A stretch of DNA of 45,830 nt, taken from Solirubrobacterales bacterium. GTDB lineage: Bacteria; Actinomycetota; Thermoleophilia; Solirubrobacterales; JACPNS01. Below are positions 1 to 45,830 of this stretch, one piece after another. The stretch lies in contig JACPNS010000013.1 in NCBI GenBank assembly GCA_016185345.1, positions 74,432 to 120,261 on the forward strand. The letters are read 5' to 3'. Both the position numbers and the translations under genes were made by a program. The notes beneath the pieces were generated by a model that was given only the letters and a program-made list of their open reading frames with translations, ran no database searches and was not told the DNA's origin. The stretch's first letter is position 1. Every line of letters starts with the position of its first letter.

Positions 1-1
1 C

Positions 2-2221
2 GCACGCCGCTTCTGGTTCGAGCACGCGACTGGGGCCGGTAAGTCTGTCGCCGCACTGGGATTTGTCGAAGCCTGTCGCACGGGCGGAGTCCTGATCCTC
101 ACCCACCGTCGCAACCTGGTCGACCAGTTCATCGGCGAGCTCGTGGACCGTGGCTACAAGGATCGCCTCTCGCCGCCGATGCTCGGCTCTGATGGGCACA
201 TGAACGGCCCGGTCACAGTCGAGACCTACCAGTGGTACGTGCGCCACGCCGGAAACATCTCGGACGTCTACACGATCGTCATTTGCGACGAGGCCCACAC
301 CGCGCTTGGTGAAAAGACCTCAGCCGCGATCAGGAAGTGGAAAGAGCCTTACTTCATCGGCATGACCGCGACCGGCGCGTTGATCGCCCGCCACGTCACG
401 GACCTCTTCCCGACTCAGACTTCTCGTTTTGATTTGGCTCAAGCGGCGCGCCGCGGAGTCATCGCGCCACTGCGCTGCGTGCGTATTCCTCCCGGGCCGG
501 GTGTTCGAACAATCGCCAACGTGCCTCTGCGGCGCGGCGAGGTCGATCAAGACTTTGACCAGGAAGAACTGGCCGCGCTGCTTGACCAGGCGCCGTTCAA
601 CCTGGCGATTGCGGACCTCTACCGTGCACGCTTCAAGGACATGCCCGGCGTTGTCTACGCCGCGGGCGTGAAGCACGCCTACAACGTCGCCGAAGCATTC
701 CGTGAATTCGGGATCAAGGCGAAGGCTGTCTCTGGGGAGACACCAAAACGCGAGCTGGCCGAAACGCTGGCCGCATACGAGCGCGGTGAGGTTGACGTTC
801 TCGTCAACGCGCAGCTGCTCGCCGAAGGCTGGAACTCGCCGCGCGCGACGGTGTGCATGCACCTTGCGCCGACGGCTTCCAAGCGGATCTACCAGCAGCG
901 CGTGGGCCGCGTTACTCGTCGCCATCCGGGCAAGGAGGCAGGCATCGTCGTCGACTTCGTGCATCCGGCAACCGCCCACGACGACCCTGTCGTCACGTTG
1001 CACTCCTTGCTCGTTCGCGATGTCTACCGCGGCGGCGCGATCGTCGTCGGTCCGGTTCGCCGTGGTCGCGGACGTCGCCTGCGCGTTGAACGCCGGGTGC
1101 TGCCGGTCACCCCTGATCCCGAGCGCCGCGCGCAGATCTTCGAGCGCGAACTCTGGAGAATCTCTGTGAGCAACCTTGATTGGGGCGAGCAGGGCGTTTG
1201 GGCTCGCCTCGCGGGCCGCAAGGCAAACGCCAACAACTGGCGCCGCGCCCGCGCGATGATCCAGCACGACCGCACCGGTGAACTGCGTCGCACTCTGTTT
1301 GTCGAAGCGCTCGAGACCAACAGGCACCGCGCCGTCAGACTGCGTGCGCTGCAGGACCTCGCCAACTCGAAGGACGCTGACGCGTACGACCTTGCGATTG
1401 AAATCATCGGCGGCTGGCAGAAGGACGAGCGCCGCGAGGCGACCAAGCTGATGCTCAAGGCGATCGCCGACAAGAACGTCGGCTCACGCGAGCAGTCACA
1501 GGCCTGGATCTGGATCCTCGCCAGTTACACCCGGGAACTGCACGAGCAGTATGCAGTCCAGCGCTGGCCCGAGACCAAGCGGCTCCTCGGATTACTTGTC
1601 AACTCTTCAGGACCTGCCCACGGCCGTAACGCGCGCCGGATAGTTCAGGAAACGCGCAAGCAGGATCTGCGTCTCGCGTCGGCGATCCTCGCCGCAGCAG
1701 TCGCCCACTCGCCGGAGGCCGAAGAGGCCCTGCGCGGAGGCCGAAATCGTTTGGCCCGCAAGCCCGCAGCGCTGGCCCGCGAACTCGGTCGCAACTTCCC
1801 GAAGGCGCGCGGACGCAAGGGCCGCCGTCGTCGCGATGAGGGCGGCGGCAAGAAGGGCGGCAAGAAACGCCAGAGGAACGGCGCGGCCAAGACTGGAAGC
1901 GCAGAGGATGTCGTGGATGCGGTGGCCGAGAGCCAGGAGACGCCCAAGACTCGCAAGGGCGATCGTGGCAGCGAAGATCAGCCGAAGAAGAAGCGCCGCC
2001 CGCGCAACAAGAAGCCAGCCTCTGATGACGGCGGCAACGATCGCAATGGCGGTTCCGGCAATGGCGCCGAGAAGGACAGCTCAGCGAAGAAGGAAAGCCC
2101 TGAAAAGAGCGGATTCGAGTGGGGCGACGCCCCGGCCAAGAGCGACAACAAGAAGCCCAAAGGCGACGAGCCAAAAGTCCCAGTCCTCGGAAGCTTCGAA
2201 GAACTCTCCCGCAGCGACTAG
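2..2221 (+). CDS. DEAD/DEAH-type SF2 helicase, 5' end missing
   Basis: ATP-dependent superfamily 2 nucleic-acid helicase or translocase. The frame is open from base 2, so the N-terminus lies outside the window; a GTG at 143 is internal and not the start. Visible motifs in order: Walker A TGAGKS (about bases 35-52), DEAH box in VICDEAHTAL, motif III TAT in GMTATG, and motif VI QQRVGRVTRR. A helicase C-terminal domain is followed by a helical region. The last roughly 130 residues are a Lys/Arg/Gly/Ser-rich, probably disordered tail of the kind that binds nucleic acid nonspecifically. The substrate and pathway cannot be told from the sequence. The gene ends convergently with the birA operon. Confidence 0.85.
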   Translation, partial: ARRFWFEHATGAGKSVAALGFVEACRTGGVLILTHRRNLVDQFIGELVDRGYKDRLSPPMLGSDGHMNGPVTVETYQWYVRHAGNISDVYTIVICDEAHTALGEKTSAAIRKWKEPYFIGMTATGALIARHVTDLFPTQTSRFDLAQAARRGVIAPLRCVRIPPGPGVRTIANVPLRRGEVDQDFDQEELAALLDQAPFNLAIADLYRARFKDMPGVVYAAGVKHAYNVAEAFREFGIKAKAVSGETPKRELAETLAAYERGEVDVLVNAQLLAEGWNSPRATVCMHLAPTASKRIYQQRVGRVTRRHPGKEAGIVVDFVHPATAHDDPVVTLHSLLVRDVYRGGAIVVGPVRRGRGRRLRVERRVLPVTPDPERRAQIFERELWRISVSNLDWGEQGVWARLAGRKANANNWRRARAMIQHDRTGELRRTLFVEALETNRHRAVRLRALQDLANSKDADAYDLAIEIIGGWQKDERREATKLMLKAIADKNVGSREQSQAWIWILASYTRELHEQYAVQRWPETKRLLGLLVNSSGPAHGRNARRIVQETRKQDLRLASAILAAAVAHSPEAEEALRGGRNRLARKPAALARELGRNFPKARGRKGRRRRDEGGGKKGGKKRQRNGAAKTGSAEDVVDAVAESQETPKTRKGDRGSEDQPKKKRRPRNKKPASDDGGNDRNGGSGNGAEKDSSAKKESPEKSGFEWGDAPAKSDNKKPKGDEPKVPVLGSFEELSRSD

Positions 2222-2234
2222 TCCTACCTGAGCC

Positions 2235-2266
2235 AAAAAGTCCTACAAGGTTGCCACTTTGTCGTA
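2235..2266 (-). repeat. Dispersed terminator-like repeat, copy A
   Basis: This 32-nt stretch matches 22994-23025 at 28 of 32 positions. Read on the minus strand it forms a 7-bp hairpin (ACAAAGT/ACCTTGT with one G.U pair, 4-nt loop) followed shortly by TTTTT. It lies downstream of birA on that strand, next to a second terminator, between convergent genes. Confidence 0.6.
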
Positions 2267-2289
2267 AAAAACCGCGTAGGTATGCGGTT
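2266..2289 (-). terminator. Rho-independent terminator of the birA operon
   Basis: On the minus strand a 6-bp stem AACCGC/GCGGTT (plus-strand arms 2270-2275 and 2284-2289) with an 8-nt loop runs straight into TTTTTT. It overlaps the birA stop codon TAA (2288-2290). Position and U-tract fit the end of the hem/birA transcription unit. Confidence 0.7.
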
Positions 2290-3001
2290 AGTGCAGTTCG
2301 AGGTGGACTTCGCCGGCTCCGATTGAGACTTCGGTTCCGTCTGACTGGCGCACGCGCAAATTCCCATTTTCGTCGATGCCATTCGCGATGCCCGCGCCAC
2401 CATCCCACGAGATTTCGCGGCCGAGTAACGCGTCGCGTTCCTGCCATGCCCGAACGAGTTCGGCCTCAGGCGCGCCGATCCAGTAGTCCAGCCGCGCCAG
2501 CAGCGGCTTCAGCGCATCGACCCCTGGATCCAGTCCAAGCGTCGCCGCAGTCTCCCGCAGCTCCTCGGGCATGTCCTCAAGCCGCACGCGCGTGTTCAGT
2601 CCAATCCCGATCACGACCCACGACTTCTCCGGATCCTGATCGGCTCGCGCCTCCACCAAAATCCCGCCGACCTTGCGTCCGCCGATCCAGACGTCGTTGG
2701 GCCATTTGATCTCTGCCGAAACTCCGGCCAAGTCCTCGCACGTCTCAGCCACCGCCAAAGCGGCCGAGAGCGGCGCGAATCGGTGGCTCGACTCAGCCGG
2801 CCGCAAGATCACGCTCATCAGCAGGGCGCTGCCGGCTGGGGCAACCCACGTGCGACCTTGACGACCTCGACCGGCTGTCTGTTCACCGGCCGTGAAAACC
2901 GTCCCGTGAACCGCGCCAGCCGCCGCCTTCTCCTTCGCAAGCGCATTGGTCGAATCGACCACATCCAAATGAATATGCGGATGGCCCAGTGCCCCGGTCA
3001 C
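2288..3001 (-). CDS. birA: Biotin-[acetyl-CoA-carboxylase] ligase
   Basis: Activates biotin with ATP and attaches it to the lysine of biotin carboxyl carrier domains. The 237-aa protein has the biotinyl-AMP loop GRGRQGR (residues 44-50), KWPNDVW (99-105) and a following KVGG, all diagnostic of the ligase catalytic domain, plus a short C-terminal beta-barrel part. There is no N-terminal helix-turn-helix, so this is a monofunctional (group I) enzyme and probably not a biotin repressor. The ATG overlaps the end of the upstream SAM hydrolase-like gene by 4 bp, indicating translational coupling. It is the last gene of a long minus-strand series. Confidence 0.93.
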   Translation of the reverse strand: MTGALGHPHIHLDVVDSTNALAKEKAAAGAVHGTVFTAGEQTAGRGRQGRTWVAPAGSALLMSVILRPAESSHRFAPLSAALAVAETCEDLAGVSAEIKWPNDVWIGGRKVGGILVEARADQDPEKSWVVIGIGLNTRVRLEDMPEELRETAATLGLDPGVDALKPLLARLDYWIGAPEAELVRAWQERDALLGREISWDGGAGIANGIDENGNLRVRQSDGTEVSIGAGEVHLELH

Positions 3002-3804
3002 GCGCGCAGAATCCTCACAACTTTGCCGGGCTCGAGCCGCAGCAGATGGGCGGCATCGCCCCCGCTGACCGAGATGCTGAGCGAGCCGGTTGAGTCGACC
3101 AGCAGCAGCGGATCACCGCTCTCAGCTGCTGCGTAGGTGCGCGCGTAGACAACTTGGCGCCGCATGTCGTCGGTATCAATTTCGATTGCGGTGCCGGGAT
3201 CGATCGCACCCAAGTCAGAGGGCGTCGCCGCGAGCCGAGCGTTTCCGTAGTGATCGATCGCCAAAACTGCCGTTGTCAATTCGCCGTCAATCATGGACGT
3301 GCGCGGCCGCACAAGCGAGACAAGATCGTCGTGGTCGATCGCAACTCCGCACTCCACTGTCGCCGCGCCGGCCGCGATATTCGCGGCGACGGGCGAGAAG
3401 ATGTCGCGCCCATGAAATGTGTCCGATACCGGCTCGAGCCGCCAGGGCGAGTGCGAGATTTCGAAGGCCGCCTTCGCGCCGCCGCACGCCTCGATGGCAC
3501 CGGCGAGCAGCCCATTGTCCGGACCGATGAAGACCCTGCCGTCATCGGCCTCGACTGCGAGCGCGCGTCGCGCAGTCCCCACACCCGGGTCGACCACGCC
3601 GACCACAACCGCGTCGTCAGGCAAAAAGGCCACGGAGTCCGCGAGCGCGAGAGCTCCGGCGCGGATGTCCTGCCGCTCGATCCCGTGCGTCAGGTCGATG
3701 ATCGCAATGGCTGGATCGACTCGCATGATCACGCCGTGGCAGATCCCCACGAATGGATCACGATGCCCGAAGTCCGTCAGGAGTGCAATCGGTCGCGGTG
3801 CCAC
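2998..3804 (-). CDS. SAM hydroxide adenosyltransferase (DUF62 / SalL-FlA family)
   Basis: Family members cleave S-adenosylmethionine, using water or hydroxide in most members, to adenosine and methionine; a few specialised relatives are halogenases. The 268-aa protein has the family start LLTDFGHRDPFVG with the conserved Asp, then DLTHGI, VVDPGVG, IGPDNGLL and NAR motifs in the expected order and length. I see no sign of a halogenase-specific context, so SAM hydrolase is the likelier role. It overlaps birA by 4 bp and starts 35 nt downstream of the cobA-hemD gene, whose methyltransferase half uses SAM. Confidence 0.88.
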   Translation of the reverse strand: MAPRPIALLTDFGHRDPFVGICHGVIMRVDPAIAIIDLTHGIERQDIRAGALALADSVAFLPDDAVVVGVVDPGVGTARRALAVEADDGRVFIGPDNGLLAGAIEACGGAKAAFEISHSPWRLEPVSDTFHGRDIFSPVAANIAAGAATVECGVAIDHDDLVSLVRPRTSMIDGELTTAVLAIDHYGNARLAATPSDLGAIDPGTAIEIDTDDMRRQVVYARTYAAAESGDPLLLVDSTGSLSISVSGGDAAHLLRLEPGKVVRILRA

Positions 3805-3839
3805 GTTCGCAACCTAACAGCGAGATCGACGACCGGCCC

Positions 3840-5336
3840 CTAGGCGAGTTTCAAAAGCGCTTCGAGCAGTCCGGCGATGTCGCTCTTCTCGGCCTCGGCC
3901 GTGGGCTCGAGCCCGTGTTCGCGCAGAGCGTCGGAGGTTGTTGGGCCGATCGAGACGAGCGCGCAACCGCGTAGTGCTTCCGGTCCGCCGAGTGCCTGCA
4001 TCAAGGAGTGGACTGCCGAGCCGCTGGCAAAGGTGATGAATTCAGATTCCGATACTGCCGCGACCTGATCCGGGGTGAGGCCCTCGACCATCGTGTCGTA
4101 GACGGCAACCTGGTGGACCTCGGCGCCGCGATCGCGCAGACCGTCACCGAGTACTGGGCGCGGGTCGGAGGCGAGCGGAAGCAGGAAGCGCTTGCCGGTC
4201 ACGTCCACGCTCGCGAGAGCATCGAGGAGCCCTTCGGCAGTCTGACGCTGGGGAACGTGGTCGGCGATTATTCCGTGGGCCGCGAGAGCGTCCTTGGTTG
4301 CCCCACCGACGACAGCGGTCGTTGCGCCAAACAGTGCGCGCGCGTCTTTGCCCGCGCGCTCCAAGGCAGCGAAGAACGCCTCAACGCCATTCGCGCTCGT
4401 GAATGCGATGAATTCAAAGGTCTCGACCTCGGCAATTGCGGCCTCGACGGCTTCGTCGGATCGCTGGCGCGATCCGATCGCCGGAGCTTGAACAACCTTC
4501 GCCCCAAGCTCTTCAAGCTGCGCGGCGAACTTGCTGGCCTGCGACCGCGCGCGGGTCACGGCGATCTGCCGACCGAAAAGCGGGCGCCGCTCAAACCAGG
4601 CGATGCGCTCGCGTTCGCCGACGACGTCGCCGATCACGGTCAGCGCCGGTGGCGCGATCGCTGCCTCGACGGCAAGCTCGGGAATGTCCACGAGCCGACC
4701 GGTAACGGTGCGCTGCTCGGTCGTGGTGCCCTGCTGAATCACGGCGGCTGGCTCATCGGCGCGGCGCCCGGCCTCGATCAGCTGCTCGCTGATCCGCGGC
4801 AGGTTCTTCACGCCCATGTAGAAGACGAGCGTTCCCGGAAACGCTGCAAGCGCGGCCCAGTCGATCGCGGTCTCGGGCTTGTTCGGGTCCTCGTGGCCGG
4901 TGATGAATGCGACTGCTGCCGCGTGGTCGCGGTGCGTTACGGGGATGCCGGCGTATGCGGCGGCCGCAACGCCAGCGGTCACGCCGGGCACGATCTCAAA
5001 TGGAATACCACGCTCGGTCAGAGTCGCCGCTTCCTCGCCGCCCCGTCCGAACACAAATGGATCGCCGCCCTTCAAGCGCACGACCGACTTGCCTTCCTCG
5101 GCCAGCTCGACCATGCGCGACTCGATCCCGCCCTGCTTGATCGAATCGCCGCTCGGACCCTTGCCGGCGTATTCAAGAATCGCGTCCTCGCGCGCGCCGT
5201 CAAGCGCCGTCGCCGGGATCAGGCGGTCGTACAGAACGGCATCGGCCGAGGCGATCAGCTCGAGCGCGCGAGCGGTCATCAACCCGGGATCACCCGGGCC
5301 GGCTCCAACCAGAAAGACTTTGCCTGCGTCAGGCAT
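3840..5336 (-). CDS. cobA-hemD: Uroporphyrinogen-III C-methyltransferase / uroporphyrinogen-III synthase fusion
   Basis: Bifunctional tetrapyrrole enzyme. The N-terminal half (about 1-245) is a SAM-dependent SUMT/CobA methyltransferase with GAGPGDPGL, VRLKGGDPFVFGRGGEE and GVTAGVAAAAYAGIPVTHR, making precorrin-2. The C-terminal half (about 255-498) is HemD, which cyclises hydroxymethylbilane to uroporphyrinogen III; it shows PLFGRQIAVTRAR and ITFASGSAVHSL. Such fusions are common in actinobacteria and Firmicutes. It starts 12 nt after hemC, and together with hemA and hemC it forms a heme/siroheme operon. The precorrin-2 dehydrogenase needed next for siroheme is at 12751-13506. Confidence 0.95.
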   Translation of the reverse strand: MPDAGKVFLVGAGPGDPGLMTARALELIASADAVLYDRLIPATALDGAREDAILEYAGKGPSGDSIKQGGIESRMVELAEEGKSVVRLKGGDPFVFGRGGEEAATLTERGIPFEIVPGVTAGVAAAAYAGIPVTHRDHAAAVAFITGHEDPNKPETAIDWAALAAFPGTLVFYMGVKNLPRISEQLIEAGRRADEPAAVIQQGTTTEQRTVTGRLVDIPELAVEAAIAPPALTVIGDVVGERERIAWFERRPLFGRQIAVTRARSQASKFAAQLEELGAKVVQAPAIGSRQRSDEAVEAAIAEVETFEFIAFTSANGVEAFFAALERAGKDARALFGATTAVVGGATKDALAAHGIIADHVPQRQTAEGLLDALASVDVTGKRFLLPLASDPRPVLGDGLRDRGAEVHQVAVYDTMVEGLTPDQVAAVSESEFITFASGSAVHSLMQALGGPEALRGCALVSIGPTTSDALREHGLEPTAEAEKSDIAGLLEALLKLA

Positions 5337-5348
5337 GCACGGGGATTC

Positions 5349-6269
5349 TTATGCCGCCATCTCTTCAGCTTGGGCGAGGATGTCGTCCCCGCCTGCTGAT
5401 CGCAGTCGCTGCGCGAGAAGGTGGCCCAGAAGATGAGCCTCGCTCGCAAGTCCGGAGACCTCGTCCTCAACGAACGACGTGCCGTCGGGCAACCCCAGCC
5501 AACCACGAATGGTGATCTTGTCCCTGCCGTTCTCTGCGGCCTCATGTTCGACGGTTGCGTGCACGCCGAGTGGCGTGTTGCAGCTGGCGACCAGTCCGTA
5601 GGAAGCGGCGCGCTCGGCGATCAGCGCGCGCTGCGAGGGTCCATGCGAAAGCGGTCCGACGATTCCGGTCGTGGTCAGGTCGATGTCGCGTACCTGAAGC
5701 GCCAGGCAACCCTGACCGGGCGCGGGCACAAACGGAAGCTGGCACTGAGTCACGTCGCCACCAATTCCAAGGCGCTCCAGGCCCGCTGCGGCGAGCACGA
5801 TCGCGTCGTAGTCGCCGTCGGTCAGGCGGCCGAGCCGCGTGTCGATGTTCCCGCGTAGTGGTTCGATCTTCAAATCGGGGCGCTCTGCAAGAAGCTGCGA
5901 GGCGCGGCGCAGCGAGCTTGTGCCCACCGTTGCGCCTTCTTTCAAATCCTCCAGCGACGAGGCACCAAGGAGCGTGTCGTAGGGCGTCGCGCGCTCGGGC
6001 ACGGCAACAATCAGCAGTCCTGGAACTTCCTCGCCGGGCACGTCCTTGGCCGAGTGCACGGCAAGATCGATCTCTTGCGAGCGCAGCTGCTCCTCAATCG
6101 AGGAGACGTAGCGCGACTTGTCCATGATCGTCGAATCGGCGCTGTCAACCACCACGGGTTCGATCGTGAGGTCCGGGTCCAAAGCGCTCAGCGCGTCAAC
6201 AACATGCCCGGTCTGGGCGAGTGCCAACTTGCTGCCACGCGTTCCAACTCGCAGCTGCTTCACAGTCAC
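5349..6269 (-). CDS. hemC: Hydroxymethylbilane synthase (porphobilinogen deaminase)
   Basis: Joins four porphobilinogens into hydroxymethylbilane in the cytosol. The 306-aa protein begins with the family signature RVGTRGSKLALAQT and contains VHSAKDVP, GTSSLRRASQL and LRGNIDTRLGRL. The dipyrromethane cofactor cysteine is C230, in a slightly variant loop SCNTPLG where most orthologues have GCQVPIG. It lies 15 nt downstream of hemA and 12 nt upstream of cobA-hemD on the same strand, so it is almost certainly cotranscribed. Confidence 0.96.
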   Translation of the reverse strand: MTVKQLRVGTRGSKLALAQTGHVVDALSALDPDLTIEPVVVDSADSTIMDKSRYVSSIEEQLRSQEIDLAVHSAKDVPGEEVPGLLIVAVPERATPYDTLLGASSLEDLKEGATVGTSSLRRASQLLAERPDLKIEPLRGNIDTRLGRLTDGDYDAIVLAAAGLERLGIGGDVTQCQLPFVPAPGQGCLALQVRDIDLTTTGIVGPLSHGPSQRALIAERAASYGLVASCNTPLGVHATVEHEAAENGRDKITIRGWLGLPDGTSFVEDEVSGLASEAHLLGHLLAQRLRSAGGDDILAQAEEMAA

Positions 6270-6284
6270 TTGGCGGCGGCCTTC

Positions 6285-7652
6285 CTAGCTTTGGGCGCGG
6301 TCACGTGAAGAACGCTGGTCATCCAGCGAGTGAATTTCAGCGACCGAGCCGAGATCGTCATCGGTCTCAACGTTAGGCGCCTCACCGGCATCCAACGCGA
6401 AGAGATCACGCAGTGCCTGGATGTAGACATATGCGTCTTCTTCGCCGGAAGACTTCTTCAGCTTCAGCGTCGGCTCGTGAAGGATGCGCGAAACGATCGC
6501 GCCGGCCATCGCTTCGACGCGCGCGCGGTCGGCATCGGAGAGATCCTCGAACCTGCTGGCGTTCTCGGTCACCACCTGCTCTGCGATCGACTCTGCACGC
6601 TTGCGCAACTCGGCGATCGTCGGAATGACCTCGAGCGTGACCATCCAGCGTTCGAACTTCTCTACCTCTTGGGCCACGATGATCTCGGCCTTGGCGGCCT
6701 CGCTTCGGCGCACTGAGAGGTTGCGGTCAACGTCGGCCTGGAGGTCGTCCATGTCAAAGAGCGTTATTCCCGGAACGTCGCCTACTTCGTCTGCGACGTC
6801 GCGCGGTACAGCGATGTCGATTATCAGAAGCGGGCGGCCCTCGCGCAGCCCCATCACCGTCTTCATCTCGTCTGCGTGGATCAGTGCGTGCGGCGAGCCG
6901 GTCGAGCTGAGGACGATGTCCGCGGTGGTCAGCTCGTCGGGAAGCTTCTCGAATCGCACGGCCTTCCCGCCGATGCCCTCGGCGACGCCGATCGCGCGGT
7001 CATAGTGGCGGTTTGCGACGAAGACGGTGTCAACGCCGGCGTCGCTCAGCGCGCGCGCGGTGAGCTCGCCGTTGCCGCCAGCGCCGATCACGATCGCCTT
7101 CTTGTTGCCGAGGTCGCCGAGCGTCTCGCGAGCCAGCTCTACGGCGGCGCTGGAAACGCTGACCTTCAGGGCGCCGATCCAAGTCTCGGTCTGCACGCGC
7201 TTGCCGGCGGCGATCGCGTGGCCAAAGAGGCGGTTGGTGATCGGCCCCGTGGTGCCCTCACCGAGCGCGAGCTCGTAGGCGCGCTTGACCTGGCCGAGCA
7301 CTTCGGTCTCACCGACGATCATCGAGTCAAGTCCGCCGCAGACGCGCATCAGCTGGGCGACCATGTCGCTGCCGTGGAAGGTGTAGAGCAACTCGACCAG
7401 CTCGGTCGGGCGGATGTCGGCGCGCTTTGCGAGCTTGCTGAGAGCGAGCGACTCGGCGGCGACTGAATCTGGTGCGACGAGGTACAGCTCGGTGCGGTTG
7501 CAGGTGCTGATTGCGACGGCCTCGTGGACTTCGTCGCTGGCGATCAAATCGTGCATGAGCTGTTTGGCCTGGCCGGTGGACAGCGCCAGACGTTCGCGCA
7601 GGGCGACCGGCGCGGTCTTGTGCGAAATACCTATTGAAAGAAGCTCAGGCAT
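6285..7652 (-). CDS. hemA: Glutamyl-tRNA reductase
   Basis: First committed step of the C5 pathway to 5-aminolevulinate: NADPH-dependent reduction of glutamyl-tRNA to glutamate-1-semialdehyde. The 455-aa protein has the N-terminal GISHKTAPVALRERLA, the catalytic cysteine C51 in ISTCNRTELY, the NADPH-binding VIGAGGNGELTA and a C-terminal helical dimerisation domain (EEVEKFERW-type region onward). It is the first gene of the hemA-hemC-cobA/hemD series. The start ATG at 7652 matches the family N-terminus, but no strong Shine-Dalgarno is visible before it. Confidence 0.96.
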   Translation of the reverse strand: MPELLSIGISHKTAPVALRERLALSTGQAKQLMHDLIASDEVHEAVAISTCNRTELYLVAPDSVAAESLALSKLAKRADIRPTELVELLYTFHGSDMVAQLMRVCGGLDSMIVGETEVLGQVKRAYELALGEGTTGPITNRLFGHAIAAGKRVQTETWIGALKVSVSSAAVELARETLGDLGNKKAIVIGAGGNGELTARALSDAGVDTVFVANRHYDRAIGVAEGIGGKAVRFEKLPDELTTADIVLSSTGSPHALIHADEMKTVMGLREGRPLLIIDIAVPRDVADEVGDVPGITLFDMDDLQADVDRNLSVRRSEAAKAEIIVAQEVEKFERWMVTLEVIPTIAELRKRAESIAEQVVTENASRFEDLSDADRARVEAMAGAIVSRILHEPTLKLKKSSGEEDAYVYIQALRDLFALDAGEAPNVETDDDLGSVAEIHSLDDQRSSRDRAQS

Positions 7653-7702
7653 AAGGATTGCGACGGGGGATCGCTGCCTCTAAAGGTACTGCGCCTGAGG
7701 CA

Positions 7703-7933
7703 CTACTTCACGATCATGAACGACTTCTTGGTAGGCGCAGATACGTTGCCCTTTGCGTCCTGAGCGGTGATCAAGAAGCGGTACTTGCCGACCTTCAGCT
7801 TGGTCTTGTCGATCCGTCCGCTGAAAGCGACCTTGTTGGCTCCGGCAAGTTGCAATCTGGTGAGCGTTTTGATCGGTACGTAGCGCGTGCACTTCTTGGC
7901 CTTGGCCTTCTTGAGCTTGGACGTGGGCTTCAG
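7703..7933 (-). pseudogene. Out-of-frame C-terminal piece of the secreted lyase-like protein
   Basis: This frame (LKPTSKLKK... to the TAG at 7703-7705) encodes the expected tail of the gene at 7930-9093: a Lys-rich KKCTRYV segment, a FSGRID-type strand and a closing KSFMIVK. The upstream gene stops in TGC TGA exactly where one added base would give TGC CTG AAG and rejoin this frame. I therefore read it as one gene broken by a single missing base at about 7931-7937, either decay or an assembly error. Confidence 0.65.
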
Positions 7934-9093
7934 CAGGCGGTGCCGCTCTTGCGTCCGGCGGCGGCCTTCTGGACGGCGATGCTGGCGGTGGCGATCTCGG
8001 AGAGCGTGTAGCTGAGGGTGGTGCCGGTCGGGGTCTTCTTCCACTTTTTCTTGGCGACGAGGGCGGTCTTTTTGGTGCCGACTTTGAACTCGGTGTTGGT
8101 GAGTTTGAGGGCGGTGATGGCGGGGGCGGCAGTGTCGGGGTTCTCGACTCCGCTGATGCGGGCGACCTTCTTCCCGGTGGCCAGGTCATACATCACCCAG
8201 AGGGTGTTGTTCGGGCCCTTTGTGATGCGACGACCGCCAACAGGCAGGCCGGCGAGCTCGCTGTACTGACCGTCGGTCGTATAGCGCCCGACCGAGGCGG
8301 AGGTGAACTGTGCAGTCCAGTACGCGCCATCCTGCCCAAGCGTGATCCCGGTCGCGTCTTTGCCAGGTGTTGGTGCAGTCGTTGTGATTGCTCCCGCGTT
8401 GATCAAACCGAGCTGTTGGATGCTCCCGACGGGCTGCGTGTAGGCGATCTGACCGCCGGGTCCGCCTGCCACATCCATCACCTTCGCGGTCGGGTCAGCC
8501 ACTGGCACGATTGTGCCCGCAGTGCCGTTGAGATCCATAGGCAAAATCCCAGGTGTCGTTCCCGAGTTGGCGATCCAGATCTTTCCGTCGGTGCTCGAAG
8601 TGATGCCGCGAGCGTCGAAGCCCGCCACGTTTGTTGTAAAGGCGGTGATTGACGGCGTTGCCGCGGGAGCTATGCGGAATACATTCCCGCCGCTGGCCGT
8701 CCAGAGGTTTCCATCGGGGCCAGTGACAATCTCATTGGCGGTGCCAATGCCGTTTTCCGTGGTCTTGGTCGCGCCTGTAGGGTCCGCGGGCGAAAACTGA
8801 CCGACGTAGTTAGTGCCAGTCACCCAGAGCTTTCCGTCCGGCGCCGCACTGATTCCGACTGGGAAGGGGATGTCACCTGCGGTGAACGGCGTCACCGCGC
8901 CTTCCGGTGAAACGCGCGCGAGGTTCGGAGCTGCCGAAGCGAGGGTCACCCAGAGATTCCCATCGGGCCCCTGGGCGATCCGATTCGCCTCTTCCGGCAA
9001 ATCGAAAATGCCGGTCACGCTAGGGGCAGCCTGAGCTCCCCCAGCAAAAACCATGAAGAGTCCAACAACAGTGGCGAGCGTGAATGAGCGCAT
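7930..9093 (-). CDS. Secreted virginiamycin-B-lyase-like beta-propeller protein, C-terminus frameshifted
   Basis: 387 aa. A signal peptide (about 1-22, ending AQA) is followed by repeated GPDGNLWVT-type blades typical of Vgb/streptogramin-lyase and NHL/SMP30-like propellers (about 25-310). Then comes an Ig-like stretch beginning ALKLTNTEFKVG. The name does not imply streptogramin resistance: most such proteins in actinobacteria are uncharacterised exported propellers. A Shine-Dalgarno AGGA lies 7 nt before the ATG. The reading frame ends prematurely at AAGRKSGTAC, and the remaining ~75 residues continue in another frame (7703-7933). Confidence 0.75.
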   Translation of the reverse strand: MRSFTLATVVGLFMVFAGGAQAAPSVTGIFDLPEEANRIAQGPDGNLWVTLASAAPNLARVSPEGAVTPFTAGDIPFPVGISAAPDGKLWVTGTNYVGQFSPADPTGATKTTENGIGTANEIVTGPDGNLWTASGGNVFRIAPAATPSITAFTTNVAGFDARGITSSTDGKIWIANSGTTPGILPMDLNGTAGTIVPVADPTAKVMDVAGGPGGQIAYTQPVGSIQQLGLINAGAITTTAPTPGKDATGITLGQDGAYWTAQFTSASVGRYTTDGQYSELAGLPVGGRRITKGPNNTLWVMYDLATGKKVARISGVENPDTAAPAITALKLTNTEFKVGTKKTALVAKKKWKKTPTGTTLSYTLSEIATASIAVQKAAAGRKSGTAC

Positions 9094-9189
9094 TTCTAGT
9101 CCTGGGATTCGATGAAATCTGGCCGAAGTTCAGCCCCAGAAATATCAGACGGGGACCCCGAATGGCGCCCTCGCAGCTTTGCGCCCGAG

Positions 9190-9545
9190 CTACTCCTTGA
9201 CGATCTTGAACGACTTCGTCATCAACGGCGTGGCGTTTCTGACCACGTCGCTGACGACGATCCCGAATGCATACGCGCCGGTCTTGAGCGTCTGGCCGTC
9301 GAGTTTCCCGCTGAAACCGACCCTGTTTGGTCCCGGCTTACCGATGCGCTGCATCGTCTTGAGAAAGACGGGGCGAACGCACTTGTAGGCGTACTTGGAC
9401 TCGTCGGTGGGCTTCACGCACTCGGTGCTTAGGCGTTCTCCTCGAGAGTGAACTTGATCACCGTTCCCGGAGGTGCCTTCGTCTTCGTCTTGGTGATGAG
9501 GGCGGTGTTCTTCGTGTCCTGCATCACGATCAGTTTGTTGGCCAT
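9190..9545 (-). pseudogene. Fragmented paralogue of the lyase-like C-terminal domain
   Basis: Two adjoining frames encode halves of one Ig-like tail similar to that of the gene at 7930-9093. The first (9429-9545) runs MANKLIVMQD to KFTLEENA and stops. The second (9190 to about 9430) runs TECVKPTDES... to TKSFKIVKE. The middle beta strands between FTL and CVKP are missing and the frame shifts there, so this is a decayed duplicate without its propeller. It ends 96 nt upstream of the intact-start copy. Confidence 0.6.
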
Positions 9546-9593
9546 TTTGCGGAATGCGACTAGTGAAAACCACAACTGTGGCAAGAGGTGCGG

Positions 9594-9758
9594 TCAGTCT
9601 TTCGGGTCGGCGTCCTTGCGATTCTCGCTCAGCGACCTCTGCAGCTTCACGAGCTTGTTGGCCATGATTCCCAGGTAAATGAGCAGCACGATCAGAAACA
9701 CCAAATACGCGGCGGCGACGTAGCTACCGCCGGTCTCAGCCGCAAGCAGGACGTTCAT
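9594..9758 (-). CDS. ccmD: CcmD-like small heme-exporter subunit
   Basis: A 54-aa protein, MNVLLAAETGGSYVAAAYLV then a hydrophobic segment FLIVLLIYLGIM, then a charged cytoplasmic tail rich in K, R, E and D. This is the size and layout of CcmD: one transmembrane helix with AAY before it and a basic helix after it. CcmD holds CcmC together with CcmE and CcmAB during cytochrome c maturation. The ATG (9756-9758) follows the ccmC stop (9759-9761) with no gap, which strongly supports the assignment. Confidence 0.8.
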   Translation of the reverse strand: MNVLLAAETGGSYVAAAYLVFLIVLLIYLGIMANKLVKLQRSLSENRKDADPKD

Positions 9759-10526
9759 CTAGGCAGTTCCTCGGTTGAGTTTCTTGATTTGCATTGAGAT
9801 GCTCTTGGCGACGAGCTCGAACTTCCAGAGGGCGACAAAGAGCAGGATTGCCGTGATCAGGGCGACGAAGAACGTGATGCGCATCTCGGTCGGCATGTTG
9901 CCGCCGGTGGCCGTGAGCACGCGCGGGTGGATCAGGGATTCGCTGAGACGCACGGCGATGAAGTTCAGCGGCACGAAGGCGCCCGCGAGGATCGCGTACA
10001 CGGCAGCGGTCTGGGCCTGGCGCTCTGGGTCCTCGATCGCGAATCGCATCGGCTGGTAGATCGCGAAAATCAGGAAGACGATCAGGAACGAGACGAGCGT
10101 CGGTTCCTTCCACTCCCAGAAGACGCCCCAAGCGGTCTTGGCCCAGATCATTCCGGTGAGCAGCACGACGACGCCGATGATCAGGCTGAGGTGGATGGCC
10201 ACGTAGGAGCGAAGGTCCCACGCGCTGTCACGCGTACGCAGGTACTGCACGGCCATCACCCCGCCGGCGAAGAAGCCGCCGAGCGCAACGATCGCGAGCG
10301 GCACGTGCAGGAAGAAGATCTTCTGGCGCATGCCTTGGTCGGCATCGATCGGCGCGTACCAGAAAACGAGAATCCCAGTGATGATCAGGCCGATGATCGC
10401 GGCGATCGTGAAGCCCTTCAGCCCGCGCGCAAACTGAGTCGCGCTGTCGCGGCTGGGCCTGCTGGGGGCTGAGAAAAAGCGTGAATCTGTCTGCGGCTGG
10501 GACACTGCGGCTGAAACCGTACCCAA
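9759..10526 (-). CDS. ccmC: Heme handling protein CcmC
   Basis: Polytopic membrane protein of the CcmC/CcsA/HemAT-type family that presents heme to CcmE. It is about 255 aa with six hydrophobic segments. A tryptophan-rich signature, WGVFWEWKEP, stands where the family has a WGxxWxWD motif (the D is K-E here). Conserved heme-flanking histidines occur in FFLHVPLA and in the segment before it. The first ~35 residues are polar and the start is uncertain: TTG at 10526, or GTG seven codons later. Three palindromes lie immediately upstream (10550-10700). Confidence 0.88.
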   Translation of the reverse strand: MGTVSAAVSQPQTDSRFFSAPSRPSRDSATQFARGLKGFTIAAIIGLIITGILVFWYAPIDADQGMRQKIFFLHVPLAIVALGGFFAGGVMAVQYLRTRDSAWDLRSYVAIHLSLIIGVVVLLTGMIWAKTAWGVFWEWKEPTLVSFLIVFLIFAIYQPMRFAIEDPERQAQTAAVYAILAGAFVPLNFIAVRLSESLIHPRVLTATGGNMPTEMRITFFVALITAILLFVALWKFELVAKSISMQIKKLNRGTA

Positions 10527-10549
10527 CCGGAGCCGCGCAGCTGCTGTTT

Positions 10550-10700
10550 GCTGCGCACCACGGGTGTGCAGCGCGGGTTAGTGCCGAAGAAGGCGATAGG
10601 TATGCGGTCGTGTGCTGCACACCTGTGGTGTGCAGCAGGGCGTCCCACGTACAAGCGGTTCTTGGCCGCCAAATCTGGTTGCACACCCGTGGTGTGCAAC
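10550..10700. repeat. Three 23-bp palindromes at exact 64-bp spacing
   Basis: Cores at 10550-10572, 10614-10636 and 10678-10700 follow the consensus GYTGCRCACC-NNG-GGTGTGCARC. Copy 2 has perfect 11-bp arms (10613-10637), copy 3 perfect 10-bp arms, and copy 1 has one G.T mismatch. Changes at the second base of the arm are compensated on the other side. The 41-nt stretches between copies are unrelated on simple reading. The array fills the 180-nt gap upstream of ccmC and downstream of the small gene at 10707-11033. Regulator operators or RNA hairpins are both possible. Confidence 0.8.
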
Positions 10701-10706
10701 AGATTG

Positions 10707-11033
10707 CTAGTTGCCGACCGAACCTGTCGAGCCGGAGCCGGTGGCTCCGGTGGCTGAGCTGGCGCCGGTGGCGCCGGTTGGCTCAGCGGCGGCGGCTTCG
10801 GCTTCGCCCTTGCGCTTGCCCTGGCGGGCGCCCTTGAGCATGCCCTCCTGGAGACCGGAGTTGAAGGCGTCGCCGCGCGCGGCGATTCGCGCGCTCTTGG
10901 AGGCGGCGGCATAAGCCTGCTGCTTGGCGGCCTGCGCGTCGGCTTCGGTGGGCTGGGCGTTGTGGCCCAGCGCGAGGCCGAGCCCCAACGCGAGCACCGC
11001 AACCGCAACCATTAGTCCCCTGATCAGATTCAC
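10707..11033 (-). CDS. Small secreted or membrane-anchored Ala/Gly/Lys-rich protein
   Basis: Unknown. From the GTG at 11033 the protein is 108 aa: a short N-terminus with one Arg, a hydrophobic stretch LMVAVAVLALGLGLALG, then an Ala-rich region with evenly spaced small and basic residues (GDAFNSGLQEGMLKGARQGK), and a Gly/Thr/Ser/Ala tail (TGATGASS...). An ATG at 11012 has a better Shine-Dalgarno (AGGGG, 5 nt) and would leave no basic n-region. It is divergent from the similar small gene at 11077 and separated by an inverted repeat. It sits between ccmB and ccmC, which makes a link to cytochrome maturation possible but unproven. Confidence 0.55.
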   Translation of the reverse strand: MNLIRGLMVAVAVLALGLGLALGHNAQPTEADAQAAKQQAYAAASKSARIAARGDAFNSGLQEGMLKGARQGKRKGEAEAAAAEPTGATGASSATGATGSGSTGSVGN

Positions 11034-11051
11034 GCGCGGAATGATCGCATG

Positions 11052-11075
11052 GCCGGGCCGGTACGATGGCCCGGC
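11052..11075. promoter_or_regulatory. 8-8-8 inverted repeat around a -10-like box
   Basis: Perfect 8-bp arms GCCGGGCC and GGCCCGGC flank ggTACGAT. TACGAT (11062-11067) fits the actinobacterial -10 form TANNNT and ends 9 nt before the GTG at 11077. The site lies between two divergent small genes, so it could be an operator covering the promoter. Confidence 0.5.
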
Positions 11076-11076
11076 T

Positions 11077-11331
11077 GTGGAGATGACTGTCCAAAGAGAA
11101 CGCAAGTACGCGCTGGCAACTGCTGGCGCGGCGTTGCTGTTGTTGATCTCTGGCTACTTCATTGGCAAGTCAGGCGGGGCCGACATCGACGCCGCGAGCG
11201 CGGCCGGAGCCAAGGCAGGCACCGTCGCCGGAACGAAGACCGGCAAGAAGCAGGGCTACGACGCCGGTTACAAGAAGGGCTATCGGACTTCTTACAAGGC
11301 GGCCTACGAGAAGGCCAAGCGGGGCGACTGA
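11077..11331 (+). CDS. Small membrane-anchored protein with a period-4 tyrosine tail
   Basis: Unknown, 84 aa from the GTG (an ATG two codons later is also possible). A short basic N-terminus (QRERKYA) is followed by a transmembrane segment (LATAGAALLLLISGYFIG). Then come a Gly/Ala/Lys-rich linker and a tail with Tyr every fourth residue, in the pattern GYxxGYxxGYxxSYxxAY, ending in KAKRGD. The layout resembles the divergent neighbour at 10707-11033. A TACGAT box 9 nt upstream suggests a leaderless transcript. It ends 1 nt before the convergent ccmB stop. A structural or polymer-like role can be guessed, but no family was recognised. Confidence 0.65.
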   Translation: MEMTVQRERKYALATAGAALLLLISGYFIGKSGGADIDAASAAGAKAGTVAGTKTGKKQGYDAGYKKGYRTSYKAAYEKAKRGD

Positions 11332-11332
11332 T

Positions 11333-12037
11333 TCAGTCTCCGAGGATGTATTCGAAGACGGCGATCGACAACAGCAGGAAGACCGCGTCGTAGAGCCCCA
11401 TAACGCCGAGCCACTTGCCGATGTCCACGATCTCGGGGGCTTTCTCGAACAACGGCGCCGTTGCTTCTGACGCAGCGATCAATAGCGGGATGAAGAGAGG
11501 AAGTGTCATCAGCGGCACGAGCAACTCGCGGGCAGACGTCGCTGTGGCGAGCGCGCTGATCAGCGTTCCGATGGTTGCGAGTCCAAGGTTCACGAGCAGG
11601 CAGATCGGGATCAACACGAGCATCGCCGAGTCGTAGCTCGGCCCGAGCAGCATGATTCCGTAGATCGCCAGCGCGAACACTTCGAGCAGCGTCAGCGCGA
11701 GGAAGAGGTAGGCGATCTTCGCGTAGAGGATCGCGTTGCGATCAATCGGGGCGAGTAGAAGCCCCTCGTATCCGCCCTGCTGTTTTTCGTTGGATAGCAA
11801 CCGGTTGATGGTGAGAGACGACGCGAAGAGGATCGTCACCCAGAACACGCCAGCCGCAAGGTCACCGAAGAGCTCGTCGCGGTTGAGCGCAAAGTGGAAG
11901 ACGATGAACGTGGACGTGGTGAAGATCAGCGTGACCGTGATCGTCTCGAACGTGCGCAGTTCGAGCCGGAGGTCCTTGCGCAGGATCGTCAATGCGGCGC
12001 TCAGCGTGGACGGAGCTTGGCGGCGGTTCTGCCTCAT
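11333..12037 (-). CDS. ccmB: Heme exporter subunit CcmB
   Basis: Membrane subunit of the CcmAB ABC transporter, which drives release of holo-CcmE during cytochrome c maturation. It is 234 aa with about six hydrophobic segments. The family stretch ILRKDLRLELRTFETI, followed later by SNEKQQGGYEGLLLAPIDR, is recognisable. The start ATG at 12037 overlaps the ccmA stop as ATGA, a coupled start. A longer open frame upstream is just the end of ccmA in another frame. Confidence 0.93.
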   Translation of the reverse strand: MRQNRRQAPSTLSAALTILRKDLRLELRTFETITVTLIFTTSTFIVFHFALNRDELFGDLAAGVFWVTILFASSLTINRLLSNEKQQGGYEGLLLAPIDRNAILYAKIAYLFLALTLLEVFALAIYGIMLLGPSYDSAMLVLIPICLLVNLGLATIGTLISALATATSARELLVPLMTLPLFIPLLIAASEATAPLFEKAPEIVDIGKWLGVMGLYDAVFLLLSIAVFEYILGD

Positions 12038-12720
12038 TTGTAGAGCCTCTGCGCTTCGGTGTTGGAGACGCGATCGGCCGGCTGGAGCCACTCGCTCTTG
12101 CCGTCTTTGAGCCCGAGCGCGATGTCGCCCTGGTCGAGGCCGTAGTCGATGTCGTGCGTGACGATCACCCGGGTGCGGTGACCGGCCCGGCCGATGAACG
12201 GCTCAAGCAGCATCGCCGCGCCGGGGTCGAGGTTGGCGCGCGGCTCGTCGAGCAGAAGCAGCTCCGGCTGCGGCAGTAGCGCCCGCGCCGTCGAGAGTCT
12301 CTGCGTCATGCCCTTGCTGAAGTTGCGGACCGGTTCGTCGGCGCGCGTGCTGAGCTCGACGCGCTCGAGCATGTCCTGAACGCCGTCGGTGTTGATCCTG
12401 TGGAGCTTGGCGACGAACTCGAGGTTCTCGCGCGCGGTGAGGTCGCGGTAGACGAGCGGGTCGTGGCCGATCAGACCGACTCGGCCGCGCACTGCCCAGG
12501 CGTCTTTGGGCAGTTCTTCGCCGAGGACTTGGATTGTGCCCGAGTGCGGTCGGAGCAGTGTGGAGAGGACCCGAAGCAGCGTCGTCTTACCCGCGCCGTT
12601 GGCGCCGAACACGACGAGCGTCTTCCCGAGCGGGATGTCAAACGAGACGTCGTCAAGCGCCGCGCGATCGCCGTAGTAGCGCGTGAGGTTGTCAACTGAG
12701 ACTGCGAGGGGGTCGGGCAC
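12034..12720 (-). CDS. ccmA: Heme exporter ATP-binding protein CcmA
   Basis: ABC ATPase, 228 aa. Walker A is GANGAGKTT. The signature position reads FSKGMTQR (an LSGGQ variant usual for short CcmA-type ATPases). Walker B is LLLLDEP, and the switch His is in VTHD. It powers CcmB, whose gene overlaps it by 4 bp. Its own start follows 30 nt after the precorrin-2 dehydrogenase stop, so the two may be cotranscribed, linking siroheme and cytochrome c maturation in one unit. Confidence 0.94.
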   Translation of the reverse strand: MPDPLAVSVDNLTRYYGDRAALDDVSFDIPLGKTLVVFGANGAGKTTLLRVLSTLLRPHSGTIQVLGEELPKDAWAVRGRVGLIGHDPLVYRDLTARENLEFVAKLHRINTDGVQDMLERVELSTRADEPVRNFSKGMTQRLSTARALLPQPELLLLDEPRANLDPGAAMLLEPFIGRAGHRTRVIVTHDIDYGLDQGDIALGLKDGKSEWLQPADRVSNTEAQRLYK

Positions 12721-12750
12721 AATGGAGATTGTGGCGCGACGGGAGCCGGA

Positions 12751-13506
12751 CTAGGCGGGTTGTGCAGCCAGTCGTGCTTCGGTCTCGCGCTGCGACTTCT
12801 CGATCAAAGCGTGAAGCTCATCGGCGCGACCCTCCCGCAGCAGCACGATCGGGTCGGGATCGCCGTTGACGATGTCCTCGAAGAATGCCTTGCGCTCGTT
12901 GTAGGTCGGGAGCGTTCCCTTGGCCCATCCGCGCGCGTCGTTGAGGATCACAGCGAGGTCGGCATACGCGTCGCCGAAGGCCTCACCGATCTCGCGCTTC
13001 ATACGCTTAGCGAGTGCGGGCGACGCGCCGGCGGTGCTGATCTCGATGGCGATCGGGCCGGATCGAGTGATCGCCGGAAGGATGAAGTTGCAGAGGGGCG
13101 GGACGTCGACGACGTTGACGAGCTTGCCGCGGGCTTCTGCGTCGTTGTAGACCTGCACGTTGACGTCGGTGTCGTTGGTCGCGGCGATGATCATGAACGC
13201 GCCCTCGACGTCGGTGGATTCATATGGGCGTAGTTCGAGCTTGATCGTGCCCTCGTCGGCGAGTGCCTGGATGGCGGGCTCAGCCTCTGGGGCGATCACG
13301 GTGATGTCGCCGTCGCAGGCGAGCAGGCCTTCGATCTTCTCAAGCGCGATCATGCCGGCGCCGACCACGGTTGACCTGCGGCCGGAGAGTTTGAGGCAGG
13401 CAATGTAGAACGGCGTCTCGAGCATGCCTTGGACACACTCTTGATCGCAGATGCCCTTCTTGAGGGCACAGACGCATTCTTTTCCGGCATAGGCGGCGGC
13501 TGGCAT
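12751..13506 (-). CDS. Precorrin-2 dehydrogenase (siroheme synthase N-terminal, Met8/SirC-like)
   Basis: NAD-dependent oxidation of precorrin-2 to sirohydrochlorin on the way to siroheme. The core reads [19 protein letters not shown] (Rossmann GxGxxA-like), [34 protein letters not shown] and [15 protein letters not shown], matching the CysG N-terminal domain. I place the start at the ATG at 13506 (251 aa). That adds a 27-residue extension with four cysteines ([15 protein letters not shown]); a later ATG at 13425 would remove it. It is divergent from the helicase gene at 13596. Confidence 0.85.
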
Positions 13507-13581
13507 GTACTGATTGTAGGTGTGGAGGATCGTCCAGCCCCCGAAAAACATTCGAGCGGAATTGGCTACCCGTTTTCGCTC

Positions 13582-13587
13582 TACGAT
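13582..13587 (+). promoter_or_regulatory. Putative -10 box of the helicase-HEPN operon
   Basis: TACGAT fits TANNNT and ends 8 nt before the ATG at 13596, which suggests leaderless transcription. No convincing -35 hexamer is visible at 17-18 nt. Confidence 0.4.
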
Positions 13588-13595
13588 CCGGGTGT

Positions 13596-15500
13596 ATGTA
13601 CGAGCCGACCGACCAACAGAAAGCAATCATTGACCACGACATTCGCTATCACGCGCGAGTTATCGCTGGCCCCGGCACTGGGAAAAGTGCGACCGCCGTG
13701 GCGCTGATTGAGCGCGTGCTTGAGGAGCTTCCTGACACCAAGATCAAGTTTTTGACGTTCACACGTGCGGCAACTCAGGAACTGGCGCGGAAGATGGATG
13801 GCGGAGAAGTCCATCCGTCGACGATCCACGCCTTCGCGATAGGGGCGCTGCTTCGAAACCCGGGGGCGGCCGCGTTTCCGCTGCCGCTTCGAATCCCTGA
13901 CGACTGGGAACAACGAAAACTCATTGTGCCGTTGCTCGCAAGGTACCTGCGTGGTCGCGGTCTCGATCGTGCCGGCGTCCGCGATGTAAATAGCCGCTTC
14001 TTGCGGGAGATGGTCAGTGGGTGGGAGTCGCTCAACCCGGAGGAATCCGACGACGTGACTCCCCAGGAGCGCGCAGCGTTCCGCGGACTTTTCGAGGAGC
14101 ATCGTGGCGTTTTCGGTTACACCCTCATGGGCGAGCTTCCAGACCTTCTTCGGCGTGCGATTGAAGACCATGATGACCTTGACGGAGTGGACTCGGACCT
14201 TTTGATCGTGGACGAATACCAAGATCTCAACGCGTGCGAGCTGCGAGTTCTGAAACTGCTCGCCGACCGGGGATCGACAGTTATCGCCATCGGAGACGAC
14301 GATCAGTCGATTTACTCTTTCCGTCGTGCGGATCCGGAAGGCATTCGCCGGTTTCCGATCGAGTTCGACACCCAATACGACTATCCGATGACGATCTGCC
14401 ATCGGTGTCCGGAGGAAATAATCGATTGGTCGCAGCGAGTCATCGCAGGGGATCCGGGCCGGGCACCGCGTCCTGAGCCGACCCCCGGAGACAACGCCCC
14501 GCAGGGCGAGGCGGTCCTCCTTCGATTCGCGAACGGTCTACAAGAGGCGGAAAGTGTCGCCGCCCTTGTGAAGAGCCTGAACGAGGATCGGGAGATCCCG
14601 CTTTCCGAGATCCTTATTCTCACAAGGACCGATCACAACGGACAGTTCTCAAGACCGATCAAAGAGGCCTTGGACGCATTGGCGATCGGGTGGTACGACC
14701 CAAGTCGCATCGGCGCGCTTTTGCAAGAAGAAGCATCTCGAAAGTTTCTCGCGTTCTTGCGGCTACTTTCCGACCGCCGTGACTCGCTCGCGTGGATGGC
14801 GCTAATAAGTCTCGAGCGCGGCGTCGGCGGTACATTCGTTGACTACGTGTACGACGAGGCGGTGTCCGTCGGCGCGTCGTTTGGCGAGACTCTTGAGCGC
14901 CTTGCCGCAGACGATTTCGCCGAAGGTCCGTCATCTAGTTCCACGGTCACGGCGATGATGGGACCGGTCGTCGAGGGCCTTGAGGCAATCGGGGAACTCA
15001 CCGCTTTAGAGGCGACAGAATGGCCAGCAAGAATCGAGGAAATGTTCGACGCAGGTCACTTGCCTCCTGTCGGCAACGAGCTGGTCGAGTTGATGCAGGC
15101 TGTCGCGGGCGAGCTGCAGGGCAATGAGCTCAGCCTCTCCCAGTTCGTATCGCAGCTGTGGCCCGTCGGTCAGGACCTCGCACGTGCGACGAGTGAAGGC
15201 GTGCGATTTATGACGATGGGCGGTTCAAAGGGTCTCACCGTCTCGGCGACGATTGTCGTTGGAGTAGAGCAGGATTTGATTCCTCGCGAGAATGGGGATC
15301 AACGCGAGGAGCGCCGATATCTATATGTCGCGATGACGCGCTCTACCGAAGTACTGGCGCAAACATATGCAGCTCGGAGGGTTGGCCCTCAAGCACGGGC
15401 AGGTCGCGCAAACTCCGGACGACGTTCGGCGACGGCGCTGCTCCGCGACACTGGCGTCGATGCGACGGACGGGGCCGAATGGATCGCTGAGATTTCGTAG
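13596..15500 (+). CDS. UvrD/Rep-like SF1 helicase of a putative two-gene module
   Basis: 634-aa superfamily 1A helicase with all core motifs: Q motif PTDQQKAI, Walker A GPGTGKS (25-31), motif Ia [12 protein letters not shown], Walker B VDEYQD (205-210), motif [15 protein letters not shown] (233-244), motif [18 protein letters not shown], and motif VI YVAMTRS (577-583). It is shorter than housekeeping UvrD/PcrA (about 720 aa or more) and lacks their C-terminal extension, which fits an accessory helicase such as those of defence islands (GajB-like size class). The only gene following it is the HEPN-type gene, 3 nt downstream. It interrupts a conserved metabolic region, and its codon choice looks less GC-rich than the hem genes. 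Expected activity: ATP-driven 3'-5' unwinding; target unknown. Confidence 0.85.
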
Positions 15501-15503
15501 CGC

Positions 15504-16970
15504 GTGGAAGGCCGGTCGAAAGCCAATCCAGGAGTTCGGGTGACGCTCGCCCCGATCTCCGTCCGGTCGGGCGAAAAGATCGCGATTCGCGTCGCTGCTC
15601 CCGTCGAGCTTGCTGGGTCCGAGTTCGAATTAGTACTGATCTCGACCGATCCGTTTGAGACTTCATGGCTTAGTTCGATGTCGGGTCGGCTCGACGAGCA
15701 CGGGGAATGTGAACTTGGCTTCGATATCGAACTTGATGGACCTGCGGTGTGCGAGGTAGCCGGCTTCAATCGGCGATTACCGGATCAGGACACGGCGGTT
15801 CCGGTCGCGTCCGTCACATCGAGTCGGCTCGCACTGAATCCCGGGATCGAGATCAAGACGATCGCCGACGTAGATCGCCTCTACTCGAGGCTCAAGGCGG
15901 CACAGGAAGCGTTGTATGCCAGTCCAATAGGCGCACGCGATGCCACTGGGTCGATCGAGCACCGGGCGATCTGTTTGGTCGAACGGCTACTGCTCACAAG
16001 ACCGCTCAAACTTCCTGGCGTCGAACTTCTCCCTGTATTGCATTCAGTCGGCGGAATTGAAGAGCACACTGTCGTCCAGAATCTGATTCGCGAAGTCGGG
16101 TGGCCGACTCAGATAGATCGTGCGCAGTGGTCACGCCAAGTATCCAGCAATCGCCCTTGGCTCTTGCTCAAGTTCAACAGCATCTGGGCAAGCGGCTTCG
16201 ATGAGGCTGCGCATCTTGTCTGGCAGTCGCGCGATCGCATTGCTGGCTCGCTCGCGATCTCCCGAAACGCGACGGCAGAAAACGTGGTCACGATAATTGA
16301 GCAGCATCAGCCGACCAATCGCGTTGCATCGCGGATTTATCATGAGGATCGGCCCTACAAGGGCAATTTGATCGGCGGGACAATTTCAGGTGAGAGTCAA
16401 CACGCTTTACTCGCCCACCTATGGGCCCTCGAAAAGGATCCGCTACTGGAACTCTGCGTCGATCTCTTCGCAGATGCCCAGTCGGAGCGTGACGAGGACT
16501 TCAAGTATTTGAAGCTGTGGTCAACGGTTGAAACATTGGCCCGCGCCAAGATCTCGGCGGGTCAGGAAGTCGTATGCCTGAACGGCGAATCGTGGGGCGG
16601 TCCACACGGAACAACGAGTTCAGCTCAACCTCTCGTGTATGAGCTACTCGCATCACGTTTTCGATTGGGAGGAATCGACGAGTTCAGCTCATTCGCCCCC
16701 GCGGCGAACCTTCGAGAAGCCGTGGGAGTTTGGTACGCCCGACGGAATGCAACCGCACATTACGGACGGTTTGATGCCGAGAGCGAACCTCAGTCGCGTC
16801 AGCAGTGGTTCAAACGGGCACTGTTGACCTTGGACGACGCAGCCGCGGCCAGCTCGTTCAATTCGTATCTCGGTGCTTTTGAGAGAGCGGTTTCGGCGGA
16901 TCTCCAGGCGCGCCTTTGGGCGAGCGGTCGGGCGCGGTTGCGAACACTCCAGGAAACGCTGATCACCTGA
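15504..16970 (+). CDS. Unknown protein with C-terminal HEPN-like ribonuclease motif
   Basis: 488 aa from a GTG only 3 nt after the helicase stop, so translationally coupled. Residues 1 to about 110 look beta-rich (SGEKIAIRVAAP, FELVLIST), like an Ig or sandwich domain. The middle (about 115-330) is mixed helical, with YKGNLIGGTISGES. The C-terminal third is helical and holds DFKYLKLWSTVETLARA and then VWYARRNATAHYGRFD. Here R414-N-A-T-A-H419 fits the R-x4-6-H catalytic motif of HEPN RNases. HEPN proteins cut RNA in toxin-antitoxin, CRISPR and abortive-infection systems; that this one is active and works with the helicase is inference. No Walker, HNH or nuclease motif of another kind was seen. 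Confidence 0.75.
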   Translation: MEGRSKANPGVRVTLAPISVRSGEKIAIRVAAPVELAGSEFELVLISTDPFETSWLSSMSGRLDEHGECELGFDIELDGPAVCEVAGFNRRLPDQDTAVPVASVTSSRLALNPGIEIKTIADVDRLYSRLKAAQEALYASPIGARDATGSIEHRAICLVERLLLTRPLKLPGVELLPVLHSVGGIEEHTVVQNLIREVGWPTQIDRAQWSRQVSSNRPWLLLKFNSIWASGFDEAAHLVWQSRDRIAGSLAISRNATAENVVTIIEQHQPTNRVASRIYHEDRPYKGNLIGGTISGESQHALLAHLWALEKDPLLELCVDLFADAQSERDEDFKYLKLWSTVETLARAKISAGQEVVCLNGESWGGPHGTTSSAQPLVYELLASRFRLGGIDEFSSFAPAANLREAVGVWYARRNATAHYGRFDAESEPQSRQQWFKRALLTLDDAAAASSFNSYLGAFERAVSADLQARLWASGRARLRTLQETLIT

Positions 16971-17078
16971 TCAATCTCCTAAGGATCGGCCCCAGGCGAT
17001 CAGCACTGCGAGCAATACGAACGACACAAGCATCGTGAAACCGGCGCCGATCCAGAGTTCGGTGGGCAAGCCGAGCAA
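16971..17078 (-). CDS. Possible 35-aa single-TM peptide
   Basis: A TTG-started frame encodes LGLPTELWIG, then a hydrophobic segment GFTMLVSFVLLAVLIAW, then a short GRSLGD tail. It begins 5 nt after the stop of the membrane gene at 17083 on the same strand and ends 1 nt from the HEPN gene stop. No Shine-Dalgarno is visible. It could be a real small membrane protein or chance. Confidence 0.3.
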   Translation of the reverse strand: MLGLPTELWIGAGFTMLVSFVLLAVLIAWGRSLGD

Positions 17079-17082
17079 GTAG

Positions 17083-17451
17083 CTACGCCGACCTGACTTC
17101 GCGCGGGTCGATCCTCAGCTCAGCGATTGCGAAGCACGCGGCAACGAAAATGCCACGGAGACTGATTAGGAAGAAGCCAGCGATGATCAACCAGGCGCCG
17201 GTCGTCAGATCGCCGAAGACTGCGAGCACCACTCCCGCGAGTGCGGCTACGACGCCAAGCGGAGCCACACCGAAACGCAACGCGTTTTCTACGCGGTTTA
17301 GGAGTTCGTTGACGCAGACAGGCGGCGCCGTCGTGAACGCGATTGTCCACGGCACGAACACACCTTTCGAGCGCGCGATCCTCGCGAACCAAGCCTCAAT
17401 CGCAAAGTCGAGCAAGACAATCGTCGGCAGGAGAATGATCTCCTCCACGGC
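17083..17451 (-). CDS. Small polytopic membrane protein, unknown
   Basis: About 122 aa from a GTG at 17451 (VEEIILLPTIVLLDF...). Upstream codons in the same frame coincide with the tail of the preceding gene and look non-coding. Three hydrophobic stretches are visible: LPTIVLLDFAIEAWFA, VAPLGVVAALAGVVLAVF and GAWLIIAGFFLISLRGIFVAACFA. No family was recognised. It follows the frameshifted membrane gene (17457-17959) closely on the same strand and is convergent with the HEPN gene. Confidence 0.55.
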   Translation of the reverse strand, partial: AVEEIILLPTIVLLDFAIEAWFARIARSKGVFVPWTIAFTTAPPVCVNELLNRVENALRFGVAPLGVVAALAGVVLAVFGDLTTGAWLIIAGFFLISLRGIFVAACFAIAELRIDPREVRSA

Positions 17452-17456
17452 GCGCT

Positions 17457-17630
17457 TCAGGTTCCGGAAATTGGCGCGGGTGTGTCCGCGGGCTCTGGCG
17501 CGGGAGCGGGAACTGCACCAAAGGCTAGGCACGCCTCAACGAAAACACGCTTCGAAGCGATCGCGAACCCAGCGAAGAAGCAGGCCAGGCAGAAGACAAA
17601 AAACGAGCCCACTGCGAACGCGGCCCGTCG
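17457..17630 (-). pseudogene. Out-of-frame C-terminal piece of the membrane protein at 17525-17959
   Basis: This frame continues a believable membrane protein: AAFAVGSFFVFCLACFFAGF then IASKRVFVEACLAFG and a Pro/Ala tail ending PISGT. The annotated frame of the upstream gene becomes Ser/Arg-rich at the same place. Adding one G to the GGG at 17624-17626 (minus strand) joins the two, giving DGAAFAVGSFF. So one base seems to be missing. Confidence 0.5.
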
Positions 17631-17959
17631 GACTGCCGGACCCGCCCGGAGGCGACCACGTACTCGAGCCAAACTGCCCCTGAGGCGCTGATCGTCGCGC
17701 TGATTCCCAAGAGCAAGTAGAAGATCTCGGGATTGTTAGAGCGCGCGAACCACGCCGCGACCAAAATGACGAGAGCGACAGGAATCGCCCTGAAGCGGAA
17801 CCTCTTGTAGGTGCGCAGTTGTGACTCGCTCAGCAATGGCTCGACATCCTTGAGGTTGTAGAACCAAGGGAGCTGTACTCCCCGTCTACGTGTGCGCAGA
17901 CGCATCGCGAGTACGGCCGCGAGCGGTACAAAAAAGAGCAAGCCAACGAGGAGCTCCAT
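17525..17959 (-). CDS. Membrane protein of unknown function, probably frameshifted
   Basis: 144 aa as it stands. Hydrophobic segments: ELLVGLLFFVPLAAVLAM, AIPVALVILVAAWFA and IFYLLLGISATISASGAVWLEYVV. A cytoplasmic-type loop, NLKDVEPLLSESQLRTYKRFRFR, separates the first two. The last ~40 residues (SDGPRSQWARFLSSAW...) are out of character, and the likely true C-terminus is in another frame (17457-17630). The ATG overlaps the aldehyde dehydrogenase stop as TAATG, so it is coupled to that gene. Confidence 0.6.
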   Translation of the reverse strand: MELLVGLLFFVPLAAVLAMRLRTRRRGVQLPWFYNLKDVEPLLSESQLRTYKRFRFRAIPVALVILVAAWFARSNNPEIFYLLLGISATISASGAVWLEYVVASGRVRQSDGPRSQWARFLSSAWPASSLGSRSLRSVFSLRRA

Positions 17960-19602
17960 TACTTCGTCAGATTCTTCGCAATCCGCCCAGTCATCTTGCC
18001 CAGCGCCGGAGCGCCATCCTTCAGCGATGACAACCGACCCTTGCCCTTCGAGTAAACAAGGTCAATAGTCGAGCGAATGGCAGGCCCAACAGTCTCCCCG
18101 TACGGGTAAACCCACATCGAAGCCTCACGCGCGTTCGTCGCCGCGATCACCTTCGGCTCAACCGACTCATAGAACCCGAACTTCGAGTGCGAGCGGCCGA
18201 TGCCGGAGTCCTTCACGCCACCCCATGAGCACTGGCACATACCGGCGCTGTACATGTGGTCGTTGATCCAGACGTTTCCGGCTTCGAGGCGTTCGGCGAT
18301 TGCGTCGCCGCGGTCCAAGTCAGAAGTCCAGACGGATGCGCCAAGGCCGAACTCGGAATCGTTGGCCATCTTGATCGCTTCGTCCTCGGAGTCAACGGTG
18401 ATGATCGGGATGACGGGTCCGAAGATCTCTTCCTTCATGATCCGCATGCCGTGGTTGACGCCGGTCAGAACTGCCGGGCGGTAGAAGTTGCCGTCCAGTC
18501 CTTCGGGCAGGTCCTTCTTGGCGATCGGTCCGCCGCAAAGCAGCGTCGCGCCATGAGCGACCGCGTCGTCAACAAGCTCGTTGACGATCTTGAACTGGTT
18601 CGGATCCGTCATCGCGGTGATCTCGGTGCTCCAGTCCATCGGGTTGCCGATCTTCATCGACTTCGCGCGCTCGACCACACCGTCAATGAACTTCGGTGCG
18701 ATGTCGTGCATCACGTAGACGCGCTCGATGCCCGCGCAGGTCTGGCCCATGTTGGCGAAACCGCCCCACGCGGCGCCGCCGATTGCGTGCTCGAGGTTTG
18801 CGTCTGACAAAACAATCATCGGGTCCTTGCCACCGAGCTCAAGGGTGATGCCCTTCAGCTGCTTGGCGCAGTCCTGGGCGATCGAACGACCGACCTCAAC
18901 AGAACCCGTGAAGAAGATCTTGCCGACGCCCGGGTCATCGACCATCGCCTGGCCCACGCGCCCACCGCCGTGCACCGTGCGCATCAGACCCTCAGGCAGA
19001 CCCGCTTCGTCAAAGACTTCCTGGATCATCTGACCGATCAAAGCTGTGAGTGATGCCGGCTTGAAGATCACTCCGTTGCCCGCCATCAGCGCGGTTGCGA
19101 TCTCGTCCAGCGCGAGGAGCCACGGGTAGTTCCACGGGCTGATCACGCCGATCACGCCGATCGGCTGGTAGTGGAACTTCATCTTGCGCGTCTTCAGGAA
19201 GAGCTGCTCGGACGGGATCTTCTCGTCGGCCAGCACTTCGCCAGCGTTGTCGGCGGTCCACCCAAGACCGTCGACAGTTGAAAGAACTTCCATCGAGTAG
19301 GACTCGGTCAGCACCTTGCCCTGCTCGGCCGTGATCAGCTTTGCGATCTCGTCCTTGCGCTCGATGATGACGTCGGCGGCGCGGCGCACGTAGCGCGCGC
19401 GGTCCTCGAAAGACATGGCTGCCCAGAACGGCTGCACCTGCTTGATCTCTGCCACGACAGCGGAAACCTGGTCCGGCGTAATCGTGGGGACGCTACCGAC
19501 GAGTTCGCCGGTTGCGGGGTTGAAGCTTTCAAGTGTTCCGGTGGGGGCCGTGGCCTCGCTGAATGCGTGCCTGGGGGCTGAGGGTGCGATGGTGGGTTCC
19601 AT
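17959..19602 (-). CDS. Aldehyde dehydrogenase family protein (succinate-semialdehyde-like)
   Basis: NAD(P)-dependent oxidation of an aldehyde to the acid. 547 aa from the ATG at 19602; an upstream in-frame extension of 22 codons looks non-coding. Motifs: SPWNYPWLLALDEIATAL, TGSVEVGRSIAQ, the general base Glu in LELGGKDP, the catalytic Cys in GQTCAGIERVYV, and EEIFGPVIPI. The length exceeds the usual ~480-500 because of a C-terminal extension of about 50 residues (VYPYGETVGPAIRSTIDLVYSKGKGRL...) seen in some actinobacterial succinate-semialdehyde or benzaldehyde-type enzymes. The substrate is not determinable here. Confidence 0.9.
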   Translation of the reverse strand: MEPTIAPSAPRHAFSEATAPTGTLESFNPATGELVGSVPTITPDQVSAVVAEIKQVQPFWAAMSFEDRARYVRRAADVIIERKDEIAKLITAEQGKVLTESYSMEVLSTVDGLGWTADNAGEVLADEKIPSEQLFLKTRKMKFHYQPIGVIGVISPWNYPWLLALDEIATALMAGNGVIFKPASLTALIGQMIQEVFDEAGLPEGLMRTVHGGGRVGQAMVDDPGVGKIFFTGSVEVGRSIAQDCAKQLKGITLELGGKDPMIVLSDANLEHAIGGAAWGGFANMGQTCAGIERVYVMHDIAPKFIDGVVERAKSMKIGNPMDWSTEITAMTDPNQFKIVNELVDDAVAHGATLLCGGPIAKKDLPEGLDGNFYRPAVLTGVNHGMRIMKEEIFGPVIPIITVDSEDEAIKMANDSEFGLGASVWTSDLDRGDAIAERLEAGNVWINDHMYSAGMCQCSWGGVKDSGIGRSHSKFGFYESVEPKVIAATNAREASMWVYPYGETVGPAIRSTIDLVYSKGKGRLSSLKDGAPALGKMTGRIAKNLTK

Positions 19603-19668
19603 CCAGTCAATATACCTGCGGACGGGGTTTGTGAAGGCGGCATTCGCGCCGCCTCCACGGATGCGCAA

Positions 19669-20655
19669 TTACTTGGCCGCTGCTTTCTTCTTTGCGCGCT
19701 TCGCGCCGTTCTTGCTGTGGCCGTTGTTGTTGGCGACTTCGCCGATCACCTCGTCGGGGAGGCCAGCTTCTTCGCGCAGGCGCTGGGCGATCTCCTTGAT
19801 CTCTTCCGGCGCGTAACTCGGAGCGAAAACGTCGGTCTGCTCGGGTAGGTCATACGGGGCGACGCCCTCGGGCATGCCCTCCTGCACAATCAGATCCTCA
19901 CCGGTCTCTGGGTGTGCTCCGTTGAAGACAGCGCCGATCTCTTTGAAGTCCTCCGGGGACCACGTGTAGAGCGTGCGATGCTGGTCGGCCTTGATGTGCG
20001 GTTTGCACTCGGGGATCTTGCTGGTCGGGATCCGTGGGGATGGGAACAGCTTCGTGAGGTCTGCGCCGGTGAGGCGCTCGACTGCGCGCGCGTACGCAAC
20101 CTGGTGCACGCCGCCGCGGACAAGCAGGTAGCCGGTCAGCGCGCGGGCTGTCGGGTGATCGACCATCTCGTAAACCTTGAGCTTGTTGTTTCGCGCTCCG
20201 GTCTCGAGGAAGAAGTTGTGGGTGAGGTCCTCGATCAGGTCGCCGGATGAGAACACGTTGTCGCCGGTCCAGGCCCTGCCGTTTGAGTCCTGCACGAGCG
20301 TGGCGCGACCGCCAGCGATGAACTGCTGCGCGTTGCGGGTGTCGGCGAACTCAGTCAAATCATTGAGACCGCTGGAGTCCTGATTCCCGCCCTCTTCGGT
20401 GAGCATCGTGTTTATCGCGGTCGAGACGAGCTCGATGTGGGCGAACTCCTCTGCGGCGATGCTGGCGATCAGGTCGTAGAACGGGCGCGCGTCTTGGCGC
20501 TTACGAAAGTTGAACGACTGGAACGTGTAGTTCATGAAGGTCGACATCTCGCCGAACTTGCCGCCGAGCAGCTCTTGGACGATCGACGCGCCGTTGGCGT
20601 CAACTTCTGTCGGGGGAGGAATCTCTGCGGGCAGACGGTCGATGCGCTGGATCAT
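19669..20655 (-). CDS. Manganese catalase
   Basis: Non-heme dimanganese catalase that dismutates hydrogen peroxide. 328 aa from an ATG with an AAAGG Shine-Dalgarno 7 nt upstream; a longer frame upstream lacks family similarity. The ferritin-like bundle shows ELLGGKFGEMSTFMNYTFQSF and AAEEFAHIELVSTAINTML (Glu and His ligands), then GGVHQVAYARAVERLTG. It ends in a Lys/Ala-rich tail KNGAKRAKKKAAAK. It stands alone between an aldehyde dehydrogenase and an SDR gene. Confidence 0.92.
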   Translation of the reverse strand: MIQRIDRLPAEIPPPTEVDANGASIVQELLGGKFGEMSTFMNYTFQSFNFRKRQDARPFYDLIASIAAEEFAHIELVSTAINTMLTEEGGNQDSSGLNDLTEFADTRNAQQFIAGGRATLVQDSNGRAWTGDNVFSSGDLIEDLTHNFFLETGARNNKLKVYEMVDHPTARALTGYLLVRGGVHQVAYARAVERLTGADLTKLFPSPRIPTSKIPECKPHIKADQHRTLYTWSPEDFKEIGAVFNGAHPETGEDLIVQEGMPEGVAPYDLPEQTDVFAPSYAPEEIKEIAQRLREEAGLPDEVIGEVANNNGHSKNGAKRAKKKAAAK

Positions 20656-20773
20656 GGTCGGGCCTTTGGGTCGAGTTGAGTTGGAGAACTCGTGACTACC
20701 CGGCGCGACTACGGCGGAACCGTTACCGCCTGGTTCCTGGCCGATCAATTCGACCTATCTGACTCGTGGCACT

Positions 20774-21610
20774 TCAGCTCACTCCGACGAGCCGCTCCGA
20801 TTCGGCCCAGAGCTGATCCTGGATCGACTTGCTCTTGGCCTGCTTGTTCTCGTGGCCGTTTGCCTTGTGGCGCATGAAGAAGACGCCGTTGATCTCTTCG
20901 CGCGGCTCGCGGCTGACGAGGTCGATGATCGGGGTTGCGCCCTGCTCGTTGCTGATCATGATGCGGTTGGCGATCGGATTGTTGTAGGCCATTCGCACGA
21001 AGAACGAATCGCGGCCGAACTTGCTCTGCACGACGCCCGGGTGAAGCGCGGCCGAGACGAAGTTCTCGTCGGCCCACTTGCGCGCGATCCCGCGGGTGAA
21101 GAGGATGTTCATCAGCTTGCCGGTGCCGTAGGCGATGTTCTCGCTCTTGTGGCTGTCGAGGTGGCCCAAGAAGACGTGGCCGTAGTTGTTGGCCATGCTC
21201 GCGGTGTTGATGATCCGCCGCTCGTCGCTTTCGAGCATGTTCGGCTTCAAGAGGTTGGTGAGCAGGAACGGCGAGAGGTGGTTGATCTGGAAGTTCGGTT
21301 CGTGGCCGTCCTTGGTCTTGTGGCGGACCTTGAACATGCCGCCGGCGTTGTTTGCCAGCACATCGATCTTCGGGGCGACGGCGCTGATTTCATCGGCGAG
21401 GCGGCGCACCTGATCGAAGTCGGCGAAGTCTGCGACCAGCGCGGGGCTGCCTACTTCTTCGGCGACGCGCTTGGTCTTCTCGGGATTGCGGCCGGTGATG
21501 ATCACGTTGGCGCCCGCGTCTTTGAGTGCTCGCGCGGCGACGGCGCCGATGCCGTCGCTTGCTCCGGTGATGACGATCGTCTTGCCTTCAACGCTTGCGT
21601 TCTCGCTCAA
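20774..21610 (-). CDS. Short-chain dehydrogenase/reductase
   Basis: 278 aa, classical-to-intermediate SDR close to the retinol dehydrogenase / WW-domain oxidoreductase group. The nucleotide site is TGASDGIG, followed by NNAGGM. The catalytic Ser is in NTASMANN and YGTGK supplies Tyr and Lys. TGRNPEK at the end of beta-2 suggests NADPH preference. The start overlaps the rarA stop by 4 bp, so it is coupled to rarA. The substrate is unknown. Confidence 0.88.
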   Translation of the reverse strand: MSENASVEGKTIVITGASDGIGAVAARALKDAGANVIITGRNPEKTKRVAEEVGSPALVADFADFDQVRRLADEISAVAPKIDVLANNAGGMFKVRHKTKDGHEPNFQINHLSPFLLTNLLKPNMLESDERRIINTASMANNYGHVFLGHLDSHKSENIAYGTGKLMNILFTRGIARKWADENFVSAALHPGVVQSKFGRDSFFVRMAYNNPIANRIMISNEQGATPIIDLVSREPREEINGVFFMRHKANGHENKQAKSKSIQDQLWAESERLVGVS

Positions 21611-22941
21611 CTGTTCCTTCTCTCTCTGGCGGCGCGTAGGCGCTCGGCCATTGCGGCCTCTTGGCCGCGATCGCTTGGTGAATAGAACTGCTCGTTGACG
21701 CTCTCGGGCAGCAGGCGCTGAGCGCTGAGCTGGCCGGGATTATCGTGCGGATAGTCGTAGTTCTCGCCTTGGCCGAGCTCTTCGGCGCCGGGGACGTTGC
21801 TGTCTTGGATCGCCCTCGGCGGGGCCGCGAGGCCATTCTTCCTTACGTGAGCGGCTGCGGCGTCGCCGGCGAGGTAGGCGCGGTTGCTGCGCGGGGCGAG
21901 GGCGAGGTAGGTGGCGGCCTGACTGAGGTTGATGCGGGCCTCGGGCAATCCGACGTAGTCGAGTGCTTGGGCGGCGGCCATCGCCAGCGGCAGGGCCTGC
22001 GGGTCGGCGTTGCCGATGTCCTCGCTGGCGAAGATCACCATTCGGCGGGCGATGAACTTCGGGTCCTCGCCACCTTCGAGCATCGCGTGCATGTAATAGA
22101 GCGCGGCGTCTGGGTCGCTGCCGCGCATCGACTTGATGAACGCGCTGGCGTAGTTGTAGTGCTTGTCTCCGCCCTTGTCGTAAAGGACTGCGCGCTGCTG
22201 CATCGCGTCTTCGGCGCGGGCCAGGTCGATGTTGGTTGCGTTCTGGGCCTGAGCGGCTTGGGCTGCGGTTTCGAGGGCGGTGAGTGCGGTGCGGGCGTCG
22301 CCGGATGATCGCTTGGCTATCAGGTCGAGGGCCTCGGGGGCGATTTCGTAGGTGCCGCTCAGGCCGCGCGGGTCGGTGATTGCTCGCTCAAGCAGTCCTC
22401 TCACGTCTTCGGTGGTGAGCGGTTCGAGCACGTAGAGGCGAGTTCTACTGAGAAGCGCGCCGTTGACTTCGAAGTACGGGTTCTCGGTGGTCGCGCCGAT
22501 CAGGATGATCGCGCCGTCTTCGACTGCCGGGAGCAGGGCGTCCTGCTGGGCCTTGTTGAAGCGGTGGATCTCGTCGAGGAAGTAGATCGTGCGGCGGCCG
22601 TTGAGCTTCAGGCGTTCGCGGGCGGCGGCGATTGCTTTGACTGCGTCGGGGCGGCCGACGACTACGGCGCTGTGCTCTTCGATGTGGGCGTCGGCGGCTT
22701 GGGCGACGAGACGGGCGATCGTGGTCTTGCCGGTGCCCGGGGGGCCGTAGAGGATCATCGAGTGGGGGGCTTTGCCGGTTAGGGCTTCGTGGAGGGCCTG
22801 GCCTGGTTGGAGCAGGTGCTTCTGACCGACAAGATCGCCCACTGATTGCGGGCGCATGCGCGCGGCCAGCGGTTCAGCGCCGGTGCGGGTTGGCGCGGCG
22901 GATTGCTGCGGTTGTGCTTCGAAGAGTTGGTCGGGAGTCAT
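21607..22941 (-). CDS. rarA: Replication-associated recombination protein A (MgsA/WRNIP1 AAA ATPase)
   Basis: AAA+ clamp-loader-like ATPase acting at stalled replication forks. 444 aa from the ATG at 22941, preceded by AGGAG at 6 nt; a TTG six codons upstream is less likely. An N-terminal DQLFEAQP segment resembles a clamp- or SSB-binding peptide. [16 protein letters not shown], Walker [11 protein letters not shown], Walker [17 protein letters not shown] and sensor [12 protein letters not shown] follow. The C-terminal MgsA tetramerisation domain contains [24 protein letters not shown]. Confidence 0.95.
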
Positions 22942-22993
22942 GCGCTGCTCCTGATTCAACCTGACTCAAAGGTCGCCCGGTCCATTCCAAGCG

Positions 22994-23048
22994 AAAAAAT
23001 CCCACAAGGTTGCGACCTTGTCGTACGACATAGTCGCAACCTTGTAGG
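22994..23048 (-). terminator. Terminator of the MBL gene; copy B of the dispersed repeat
   Basis: 13-bp perfect arms (23004-23016 and 23033-23045) enclose a 12-bp palindrome TGTCGTACGACA (23019-23030). An alternative 7-bp hairpin ACAAGGT/ACCTTGT overlaps the left arm. On the minus strand the hairpin runs into ATTTTTT. It lies just downstream of the MBL gene (stop at 23059) and upstream of rarA. The 32 nt at 22994-23025 match 2235-2266. Confidence 0.65.
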
Positions 23049-23058
23049 AGAAAAGCGC

Positions 23059-23877
23059 TTAGGCAAGGGGTTTGGCCGTTGAGACCTCGCGCCACTCGCC
23101 GATTGCGGGGAAGATGAGCTCGACCCCTCGGTCTTCGGCTGCGGCGCGGATGCGCTCTTCGGCGTCAGGGATCCCGCGGTACATCTGTTCGTGGTCGTAG
23201 GTGCGGGTGAAGTGGATCGGGAGCATGCGAGCGGCGCTGAGCGCGTGGGCGGCGTCGACCGCCTGCTCTGGGGTGAGGTCGACCGGTTGATTGACCGGCG
23301 GCTTGTTCAGAAGGAAGTCGATCTCCACTCCGTTGCCCGGTAGACATGCGACATCGGGAGCGCCGTGCTCGGCGGTGATGTCCCACCAGTAACCGTGCCA
23401 GCCCGTGTCGCCGCAGTGGAGGACGGATTCATCGCCCGCCTTCACCAGCCACGCGACTTGGTTGGCGCCTACGCCATCGAGCGAGGGGCACGCGATCACA
23501 GTCAGCTCGCCGACCTCGAAGGATTCGCCGGCACTGAATGTCTGGCGCTCGATTCCCACTTCGACGAGCGCATCCTCGACCTGGCCGACCGCAAACGCTT
23601 GCAGGGGCGACAGAAATCGCGGCTTCTCGGGCCCGGCAACAACTCCGCCCGCCTCAACGGCCGCGGCCAGCGCCTCTGGATCGGTGTGATCACGGTGCAA
23701 GTGCGTGACCAGCGCCGCGTCAAGCGCGCCCGGCTCCAGTTGAACAAGTTCGTCGCGAAATTCCACATCGCCCCAGAACTCTTCGAAGAATCCAAGTGTC
23801 CCGATGTAGTCAATAGCGAGCCGCGAGCCGCCGTGTTCGATTTCAACGCCAGCCCATCCAAGTCGTCTAATACGCAT
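23059..23877 (-). CDS. Metallo-beta-lactamase-fold hydrolase (UlaG-like)
   Basis: 272 aa from the ATG at 23877. The metal-binding motif THLHRDHTD stands after beta strands RIRRLGWAGVEIEHGG and LAIDYIG. Later ligands are in LHCGDTGWHG and LPIHFTRTYDH. This pattern is that of the L-ascorbate-6-phosphate lactonase-like / YcbL-like MBL branch, whose members hydrolyse diverse phosphorylated or lactone substrates; the substrate here is unknown. It is divergent from a TetR gene with a 26-bp operator-like palindrome between them, so it is probably the regulated target. Confidence 0.82.
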   Translation of the reverse strand: MRIRRLGWAGVEIEHGGSRLAIDYIGTLGFFEEFWGDVEFRDELVQLEPGALDAALVTHLHRDHTDPEALAAAVEAGGVVAGPEKPRFLSPLQAFAVGQVEDALVEVGIERQTFSAGESFEVGELTVIACPSLDGVGANQVAWLVKAGDESVLHCGDTGWHGYWWDITAEHGAPDVACLPGNGVEIDFLLNKPPVNQPVDLTPEQAVDAAHALSAARMLPIHFTRTYDHEQMYRGIPDAEERIRAAAEDRGVELIFPAIGEWREVSTAKPLA

Positions 23878-23896
23878 AACCAAGCCTCAAATCTTC

Positions 23897-23922
23897 GTTT
23901 AGAGTACGAGCGTGCGCTAAAC
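23897..23922. promoter_or_regulatory. Putative TetR operator between MBL and tetR genes
   Basis: Outer arms GTTTAG and CTAAAC are perfect, and eight of the 14 inner bases are also symmetric (ACG/CGT core). TAAACT (23918-23923) is a TANNNT -10 candidate ending 8 nt before the tetR ATG, so a bound repressor would block it. The site is 20 nt upstream of the MBL start. Confidence 0.55.
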
Positions 23923-23931
23923 TATCAACAT

Positions 23932-24501
23932 ATGGCAAGAAAGTCAAGAGAAGAAGCAGAACGCACGCGCAGCGCAGTGATCGACAGCGCGTTCGCGCTC
24001 GGCGCGGCTGAAGGTCTCGAGAATCTGAGCATCGCTCGGATCGCTGATCACCTCGACATGAGCAAGAGTGGCGTCGCAGGACACTTTGAGAACAAGACAG
24101 ACCTGCAACTCGCCGCGGTGAACCACGCAATGAGCGACTTCATGGCCAACGTGTGGTTGCCGAACGCTCAGTTCAAGCCCGGCAAGCGCAGGCTTCGGGC
24201 GATCATGACCAGCTGGCTCGCGTACTCAAAGAGCCGCCATGACTACGGCGGCTGCTTCATCACCGCCGTGTCGATCGAGTTCGACGATCGGCCAGGTCCG
24301 GTTCGCGACAGGCTTCAGGAAGGCTGGCGATCCTGGATGACCATCCTTGCCGCCGATGCAAAGGCCGATGGGCTCAACGGCGCGCGCACGGTTTTCAAGC
24401 TGCACGCCCTAGTTACAGAGGCGATGTGGATGAACCAGCTCTTTGGCGACGATCGCGGCTGGCTGATCGCCCGCGCCGAGGTCGACGAAATCCTCAGCTA
24501 G
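23932..24501 (+). CDS. TetR/AcrR-family transcriptional regulator
   Basis: 189 aa from the ATG at 23932. The N-terminal helix-turn-helix reads SAFALGAAEGLENLSIARIADHLDMSKSGVAGHFENKTDL in shape, typical of TetR (GLENLSIARIA then SKSGVAGHF). The ligand domain resembles the TetR C-terminal type with YGGCFITAVSIEFDDRPGPVR. It is divergent from the MBL gene and probably represses it and itself through the palindrome in between. Its TAG stop and the stop of the convergent glycosylase gene share the same CTAG. Confidence 0.88.
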   Translation: MARKSREEAERTRSAVIDSAFALGAAEGLENLSIARIADHLDMSKSGVAGHFENKTDLQLAAVNHAMSDFMANVWLPNAQFKPGKRRLRAIMTSWLAYSKSRHDYGGCFITAVSIEFDDRPGPVRDRLQEGWRSWMTILAADAKADGLNGARTVFKLHALVTEAMWMNQLFGDDRGWLIARAEVDEILS

Positions 24502-25343
24502 AAAAGCCCAGGCTGCCCCGGCGCAGGCCGCGGCGGCTCTTCGCCGCTCTCAACCGGCATTTCGCGCGGCATCGGCACCATGCGCGCGGCCTCCATCCCG
24601 TCGAGCGGGTCGGCATAGTCGGCCGCAAATGATGCGGGATCTGGCGCTGAGACCGCTACTTCCGACTCGTCAGCAAACTCTGCCGCGAGATCCTCACCGC
24701 CCTCTGAGCCGAATGACAATCCACCCGGTCCGCCTGAGATCAGACCGGATCGGACCAGCAGTTCTTCGCGTCCGGTTGCCTGCACTCGCTCGACGAGCGT
24801 TGGCAACTGAGCAAAGTCCTCAAAGACCGTCGAGCGCAGACCGCCGTTGTAAAGCGCGGCGGCTGGGTGGTAAACCGGCAGATAGACCTGCCCGTTCTTC
24901 AGCCGCGGAGTGCCGTGAATCTCCGAAATGCGCCGGCCCGGAAGGAATCGCTCCATCGCGTGACGCCCAAGCAGCACGATCACGTCGGGATCCACGGCAA
25001 CGATCTGTTCTTCAAGCCACGGCCAGTGATGGGCGGCTTCCTCGGGAAGCGGATCGCGGTTTCCCGGTGGGCGAGCCTTCAGGACATTGGCAACGAACAC
25101 CGAATCGCGCGCGAGCTCAACAGAAGCGAGCAGCTCATCGAGCAGTTTGCCCGCCGCGCCGACGAAGGGAATGCCCTGGGCGTCCTCGTTCTTGCCGGGG
25201 GCTTCGCCGATCAACATGACGGCCGTGTTCGCATCGCCGTTGCCCGGGACCATCTGCGTGCACGAAGTGCACGGTTCGAATCCGCACGATTCAGACTTGT
25301 GCGCGAGGATCTCAGCGGAGATTTCGTCGATCGACCGTGCCAT
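24498..25343 (-). CDS. Family 4-like uracil-DNA glycosylase with altered Fe-S ligands
   Basis: Removes uracil from DNA in base-excision repair. 281 aa. Motif [13 protein letters not shown] (46-57), [29 protein letters not shown] and the C-terminal YHPAAAL are those of UDG family 4. Family 4 enzymes usually hold a 4Fe-4S cluster with a CxxC near the N-terminus and two later cysteines (KCRPP and a Cys before PxL). Here C25-x2-C28 (and C20) remain, but the later two are A90 and H106. A roughly 80-residue acidic/Pro-rich C-terminal tail follows the catalytic domain. Either the cluster is lost or it is coordinated differently. Confidence 0.85.
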
Positions 25344-25433
25344 ACGACTGCATGCAAGCTACCGAAACGACTCGGGCAAACGGTCGACGGGCAGCTATAA
25401 CCTCGCAAACACGGAGGACTTCAAGGGGGAAAG

Positions 25434-26612
25434 ATGCTGAAGCGACTGATTTTTGAAGACGAACACGACTGGTTCCGCGAAGCAGTCCGCAGATTCATCG
25501 ACCGCGAGCTTCGCCCTCAGGCTGAAGAAATCCGCGAGATCCGAATGATCCCTGCCGACGCTTGGACCAAGGCCGGCGAGGCCGGCTTCCTCGGCATCGG
25601 AATCCCAGAGGCGTACGGCGGCAACGGACTTAGGGACTTTCGCTTCAACGCAGTCCTCGGCGAAGAATTCAACCGCCTTGGCGCCGCCTATGGATCGAGC
25701 TTCGGTATCCACACCGACGTCTGCGCGCCGTACCTCACAGATTTCACCACCCAGGAACAACAAGAGCGCTGGCTGCCCAAGTTCGTCACCGGCGAGATGG
25801 TCACGGCGATCGGAATGACCGAGCCGCAGGCCGGATCTGACCTGGCCAACATCCTCACCAACGCCACGCGCAACAGCAACGATGACGGCTGGATCGTCAA
25901 CGGATCCAAGACCTTCATCACCAACGGCATCCGCGCGAACCTCATCATCGCCGCGGTTCAAACGCCGAAAGAGAACAACCCCTCCGGCAAGCCCGGCATC
26001 ACGCTGATGGGCATCGAGGAAGGCATGGCCGGATTCAACCGCGGCCAGAACCTCCACAAGATCGGCCAGCACGAGGCAGACACCGCCGAGATGTTCTTCG
26101 AAGACGTCGAGGTGCCCGACGAGAACGTGATCGGCAGCGTTGGCGGCGGCTTCGGCCACATGATGGAGGGACTCGCGCAAGAACGACTCTCCAGCGCCGT
26201 CGGAAACATCGCCCACGCGCAGCGCGCCGTGGAGGTCACGCTCGAATACACAAAGGACCGCAAGGCCTTCGGTCGCCCGGTCGGCAGCTTCCAGCACAAC
26301 CGCTTCCTTCAGGCCGAGCTAGTGACCGACGTAGAAGTCGCGCAGACCTACATCGACCGCTGCATCCAGCAACACGTCGAAAGCACGCTCGATCCCGTGG
26401 ACGCTGCCAAGGCCAAGTACTGGAGCAGCGAGGTTCAGAACCGCGTGCTCGACGACTGCGTGCAGTTGCACGGCGGCTACGGATTTATGGAGGAGTACGA
26501 AGTCGGCCGCGCCTGGGCCGATGCGCGCGTGACTCGCATCTGGGCCGGATCGAACGAAATCATGAAAGAGATAATTGGCCGGTCGATGGGTTTTGGCGAC
26601 CCGCGTCGGTAG
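25434..26612 (+). CDS. Acyl-CoA dehydrogenase
   Basis: FAD-dependent alpha,beta-dehydrogenation of an acyl-CoA. 392 aa with [33 protein letters not shown], the ETF-docking region and [16 protein letters not shown] at the C-terminus. The position of the MCAD catalytic Glu (YEGT) is Ala here (WAGS), so the base is probably the Glu in LAQERL, as in the isovaleryl/long-chain branch. Good Shine-Dalgarno (GGGGGA) before the ATG and a TATAAC -10 candidate at 25396-25401. The M20 peptidase gene follows 9 nt downstream. Confidence 0.93.
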
Positions 26613-26621
26613 ATTGGCCCC

Positions 26622-27959
26622 GTGACTCTCGACCCCGCGCGCTTGGAGCAGACCTCCACGGAGCTGCTCCAGCAACTGATTCGCTTCAACACCGTCAACC
26701 CGCCGGGCGACGAGGCGATCGCTCAGGCTTTCATCCAGGGACTGCTCGAAGAGAGCGGCTTCAAGGTCGAGGTTCTCTCGCTCGATCCCAAGCGGCCAAA
26801 CCTCGTGGCAACGCTCGAGGCTCCGAACAAGCAGGATGGACCGACGCTCGCCCTGCTCACCCACATCGACACCGTGCTCGCCAACGCCGACGAGTGGCAG
26901 GTCGATCCCTGGAGTGGCGAGATTCGCGACGGCTGCATCTGGGGACGCGGCGCGCAGGACATGAAGGGGCAGGCGGCTGCCGAGATCGCTGCGGCGACCG
27001 AACTGGTCAAGGCTGGCTGGCGCCCCGAATCCGGTGCGCTGAAGATCATCGTCACCGCCGACGAAGAGGCCGGCGGCGCCTACGGCGCGCGGTGGCTCTG
27101 CGAGGAACACCCCGAGAAGGTCCGCTGCGACTACGCGCTCAACGAGGGCGGCGGCAATCAGTTCGTCTACAACGGCCGCCGCTACTTCCGTGTGGGCTGC
27201 GCCGAAAAAGGCCCGTGCCGATTCACCGTCTCCACCCACGGCGCCGCCGGTCACGCCTCGATGCCGCGCCTCGGCGACAACGCACTGCTCAAGCTCGCGC
27301 CGTTGATCGAAAAGCTCGCGGGCAAGCAGCCGCTTTACGACCTGACCGCTGAGCCGCGCGCGATTCTCACGGCGCTCGTTGGCACCGACCCGGGTGACAA
27401 TCCCTCTCAGGCAGAACTAGAGGAAATGCTCGCCGAGATCCGCGCCGTCGATGAACGGCTCTTCGCGTTGCTCGAGCCGACGATGGGCGTTTCGATGTCC
27501 CCGACGATCGTCGATGCCTCTCAGAAGATCAACGTGATCCCCGACCGCGCAACAGTTCGCGTGGACTGCCGAGTGCCTCCCGGCCACGGCGCCGAGCTCG
27601 CCGAGCAGCGGGCACGCGAAATGCTCGGTGAAGGCGAGTATGAGATCACATTCGCCGAGGCCGCGATCGGAAACGGTTCGCCGCATGACACCAAACTGAT
27701 GGACCTGATCAAAGGCTGGCTCGGCAAGATCGACCCCGATGCCATCGCGCTCCCGAGCGTGCTTCCGGGGTTCACCGACTCGCGATGGTTTCGCGAGGCA
27801 TTTCCCGACGTGATTGCCTACGGGTTCTTCCCGCAGATTGAGATGGAGATGTACGACTCAGATCCGCTCATGCACGCAGCCGACGAGCGGATCCCGGTTC
27901 AGGATTTGACCCTCGCGACAGAGTTCTTCGCGGAAGTTGTCCCCGCACTGCTCGGCTGA
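26622..27959 (+). CDS. M20-family zinc metallopeptidase/deacylase (ArgE/DapE/ACY1-like)
   Basis: 445 aa from a GTG. Zinc ligands appear in LTHIDTV (His), GRGAQDMKG (bridging Asp), TADEEAGG (general base Glu and ligand Glu), and the late His in MHAADERIP. The dimerisation lid lies between STHGAAGHASMP and the end of the second beta sheet. The family hydrolyses N-acyl amino acids, succinyl-DAP or dipeptides; the substrate is not determined. It is 9 nt after the acyl-CoA dehydrogenase stop. A TAGATT box 6 nt before the GTG may also give a leaderless internal transcript. Confidence 0.9.
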   Translation: MTLDPARLEQTSTELLQQLIRFNTVNPPGDEAIAQAFIQGLLEESGFKVEVLSLDPKRPNLVATLEAPNKQDGPTLALLTHIDTVLANADEWQVDPWSGEIRDGCIWGRGAQDMKGQAAAEIAAATELVKAGWRPESGALKIIVTADEEAGGAYGARWLCEEHPEKVRCDYALNEGGGNQFVYNGRRYFRVGCAEKGPCRFTVSTHGAAGHASMPRLGDNALLKLAPLIEKLAGKQPLYDLTAEPRAILTALVGTDPGDNPSQAELEEMLAEIRAVDERLFALLEPTMGVSMSPTIVDASQKINVIPDRATVRVDCRVPPGHGAELAEQRAREMLGEGEYEITFAEAAIGNGSPHDTKLMDLIKGWLGKIDPDAIALPSVLPGFTDSRWFREAFPDVIAYGFFPQIEMEMYDSDPLMHAADERIPVQDLTLATEFFAEVVPALLG

Positions 27960-27974
27960 TCGCCTACTGGCCGG

Positions 27975-28003
27975 TTGACTTAATTTTAGGTAGCTACTAC
28001 GTT
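27975..28003 (+). promoter_or_regulatory. Sigma-70-type promoter with leaderless start for the HD-GYP paralogue
   Basis: -35 TTGACT (27975-27980), 17-nt spacer, -10 TACGTT (27998-28003). The ATG at 28010 lies 7 nt past the -10, so the transcript would start at the start codon itself. Confidence 0.65.
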
Positions 28004-28009
28004 TAGGGT

Positions 28010-29500
28010 ATGGCTAATAGGAGGGCCACTCAGTATCCAGGCGCGATGCCGGAGGAAATCGCGTTTGGGAAACGCCGCACGGATGCGCGGAACGCATCGC
28101 TGCGCGTAGATGGCTCCTTCGTAGTTGCCGCTCTGATCTCACTACTGCTGGTTGTCCCTGCGGTGGCAGTTGGATGGAGCGTCGGAAAAGCCGGCGGGGC
28201 CGCCGGCTTTGGAATGGCGGTAGCGGCCGGGAGCCTGGTCTCGGTGATTGTCACGTTCTTGGCCGCACGCGCCTGGCTGCAGTTCGCGCCGGGCGACAGG
28301 CTCTTCGCCGACGCGACGCTGACGGGCTGGATTCGCCGCGGACGCGCCGAGCGACAGGTGGCTGCCGCACGCGAAGTCTTTGATCACCCCGATGTCGCGT
28401 CGATCGGGCTCCACGTCGACCGGCTGATCGCAATCTCCAAAGCAGTCGAGGCTCGCGACTCGCGAACGCACCGTCATTCGAACCGCGTCGCGATCCACGC
28501 AACCGCAGCCGCGAAGCGCCTCGGGCTCGATCGCGAGGCGACGACTCGCCTGCGCGCCGCCGCAAAGCTTCACGACATCGGCGCGCTGCGCGAAACGGTC
28601 TGGCTTGAGCCGAGCGAGGAAGAACGACTGGCTGTCGCGCTCGCGGGCGCCGACCTGGTCGCCTTCACCGGCGACCGCCGGATGATCGCTGCGCTGCGCC
28701 ACCAAAACGAGAACTTCGACGGCTCCGGGTCACCCGACGGACTGGCCGGCGACGCGATCCCGCTTACGGCGCGCATCATCGCCGTGGCGAACGCGTACGA
28801 CACGGTCTCGCGCGAACGCGGGCAGGCTGCGGCACTCGCAGAACTGAACGCGCGCGCTGGTTCACGGTTTGACCCGGATGTCGTCGAAGCATTCAACATC
28901 GACGCGCAGGCAAGTCCGATCGCGGCGTTGCGCGGAGCCGCTGCGGGCGTCGCGCCCAAGGCCACTGCAGCTGCCACCGACTTGGTTCGCGGCTCGGCCA
29001 CCGTTGCCGTCGCGGCTTCGATCGCCACCGGAACAATTGTGTCGGCTGGCGTTGGCGGCTCACCTTCGTCCGACGGAAACGACCCTCGGTCAAAAACTAT
29101 CCCCGCCGCAGCGGTCGTGTCCGCTGAAGGCTCTGCGTCCAGCGGGACCGACGACTCGCCGGAAACCAAGTCCAAGAAGACGGGCGATCGCGATAGCAAC
29201 AGCGAGAAGGAGGCGGATCCAAGTTCGTCTCGGTCAGAAACGAACTCCGATTATGGATCGTCCACGTTCGCCAACTCCCCGAGCGGCAGCGACGACAGAG
29301 GCGACTTGCCGCTGACAAAGAATTTCCCAGAAGTCAAGAAGCCCGAGGTGCCGGTTGCCCCAGTTCAAGGCGTGAGCGAGACGATCGGCGAGACGATCGA
29401 CAACACGACCCAGCCAGTAGACAAGGTGGTCGAAGGTCTCGGGAACACCGTCGACGACACCGTTGATGGCACCGTCGGCGTCCTCCCCAAGAAGAAGTAG
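28010..29500 (+). CDS. Membrane HD-GYP-like protein with degenerate GYP site
   Basis: 496 aa. Two N-terminal hydrophobic segments (VVAALISLLLVVPAVAVG and GFGMAVAAGSLVSVIVTFLA), a cytoplasmic HD domain (about 150-300), a C-terminal hydrophobic stretch near 330-350, and a Ser/Asp/Lys-rich tail. The HD pair is kept (AAKLHDIGAL), but where HD-GYP phosphodiesterases have HHxE..DGxGYPxGL it has HQNENFDGSGSPDGL, and the usual AVADxFDA is AVANAYDT. Metal-binding His residues and the Tyr of GYP are thus lost. It is probably inactive as a cyclic-di-GMP phosphodiesterase and may act as a sensor. Its paralogue at 32487 is intact. Confidence 0.8.
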   Translation: MANRRATQYPGAMPEEIAFGKRRTDARNASLRVDGSFVVAALISLLLVVPAVAVGWSVGKAGGAAGFGMAVAAGSLVSVIVTFLAARAWLQFAPGDRLFADATLTGWIRRGRAERQVAAAREVFDHPDVASIGLHVDRLIAISKAVEARDSRTHRHSNRVAIHATAAAKRLGLDREATTRLRAAAKLHDIGALRETVWLEPSEEERLAVALAGADLVAFTGDRRMIAALRHQNENFDGSGSPDGLAGDAIPLTARIIAVANAYDTVSRERGQAAALAELNARAGSRFDPDVVEAFNIDAQASPIAALRGAAAGVAPKATAAATDLVRGSATVAVAASIATGTIVSAGVGGSPSSDGNDPRSKTIPAAAVVSAEGSASSGTDDSPETKSKKTGDRDSNSEKEADPSSSRSETNSDYGSSTFANSPSGSDDRGDLPLTKNFPEVKKPEVPVAPVQGVSETIGETIDNTTQPVDKVVEGLGNTVDDTVDGTVGVLPKKK

Positions 29501-29541
29501 CGGGCGCTCCGGCCCGCGCCGCCAATAGGCTGGAAGTCGCG

Positions 29542-30378
29542 ATGGGAGAGGCACGGACCACCAACGGAGACCGCATGCGCATGGGCGGCATGGCGCTGGA
29601 CAACGGCCTGCTCGTCTACGGCCCCAAGCATTGGGCTGCCGCGGTTCGCGACAAGAACGATCAGATCGTCGTGAAGAGCGGCAAGGTGCCGCGTCTGCGC
29701 GGACCGCTGGACCGCGTGCCTGGAGTGCGCGGAGTGATGCGTCTCGCCGAATCGATGATCGTCGTGCCGCTGGTGCGTCTCCGGCTTCCCCAGGCACGTC
29801 TTCCCTTCGAGAACGCGCAGGTCGTCGGAACCGCCGCCGCGACGATGGCGATCACCCTCGCGGTGCGCAAGCGCAGCAAGCGTGGCGTTGGATCTGAAGC
29901 CGCGCTGTCGGTCCTTGGAATGGCCCCGGCGCTGATCAGCCTGAAGGCGGGCGACACCGCGCAGTACCACGGCGTCGAGCACAAGGCGATCGCGGCCTAC
30001 GAGCTCGGTGGCGACCCGACCGACGCAGCGGTGATCGAGGCTGCGTCCAAAGAGCACGAGCGCTGCGGCTCGCACCTCGTTGCCCCGATGATGCTCGCGG
30101 GCATCGCCGGCGATGCGATGATGCGTCAGGTGGTTGCCAAACCGGGGCCGCTTGCGCAGGTAAGTGTGGGACTCGCGGGCGCCGCGACCTCGATCGAAAT
30201 GTTCGCGTATGCCGAACGCCACCCCGGCACCATGTTCGCCAAGATCTTCCGCGCGCCGGGCTTCAAGCTGCAAGAGGCGATCGGCACGCGCGAGCCGACC
30301 GCCGAACAGATCGAAGTCGGCCGCGCCGCAATCACGGCACTTCTCAAGGCCGAGGGCGTCGAGGCAACGCCCGCCTAA
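29542..30378 (+). CDS. DUF1385 family membrane protein (YqhQ-like)
   Basis: 278 aa. Family marks: MRMGGMALDNGLLVYGP at the start, YHGVEHKAIAAYE in the middle, HERCGSHL after it, and PTAEQIEVGRAAI at the end. Hydrophobic segments flank these motifs, with polar His/Glu/Cys residues in the membrane-proximal region. The family is widespread in Firmicutes, actinobacteria and Thermotogae, and its function is not established. A TAGGCT box 10 nt upstream of the ATG could be its -10. It ends in a 4-bp convergent overlap with the carotenoid oxygenase gene. Confidence 0.88.
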   Translation: MGEARTTNGDRMRMGGMALDNGLLVYGPKHWAAAVRDKNDQIVVKSGKVPRLRGPLDRVPGVRGVMRLAESMIVVPLVRLRLPQARLPFENAQVVGTAAATMAITLAVRKRSKRGVGSEAALSVLGMAPALISLKAGDTAQYHGVEHKAIAAYELGGDPTDAAVIEAASKEHERCGSHLVAPMMLAGIAGDAMMRQVVAKPGPLAQVSVGLAGAATSIEMFAYAERHPGTMFAKIFRAPGFKLQEAIGTREPTAEQIEVGRAAITALLKAEGVEATPA

Positions 30379-31805
30379 CTGCGAACGAAGTTTCCGTGAA
30401 AGCCTGGCGGCACCGCGCGTGAGACTTCGGCTCTTGCGATTTCGGTCATGTCGCGGGCGTCGAGCACCAGCAACATCGATCGACCGGCCTCGCCGTCGAG
30501 CGCGAGCGAAAGCAACACGCCGTCGTCCTCGGTCTTGGCGTCGGGCGCCGCAACGAAGACAGGTTCTCCGACCAGGCAGTTGTCTTCCTGCCACACCGTC
30601 GAGGATCCCCACGTTGCGTCGATCTTGACCAGGCGGTCGAAGGGCACCCCGGCGCCCGGGGCCATTCCGACGCCGTACACATACGAATACGGCAGGCAGT
30701 TGTTCTTCTTGTAGTTGATCCGCGGCAACTCGATCGGCTCCTCGCTGACGCGGTGCTCCTCGGCGCGTTCGACGCCGGGCTTCAAGCGGTAGCGGTGTAG
30801 GTAGGCGCCGGCGTCCTCTGGGTAGTTGCCCTCGCGAATTTTCTCGAGGTAGAGGTTCTCAACAATTGAAGCGTCGTCAAAGCGGCAGAGATCGACGACG
30901 ACATCTTCGCCCTCTTCCCATGCGTTGACGTGGTGGAAGCAGAAGCCGGGCTCGGCCTGCCACTCGCCTCCGACCTCGCCGGTCTCGCGATCGATCAGCG
31001 TGATCTTCGTGCCGTCTTCGGGGTGGAACTCGAAGTTCTCGATGAAGGGCTTGCCGCTGCGCAGAACATCCAGGGGATTGATGCGGAAGGGGAACTCGGT
31101 GAGGATCAACCAACGACCGCTCATGCCGAACGAGTGCTGGTAGGTCGGGTGCTTGCGGACGATCTTCGCGATGCGCTTCTGCGCCAACGTGCCCGGCTCG
31201 ACGCTGAAGAAGCTCTGCGACGAGCGGGGGCCGAACTTGCCGGCGAGGTTGATCATCTTGCCGCTTGATCCCTCGAGGTGCGGATGTGCCGTCGCGAACA
31301 TGTCCATGTTCTTGTAGGCAACTCCGACAGTCGCGAGCGTCTTCGGATCGAACTCGTAGGCCATCGGTGTCTCGCTCAGCGCGATGTACTGCTCGCCGAA
31401 TTTGAGCGCGTTGATCGCCGGATTGTCGGTGACCTGCGGGCTGAAGATCGACTGGATGCGCTGGAAGCGCGTGCGGCACGGGTCGCTTGCGAACTCGCTG
31501 AGGCTGAGCTTGCCCGTCGAGCGGAAGGCCTTGTAGGCGCGACTCTCGATGTAGCGATTCATGTAGTGGACGCGGCCATCCTCGATCTCGAAGCTGTGCA
31601 CGAGAGACATCCCGTCGAACCAGTGATTGACCTCGCCTCCGTCGAACTTCCAACGGCCGGGACCATTGCGAAGCAGCTGCCCGGAGAGCCAGGGGGGCAG
31701 CTCACCGCGCACCGGCAGCTCTTCGCGGCGCGGCATGTCGGAGTTCGATTCGAAGGCGAGGTCGATCACCTGTTGTGCTCGCTGGGGAACGCTTACCGGG
31801 GACAT
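30375..31805 (-). CDS. Carotenoid cleavage oxygenase
   Basis: Non-heme iron dioxygenase of the RPE65/apocarotenoid-oxygenase family that cleaves a polyene double bond to give apocarotenals or retinal. 476 aa, the usual length. The four iron histidines are visible in TAHPHLEG, YQHSFGMSG, FHHVNAWEEG and the C-terminal GFHGNFVR. The N-terminal LRNGPGRWKF with HWFDGMSLVHSF is the family signature. A Shine-Dalgarno AGGAG lies 6 nt before the ATG and TACTAT upstream is a good -10. It is divergent from a PadR regulator, the probable controller. Confidence 0.94.
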   Translation of the reverse strand: MSPVSVPQRAQQVIDLAFESNSDMPRREELPVRGELPPWLSGQLLRNGPGRWKFDGGEVNHWFDGMSLVHSFEIEDGRVHYMNRYIESRAYKAFRSTGKLSLSEFASDPCRTRFQRIQSIFSPQVTDNPAINALKFGEQYIALSETPMAYEFDPKTLATVGVAYKNMDMFATAHPHLEGSSGKMINLAGKFGPRSSQSFFSVEPGTLAQKRIAKIVRKHPTYQHSFGMSGRWLILTEFPFRINPLDVLRSGKPFIENFEFHPEDGTKITLIDRETGEVGGEWQAEPGFCFHHVNAWEEGEDVVVDLCRFDDASIVENLYLEKIREGNYPEDAGAYLHRYRLKPGVERAEEHRVSEEPIELPRINYKKNNCLPYSYVYGVGMAPGAGVPFDRLVKIDATWGSSTVWQEDNCLVGEPVFVAAPDAKTEDDGVLLSLALDGEAGRSMLLVLDARDMTEIARAEVSRAVPPGFHGNFVRS

Positions 31806-31875
31806 CGGGGACTCCTAGATAGTACAAAATGAACGATGCACGTGGAATCGTACCGGATTCGCCGCCATAATGCAA

Positions 31876-31883
31876 GTACGTAC
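31876..31883. promoter_or_regulatory. GTACGTAC palindrome at the PadR gene start
   Basis: A perfect 8-bp palindrome immediately before the padR ATG, in the 78-nt divergent region that also has GTAC at about 31822 and 31852. CATAAT (31865-31870) may be the padR -10. An operator role is a guess. Confidence 0.35.
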
Positions 31884-32390
31884 ATGGCTCCGCGCAAATT
31901 GACAACCGCGTCTTACCTCGTGCTCGGCATGGTCGAGATGATCGAACCAGTCACGCCCTATAAGCTGAAAGCCTTCGCATCGCAGAGCGTCACGAACTTC
32001 TGGTCGATGCCGCACACGCAGATCTACACGCAGTGTGACCGGCTACTCAAGGACGGCTACCTCTCCGAGAAGCGCGAGAAGGCCGGTCGTCGCCGGCGAA
32101 GCTTTTCGATCACACGCGAGGGCAAGAAGGCGCTTGAGGCATGGCGCAACGAGCCGGCCGATGCGCCGATCGAGCTGCGCGACCTCTCGCTTTTGAAGCT
32201 CTTCTTCGGCGCCAAACCCGACCAGCTCGCCGCCGAACAGCTCGCCTCCCACGAGGCGAAGCTTGAGCAGTACCTCCAGGTCCGAAAGCTGGGTGTGCCA
32301 AACGAAGGCGTCGGAAGAGCGCTCGAGGCGGGCATCTCGCACGAACGCGAATTCGTCAAGTTCTGGCGCAAACTAGCCCAAGATAGGTAA
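31884..32390 (+). CDS. PadR-family transcriptional regulator
   Basis: 168 aa from the ATG at 31884. The winged-helix start ASYLVLGMVEMIEPVTPYKLKAF is followed by HTQIYTQCDRLLKDGYLSEKREKAGRRRRSFSITREGKKAL in outline, the classic PadR recognition helix and wing. The C-terminal helical domain (FFGAKPDQLAAEQLASHEAKLEQYLQ) matches the Vir_act_alpha_C type of the two-domain PadR-s2 subfamily. It is divergent from the carotenoid oxygenase, so control of that gene is likely. Confidence 0.9.
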   Translation: MAPRKLTTASYLVLGMVEMIEPVTPYKLKAFASQSVTNFWSMPHTQIYTQCDRLLKDGYLSEKREKAGRRRRSFSITREGKKALEAWRNEPADAPIELRDLSLLKLFFGAKPDQLAAEQLASHEAKLEQYLQVRKLGVPNEGVGRALEAGISHEREFVKFWRKLAQDR

Positions 32391-32451
32391 TTTCGACGAC
32401 TCCAAAATCGATCAATTCATCGTCCTAACGTCCAGTTGAGCAAGCCGCCTC

Positions 32452-32480
32452 TTGCGCAATTGGTCGGATGGCCTTTTACT
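32452..32480 (+). promoter_or_regulatory. Promoter with leaderless start for the active HD-GYP gene
   Basis: -35 TTGCGC (32452-32457), 17-nt spacer, -10 TTTACT (32475-32480), then 6 nt to the GTG at 32487. This is the same geometry as the promoter of the paralogue at 28010. Confidence 0.5.
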
Positions 32481-32486
32481 TCGTAG

Positions 32487-34088
32487 GTGAATGGACTCGC
32501 CCCGCCCGGCGCCGGCACGCAAGTTCGTCCGTCCTTGCTGCTCGCCCTGACAACAACTTCAGTTCTTGTTCTCGTTCCGCTCGGCGTGGCGTGGGCAGTT
32601 CAGATTCTTTCCCCAGCGCACGACCTCGTGCTGTCCATTGCTGCGGGAATGCTCGCCTCACTCACGATTACCTGGCTCGCGACGACACTCTGGTCCCGGA
32701 CCACCAGGGCAGGCGAACGCGTATTTGGCGATGTGACCCTGCTCGGCCTTCTGCGCTATCAGCGAGCGAACCGACAGGTCAACCGGCTCGAAGCAGTAAT
32801 GGCCGACCGCGCAACCATCACCAGCGACGAAGCGCGTCGCACGATGATGCGCCTGGCCGACGCGCTCGAGCGCCGCGACCTTCGCACACACGGACACTCG
32901 CGTCGAGTGGCCCGTCACTCAGCGGCGATCGCTCGTGAGATGGGACTGCCCGCCGAGGAGATCGCACGCATTCGCTTCGCGGCCGCGATGCACGACATCG
33001 GCAAGCTGAACATCCCCGAAGAGATCCTCCTCAAGCCGGACAAGCTGACCAAAGAAGAGTTCGAGATCGTCAAGCGCCATCCGGTTGACAGCGCGAAGAT
33101 GGTGGAGGTGATCGACGATCCTGCACTGGTCGCGATCATCCGCGGCCACCACGAGCGTTGGGACGGCGGCGGATACCCGGACAATCTCGCAGGCACACAA
33201 ATTCCCTTGGGCGCGCGCATCATTGCGGTCGCAGACACGTTTGACGCGATGGTCTCTGACCGTCCGTACAGCGAGGCCGCAGCACACAAGAAGTCCCGCG
33301 AGGTGATCGCCGAGAATTCGGGCTCGCAGTTCGACCCTCAGGTAGCTGACGCATTTCGTCAGTACTACCGCGGGGGCAACTGGCACGTGGCGTGGGGTGC
33401 GGTCTCCGCTCTCCCGCCGCGTTTTGCGAGTCTGCTCGGCGATCTCCTTCGCGGCGGCATTCCCGCCGCGAGTGCGGCACCTGCAGTCGCAGCGGTTGCG
33501 ATCGCTGTTACCGGCGTGGTGAGCGTCGGCGGACTACCCGGGACATCGAACTTCCAGAAGGCCGGCCAATCAGGCAGCTCGGCCGTCGCGGTCGTCGTGG
33601 GGGGCTCCGACGACCGCGCGGTCAAGCTCGACGGCGGTCGCGTGGTCAGTCTGCCGGAGGGCGTGCGGATGACCAAGCAGGGGGTCACCGTTGACCCGAG
33701 CGGAAGACCAGTCGATCTCACGAAGACCGAGCACACCAACGTTCCGGCCACGGGCTCGGCCGCAGAGGCGACCGTAGGAAACTCGAACTCCGCGCCCGGC
33801 AGCAAGCCGTCCGAATTGGACGGCGAGTCGAGCGAGACCAAGTCCGATACCGGTGACGAACTGAAAGAGACGACGACGAAGACCACCGACAAGTCGGGCA
33901 AGAAGGACAAAGACGTCAGCGAGAAGCTCGACAAAGTCGCCGAGCAAGTCAAGGAAGTCGGCGCCGGTGACGCCACCGACCACGCTGCGGACACCGTCAA
34001 GAAGGTTGCCGACACCGTCAAGGAAACCGGGGAAGCTGGGAACAAGACCGGCGAAGCCGTTGGCGGCGGACTCGGGGGCAAGAAGTAG
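32487..34088 (+). CDS. Membrane HD-GYP domain protein (putative cyclic-di-GMP phosphodiesterase)
   Basis: 533 aa from a GTG. Two N-terminal membrane segments (LLLALTTTSVLVLVPLGVAW and LVLSIAAGMLASLTITWLA), a cytoplasmic HD-GYP domain (about 125-300) with FAAAMHDIGKL, HHERWDGGGYPDNL and AVADTFDAMVSDRPY, then a C-terminal hydrophobic stretch (AAPAVAAVAIAVTGVVSVGG). A long Ser/Asp/Lys-rich tail, apparently extracytoplasmic, has heptad-like VKKVADTVKE repeats. All catalytic residues are present. Whole-length similarity and shared tail style show it is a paralogue of the degenerate gene at 28010. Confidence 0.9.
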   Translation: MNGLAPPGAGTQVRPSLLLALTTTSVLVLVPLGVAWAVQILSPAHDLVLSIAAGMLASLTITWLATTLWSRTTRAGERVFGDVTLLGLLRYQRANRQVNRLEAVMADRATITSDEARRTMMRLADALERRDLRTHGHSRRVARHSAAIAREMGLPAEEIARIRFAAAMHDIGKLNIPEEILLKPDKLTKEEFEIVKRHPVDSAKMVEVIDDPALVAIIRGHHERWDGGGYPDNLAGTQIPLGARIIAVADTFDAMVSDRPYSEAAAHKKSREVIAENSGSQFDPQVADAFRQYYRGGNWHVAWGAVSALPPRFASLLGDLLRGGIPAASAAPAVAAVAIAVTGVVSVGGLPGTSNFQKAGQSGSSAVAVVVGGSDDRAVKLDGGRVVSLPEGVRMTKQGVTVDPSGRPVDLTKTEHTNVPATGSAAEATVGNSNSAPGSKPSELDGESSETKSDTGDELKETTTKTTDKSGKKDKDVSEKLDKVAEQVKEVGAGDATDHAADTVKKVADTVKETGEAGNKTGEAVGGGLGGKK

Positions 34089-34146
34089 TCACCGTCCGCG
34101 CGGGCAGCTGTTTCCGCGCACGAATCCTCTAGGCTTGCGCCCGCCT

Positions 34147-34557
34147 ATGTTCAAAGAAATTGACCACATCGGGATCGCCGTCGAAGACATCGACGCCACC
34201 CTCGAGATCTACGCAGTGCAGTTTGAAATGGCCATTCAGTACCGAGAGACCGTTGAGTCGCAGGGCGTCGAAGCCGTGCTGCTTGAGGTCGGTGGGGGCC
34301 ACGTTGAGTTGCTCCGTCCGCTCGGACCGGACACACCCGTTGGCAAGTTCGTCGAGAAGCGCGGCCTCGGCATGCATCACGTTGCCTACCGCGTCGATGA
34401 TGTGCAGGCCGAACTCGACAAGCTGAAGGCCCTCGGCGTTGAGCTGATCGACGAGACCCCGCGCATCGGCATCAGGGGCAGCACCGTTGCCTTCGTGCAC
34501 CCGCAGGCGGCCGGCTTCGTGCTGACCGAGCTGGTCACGCCGGCTGAAGACCACTAG
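34147..34557 (+). CDS. mce: Methylmalonyl-CoA epimerase
   Basis: VOC-superfamily enzyme that interconverts (R)- and (S)-methylmalonyl-CoA in propionate metabolism. 136 aa, the normal length. Metal ligands are expected at the His in DHIGIAVED, the His in GMHHVAYRVDD and the late Glu in VLTELVTP. KGLGMHH-type segment KRGLGMHHVAYRV and LIDETPRIGIRGS are family signatures. A TAGGCT box lies 11 nt before the ATG. Methylmalonyl-CoA mutase is not in this window. Confidence 0.93.
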   Translation: MFKEIDHIGIAVEDIDATLEIYAVQFEMAIQYRETVESQGVEAVLLEVGGGHVELLRPLGPDTPVGKFVEKRGLGMHHVAYRVDDVQAELDKLKALGVELIDETPRIGIRGSTVAFVHPQAAGFVLTELVTPAEDH

Positions 34558-34587
34558 CTTTTTTAACGACCGAGAGGAACGAGCAAG

Positions 34588-34815
34588 ATGGCGTCAGAGG
34601 ACAGGAAGACAATCGGCCTCGGGCTCAAAGGCGGAGCCACTGCTCAGCTGAAGCTTGAGCAGAAGGATCTCGACAAGCTCGTCAAGGCGATCGAAGAAGA
34701 AGAGAAGTGGGTCGAGGTCAACGATGAGAAGCGCATCGTGCATCTGCGCGCCGACCACGTCGAGTTCTACTCACTGGAATCAGACGACAAGGAAGATCGC
34801 CGCGCGGGCTTCTAG
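34588..34815 (+). CDS. Conserved small acidic protein, unknown function
   Basis: 75 aa with a good Shine-Dalgarno (GAGGAA before the ATG). No signal or membrane segment. The shape is beta-strand (TIGLGLKGGATAQLKL), helix (DLDKLVKAIEEEEKW), two strands (VEVNDEKRIVHLRADHVEFYSLES) and an acidic end. This resembles small LSm/PilZ-like or DUF3107-like folds, but I do not recognise a family with confidence. It lies between the epimerase and a PAP2 gene, all on the plus strand with short gaps. Confidence 0.75.
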   Translation: MASEDRKTIGLGLKGGATAQLKLEQKDLDKLVKAIEEEEKWVEVNDEKRIVHLRADHVEFYSLESDDKEDRRAGF

Positions 34816-34837
34816 CCGCCGCGCGCCGTCGGCGCTC

Positions 34838-35341
34838 TTGCAATATCGATCATTCTGGAAGCCGCTCGACAAGGCGGAGCTGCCCGTGCTCAAGTGGGTC
34901 GAACGCGTCCGCGCTGGCGGCGTGATTGAGCAGGCGACGCGGGTGATCACCGAGTCCGGTCAGTACGGACTCGTTTGGTACGCCGTTGCTGGCGCCGCTG
35001 CTTACCGCGATCCTGTGAAGCGGGATCGCTGGATCGCCGCGGGCGCGAAGGTCGCCGGGATCTACGCGGCCAATACGGCGTTGAAGATGGTGGCCAAGCG
35101 GCAGCGGCCGCCGATTGCAGCTTTGGGCACGCCAACCGGCCTTAGTTTTCCCTCGGCGCACGCATCCACTTCCTGTGCAGCTGCGCGACTCTTCAGCGAC
35201 ATCGAGCCCGGCCTGAAGCCTTTGTTCTACTTCGCAGCATTCAACGTGACGGGTTCGCGCCTTCACTTCTGCGTCCACTACCCGAGCGATCTGCTTGCCG
35301 GCGCCGCACTCGGCGACCTCGCCGCCCGCGCCCTGCGCTGA
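34838..35341 (+). CDS. PAP2-family phosphatase
   Basis: Membrane-associated type 2 phosphatidic acid phosphatase / undecaprenyl-pyrophosphatase-like protein, about 167 aa. The three catalytic motifs are clear: KMVAKRQRPP (KxxxxxxRP), PSAHAS (PSGH variant) and SRLHFCVHYPSD (SRxxxxxHxxxD). The start is uncertain: no ATG or GTG lies between the previous stop and FWKPLDKAEL, so I chose the TTG at 34838. A GTG at about 34888 would shorten it. The real substrate could be any lipid or isoprenoid pyrophosphate. Confidence 0.82.
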   Translation: MQYRSFWKPLDKAELPVLKWVERVRAGGVIEQATRVITESGQYGLVWYAVAGAAAYRDPVKRDRWIAAGAKVAGIYAANTALKMVAKRQRPPIAALGTPTGLSFPSAHASTSCAAARLFSDIEPGLKPLFYFAAFNVTGSRLHFCVHYPSDLLAGAALGDLAARALR

Positions 35342-35345
35342 AGTA

Positions 35346-35402
35346 CGCAAATAGCGACACCAACCTCAGACCCGGTCTGAGGTTGCATCCGCAAATAGCG
35401 AC
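35346..35402. repeat. Perfect 12-bp hairpin flanked by 13-bp direct repeats
   Basis: CAACCTCAGACC (35361-35372) and its exact complement (35374-35385) are separated by one base. The 13-mer CGCAAATAGCGAC occurs on both sides (35346-35358 and 35390-35402). The element fills most of the gap between the PAP2 stop and ychF and is followed by TTTT. It could be a terminator, an operator pair or a small miniature repeat. Confidence 0.7.
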
Positions 35403-35426
35403 TTTTCCCCCGCTACCGTCCCGCGC

Positions 35427-36509
35427 GTGGCGATGAAGGTCGGAATAGTCGGGATGCCCAACGCGGGCAAGTCATCCCTGTTCAATGCACTCACCAAGGC
35501 GGGGGCCGAGGCCGCGAACTACCCCTTCACGACGATTGAGCCGAACGTGGCCGTCGTACCCGTGCCCGACCAGCGCCTGCTCGAGACCGCCGCCGTCACC
35601 GGCGCGACCGACATCCGCCTTGACCAGATCCACGTGCACGACATCGCGGGCCTCGTCCGCGGAGCGAGCAAGGGCGAAGGCCTCGGCAACCAGTTCCTCG
35701 CGAACATCCGCGAGACCGACGCGATTCTCCACGTGGTCCGCGCGCACGAAGACAGCAAGGTCGTCCACCCCGAGGGCGACGTCGATCCGCTCCGCGACAT
35801 CGACACGATAGAGACCGAGCTGATCTTCGCTGACCTCGACCAGGCCGAGCGCCGACTCCAGCGAGTCTCCAAGGAGGCGAAGTCGCTCGACCCGGAAGCG
35901 ATTGCCGAAGAGGCCTGGCTGAAGGATGTAGTTGACGCACTTCAAGCAGGCAAGGCAGTGCGCACGGTCCCAGTCCCCGAAGACGCGCCGCTCGCCCTGA
36001 AGTCGCTGAGCCCGCTCACGGGCAAGCCTGTTCTGTTCGTCGCCAACGTCACCGAGGGCGAGACCGAGGCCCCGCCGTCGATCGCCGCGTACGCCAAGTC
36101 GCAGGGAGCCGAAGCAGTGGCGATCAGCTCACGCATGGAGGCCGAACTCGTCGAGATGGACGACGACGAGGCCGCGGCAATGCGCGAAGAACTCGAGATC
36201 CCCGAGTCGGGCCTGACCACAGTGATCAACGGCGCCTTCGCCCTCCTGGACCTGCTGACGTTCTTCACTGTCGGCGAGCAGATCGGCCAGTCCTGGCACA
36301 TGCAAAAGGGCGGCACGGTCTACGACGCGGCCGGCGAGATCCATACCGACATCCAGCGGGGCTTCGTCCGCGCGGAAGTCATCAACTTCCAGGAACTGAT
36401 CGAGGCGGGCGGATATGTCGGCGCGAAGGAAAGGGGCACGCTGCGGCTTGAGGGCCGCGACTACGTGATGCGGGACGGCGATGTGATCACTGTCAAGCAC
36501 ACCAGCTGA
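35427..36509 (+). CDS. ychF: Redox-regulated ATPase/GTPase YchF
   Basis: Obg-family P-loop protein that prefers ATP, binds the ribosome and is linked to stress responses. 360 aa, the usual length. G1 is GMPNAGKSS, G2 region NYPFTTIEPN, G3 DIAGLVRGASKGEGLGNQFL, and G4 is the atypical NVTE characteristic of YchF. The C-terminal TGS domain includes AAGEIHTDIQRGFVRAEV. The start is GTG at 35427 or ATG two codons later. A TACCGT box ends 7 nt before the GTG, which suggests a leaderless mRNA. Confidence 0.96.
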   Translation: MAMKVGIVGMPNAGKSSLFNALTKAGAEAANYPFTTIEPNVAVVPVPDQRLLETAAVTGATDIRLDQIHVHDIAGLVRGASKGEGLGNQFLANIRETDAILHVVRAHEDSKVVHPEGDVDPLRDIDTIETELIFADLDQAERRLQRVSKEAKSLDPEAIAEEAWLKDVVDALQAGKAVRTVPVPEDAPLALKSLSPLTGKPVLFVANVTEGETEAPPSIAAYAKSQGAEAVAISSRMEAELVEMDDDEAAAMREELEIPESGLTTVINGAFALLDLLTFFTVGEQIGQSWHMQKGGTVYDAAGEIHTDIQRGFVRAEVINFQELIEAGGYVGAKERGTLRLEGRDYVMRDGDVITVKHTS

Positions 36510-36540
36510 GCCGGACCAATATGCGCGTAGGCTCGGCGCC

Positions 36541-37004
36541 GTGCACTCAATGCCCGAAATATCACTCGGCCTGATCCATGGCGAGACCTCGGGGGAGGTG
36601 CCCAGGAGCATGCGAACCACCGAGCTCGGCCACGGACCCACCGGTGGCGGAAGCTGGCGCAAACTCGGCGAATGGGAGGGCACTGAGCTCGCGTTCGGCT
36701 TTTCGGAGAATCCTGGCGGCTCGTGATCGAGTATCGCGCGGTCGGGCGGGCAGACTTCAGCGCTTTCGACGAGTCCGGAATGGTCAAGACCGTCTACGCG
36801 TTCAAGCTCTCGCCGGCTCCAAATGGAACACTCGTTACGGCCGTGATGCGAACTGCGACCACCGACGACCACGCCCGCAAATGGTGTCGCCGTCCCTGGA
36901 CAAACAGCGTCGGTTCAGTTGCACACACTCTCGTTGGTGCTGCGCTGGAGAGTGCCCAGGCAGCGCCCGAAGCCGTGCCCGCTACTTCTTCGGCTTGCGC
37001 TTGA
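36541..37004 (+). pseudogene. Frameshifted SRPBCC-like protein remnant
   Basis: Two adjoining frames appear to be one protein. The first (36541-36726) gives RTTELGHGPTGGGSWRKLGEWEGTELAFGF in outline, then ENPGGS and a stop. The second (from 36723) gives VIEYRAVGRADFSAFDESGMVKTVYAF and TLVTAVMRTATTDDHARKWCRRPW. Adding one G near 36705 would read GFSGESWRLVIEY across the join. The style (TTETR..D..ARRRFRRYW) recalls actinobacterial polyketide-cyclase/SRPBCC-like proteins, but the N-terminal half is missing. A TAGGCT box 7 nt upstream of the GTG hints it was once expressed. Confidence 0.45.
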
Positions 37005-37026
37005 TCTCCGCGCCCGGCGCATGCTT

Positions 37027-37623
37027 TCAGCTGCGATGCCGCCATCGAGGGGGAACCCCGGCGGCCGTCAGCCCGCAGCCAACGAATAGTAGCGCCGCGG
37101 CGACAACCAATGCGGTTGTTGAAGAAGGAGCGTGAATCGGCCACTCGTAAAAGGCAGTGCCCGGAAGATGACCAGAGTTGAAGAAGATCACGAACATCAC
37201 CATCAGCACGGGGGCGACAAACGCTCCAACTGCTCCGGCACCCCAGCCCGCGATCAGAGCGATTCCAAGCAAGCCTGCGAAGTTGCGGGCCAACGTCATA
37301 GCGCCCAAACTGGAAATCAGGTCAGCCACGCCGAGCGAGGCGAATGCGAATGCGACGGATGTAACAACCAACCCTACGTCGAGATACGCGACATGACGTA
37401 CCGCCGTGGACTCGCTCGCCGGGCGTCGATCGAACAATGCGTTGGCTATTGCAGCGGCAGGAAGCAGCGGAACAAACAACGAAAGCAGGACCGGGTCCTG
37501 CGATCCCATTCGAAGGTTTGGTACCGAGACCTGTGCTGAACCAGCCACGATCGCAAGGAGTGCCTGCGCGCCGAGAGCACCGAGAATGATCGCGCTGCCG
37601 CGAACCCGTAGCCACCAGATCAT
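37027..37623 (-). CDS. Polytopic membrane protein, last gene of the ABC-transporter operon
   Basis: 198 aa with about six hydrophobic segments (IILGALGAQALLAIVAG, LLSLFVPLLPAAAIANALF, VGLVVTSVAFAFASLGVA, LLGIALIAGWGAGAVGAF, MVMFVIFF and ALVVAAALLFVGCGL). No soluble domain and no recognised family. It begins 24 nt after the permease-like gene at 37648 on the same strand and ends next to the SRPBCC remnant. By position it should be a second membrane component of the transporter or an immunity-type protein. Confidence 0.7.
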   Translation of the reverse strand: MIWWLRVRGSAIILGALGAQALLAIVAGSAQVSVPNLRMGSQDPVLLSLFVPLLPAAAIANALFDRRPASESTAVRHVAYLDVGLVVTSVAFAFASLGVADLISSLGAMTLARNFAGLLGIALIAGWGAGAVGAFVAPVLMVMFVIFFNSGHLPGTAFYEWPIHAPSSTTALVVAAALLFVGCGLTAAGVPPRWRHRS

Positions 37624-37647
37624 GAGTTGTGCAAATCTCGACCGGCT

Positions 37648-38853
37648 TCAGGAACAGGTCGCGAGCTCATTGATTGATTGATTCGCCCAGTTCGATTGTG
37701 CTCGCGGACTGCTCTTCGCAACCGCTCGATAGCGATGCATTTCAGATCGCGTGAGGGGCGTGTTTTCACGAGCCTCGGAGGCGTTGGCCTTGCCAAGCAC
37801 CCACCAGGTGAGTATCGGCTTGAGATCTGTCGTGTCATAGGCAGACGACGCGGCGCAGTCCGGTGTTCGCGGGATCAGTGAGCTTGCGAGTGAGCCGCGA
37901 ATCTCGGACGTGTTTGCCTGCGGCGAAATGCCGAACTGCCATCGATCGCCACCGGGACGCTCGGTGGCGAGAGTGGGCGTTGCGATGCCGGCGGCGCGCA
38001 GATCCTCGCCGATTCGACTTGCAACTTTGGCGGTTCGGTTCAACTGCCCTGCGTTCTCTTTCCAGACGCAGATACGTGGGTTGCTCCCAGCGCAGCGAAG
38101 ATCGCTCGCGGCGCGGATTGAACCGGGGGTGAAGCCGAACGAGTTCACCATCGAAACGGCGACGAGCACGAGCGCCAGGAATCCGCCGAAAGCGGCCGGC
38201 ACGAGCCATCGTGTCCTGGTTCCCGGGATGAAGGCAAGCGACAACAGTGCAACAGCAAGCGCGACAAGAATTCCGGCCAGTATCACCGAGTTTGACGGCT
38301 GGATAGAAAGGTCGCAACAGTCGATCAGGTTTCCGTTGAGGTGCCGGATCCAGAGCGGCTCTGTGGCCGACGGATAAACGATCCAGAGCCACGGAACGAC
38401 GACCGCGATCGGCAACGCGAAGGCGCGAGAAAGCCGCGTGCCGAGTGCGAAACCGAAACAAGTGAACGCCGCGATCTGGGCGAGCTCGCCCACAAGGATG
38501 AAGAAGTCCGTGAATGAGAGCGGAATCGCCTCGGAGCCGGCGTACAGCGCCGTCGGGACAATCAGCACCGCAGCCCCACAAGCAATATTCGGGAGAAGTT
38601 GTCGCGCGACCACCGCTCTGCGAGAGCGATTCGCGGTGGAGATCATCGCCGCGCCGGCCCGATGCCGGTTGCCCTCGATTGCCGCGAAAATCGCGCTGAA
38701 CGGTGCGGCGATTGCGAGCGCCATTCCGCCCTGAGCGATTGCCGCCGACGAATATCCCATCGGGTCGGCCGCATCCTGCAGATAGCCGTATGCGATCAGG
38801 ATCGCTACTGGGGATAGGAATACGGCCCAAGATCGCGCGAGCGAGTTATTCAC
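37648..38853 (-). CDS. ABC transporter permease-like protein with extracytoplasmic Cys domain
   Basis: 401 aa. About six to seven membrane segments occupy the first ~245 residues (VFLSPVAILIAYGY, GGMALAIAAPFSAIFAAI, LLPNIACGAAVLIVPTAL, and so on, ending WLVPAAFGGFLALVLVAVSMV). A C-terminal soluble domain of about 150 residues follows, with cysteines in DLRCAGSNPRICVWKE, RTPDCAASS and at the end ELATCS, probably outside the cell. It overlaps the ATPase gene by 8 bp, so it is its direct partner. The fused outer domain suggests binding of a peptide or cell-wall ligand. Confidence 0.75.
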   Translation of the reverse strand: MNNSLARSWAVFLSPVAILIAYGYLQDAADPMGYSSAAIAQGGMALAIAAPFSAIFAAIEGNRHRAGAAMISTANRSRRAVVARQLLPNIACGAAVLIVPTALYAGSEAIPLSFTDFFILVGELAQIAAFTCFGFALGTRLSRAFALPIAVVVPWLWIVYPSATEPLWIRHLNGNLIDCCDLSIQPSNSVILAGILVALAVALLSLAFIPGTRTRWLVPAAFGGFLALVLVAVSMVNSFGFTPGSIRAASDLRCAGSNPRICVWKENAGQLNRTAKVASRIGEDLRAAGIATPTLATERPGGDRWQFGISPQANTSEIRGSLASSLIPRTPDCAASSAYDTTDLKPILTWWVLGKANASEARENTPLTRSEMHRYRAVAKSSPRAQSNWANQSINELATCS

Positions 38854-39604
38854 CGTGACCGCTATCTGTGACGATGCGTTCGTAGGCGTCTATTGCCTGA
38901 AGTTCCGGCGGCGCTGCGCGGTCGGCGCTGATGGCAAGGAACTCTTGGACCGTGCCGTGGAACAACAGCTCTGCATCGATCAAGACGTACACGTGATCGA
39001 ACACGGAGTCGATGTCCTCGACCTGGTGCGATGAGATGATCGTGCTCCGCTCGCCGCGGAAGCCGGCCACCATCGACATGAAGTTCCGTCGCTGAAGTGG
39101 ATCAAGTCCAGCTGTCGGTTCGTCCAAGAGCATCACTTCGGGGTCGTGCACCAGAAGTTGAGCGATCCCGACGCGGCGGAGTTGGCCTCCTGAGATCGAC
39201 GTCGGCTTGCGATCAGACAAGTCTGAGAGGTCGAGAGAATCGAGCACTTCGACCGAGCGCTCCCATGCTGCCTTCTTGCTCATCCCCTTCAGCCAACCGG
39301 CGTACGCGACCTGTTCGCGGACGGTGAGCCCCGGAATCGGCGCGACGTCCTGCCCGAGCATGCCGACAACATCGCGGTACTGGCGCTGCGCGCGAGCTGC
39401 GTCGATGCTGCCGAGAGCGATCGATCCTCGAATCGGTCGAATTGACGTAGCCAGCAATCGGAGAAGTGTCGATTTGCCCGCGCCGTTGGGCCCCAGAAGC
39501 AGTGTGTTTCCGCCCTCGAACCCGCATGAGAATGACTCGAACAGGCGGCGATCGGAGCGGTACGCAAACTCGATGTCAGTGCACGTGAGCAACATTGTTT
39601 CCAT
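38846..39604 (-). CDS. ABC transporter ATP-binding protein
   Basis: 252 aa from the ATG at 39604 (an ATG at 39664 in frame would add 20 residues and sits 4 nt after the upstream stop). Walker A GPNGAGKST, Q-loop GMLGQDVAPIPGLTVREQ, signature SISGGQLRRVGIAQLL, Walker B VMLLDEPTAGLDP and the switch His in SSHQVED are all intact. The sequence type is that of drug/peptide and Nod-like ABC-2 exporters. It is the second gene of a four-gene operon behind a small secreted protein. Confidence 0.92.
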   Translation of the reverse strand: METMLLTCTDIEFAYRSDRRLFESFSCGFEGGNTLLLGPNGAGKSTLLRLLATSIRPIRGSIALGSIDAARAQRQYRDVVGMLGQDVAPIPGLTVREQVAYAGWLKGMSKKAAWERSVEVLDSLDLSDLSDRKPTSISGGQLRRVGIAQLLVHDPEVMLLDEPTAGLDPLQRRNFMSMVAGFRGERSTIISSHQVEDIDSVFDHVYVLIDAELLFHGTVQEFLAISADRAAPPELQAIDAYERIVTDSGHGE

Positions 39605-39668
39605 TGTGTTGAGGCCGACAACTCCCCGGCGGTCGACAGCCCGCCGCCCGCCGAGGAGAGTCATTGAT

Positions 39669-40082
39669 CTAGTACGCGACGCGAACCGAGGCCGAGAGCC
39701 AGTTGCCCGACTCCTGGTCGTTGATCGTGTTAATGCGGAACTTGTAAGTTCCGGCTTTCACGTCACCCCAGTCGCGGGTCGACGAGTTGTAGCAGCGCGC
39801 CAGTTGCGTGCCGAACGATTCGTCGGGAAGCGACGTGCGCTTACGGCGAAGTTCGACGCCCGCGCGGGCACTACCGCTTGACGGCACGGTGCGGCAGCTC
39901 GAGAGCTGGACCGTCGTCGACGCGCCGTCGTTGTTCTTGTCGGAGCAGTCACGAGAGTTGAAGCCTGTGAGCACGCTTGACAGCGATCCAGTCCACGAAC
40001 CTTCACCGAATGCGGACGCAGTCACCGTCAGCATCGCGACGAGCATCAACACTACGAGCAATCTCTTTTTTTTTTTGATCAT
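39669..40082 (-). CDS. Small secreted Cys-containing protein, possible bacteriocin or signal
   Basis: 137 aa. A textbook signal peptide: MIKKKKR, then LLVVLMLVAMLTVTASA with cleavage likely after ASA or nearby, leaving about 110 residues. The mature part starts GEGSWTGSLSS and has three cysteines (SRDC, LSSC and LARC), beta-rich, ending in alternating hydrophobic strands (WLSASVRVAY). AGGA Shine-Dalgarno before the ATG and a perfect TATAAT upstream. The next three minus-strand genes encode an ABC ATPase and two membrane proteins at very short spacing. This order resembles lactococcin 972-type loci (secreted protein plus ABC export/immunity), but sequence identity to that family is not evident. 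Confidence 0.75.
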   Translation of the reverse strand: MIKKKKRLLVVLMLVAMLTVTASAFGEGSWTGSLSSVLTGFNSRDCSDKNNDGASTTVQLSSCRTVPSSGSARAGVELRRKRTSLPDESFGTQLARCYNSSTRDWGDVKAGTYKFRINTINDQESGNWLSASVRVAY

Positions 40083-40125
40083 GTTTCCTCTGAGTTGGTG
40101 AGCAATAGCCGATCTGTCCCTGATG

Positions 40126-40131
40126 ATTATA
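40126..40131 (-). promoter_or_regulatory. Perfect TATAAT -10 box of the secreted-protein operon
   Basis: TATAAT on the minus strand, 44 nt upstream of the ATG at 40082. TTAATT stands at the 17-nt -35 position and is weak. The surrounding DNA is unusually AT-rich for this window. Confidence 0.6.
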
Positions 40132-40420
40132 ACTCATGTGCTAACCCAAATTAATACAGAAGATGTGGTGACTATCTTTCGGAATACAGCGCGAGCTCGC
40201 TTCGGCAGGCAAATCATGCGCGCTGATGTGTCGCGACCGCGTTAACCACTCGCGATAAGCAACGTCCGAAATCTCCATCCAACCGGACGGCTTGTTTCGG
40301 GCGGTCGCTACCCCCCGGTTGTTAGGCTCCGACGCGGCCAACTGCCACGGCCAAACACCGGCAAACAAGTTGGAAACAGTCCTCAAAAACGCTTAGATCT
40401 CCCCCGTAAAGAAGGAACGT
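40132..40420. other. Intergenic region between the secreted-protein operon and acetolactate synthase
   Basis: No convincing gene. The left ~60 nt are AT-rich and carry upstream promoter DNA of the minus-strand operon. The right end has AAGAAGGA 4 nt before the ATG at 40421. A minus-strand frame at 40141-40386 is open but has no Shine-Dalgarno or recognisable content. No clear hairpin was found. Confidence 0.5.
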
Positions 40421-42064
40421 ATGGCAACCCCCAAAGCAAGTGCAGTATTCGTCGAATGTCTCGAGGCAGAGGGAGTGCGTTACGTCTTCGGAATTCCAGG
40501 TGAAGAGACCCTGGACCTGAACGAATCGATCGAGGACTCCTCGATCCAGTTCGTCCCCGTACGTCACGAGCAGGGCGGCGCCTACATGGCCGACGTCTAT
40601 GGCCGACTGACCGGACGCGCTGGCGTGTGCCTTGGCACCCTCGGACCGGGCGCAACCAACTTGATCACCGCGGTTGCTGATGCTTACCTCGACCGCGCGC
40701 CGCTCGTGGCGCTGACCGGCCAGGGCGACCTCGAGCGCATGCACAAGGAGTCGCACCAGTACATCGACCTGATGCGCGTGATGCGTCCGATCACCAAGTG
40801 GAACGCCCAGCTGACCGACGAAGCGATCATCCCTGAGGTCGTGCGCAAGGCCTTCAAGATCGCCGAATCCGAGAAGCCCGGCGCCACCCACATCGAGCTT
40901 CCCGAAGACGTCATGGCTCGCCCGCTCGACGCGCAGCCGCTTCCGCGCATGGAAGTCGCCCGCCCCGAGCCCAACGCCCGCGACATCCTGCGCGCCGCCG
41001 ACATGATCAAGTCGGCGGTCAACCCGATCGTGCTTGCCGGTAACGGAGTGATCCGCGTCAACGCAACGCAGGCGATGCGCGACTTTGCCCACGCCACCAA
41101 CATCGGCGTCGCAACGACCTTCATGGGCAAGGGCATCATCGACTACGAGGACGAGCTGTCGCTGGGAACGACCGGCCTGCAGGCCGGCGACTACACGCTC
41201 GCTGGTTTCGATGAAGCCGACCTCGTGATCGCTGTCGGATACGACCTCGTCGAACACGCGCCCGAGAAGTGGAACCCGAACGGCGACAAGAAGATCATCG
41301 TCATCGACACCAAGGCCGCCGAGATCGACGCGCACTACATGCACGAGATCGAGTTGGTCGGCGACATTTACCACATCCTCAACATCCTCACCGAGGAGTG
41401 CCGCAATGTCAGTTTCTCGGGTGGATCGCAGCGCCTGAACGACATCGTCATGGGCCGCTTCGAGACCGCCAAGAACGACGACTCCTTCCCTGCCCAGCCG
41501 CCGCGCGCGCTCTGGGAGATCCGCGAGGTGATGGGTCGCGACGACATCCTGATCTCAGACGTCGGCCTGCACAAGCTCTGGATCGGTCGTATGTTCCCGG
41601 CTCATGAGCCGAACACCGTGCTGATCGCCAACGGCCTCGCTGGCATGGGCTTCGCAGTCCCGGCCGGAATCGCGGCCAAGCTCGTCCACCCGGACCGCAC
41701 CGTCATCACGGTCAACGGCGACGGCGGATTCCTGATGAACTGCCAGGAGCTCGAGACGGCGGTGCGCCTGAAGACTCCGGTCGTCAACATCATCTGGGAG
41801 AACCAGCAGTTCGGTTCGATCGTCTGGAAGCAGGACAACAAATTCGGCCGCCACTTCGGCGTCGACTTCACCAACCCGGACTTCGTCAGGCTCGCCGAGG
41901 CATTTCACATGCCGGCATGGCGCGCCACCTCGATCGACGACTTCAGCACGCGCTTGAAGCACGCGGTCACGCTGGACGTGCCGTCGCTGATCGTGCTGCC
42001 GATCGACTACTCGATCGATGTGCGGATTTCGGAAGAGCTGGGCGAGGGTCTCGTCGCGACCTGA
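40421..42064 (+). CDS. Acetolactate synthase, catabolic AlsS-like
   Basis: Thiamine-diphosphate enzyme condensing two pyruvates to acetolactate. 547 aa. The N-terminal PYR domain has YVFGIPGEETLDL and the catalytic Glu in RHEQGGAYMAD. The C-terminal PP domain has the ThDP/Mg motif GDGGFLMNCQELETA with NIIWENQQFG. The overall style (LGPGATNL, DRAPLVALTGQ) matches the AlsS/large-subunit family. No regulatory small subunit (ilvH/ilvN) is next to it, which favours a stand-alone catabolic-type enzyme, though a biosynthetic role is not excluded. Strong Shine-Dalgarno. Confidence 0.9.
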   Translation: MATPKASAVFVECLEAEGVRYVFGIPGEETLDLNESIEDSSIQFVPVRHEQGGAYMADVYGRLTGRAGVCLGTLGPGATNLITAVADAYLDRAPLVALTGQGDLERMHKESHQYIDLMRVMRPITKWNAQLTDEAIIPEVVRKAFKIAESEKPGATHIELPEDVMARPLDAQPLPRMEVARPEPNARDILRAADMIKSAVNPIVLAGNGVIRVNATQAMRDFAHATNIGVATTFMGKGIIDYEDELSLGTTGLQAGDYTLAGFDEADLVIAVGYDLVEHAPEKWNPNGDKKIIVIDTKAAEIDAHYMHEIELVGDIYHILNILTEECRNVSFSGGSQRLNDIVMGRFETAKNDDSFPAQPPRALWEIREVMGRDDILISDVGLHKLWIGRMFPAHEPNTVLIANGLAGMGFAVPAGIAAKLVHPDRTVITVNGDGGFLMNCQELETAVRLKTPVVNIIWENQQFGSIVWKQDNKFGRHFGVDFTNPDFVRLAEAFHMPAWRATSIDDFSTRLKHAVTLDVPSLIVLPIDYSIDVRISEELGEGLVAT

Positions 42065-42447
42065 TTCGGCGTGACCCTTGAGGTATCCGCAAACTCGGGC
42101 AGGCAGCGGCATCTTCCTGACTTCTCAAACCCCAACGACGTGAAACTGACTCCTGAACCCGTTCCAGTTTGAGGTATCTTGCGCGCGGCTCGGGTGGTAC
42201 GCCCGCGCAGGGTCAGGCGCCGAAGCCGAACTGAAATCTTCCGCAATCCCGCTCGGAGCCCCGCGATGCATTAGATACCGAGGCGTACTCCGCTCGAAAT
42301 CCCTGCATTTGGCCGATTTCCGAACCGAACGGTCGTGCTCGACAGATGCTGACCACGCGGTTACTCTGGGCGAGCTGGATCGCACTGAGCCGGGCGACGT
42401 AGTTGCCCAGCGATCCGCGGGCATTCACTCATACAAGGGGAAACAAG
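42065..42447. other. Intergenic region before the surface-protein pair
   Basis: Contains a 7-bp inverted repeat CTCAAAC/GTTTGAG (42124-42130 and 42167-42173) with an overlapping AAACTG/CAGTTT pair, and the direct repeat TTGAGGTATC (42078-42087 and 42169-42178). These may form a terminator for the synthase gene, though no U-tract follows. The rest holds no gene I can support. AGGGGA precedes the TTG start at 42448. Confidence 0.5.
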
Positions 42448-44343
42448 TTGAACCAGTTCAGCCGCCGCAAGGCAGCCGTCTTGACCCATCTCGTCGCGGC
42501 GGCCATCTGCCTGCTTGCTGTCTCGGGCGCCGGTGCGAAGGTGATCCCGTCGGTCTCGACGTCGCTGACGCTCGACCAGGTGATCCCCACCGGGACTTCC
42601 GGAGCGACCACGACGATCGCCGTCCCCGCGACGAAACTCGGCCAGCACGCCGATCTCACCGTTGACATGAACTTCGGATATGGCGCGACCGGGATGATCA
42701 CGCTCGGCAATGGCTACGGCACCGTCGAAGATCCCGCGACCTATGAAGAGTGGCGCTCATCGCTCAACTCACTCGTCGTCGAAACGCCCCCCGGGCTGGT
42801 CGGCAATCCCAATGCAATCCCGTTCGCCGAACGTTGCCCAGTTGACACATTCACGAGTGGCGCGGTCTGTCCCAACTCGGCAACGGTGGGCGAATTCACG
42901 ATCAAGACGCTGCTGCTCCCCGCGCCCGACCAGACCGACTCCCTTCCGCTCGTCGCGGGAGACACTGGATACATCGGCGCCACGATCGGGCCGAAGGTTC
43001 GATACGGCGGAATCACCAAGGTCTCACTGCTGCAGACCAACCCGGAGGTACCGGCGCTCATCGGAATCCGCGTCGTGCCGTGGTTTGACCTTGGCGGTCC
43101 GATTCTCACGGTGATGAAGGTTGAGCCCGACACGAACGGCGACCTGCGGCTTCGCACGACCACGCCAGCGGGAATCCGCGACCACATCATCAGCAAGCCG
43201 ACCGACGATCCGCCAAACACCAACATCGCTCAGTTCCGCATCGACAAGATGGTGCTGAAACTCTGGGGCAAGCTTCCCAACGGCCGCAGCTTCATGACCA
43301 ATCCGACGAGCTGCACGAAATGGACCTCGAAGATCTGGGCGAAGTCCAACTACGACAACTCGAACCTCGACGCCGATCCGCTCGGCACGGGTGCGCCTGC
43401 ATTCGCCACCGGCAACGAGAGCTCGATCACACCGGACTGCACGAATCAGGGCGACGTGCCGTTCCCGGTTTCCGGCAACGTTGCGATCAGCAGTCCCAAC
43501 CGCGACACCTCGCCAACATTTGACTTTACGGTCAACAATCCGGGCGTGCAGGCCGACGGCCAGGTTTCGACGAGTCCGAGGACGATCCGCACCACGATCC
43601 CGGCTTCGATAAACGTGGACGTGCAGCAGCTGGGCCGCGTCTGCGCAGTAGGCAATTTCGATGCGGACACGTGCCCGACCTCGAGCCGAGTCGGTTCGGT
43701 GAAGATCGAGACGCCGCTCATCTCTGCCGGGCTCTCGGGCGATGTTTACCTCGTCAAGCAGACCGCCAACGCAGGCCTGCCGGATCTCGGACTGCGCGTG
43801 CGCGGCGCCATCACCTTCACGCAGCGAGGAACAAACCGTTACACAGGCGAGAAGTTCAACCAGATCGAAACGACCTTCGAAAACATCCCGCAGGTTGGAT
43901 TCAGCAAACTGATCTTCCGTCTCGATGGCGGACCGCAGGGCCTCTTGCGCTCGCTCGCCTGCCCGACCTACAACAAGGCGCCGGCGCTGCCGAACTTCAC
44001 CTACTACTTCACCGCCTGGACCGGCGCGCAGGCCACGAGCACCACTCCACTCAACATGGCCAGCTGCTTCGGCATCCAGACGCTGAAGAAGTACAAGAAG
44101 TGTCTCCACTCGATCCTGCCGATCCACCCGAACTACCAGTCGCGCTCGCGCGTGAAGAACGTGGTGCTCTCGATCGACGGTAAGCGCAAGGCGTCGCGCA
44201 AGAACAGTCCGTTTCGTTTTGACCTTCCGATCAAGAAGCTCAGGCTGAAGTCGAAGAAGAAGCACACGTTCGTGCTCAAGGCGACCTACGACGACAAGAC
44301 AGTCTCCAAGAAAACCGCGACCTTCAAGGTGTGTAAACGATGA
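42448..44343 (+). CDS. Secreted beta-rich surface protein, paralogue 1
   Basis: 631 aa from a TTG with AGGGGA 7 nt upstream. Signal peptide: FSRRKAAVLTHLVAAAICLL then AVSGAGA. The mature part begins KVIPSVSTSLTLDQVIP and is rich in Thr, Asn, Pro and Gly, with paired cysteines (ERCPVDTFTSGAVCP, PTSCTKW, VCAVGNFDADTCP). The last ~75 residues form a Lys-rich Ig-like domain ending KKTATFKVCKR. No catalytic motif was seen. This type of protein is common in Solirubrobacterales, with unknown function. The stop overlaps the start of the second paralogue as ATGA. Confidence 0.85.
   Translation: MNQFSRRKAAVLTHLVAAAICLLAVSGAGAKVIPSVSTSLTLDQVIPTGTSGATTTIAVPATKLGQHADLTVDMNFGYGATGMITLGNGYGTVEDPATYEEWRSSLNSLVVETPPGLVGNPNAIPFAERCPVDTFTSGAVCPNSATVGEFTIKTLLLPAPDQTDSLPLVAGDTGYIGATIGPKVRYGGITKVSLLQTNPEVPALIGIRVVPWFDLGGPILTVMKVEPDTNGDLRLRTTTPAGIRDHIISKPTDDPPNTNIAQFRIDKMVLKLWGKLPNGRSFMTNPTSCTKWTSKIWAKSNYDNSNLDADPLGTGAPAFATGNESSITPDCTNQGDVPFPVSGNVAISSPNRDTSPTFDFTVNNPGVQADGQVSTSPRTIRTTIPASINVDVQQLGRVCAVGNFDADTCPTSSRVGSVKIETPLISAGLSGDVYLVKQTANAGLPDLGLRVRGAITFTQRGTNRYTGEKFNQIETTFENIPQVGFSKLIFRLDGGPQGLLRSLACPTYNKAPALPNFTYYFTAWTGAQATSTTPLNMASCFGIQTLKKYKKCLHSILPIHPNYQSRSRVKNVVLSIDGKRKASRKNSPFRFDLPIKKLRLKSKKKHTFVLKATYDDKTVSKKTATFKVCKR
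43857..43956. repeat. 100-bp tract identical to 45731-45830
   Basis: The 100 bases encoding NQIETTFENIPQVGFSKLIF and the following residues to LLRSL are identical at the nucleotide level in the two tandem paralogues, while flanking DNA is clearly diverged. The second copy reaches the last base of the window. Confidence 0.9.
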
Positions 44344-45830
44344 AGAAACTGATCCCGCTGGTGGCCCTGGTTGTCTGCCTTTTTGTGGTCTCGGGCGCAG
44401 CAGCAAAAGTGATCCCATCGGTATCAACGCAACTCGCCAACGAGGTCGAAGTCCCGCCCAGCGGCGAGACGCCCTACACGACCTGGGTCAACGTGCCGGA
44501 CACGCGCCTCGGCGCTCACACTGACTACGTGGTTCGTATGGACTTCGATTACGGGGCGACCGCGCTGACCGGCCCTACCGACCAGCAGTACCCGGACCCC
44601 GCGTCCAACGCGCCACCTTCTGTCCCGCAGGAATCTGTCCAGGACATCGTGGTGGACTCGCCCGCGGGCCTCGTCGGAAATCCCAATGCGATTCCGTTCG
44701 ACGAGCGCTGCGACATGAGCACGTTCGAGAACGACATATGTCCGGCATCCTCGATGGTCGGCACCTATGCGATTCAAACAACGGTCATGGGTCTTACGCC
44801 GGCGGAGGGCGGCTCGACTGCGCCGGTGAGACTCGGTCGCGGCTACCTGCGGATGCTGCTCGACTACTACGACACCGACGGCACTGGCGGTTACACGCAG
44901 CTCAGCCTGATCAAAACGGCGCCCGAAGTGCCGGCCAAGGTCGGCGTGTACGTGGCACCGCCATTTGGCTTCCAACCAATCCGCCAGATCCTCGACATCT
45001 CTCCCGACACGAGCGGTCAGCTCCAGTTGCGCACGCTTGCCAGCAACATCACGAGACTTCTGCGCACCGGCTCCGGTAGCGCCAACCCCGGCGCTCCTTC
45101 GGGAAGCATTCGGATCGACTGGCAGGAGATTCGCTTCTGGGGCATGCTTCCCAACGGCAACGCGTTCATGACGAACCCGACGAGTTGCGAGAAGTGGAAG
45201 ACCACGATCTGGGCCAACAGTCAGTTCTTCAATGACAATCTCGATGCCGACCCGTTGGGCCTGGGCTCGCCGCAGCTCAAGCTCGGCAACACGGACGAGA
45301 TCACTCCGGACTGCACGAACTTGTCTATCGTGCCGTTCCCGATCACTGGCAAAGTTGCGATCGACGCTCCGAAGCGCGACTACTCACCGGCCTTTGATTT
45401 CACGATCGAGAACCCGGGTGTACAGGCCAACGGTGCGGTCTCGACCAGTCCGAGGAAGATTGTCACGACAATCCCAGCGTCGATCAACGTCGACGTTCAA
45501 CAGCTCGGTCGCACCTGCACTTTGACGGACTTCAAGGCCGATGCCTGCGCGAAATCGGCACGGGTTGGCTCGGTGAAGATCGAAACCCCTCTGATCCGAG
45601 CAGGACTGAGCGGTGATGTCTACCTCGTCAAGCGGAGTGCCACGTCGGGACTCCCTGATCTTGGGCTGAGGGTGCGCGGAGCAATCACGTTCACGCAGCT
45701 TGGCTCGAACCGCTACGTCGGCGCCAAGAACAACCAGATCGAAACGACCTTCGAAAACATCCCGCAGGTTGGATTCAGCAAACTGATCTTCCGTCTCGAT
45801 GGCGGACCGCAGGGCCTCTTGCGCTCGCTC
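44340..45830 (+). CDS. Secreted beta-rich surface protein, paralogue 2, 3' end missing
   Basis: Open from the ATG at 44340 to the end of the window (497 codons seen). The start overlaps the previous stop (ATGA). Signal peptide MKKLIPLVALVVCLFVVSGA then AA before KVIPSVSTQL. It shares with paralogue 1 GLVGNPNAIPF, NLDADPLG, ITPDCTN, NPGVQANGAVSTSP and INVDVQQLGR, and keeps the Cys pairs. The two genes are tandem duplicates under one transcription unit. The final 100 bp are identical to part of paralogue 1. Confidence 0.88.
   Translation, partial: MKKLIPLVALVVCLFVVSGAAAKVIPSVSTQLANEVEVPPSGETPYTTWVNVPDTRLGAHTDYVVRMDFDYGATALTGPTDQQYPDPASNAPPSVPQESVQDIVVDSPAGLVGNPNAIPFDERCDMSTFENDICPASSMVGTYAIQTTVMGLTPAEGGSTAPVRLGRGYLRMLLDYYDTDGTGGYTQLSLIKTAPEVPAKVGVYVAPPFGFQPIRQILDISPDTSGQLQLRTLASNITRLLRTGSGSANPGAPSGSIRIDWQEIRFWGMLPNGNAFMTNPTSCEKWKTTIWANSQFFNDNLDADPLGLGSPQLKLGNTDEITPDCTNLSIVPFPITGKVAIDAPKRDYSPAFDFTIENPGVQANGAVSTSPRKIVTTIPASINVDVQQLGRTCTLTDFKADACAKSARVGSVKIETPLIRAGLSGDVYLVKRSATSGLPDLGLRVRGAITFTQLGSNRYVGAKNNQIETTFENIPQVGFSKLIFRLDGGPQGLLRSL
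45731..45830. repeat. Second copy of the 100-bp identical tract, at window end
   Basis: Identical to 43857-43956. Because it ends exactly at the window edge, the true length of identity is unknown, and assembly may have stopped here because of the repeat. Confidence 0.9.

Follow-up and report, generated by a model that had tools for sequence, protein, structure and literature searches.

The window, by which we mean the whole 45,830-nt stretch of DNA analyzed here, belongs to a Solirubrobacterales genome (G000; 2.43 Mb, 22 contigs, 96.7% complete) and carries three palindromes, each with a 3-nt loop, centered at positions 10561, 10625 and 10689 (Table 1). These lie between a small open reading frame (ORF) and ccmC, both read from the minus strand, and are thus upstream of ccmC on that strand. 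The ccmC product matches TIGR01191 with an E value of 1.9e-25, which is under the curated cut-off of that model, and the true start of the gene is probably near 10502, as it is in G001, the genome of the same genus that we used for comparison. An initial annotation had described the palindromes as near-identical and exactly 64 bp apart; both intervals were again found to be 64 bp, and a search of the window with TGCACACCNNNGGTGTGCA, allowing up to three mismatches, returned three matches where 0.19 were expected, a number reached in none of 100 dinucleotide shuffles. The analysis also supports its statements that the palindromes can form strong hairpins and that they are not protein repeats. 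Its claim of matched, compensatory changes in the arms stands only in part, as over all modules of G000 the bases at one position of the stem (TGC[x]CACC/GGTG[y]GCA) frequently fail to pair, in 7 of 14 cells. Elsewhere in the window there are two more palindromes with perfect 11-bp arms, AAAGCCGGCGG (28187-28210) and CAACCTCAGAC (35361-35385); shuffled sequence yields one or two such palindromes, and these are probably due to chance.

Table 1. Features of the ccmC upstream region in the window, and copies of the palindromes in G000
Feature	Position	Strand	Remarks
Palindrome P1 (outer)	10550-10572 (narrower bounds 10551..10571)		CTGCGCACC-acg-GGTGTGCAG; 10-bp arms, one mismatch
Palindrome P2 (central, common to both half-modules)	10613-10637		TGCTGCACACC-tgt-GGTGTGCAGCA; 11-bp perfect arms
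Palindrome P3 (outer)	10678-10700		GTTGCACACC-cgt-GGTGTGCAAC; 10-bp perfect arms
Half-module M(-): P2, 43-nt interior, P1	10551..10635	-	homologs at other G000 loci and in G001
Half-module M(+): P2, 43-nt interior, P3	10615..10699	+	homologs at other G000 loci and in G001
ccmC (heme ABC transporter permease), downstream neighbor	9759..10526	-	TIGR01191, TIGR03144
Small ORF of unknown function, upstream neighbor	10707..11105	-	G001 counterpart ends ~12 bp before ccmC
Stretch without G001 counterpart (outer bound of insertion)	10511..10737		BLAST: 227 bp here, 43 bp at the syntenic site
Window copy	G000		intervals 64, 64
C21 copy	G000 C21:48373		intervals 64, 93, 64
C5 copy	G000 C5:78404		intervals 64, 91, 64
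C15 copy	G000 C15:60399		one pair; left partner short of one base

A search of G000 for the motif with up to two mismatches located it in four places only, the window and three others, all of them intergenic. The copies on C21 and C5 consist of two inverted half-modules whose inner palindromes are separated by 70-72 bp, unlike the window copy, in which both half-modules use one common palindrome. The interior between paired palindromes is weakly conserved and oriented among the G000 modules, and reading by eye revealed no consistent -35/-10 promoter within it. A CRISPR-like array was considered and dropped, the interiors being oriented and homologous between loci. A covariance model, R1, was built from the seven G000 modules and used to search relatives; the two half-modules of the window, themselves members of the R1 alignment, score 3.1e-19 for M(-) and 1.0e-19 for M(+).

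Strong matches to R1 were obtained in one congener only, G001. Its palindrome, TTGCATGCC-N3-GGCATGCAA, is present in 27 copies at 10 loci, mostly as triplets, compared with a total of 13 palindromes in G000, and copy number is thus low in both genomes. Although the pattern search behind the G001 count imposed no spacing, all 17 intervals are exactly 63 bp. The arms of the 17 G001 modules are 96-100% identical and their interiors 44% (26% when shuffled); the interiors contain 289 substitutions relative to the consensus in 714 bases, and their length is unchanged in every module. Several copies are located between convergent genes. Of the refuting outcomes that the initial annotation had named, a dispersed repeat family was indeed found, but one in which the spacing rule holds, at mostly 64 bp in G000; likewise, the arrangement is not kept at ccmC in the close relative, while the spacing is, as 63 bp, at ten other loci of G001. 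Neither the covariance model nor the pattern search revealed palindromes or modules above chance in G002-G004. When about 85,000 genomes were scanned for the palindrome pair, 41 stretches were returned, and on inspection these are unrelated repeats; a viral scan gave a single, unrelated match, and a scan of plasmids and phages gave none. Lone matches in G004 and G066 have TGCGCACCCTGGGTGAGCA in common, and that in G066 reads as coding sequence.

Comparison of syntenic sites suggests that the palindromes arrived by insertion. The gap between ccmC and its neighbor is about 12 bp in G001 and about 205 bp in G000, and all four G000 element sites (window, C21, C5 and C15) are empty in G001. At the C21 site the stop and start codons of the G001 genes overlap as ATGA, and a short duplication of the target may be present there. 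Conversely, the G001 sites on C78 and C76 are empty in G000 and those on C28 and C1 correspond to shorter gaps; the C86 and C7 sites are not clean, with other DNA present there in G000. Aligned flanks of the two species are about 75-91% identical, and it appears that the insertions are younger than the species split. The junction occupied by the C21 element in G000 (carboxylase/BKACE-like), empty in G001, holds in G004 (C18, L204) an insertion with the palindrome of the RAYT gene on G004 contig C3, and two element types may share insertion spots. The infC-rpmI gap, where G001 has a palindromic element, is occupied in G000 (C4, L193) by about 740 bp with a secreted-protein-like ORF. A long palindrome in G001 (C20:148702, L113), CCCCAACGTACGACGTGCC...GGCACGTCGTACGTTGGGG, stands beside a gene end and represents a separate family.

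Folding as DNA gave z scores of -4.8 to -9.5 against shuffles for eight three-palindrome elements (nine folds). In most single-stranded folds the outer palindromes pair with each other and the middle one forms an apical hairpin, as in REPINs. The C78 element adopts another minimum-energy form, and in the C145 fold the mismatched middle palindrome is weak.

REP and REPIN sequences are repeats dispersed in genomes by a tyrosine transposase, termed RAYT or TnpA_REP, that acts on single-stranded DNA and bears HUH and Tyr motifs. On contig C120 of G001, two modules are situated one on each side of a gene for a 239-residue protein. This protein scores 15.1 of the 23 bits needed in Pfam, which is below the cut-off, and has no NCBIfam match, and it is 31% identical over 223 residues to a G000 protein (L141) that passes the PF01797 (Y1_Tnp) cut-off. 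Its AF2 model (pLDDT 88) retrieved as the first Foldseek match 4ER8, the E. coli RAYT in complex with a REP hairpin (E 4.3e-5), with a VIA Z score of 13.1 over 146 residues, and IS608 transposases came next, with Z near 8.5; sequence searches of the PDB gave no match, and the likeness to 4ER8 came from the fold search only. The motifs are intact: HUH as H102-L-H104 and Tyr as Y164---N168, 60 residues apart, close to the Y---NP pattern of class 2 and to the usual HUH-Tyr distance of 58-67 (PMC6006769), and distinct from the IS200/IS605 motif Y---Q, which it does not have. The fold, the motifs and the paralogues together point to a RAYT-like protein.

A search with a fragment of this protein revealed the gene family in all five genomes (G000-G004), with 4-6 genes per near-complete genome in the genus and few elsewhere in the order. 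The Y---N motif is present in 16 of 17 RAYT-like proteins, Q occurring in L187 only. Of the 17 genes, 5 lie between matching palindromes, of a kind particular to each gene, as against none of 163 control ORFs; the other 12 have no such pair. One such palindrome, 49-51 nt long and beginning CCCCTACATACGTCCTGCCGA..., flanks the second RAYT of G000 (L176; G000:C3:346013-346844) and has two flanking and seven dispersed copies, in G000 only. That RAYT, the nearest in sequence (45%), was rejected as the cognate enzyme of the window element, as its palindrome differs. For the G003 RAYT on C9, seven copies of its palindrome flank the gene, with spacings of 42 and 51, and about 10 more are dispersed in G003; a small number of weak matches was obtained in G002 and G001. 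A RAYT-like gene on G001 contig C20 (L182) has lost the first His of HUH (LFH) and, judged from this change, is probably inactive. No RAYT flanked by the exact TGCACACC-type palindrome was found in G000, and the cognate enzyme was therefore inferred from the congener G001.

Taken together, these observations suggest, with a probability of about 0.86, that the three palindromes together form a single copy of a non-autonomous mobile element, short and REP/REPIN-like, which landed before ccmC, and not a ccmC switch. Several features of such elements were observed: short intergenic palindromes in several copies (four loci in G000, ten in G001), syntenic sites that are filled in one genome and empty in the other, predicted pairing of the inverted palindromes into a single hairpin when the DNA is single-stranded, and HUH and Tyr motifs in a RAYT fold (in a G001 protein below the Pfam cut-off). 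A RAYT gene that has the element's own palindrome on either side is found in G001, on C120; none was found for the G000 palindrome in G000 itself. The GT[AG]G tetranucleotide at the hairpin foot is absent from the flanks, read by eye, and for this reason we class the element as palindromic and RAYT-associated, without assigning it to the canonical GTAG REPs. It apparently belongs to a divergent RAYT family lacking the GTAG foot, and it is apparently orphaned in G000. A RAYT of the C120 type would recognize the folded palindromes and cut and rejoin single-stranded DNA. The parent arrangement may have been M(-)-rayt-M(+), from which loss of the gene and joining at the inner palindromes would yield the three-palindrome form of the window; orphan copies would then be left in G000 either by loss of the cognate RAYT or by an assembly that lacks it. 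Any influence on ccmC expression would be a by-product.

Published REPIN and RAYT systems (PMC6006769, PMC3733652, PMC3116915, PMC8266576) provide close parallels. Like the REPINs of Pseudomonas fluorescens SBW25, the elements are short, intergenic, non-autonomous and dispersed, with inverted palindromes able to form one long hairpin and a RAYT gene set between palindromes of the same type, each RAYT having one palindrome type; they differ in having three perfect palindromes with the central one shared, in copy number (tens, against hundreds), in the absence of a GT[AG]G foot, and in an invariant spacing of 63/64 bp (PMC3116915). The BIME/REP sequences of E. coli and their TnpA_REP (PDB 4ER8) share the mosaic of palindromic units with linkers of set length and the transposase fold, whereas the palindrome sequence differs, the E. 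coli foot is GTAG, and no conserved bulge of that kind is seen here. In TnpAY1 class 3 and subclass 2.6, RAYT-like genes are likewise bordered by atypical secondary structures, further copies of which are found at other places in the genome, but the Tyr motif of the present proteins is the class 2 form Y---N and not Y----Q, and no CnGA foot of the class 3 kind was seen (PMC6006769). TIRYTs (PMC3733652; mostly subclass 2.1 in PMC6006769) likewise place a Y1 transposase gene between inverted repeats, which here are themselves made of palindromes. Only IS-type members have been reported from the Actinobacteridae (PMC6006769).

The initial annotation had read the palindromes as sites for an unknown dimeric regulator of ccmC. 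Phased operators serving ccmC and a few other genes would account for the exact helical phasing (63 = 6 x 10.5), for strongly conserved arms around a little-constrained interior, and for the non-complementary stem position, which a protein half-site could tolerate. This reading is nevertheless very improbable: the sites are an assortment of intergenic positions, several between convergent genes, the neighbors have no common function, and in the congener nothing is inserted at ccmC and the palindromes flank a transposase-like gene. Convergent placement, together with the stable RNA fold of the window element (z -4.3), would suit a structured RNA or a bidirectional terminator, to which we give scarcely any credence, as the hairpins lack a trailing T-run (by eye), Rfam has no match in the window at gathering score, and the interiors have diverged to 44% identity.

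A further proposal refines the mobile-element reading instead of replacing it. On this view the family arose from RAYT-moved elements, and its palindrome pairs may by now be duplex-DNA binding sites for the RAYT or a host protein, which would explain the rigid spacing. The accumulation of substitutions in G001 interiors of constant length between nearly invariant arms favors this idea; yet mobilization alone could require strict spacing, some REP dimers have conserved spacers (PMC3733652), and the sites differ between the species, with none in common. We consider it unlikely.

The unusual part of the REP/REPIN-like element is its strictly fixed 63/64-bp spacing in two species despite diverged interiors, and this phasing is real. 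We know of no such rule for REPINs. Whatever moves or binds the pair may require the fixed distance. Because the insertions appear to postdate the species split, the divergence of the interiors (40% from the consensus) may be older than the insertions, in which case spacing, and not interior sequence, would be what the machinery demands; alternatively, spacing may be maintained by selection after insertion. Tentatively, and with less than even odds, we suggest a RAYT system whose working unit is a rigid pair of palindromes, set exactly six helical turns apart (63 bp, with 64 bp for the sister species) and bound or moved as one body. Between the species, the palindromes of such a system would have changed in sequence in all copies jointly, under a spacing rule that stayed the same.

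These results explain an apparent operator array as mobile DNA. They add a divergent RAYT/REP lineage, in a genus several of whose RAYT-like genes have their own palindrome. The spacing rule, if real, would be a testable clue to how RAYTs recognize and move their substrates, a process that is poorly understood.

Follow-up and report, generated by a model that had tools for sequence, protein, structure and literature searches.

Does a helicase gene followed closely by a gene of no recognised family form a two-gene defence system, or did two independent genes travel together? The question is raised by a locus in the window, the whole stretch of 45,830 nucleotides analysed here, where a preliminary description made from the letters alone had read the pair as an SF1 helicase with a HEPN RNase. 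We find that the pair is real, co-acquired, probably HEPN-bearing, rare and missing from the libraries that we searched; relatives of each gene exist elsewhere, and it is their linkage and function that we infer. The explanation that we prefer, to which we give an even chance, is a rare, horizontally acquired two-gene abortive-infection cassette in which the helicase would be the sensor and the HEPN protein a putative RNase, both the defensive role and the coupling being conjectural.

Two genes within one insertion

The two open reading frames lie where the preliminary description had placed them, both on the forward strand (Table 1). blastn against a sister genome (G001) aligns the left flank (window 12983-13503) with L030 7516-6996 at 89.8% identity and the right flank (window 16984-17148) with L030 6948-6785; in the sister genome these flanks, about 90% identical to ours, are separated by merely ~47 bp. 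The difference of ~3.5 kb consists of the helicase gene and the HEPN-like gene and no other gene. Because the sister genome is without exactly these two genes, the difference is read as a single insertion of ~3.5 kb. Besides G001 three congeners are without the pair, which is missing at this locus in G002 and G003. Given these empty genomes, a gain of both genes in one step is most likely. The low G+C count of a single line had earlier been offered as a weak hint of transfer, and it holds for the whole pair: its G+C of 0.591 ranks ninth from the bottom among 850 sliding windows of equal size (mean 0.628), and GC3 is 0.66 and 0.63 for its two genes, against mostly 0.70-0.89 for the neighbours. 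Transfer itself, with both genes acquired together, is borne out by the empty site in the sister genome. At the ends of the insert no transposase or integrase gene was seen, and the scan of flanking genes recognised no further defence gene.

At the same locus the congener G004 has ~3.9 kb of other genes (L033:3288-7147) where the window has the pair and two small membrane-protein-like ORFs. By eye, these genes comprise a two-part Lrp/siroheme-decarboxylase-like ORF and a PAS-type sensor-like ORF. Since they look metabolic or regulatory, we do not claim the locus as a hotspot.

Table 1. Features of the inserted pair, in window positions; residues of the HEPN-like protein are counted from its first GTG
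Feature	Position	Strand	Basis
Segment absent from sister genome G001, holding exactly both genes	13504..16983		blastn
SF1A UvrD-like helicase, 634 aa, motifs intact	13596..15500	+	Pfam, motif alignment, PDB matches
Walker A GPGTGKS, residues 25-31	13668..13688	+	motif alignment
Walker B DEYQD, residues 206-210	14211..14225	+	motif alignment
Helicase stop TAG, in frame with downstream gene	15498..15500	+	single stop splits frame 13596-16970
HEPN-like protein, 488 aa from first GTG	15504..16970	+	ORF translation
Predicted N-terminal beta-sandwich, residues 1-110	15504..15833	+	low-confidence model, pLDDT 30-47
Block YKGNLIGGTISGE, residues 285-297, top conservation outside HEPN motif	16356..16394	+	homologue alignment
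HEPN-like domain (predicted), residues 295-488	16386..16967	+	AF2 model, VIA-align, sub-threshold MauJ
Invariant E343, first HEPN-like helix, ETLAR (E-x3-R)	16530..16532	+	homologue alignment
R414-N-A-T-A-H419, predicted catalytic R-x4-H	16743..16760	+	R, N, A, H invariant in three members

The two genes share one frame and are parted by a single TAG and one codon (15498-15503). The gap of 3 nt first described holds if translation begins at the first GTG (15504) and does not if it begins at GTG 15540. The second start is the likelier, because AGGAG (15530-15534) stands 5 nt upstream of it whereas GTG 15504 is preceded only by a weak GAGA; the HEPN-like protein thus probably starts at 15540 and has 476 aa. 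A fusion broken by the TAG, or readthrough of it, is disfavoured: helicase relatives stop close to this position and conservation is poor immediately after the stop, which makes a true fusion unlikely, and a good Shine-Dalgarno sequence lies further in. The shared frame is probably a coincidence, and a fused form of the two genes in other strains would be informative.

A predicted HEPN domain in a small family

The 488-aa protein matches no family above threshold in Pfam, NCBIfam, PADLOC or PHROG and is absent from Pfam, PADLOC and PHROGs; a PDB sequence profile search with it gave no match. All searches together found two homologues. The Mycobacterium abscessus prophage prophiGD05-3 carries one as its gene 45 (24% identical, or 26% over 77% of the protein), and an actinobacterial MAG, G279, carries the second as a partial copy at a contig edge (34% identity). 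Pattern scans of 84,980 species genomes and of IMG/VR added nothing to these two, and neither did translated searches of plasmids or searches of phages; the scans of genome contigs and IMG/VR use short peptide patterns, which distant members may escape. Several sets of up to 399 related genomes each were also searched, and a profile run against 399 genomes from the same class as the window found no additional homologue. The prophage gene (L002:5842-7275) is flanked by an HNH endonuclease gene and a terminase small subunit gene, and its product could act in superinfection exclusion.

HEPN proteins are recognised by R-x4-6-H, the R being followed by a polar residue, and often by a second acidic residue within E-x3-[KR] (PMC3710099). 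The motif R414-N-A-T-A-H419, singled out in the preliminary description, is present, and R414 and H419 are kept in both homologues. More broadly, the five named residues of RNxxAHxG are invariant in both, at 24-34% identity; in the three-member alignment five of these eight columns are invariant, against 15% overall (P about 0.003). All three members thus have R-x4-6-H with a polar residue after the R, and E343 is invariant in them, with R347 in the window protein alone. The YKGNLxGG...GE block is also kept in both homologues, its K being H in the prophage copy.

Could an ordinary DNA-repair helicase simply lie beside an unrelated protein, whose R-x4-H arose by chance in a helical domain that is not HEPN? 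A loose R-[NDH]-x3-5-H, a polar residue following the R, occurs in 22% of shuffles of the protein ('RN..[AVSI]H' in 0.8%), so the motif string alone is weak evidence, and no curated family rises above its cut-off. The invariance of the motif in both homologues is better evidence than the string itself. Together with structural matches dominated by HEPN proteins, the patchy presence of the gene and a separate housekeeping UvrD in the genome, it makes a chance motif very improbable.

The structural matches come from an AlphaFold model of the C-terminal 194 residues, built on 3 sequences and of modest confidence (pLDDT 59, pTM 0.54). When VIA-align compares this model with the PDB, at least 24 of the 25 top rows are structures of the HEPN superfamily (Z 7.6-4.6), among them HepT 8xdj (Z 7.6), 5yep (7.3), AbiV 9bj7 (7.1), Csm6 6tug (6.1), sacsin 3o10 (5.0) and MtlR; the count includes 1wty and 1ylm, which we take to belong to the superfamily. 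The remaining row, 3mfn, is a protein of unknown function; the first unrelated row follows, a designed protein with Z 4.4. Every Z for the model is below 8 and Foldseek gave no match for it at E <= 0.001; the weight therefore lies on the uniformity of the match list and on the invariant motif. A viral structure library gave no significant match. MauJ (PF17419) alone among Pfam families touches the domain in more than one member: it spans the RNxxAH region of isolated domains in two of the three members with E 0.0014 and 0.0013, below its cut-off (20 vs 28 bits); a MauJ search in related genomes was blank, as were its controls. From the modelled fold and the motif invariance, which uphold the HEPN call made earlier, the C-terminal domain very probably has a HEPN fold, and we consider it likely that the protein is an active RNase.

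As for the N-terminus, the beta domain proposed for it stands as probable and beta-rich in a low-confidence model (full-length AlphaFold, 3 sequences, pLDDT 40). A match of this region to carbohydrate-binding modules (Z 8.5) was used no further than 'beta-rich', the region being at pLDDT 30-47.

HEPN toxins are commonly two-gene systems. The HepT/MntA structural matches and the insertion of the pair as a unit would also suit a toxin-antitoxin-like arrangement, in which the helicase or its ATP-bound state silences a HEPN toxin and the pair stabilises its segment instead of sensing phage. We regard this as improbable: the large N-terminal region and the 634-aa helicase are unlike toxin-antitoxin antitoxins, no MNT nucleotidyltransferase domain was matched in the helicase or the flanking genes scanned, and the homologues stand alone.

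A helicase branch with changing partners

The helicase had been described as complete and UvrD-like, and so it is: SF1A motifs Q and I-VI are all intact in the motif alignment, and PF00580 (E 3.7e-28) and PF13361 (E 1.6e-17) both match. In motif V it has G where UvrD has H and a SEFIR-fused relative has N. UvrD, PcrA and Rep are the nearest solved structures in a PDB search, and the helicase is distinct from the housekeeping UvrD, which is a separate gene in the same genome. In a tree it clusters with actinobacterial helicases (28-39% identity) and stands apart both from UvrD (100/99) and from a true GajB, although GajB sits on a long branch. Two Rhodococcus plasmids carry its sister helicase (98/98), the closest being the SEFIR-UvrD fusion WP_277371907.1 (38% identity), whose SEFIR domain is recognised by Pfam (7.2e-7) and by PADLOC bSEFIR (6.4e-20).

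This fusion, of 862 aa, lies at L018:6341-8926 (+) on a conjugative Rhodococcus plasmid (NZ_CP120358.1) and adjoins HmaA/HmaB; the second Rhodococcus copy, on pDF02, is cut short and adjoins an IS3 element. Other relatives adjoin a TaqI-like specificity domain with a DUF2726 nuclease-like gene, an ArdC-like gene, or an integrase. In G526 a transposase-like ORF stands between the helicase relative and a 406-aa RNxVAHG protein with an OLD-type nuclease. Given this company of SEFIR fusion, HmaA/HmaB, R-M, ArdC-like, integrase and OLD-type nuclease genes, the branch accompanies immune and mobile genes with changing partners, and a defence association of the branch is supported by its gene neighbourhoods.

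Is the pair, then, a conserved module? Such a module is not supported. The pairing was found in no second genome among the genomes, plasmids, phages and IMG/VR sequences searched, and the linkage in other genomes on which the preliminary description had staked its proposal is not borne out. The prophage copy of the HEPN-like gene has no such helicase and stands alone; the G279 MAG, 98% complete, gave only a UvrD-type (housekeeping) match; none of the helicase relatives examined has the 488-aa protein as its partner. That the two proteins work as a unit is suggested by their shared insertion, orientation, spacing and composition and by analogy with helicase-effector systems, namely Gabija (PMC10781630), Nezha SIR2-HerA (PMC11559045) and a helicase with DUF2290 (PMC10952713). 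Likewise, HEPN domains have repeatedly been coupled to SF1/SF2 helicases in defence (PMC3710099).

In the two-gene cassette that we prefer, the SF1A helicase would attach to abnormal DNA, such as phage DNA ends or ssDNA intermediates, and translocate along it, hydrolysing ATP, and once engaged it would release or activate its HEPN partner. The partner, with a putative layout of beta domain, middle alpha/beta region bearing the YKGNLxGG block and C-terminal HEPN domain, would dimerise and cut RNA (tRNA or mRNA) via R414/H419, and this cleavage would halt translation in the infected cell. The RNase activity, the coupling of both proteins, the trigger and the anti-phage outcome are all steps that we infer.

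The alternative with the most weight, which we consider less likely, is that the HEPN effector needs no partner: the 488-aa protein would act by itself with an ApeA-like logic, an N-terminal sensor joined to a C-terminal RNase, and the helicase would be an independent co-traveller. Both homologues do occur without such a helicase, and ApeA, of similar size, is a single gene with a sensor-like N-terminus and a HEPN domain. Against this, the insert is exactly two genes, adjacent, co-oriented and of the same composition; moreover, the helicase is without the SEFIR effector that its closest relative carries, whether by loss or from the start, and a separate effector therefore fits. Both explanations share a predicted defensive or toxic HEPN RNase and differ solely on the need for the helicase.

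What would the cassette mean? Our broader proposal, which is tentative, is that this helicase branch may be an exchangeable DNA-sensing engine for varied cell-suicide effectors, with SEFIR in cis and a HEPN RNase in trans, the pair founding an unnamed helicase-HEPN type of defence with an uncatalogued HEPN family. If so, an RNA-cutting effector would join the partners of UvrD-like helicases, alongside the DNA nuclease of Gabija and the SEFIR domain of the plasmid relative, which suggests that the branch is a general trigger with an interchangeable output. It would also define a small HEPN family, carried by a prophage of Mycobacterium abscessus, that is unrecognised by the family libraries used.

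Comparison with known systems

The pair resembles Gabija in being a two-gene operon of an SF1A helicase adjoining an effector. It differs in that GajA, the OLD ATPase-TOPRIM protein, is lacking: the partner here is HEPN-like, and no OLD/TOPRIM match was obtained in the genes scanned on either side. A divergent Gabija-type system with a replaced effector might be read from the match of the helicase to the PADLOC GajB profile (E 1.1e-35), yet the UvrD profile does equally well (6.7e-36), a true GajB reaches 5e-207 against that library and shares just 23% with the helicase over 424 residues (44 bits), and the helicase falls outside both GajB and UvrD in the tree. Because GajA is lacking, this reading is largely refuted and is most improbable. 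Of the kinship to Gabija suggested earlier, the general helicase-effector likeness stands; a closer one does not, with GajA lacking and the helicase about equally near to the UvrD and GajB profiles.

A separate family of ~390-406 aa, with no Pfam or PADLOC name, has a conserved glutamate-bearing helix and an invariant RNxVAHGAF (L012:3687-4904 (-), L043:5049-6209 (+) and L044:5004-6179 (+)). It adjoins OLD/GajA-type ATPase-TOPRIM nucleases in three of three loci, which include a bona fide Gabija pair from a plasmid of Erythrobacteraceae, and is, as judged from motif and neighbours, a candidate HEPN accessory of Gabija/OLD systems.

Proteins of the ApeA type, encoded by one gene, presumably work alone. 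ApeA (PF18862 ApeA_NTD1 and PF18739 HEPN_Apea; 461-475 aa, with a sensor-like domain at the N-terminus and a HEPN domain at the C-terminus) is like the window protein in length, in its beta-rich N-terminal region, and in a C-terminal helical domain where a helix with E is followed by RN...H. The 488-aa protein, however, matches neither Pfam model at E <= 10, whereas a true ApeA gives 3.8e-58 and 6.5e-37; HHalign against two ApeA proteins was not significant, and the window protein is paired with a helicase. MauJ, besides matching below the Pfam cut-off, is named for methylamine utilisation. The helicase with DUF2290 (PMC10952713) is likewise a two-gene system with a PF00580/PF13361 helicase, but our 488-aa partner has no DUF2290 match in Pfam. 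Giant proteins of the MTES_1575 type, compared by description, couple HEPN to an SF-I helicase and Vsr (PMC3710099); they are one multidomain protein with transglutaminase and Vsr, against two proteins here. The closest helicase is that of the SEFIR-UvrD fusion, in which the SEFIR domain is fused at the N-terminus, whereas in the window the HEPN-like protein is separate.
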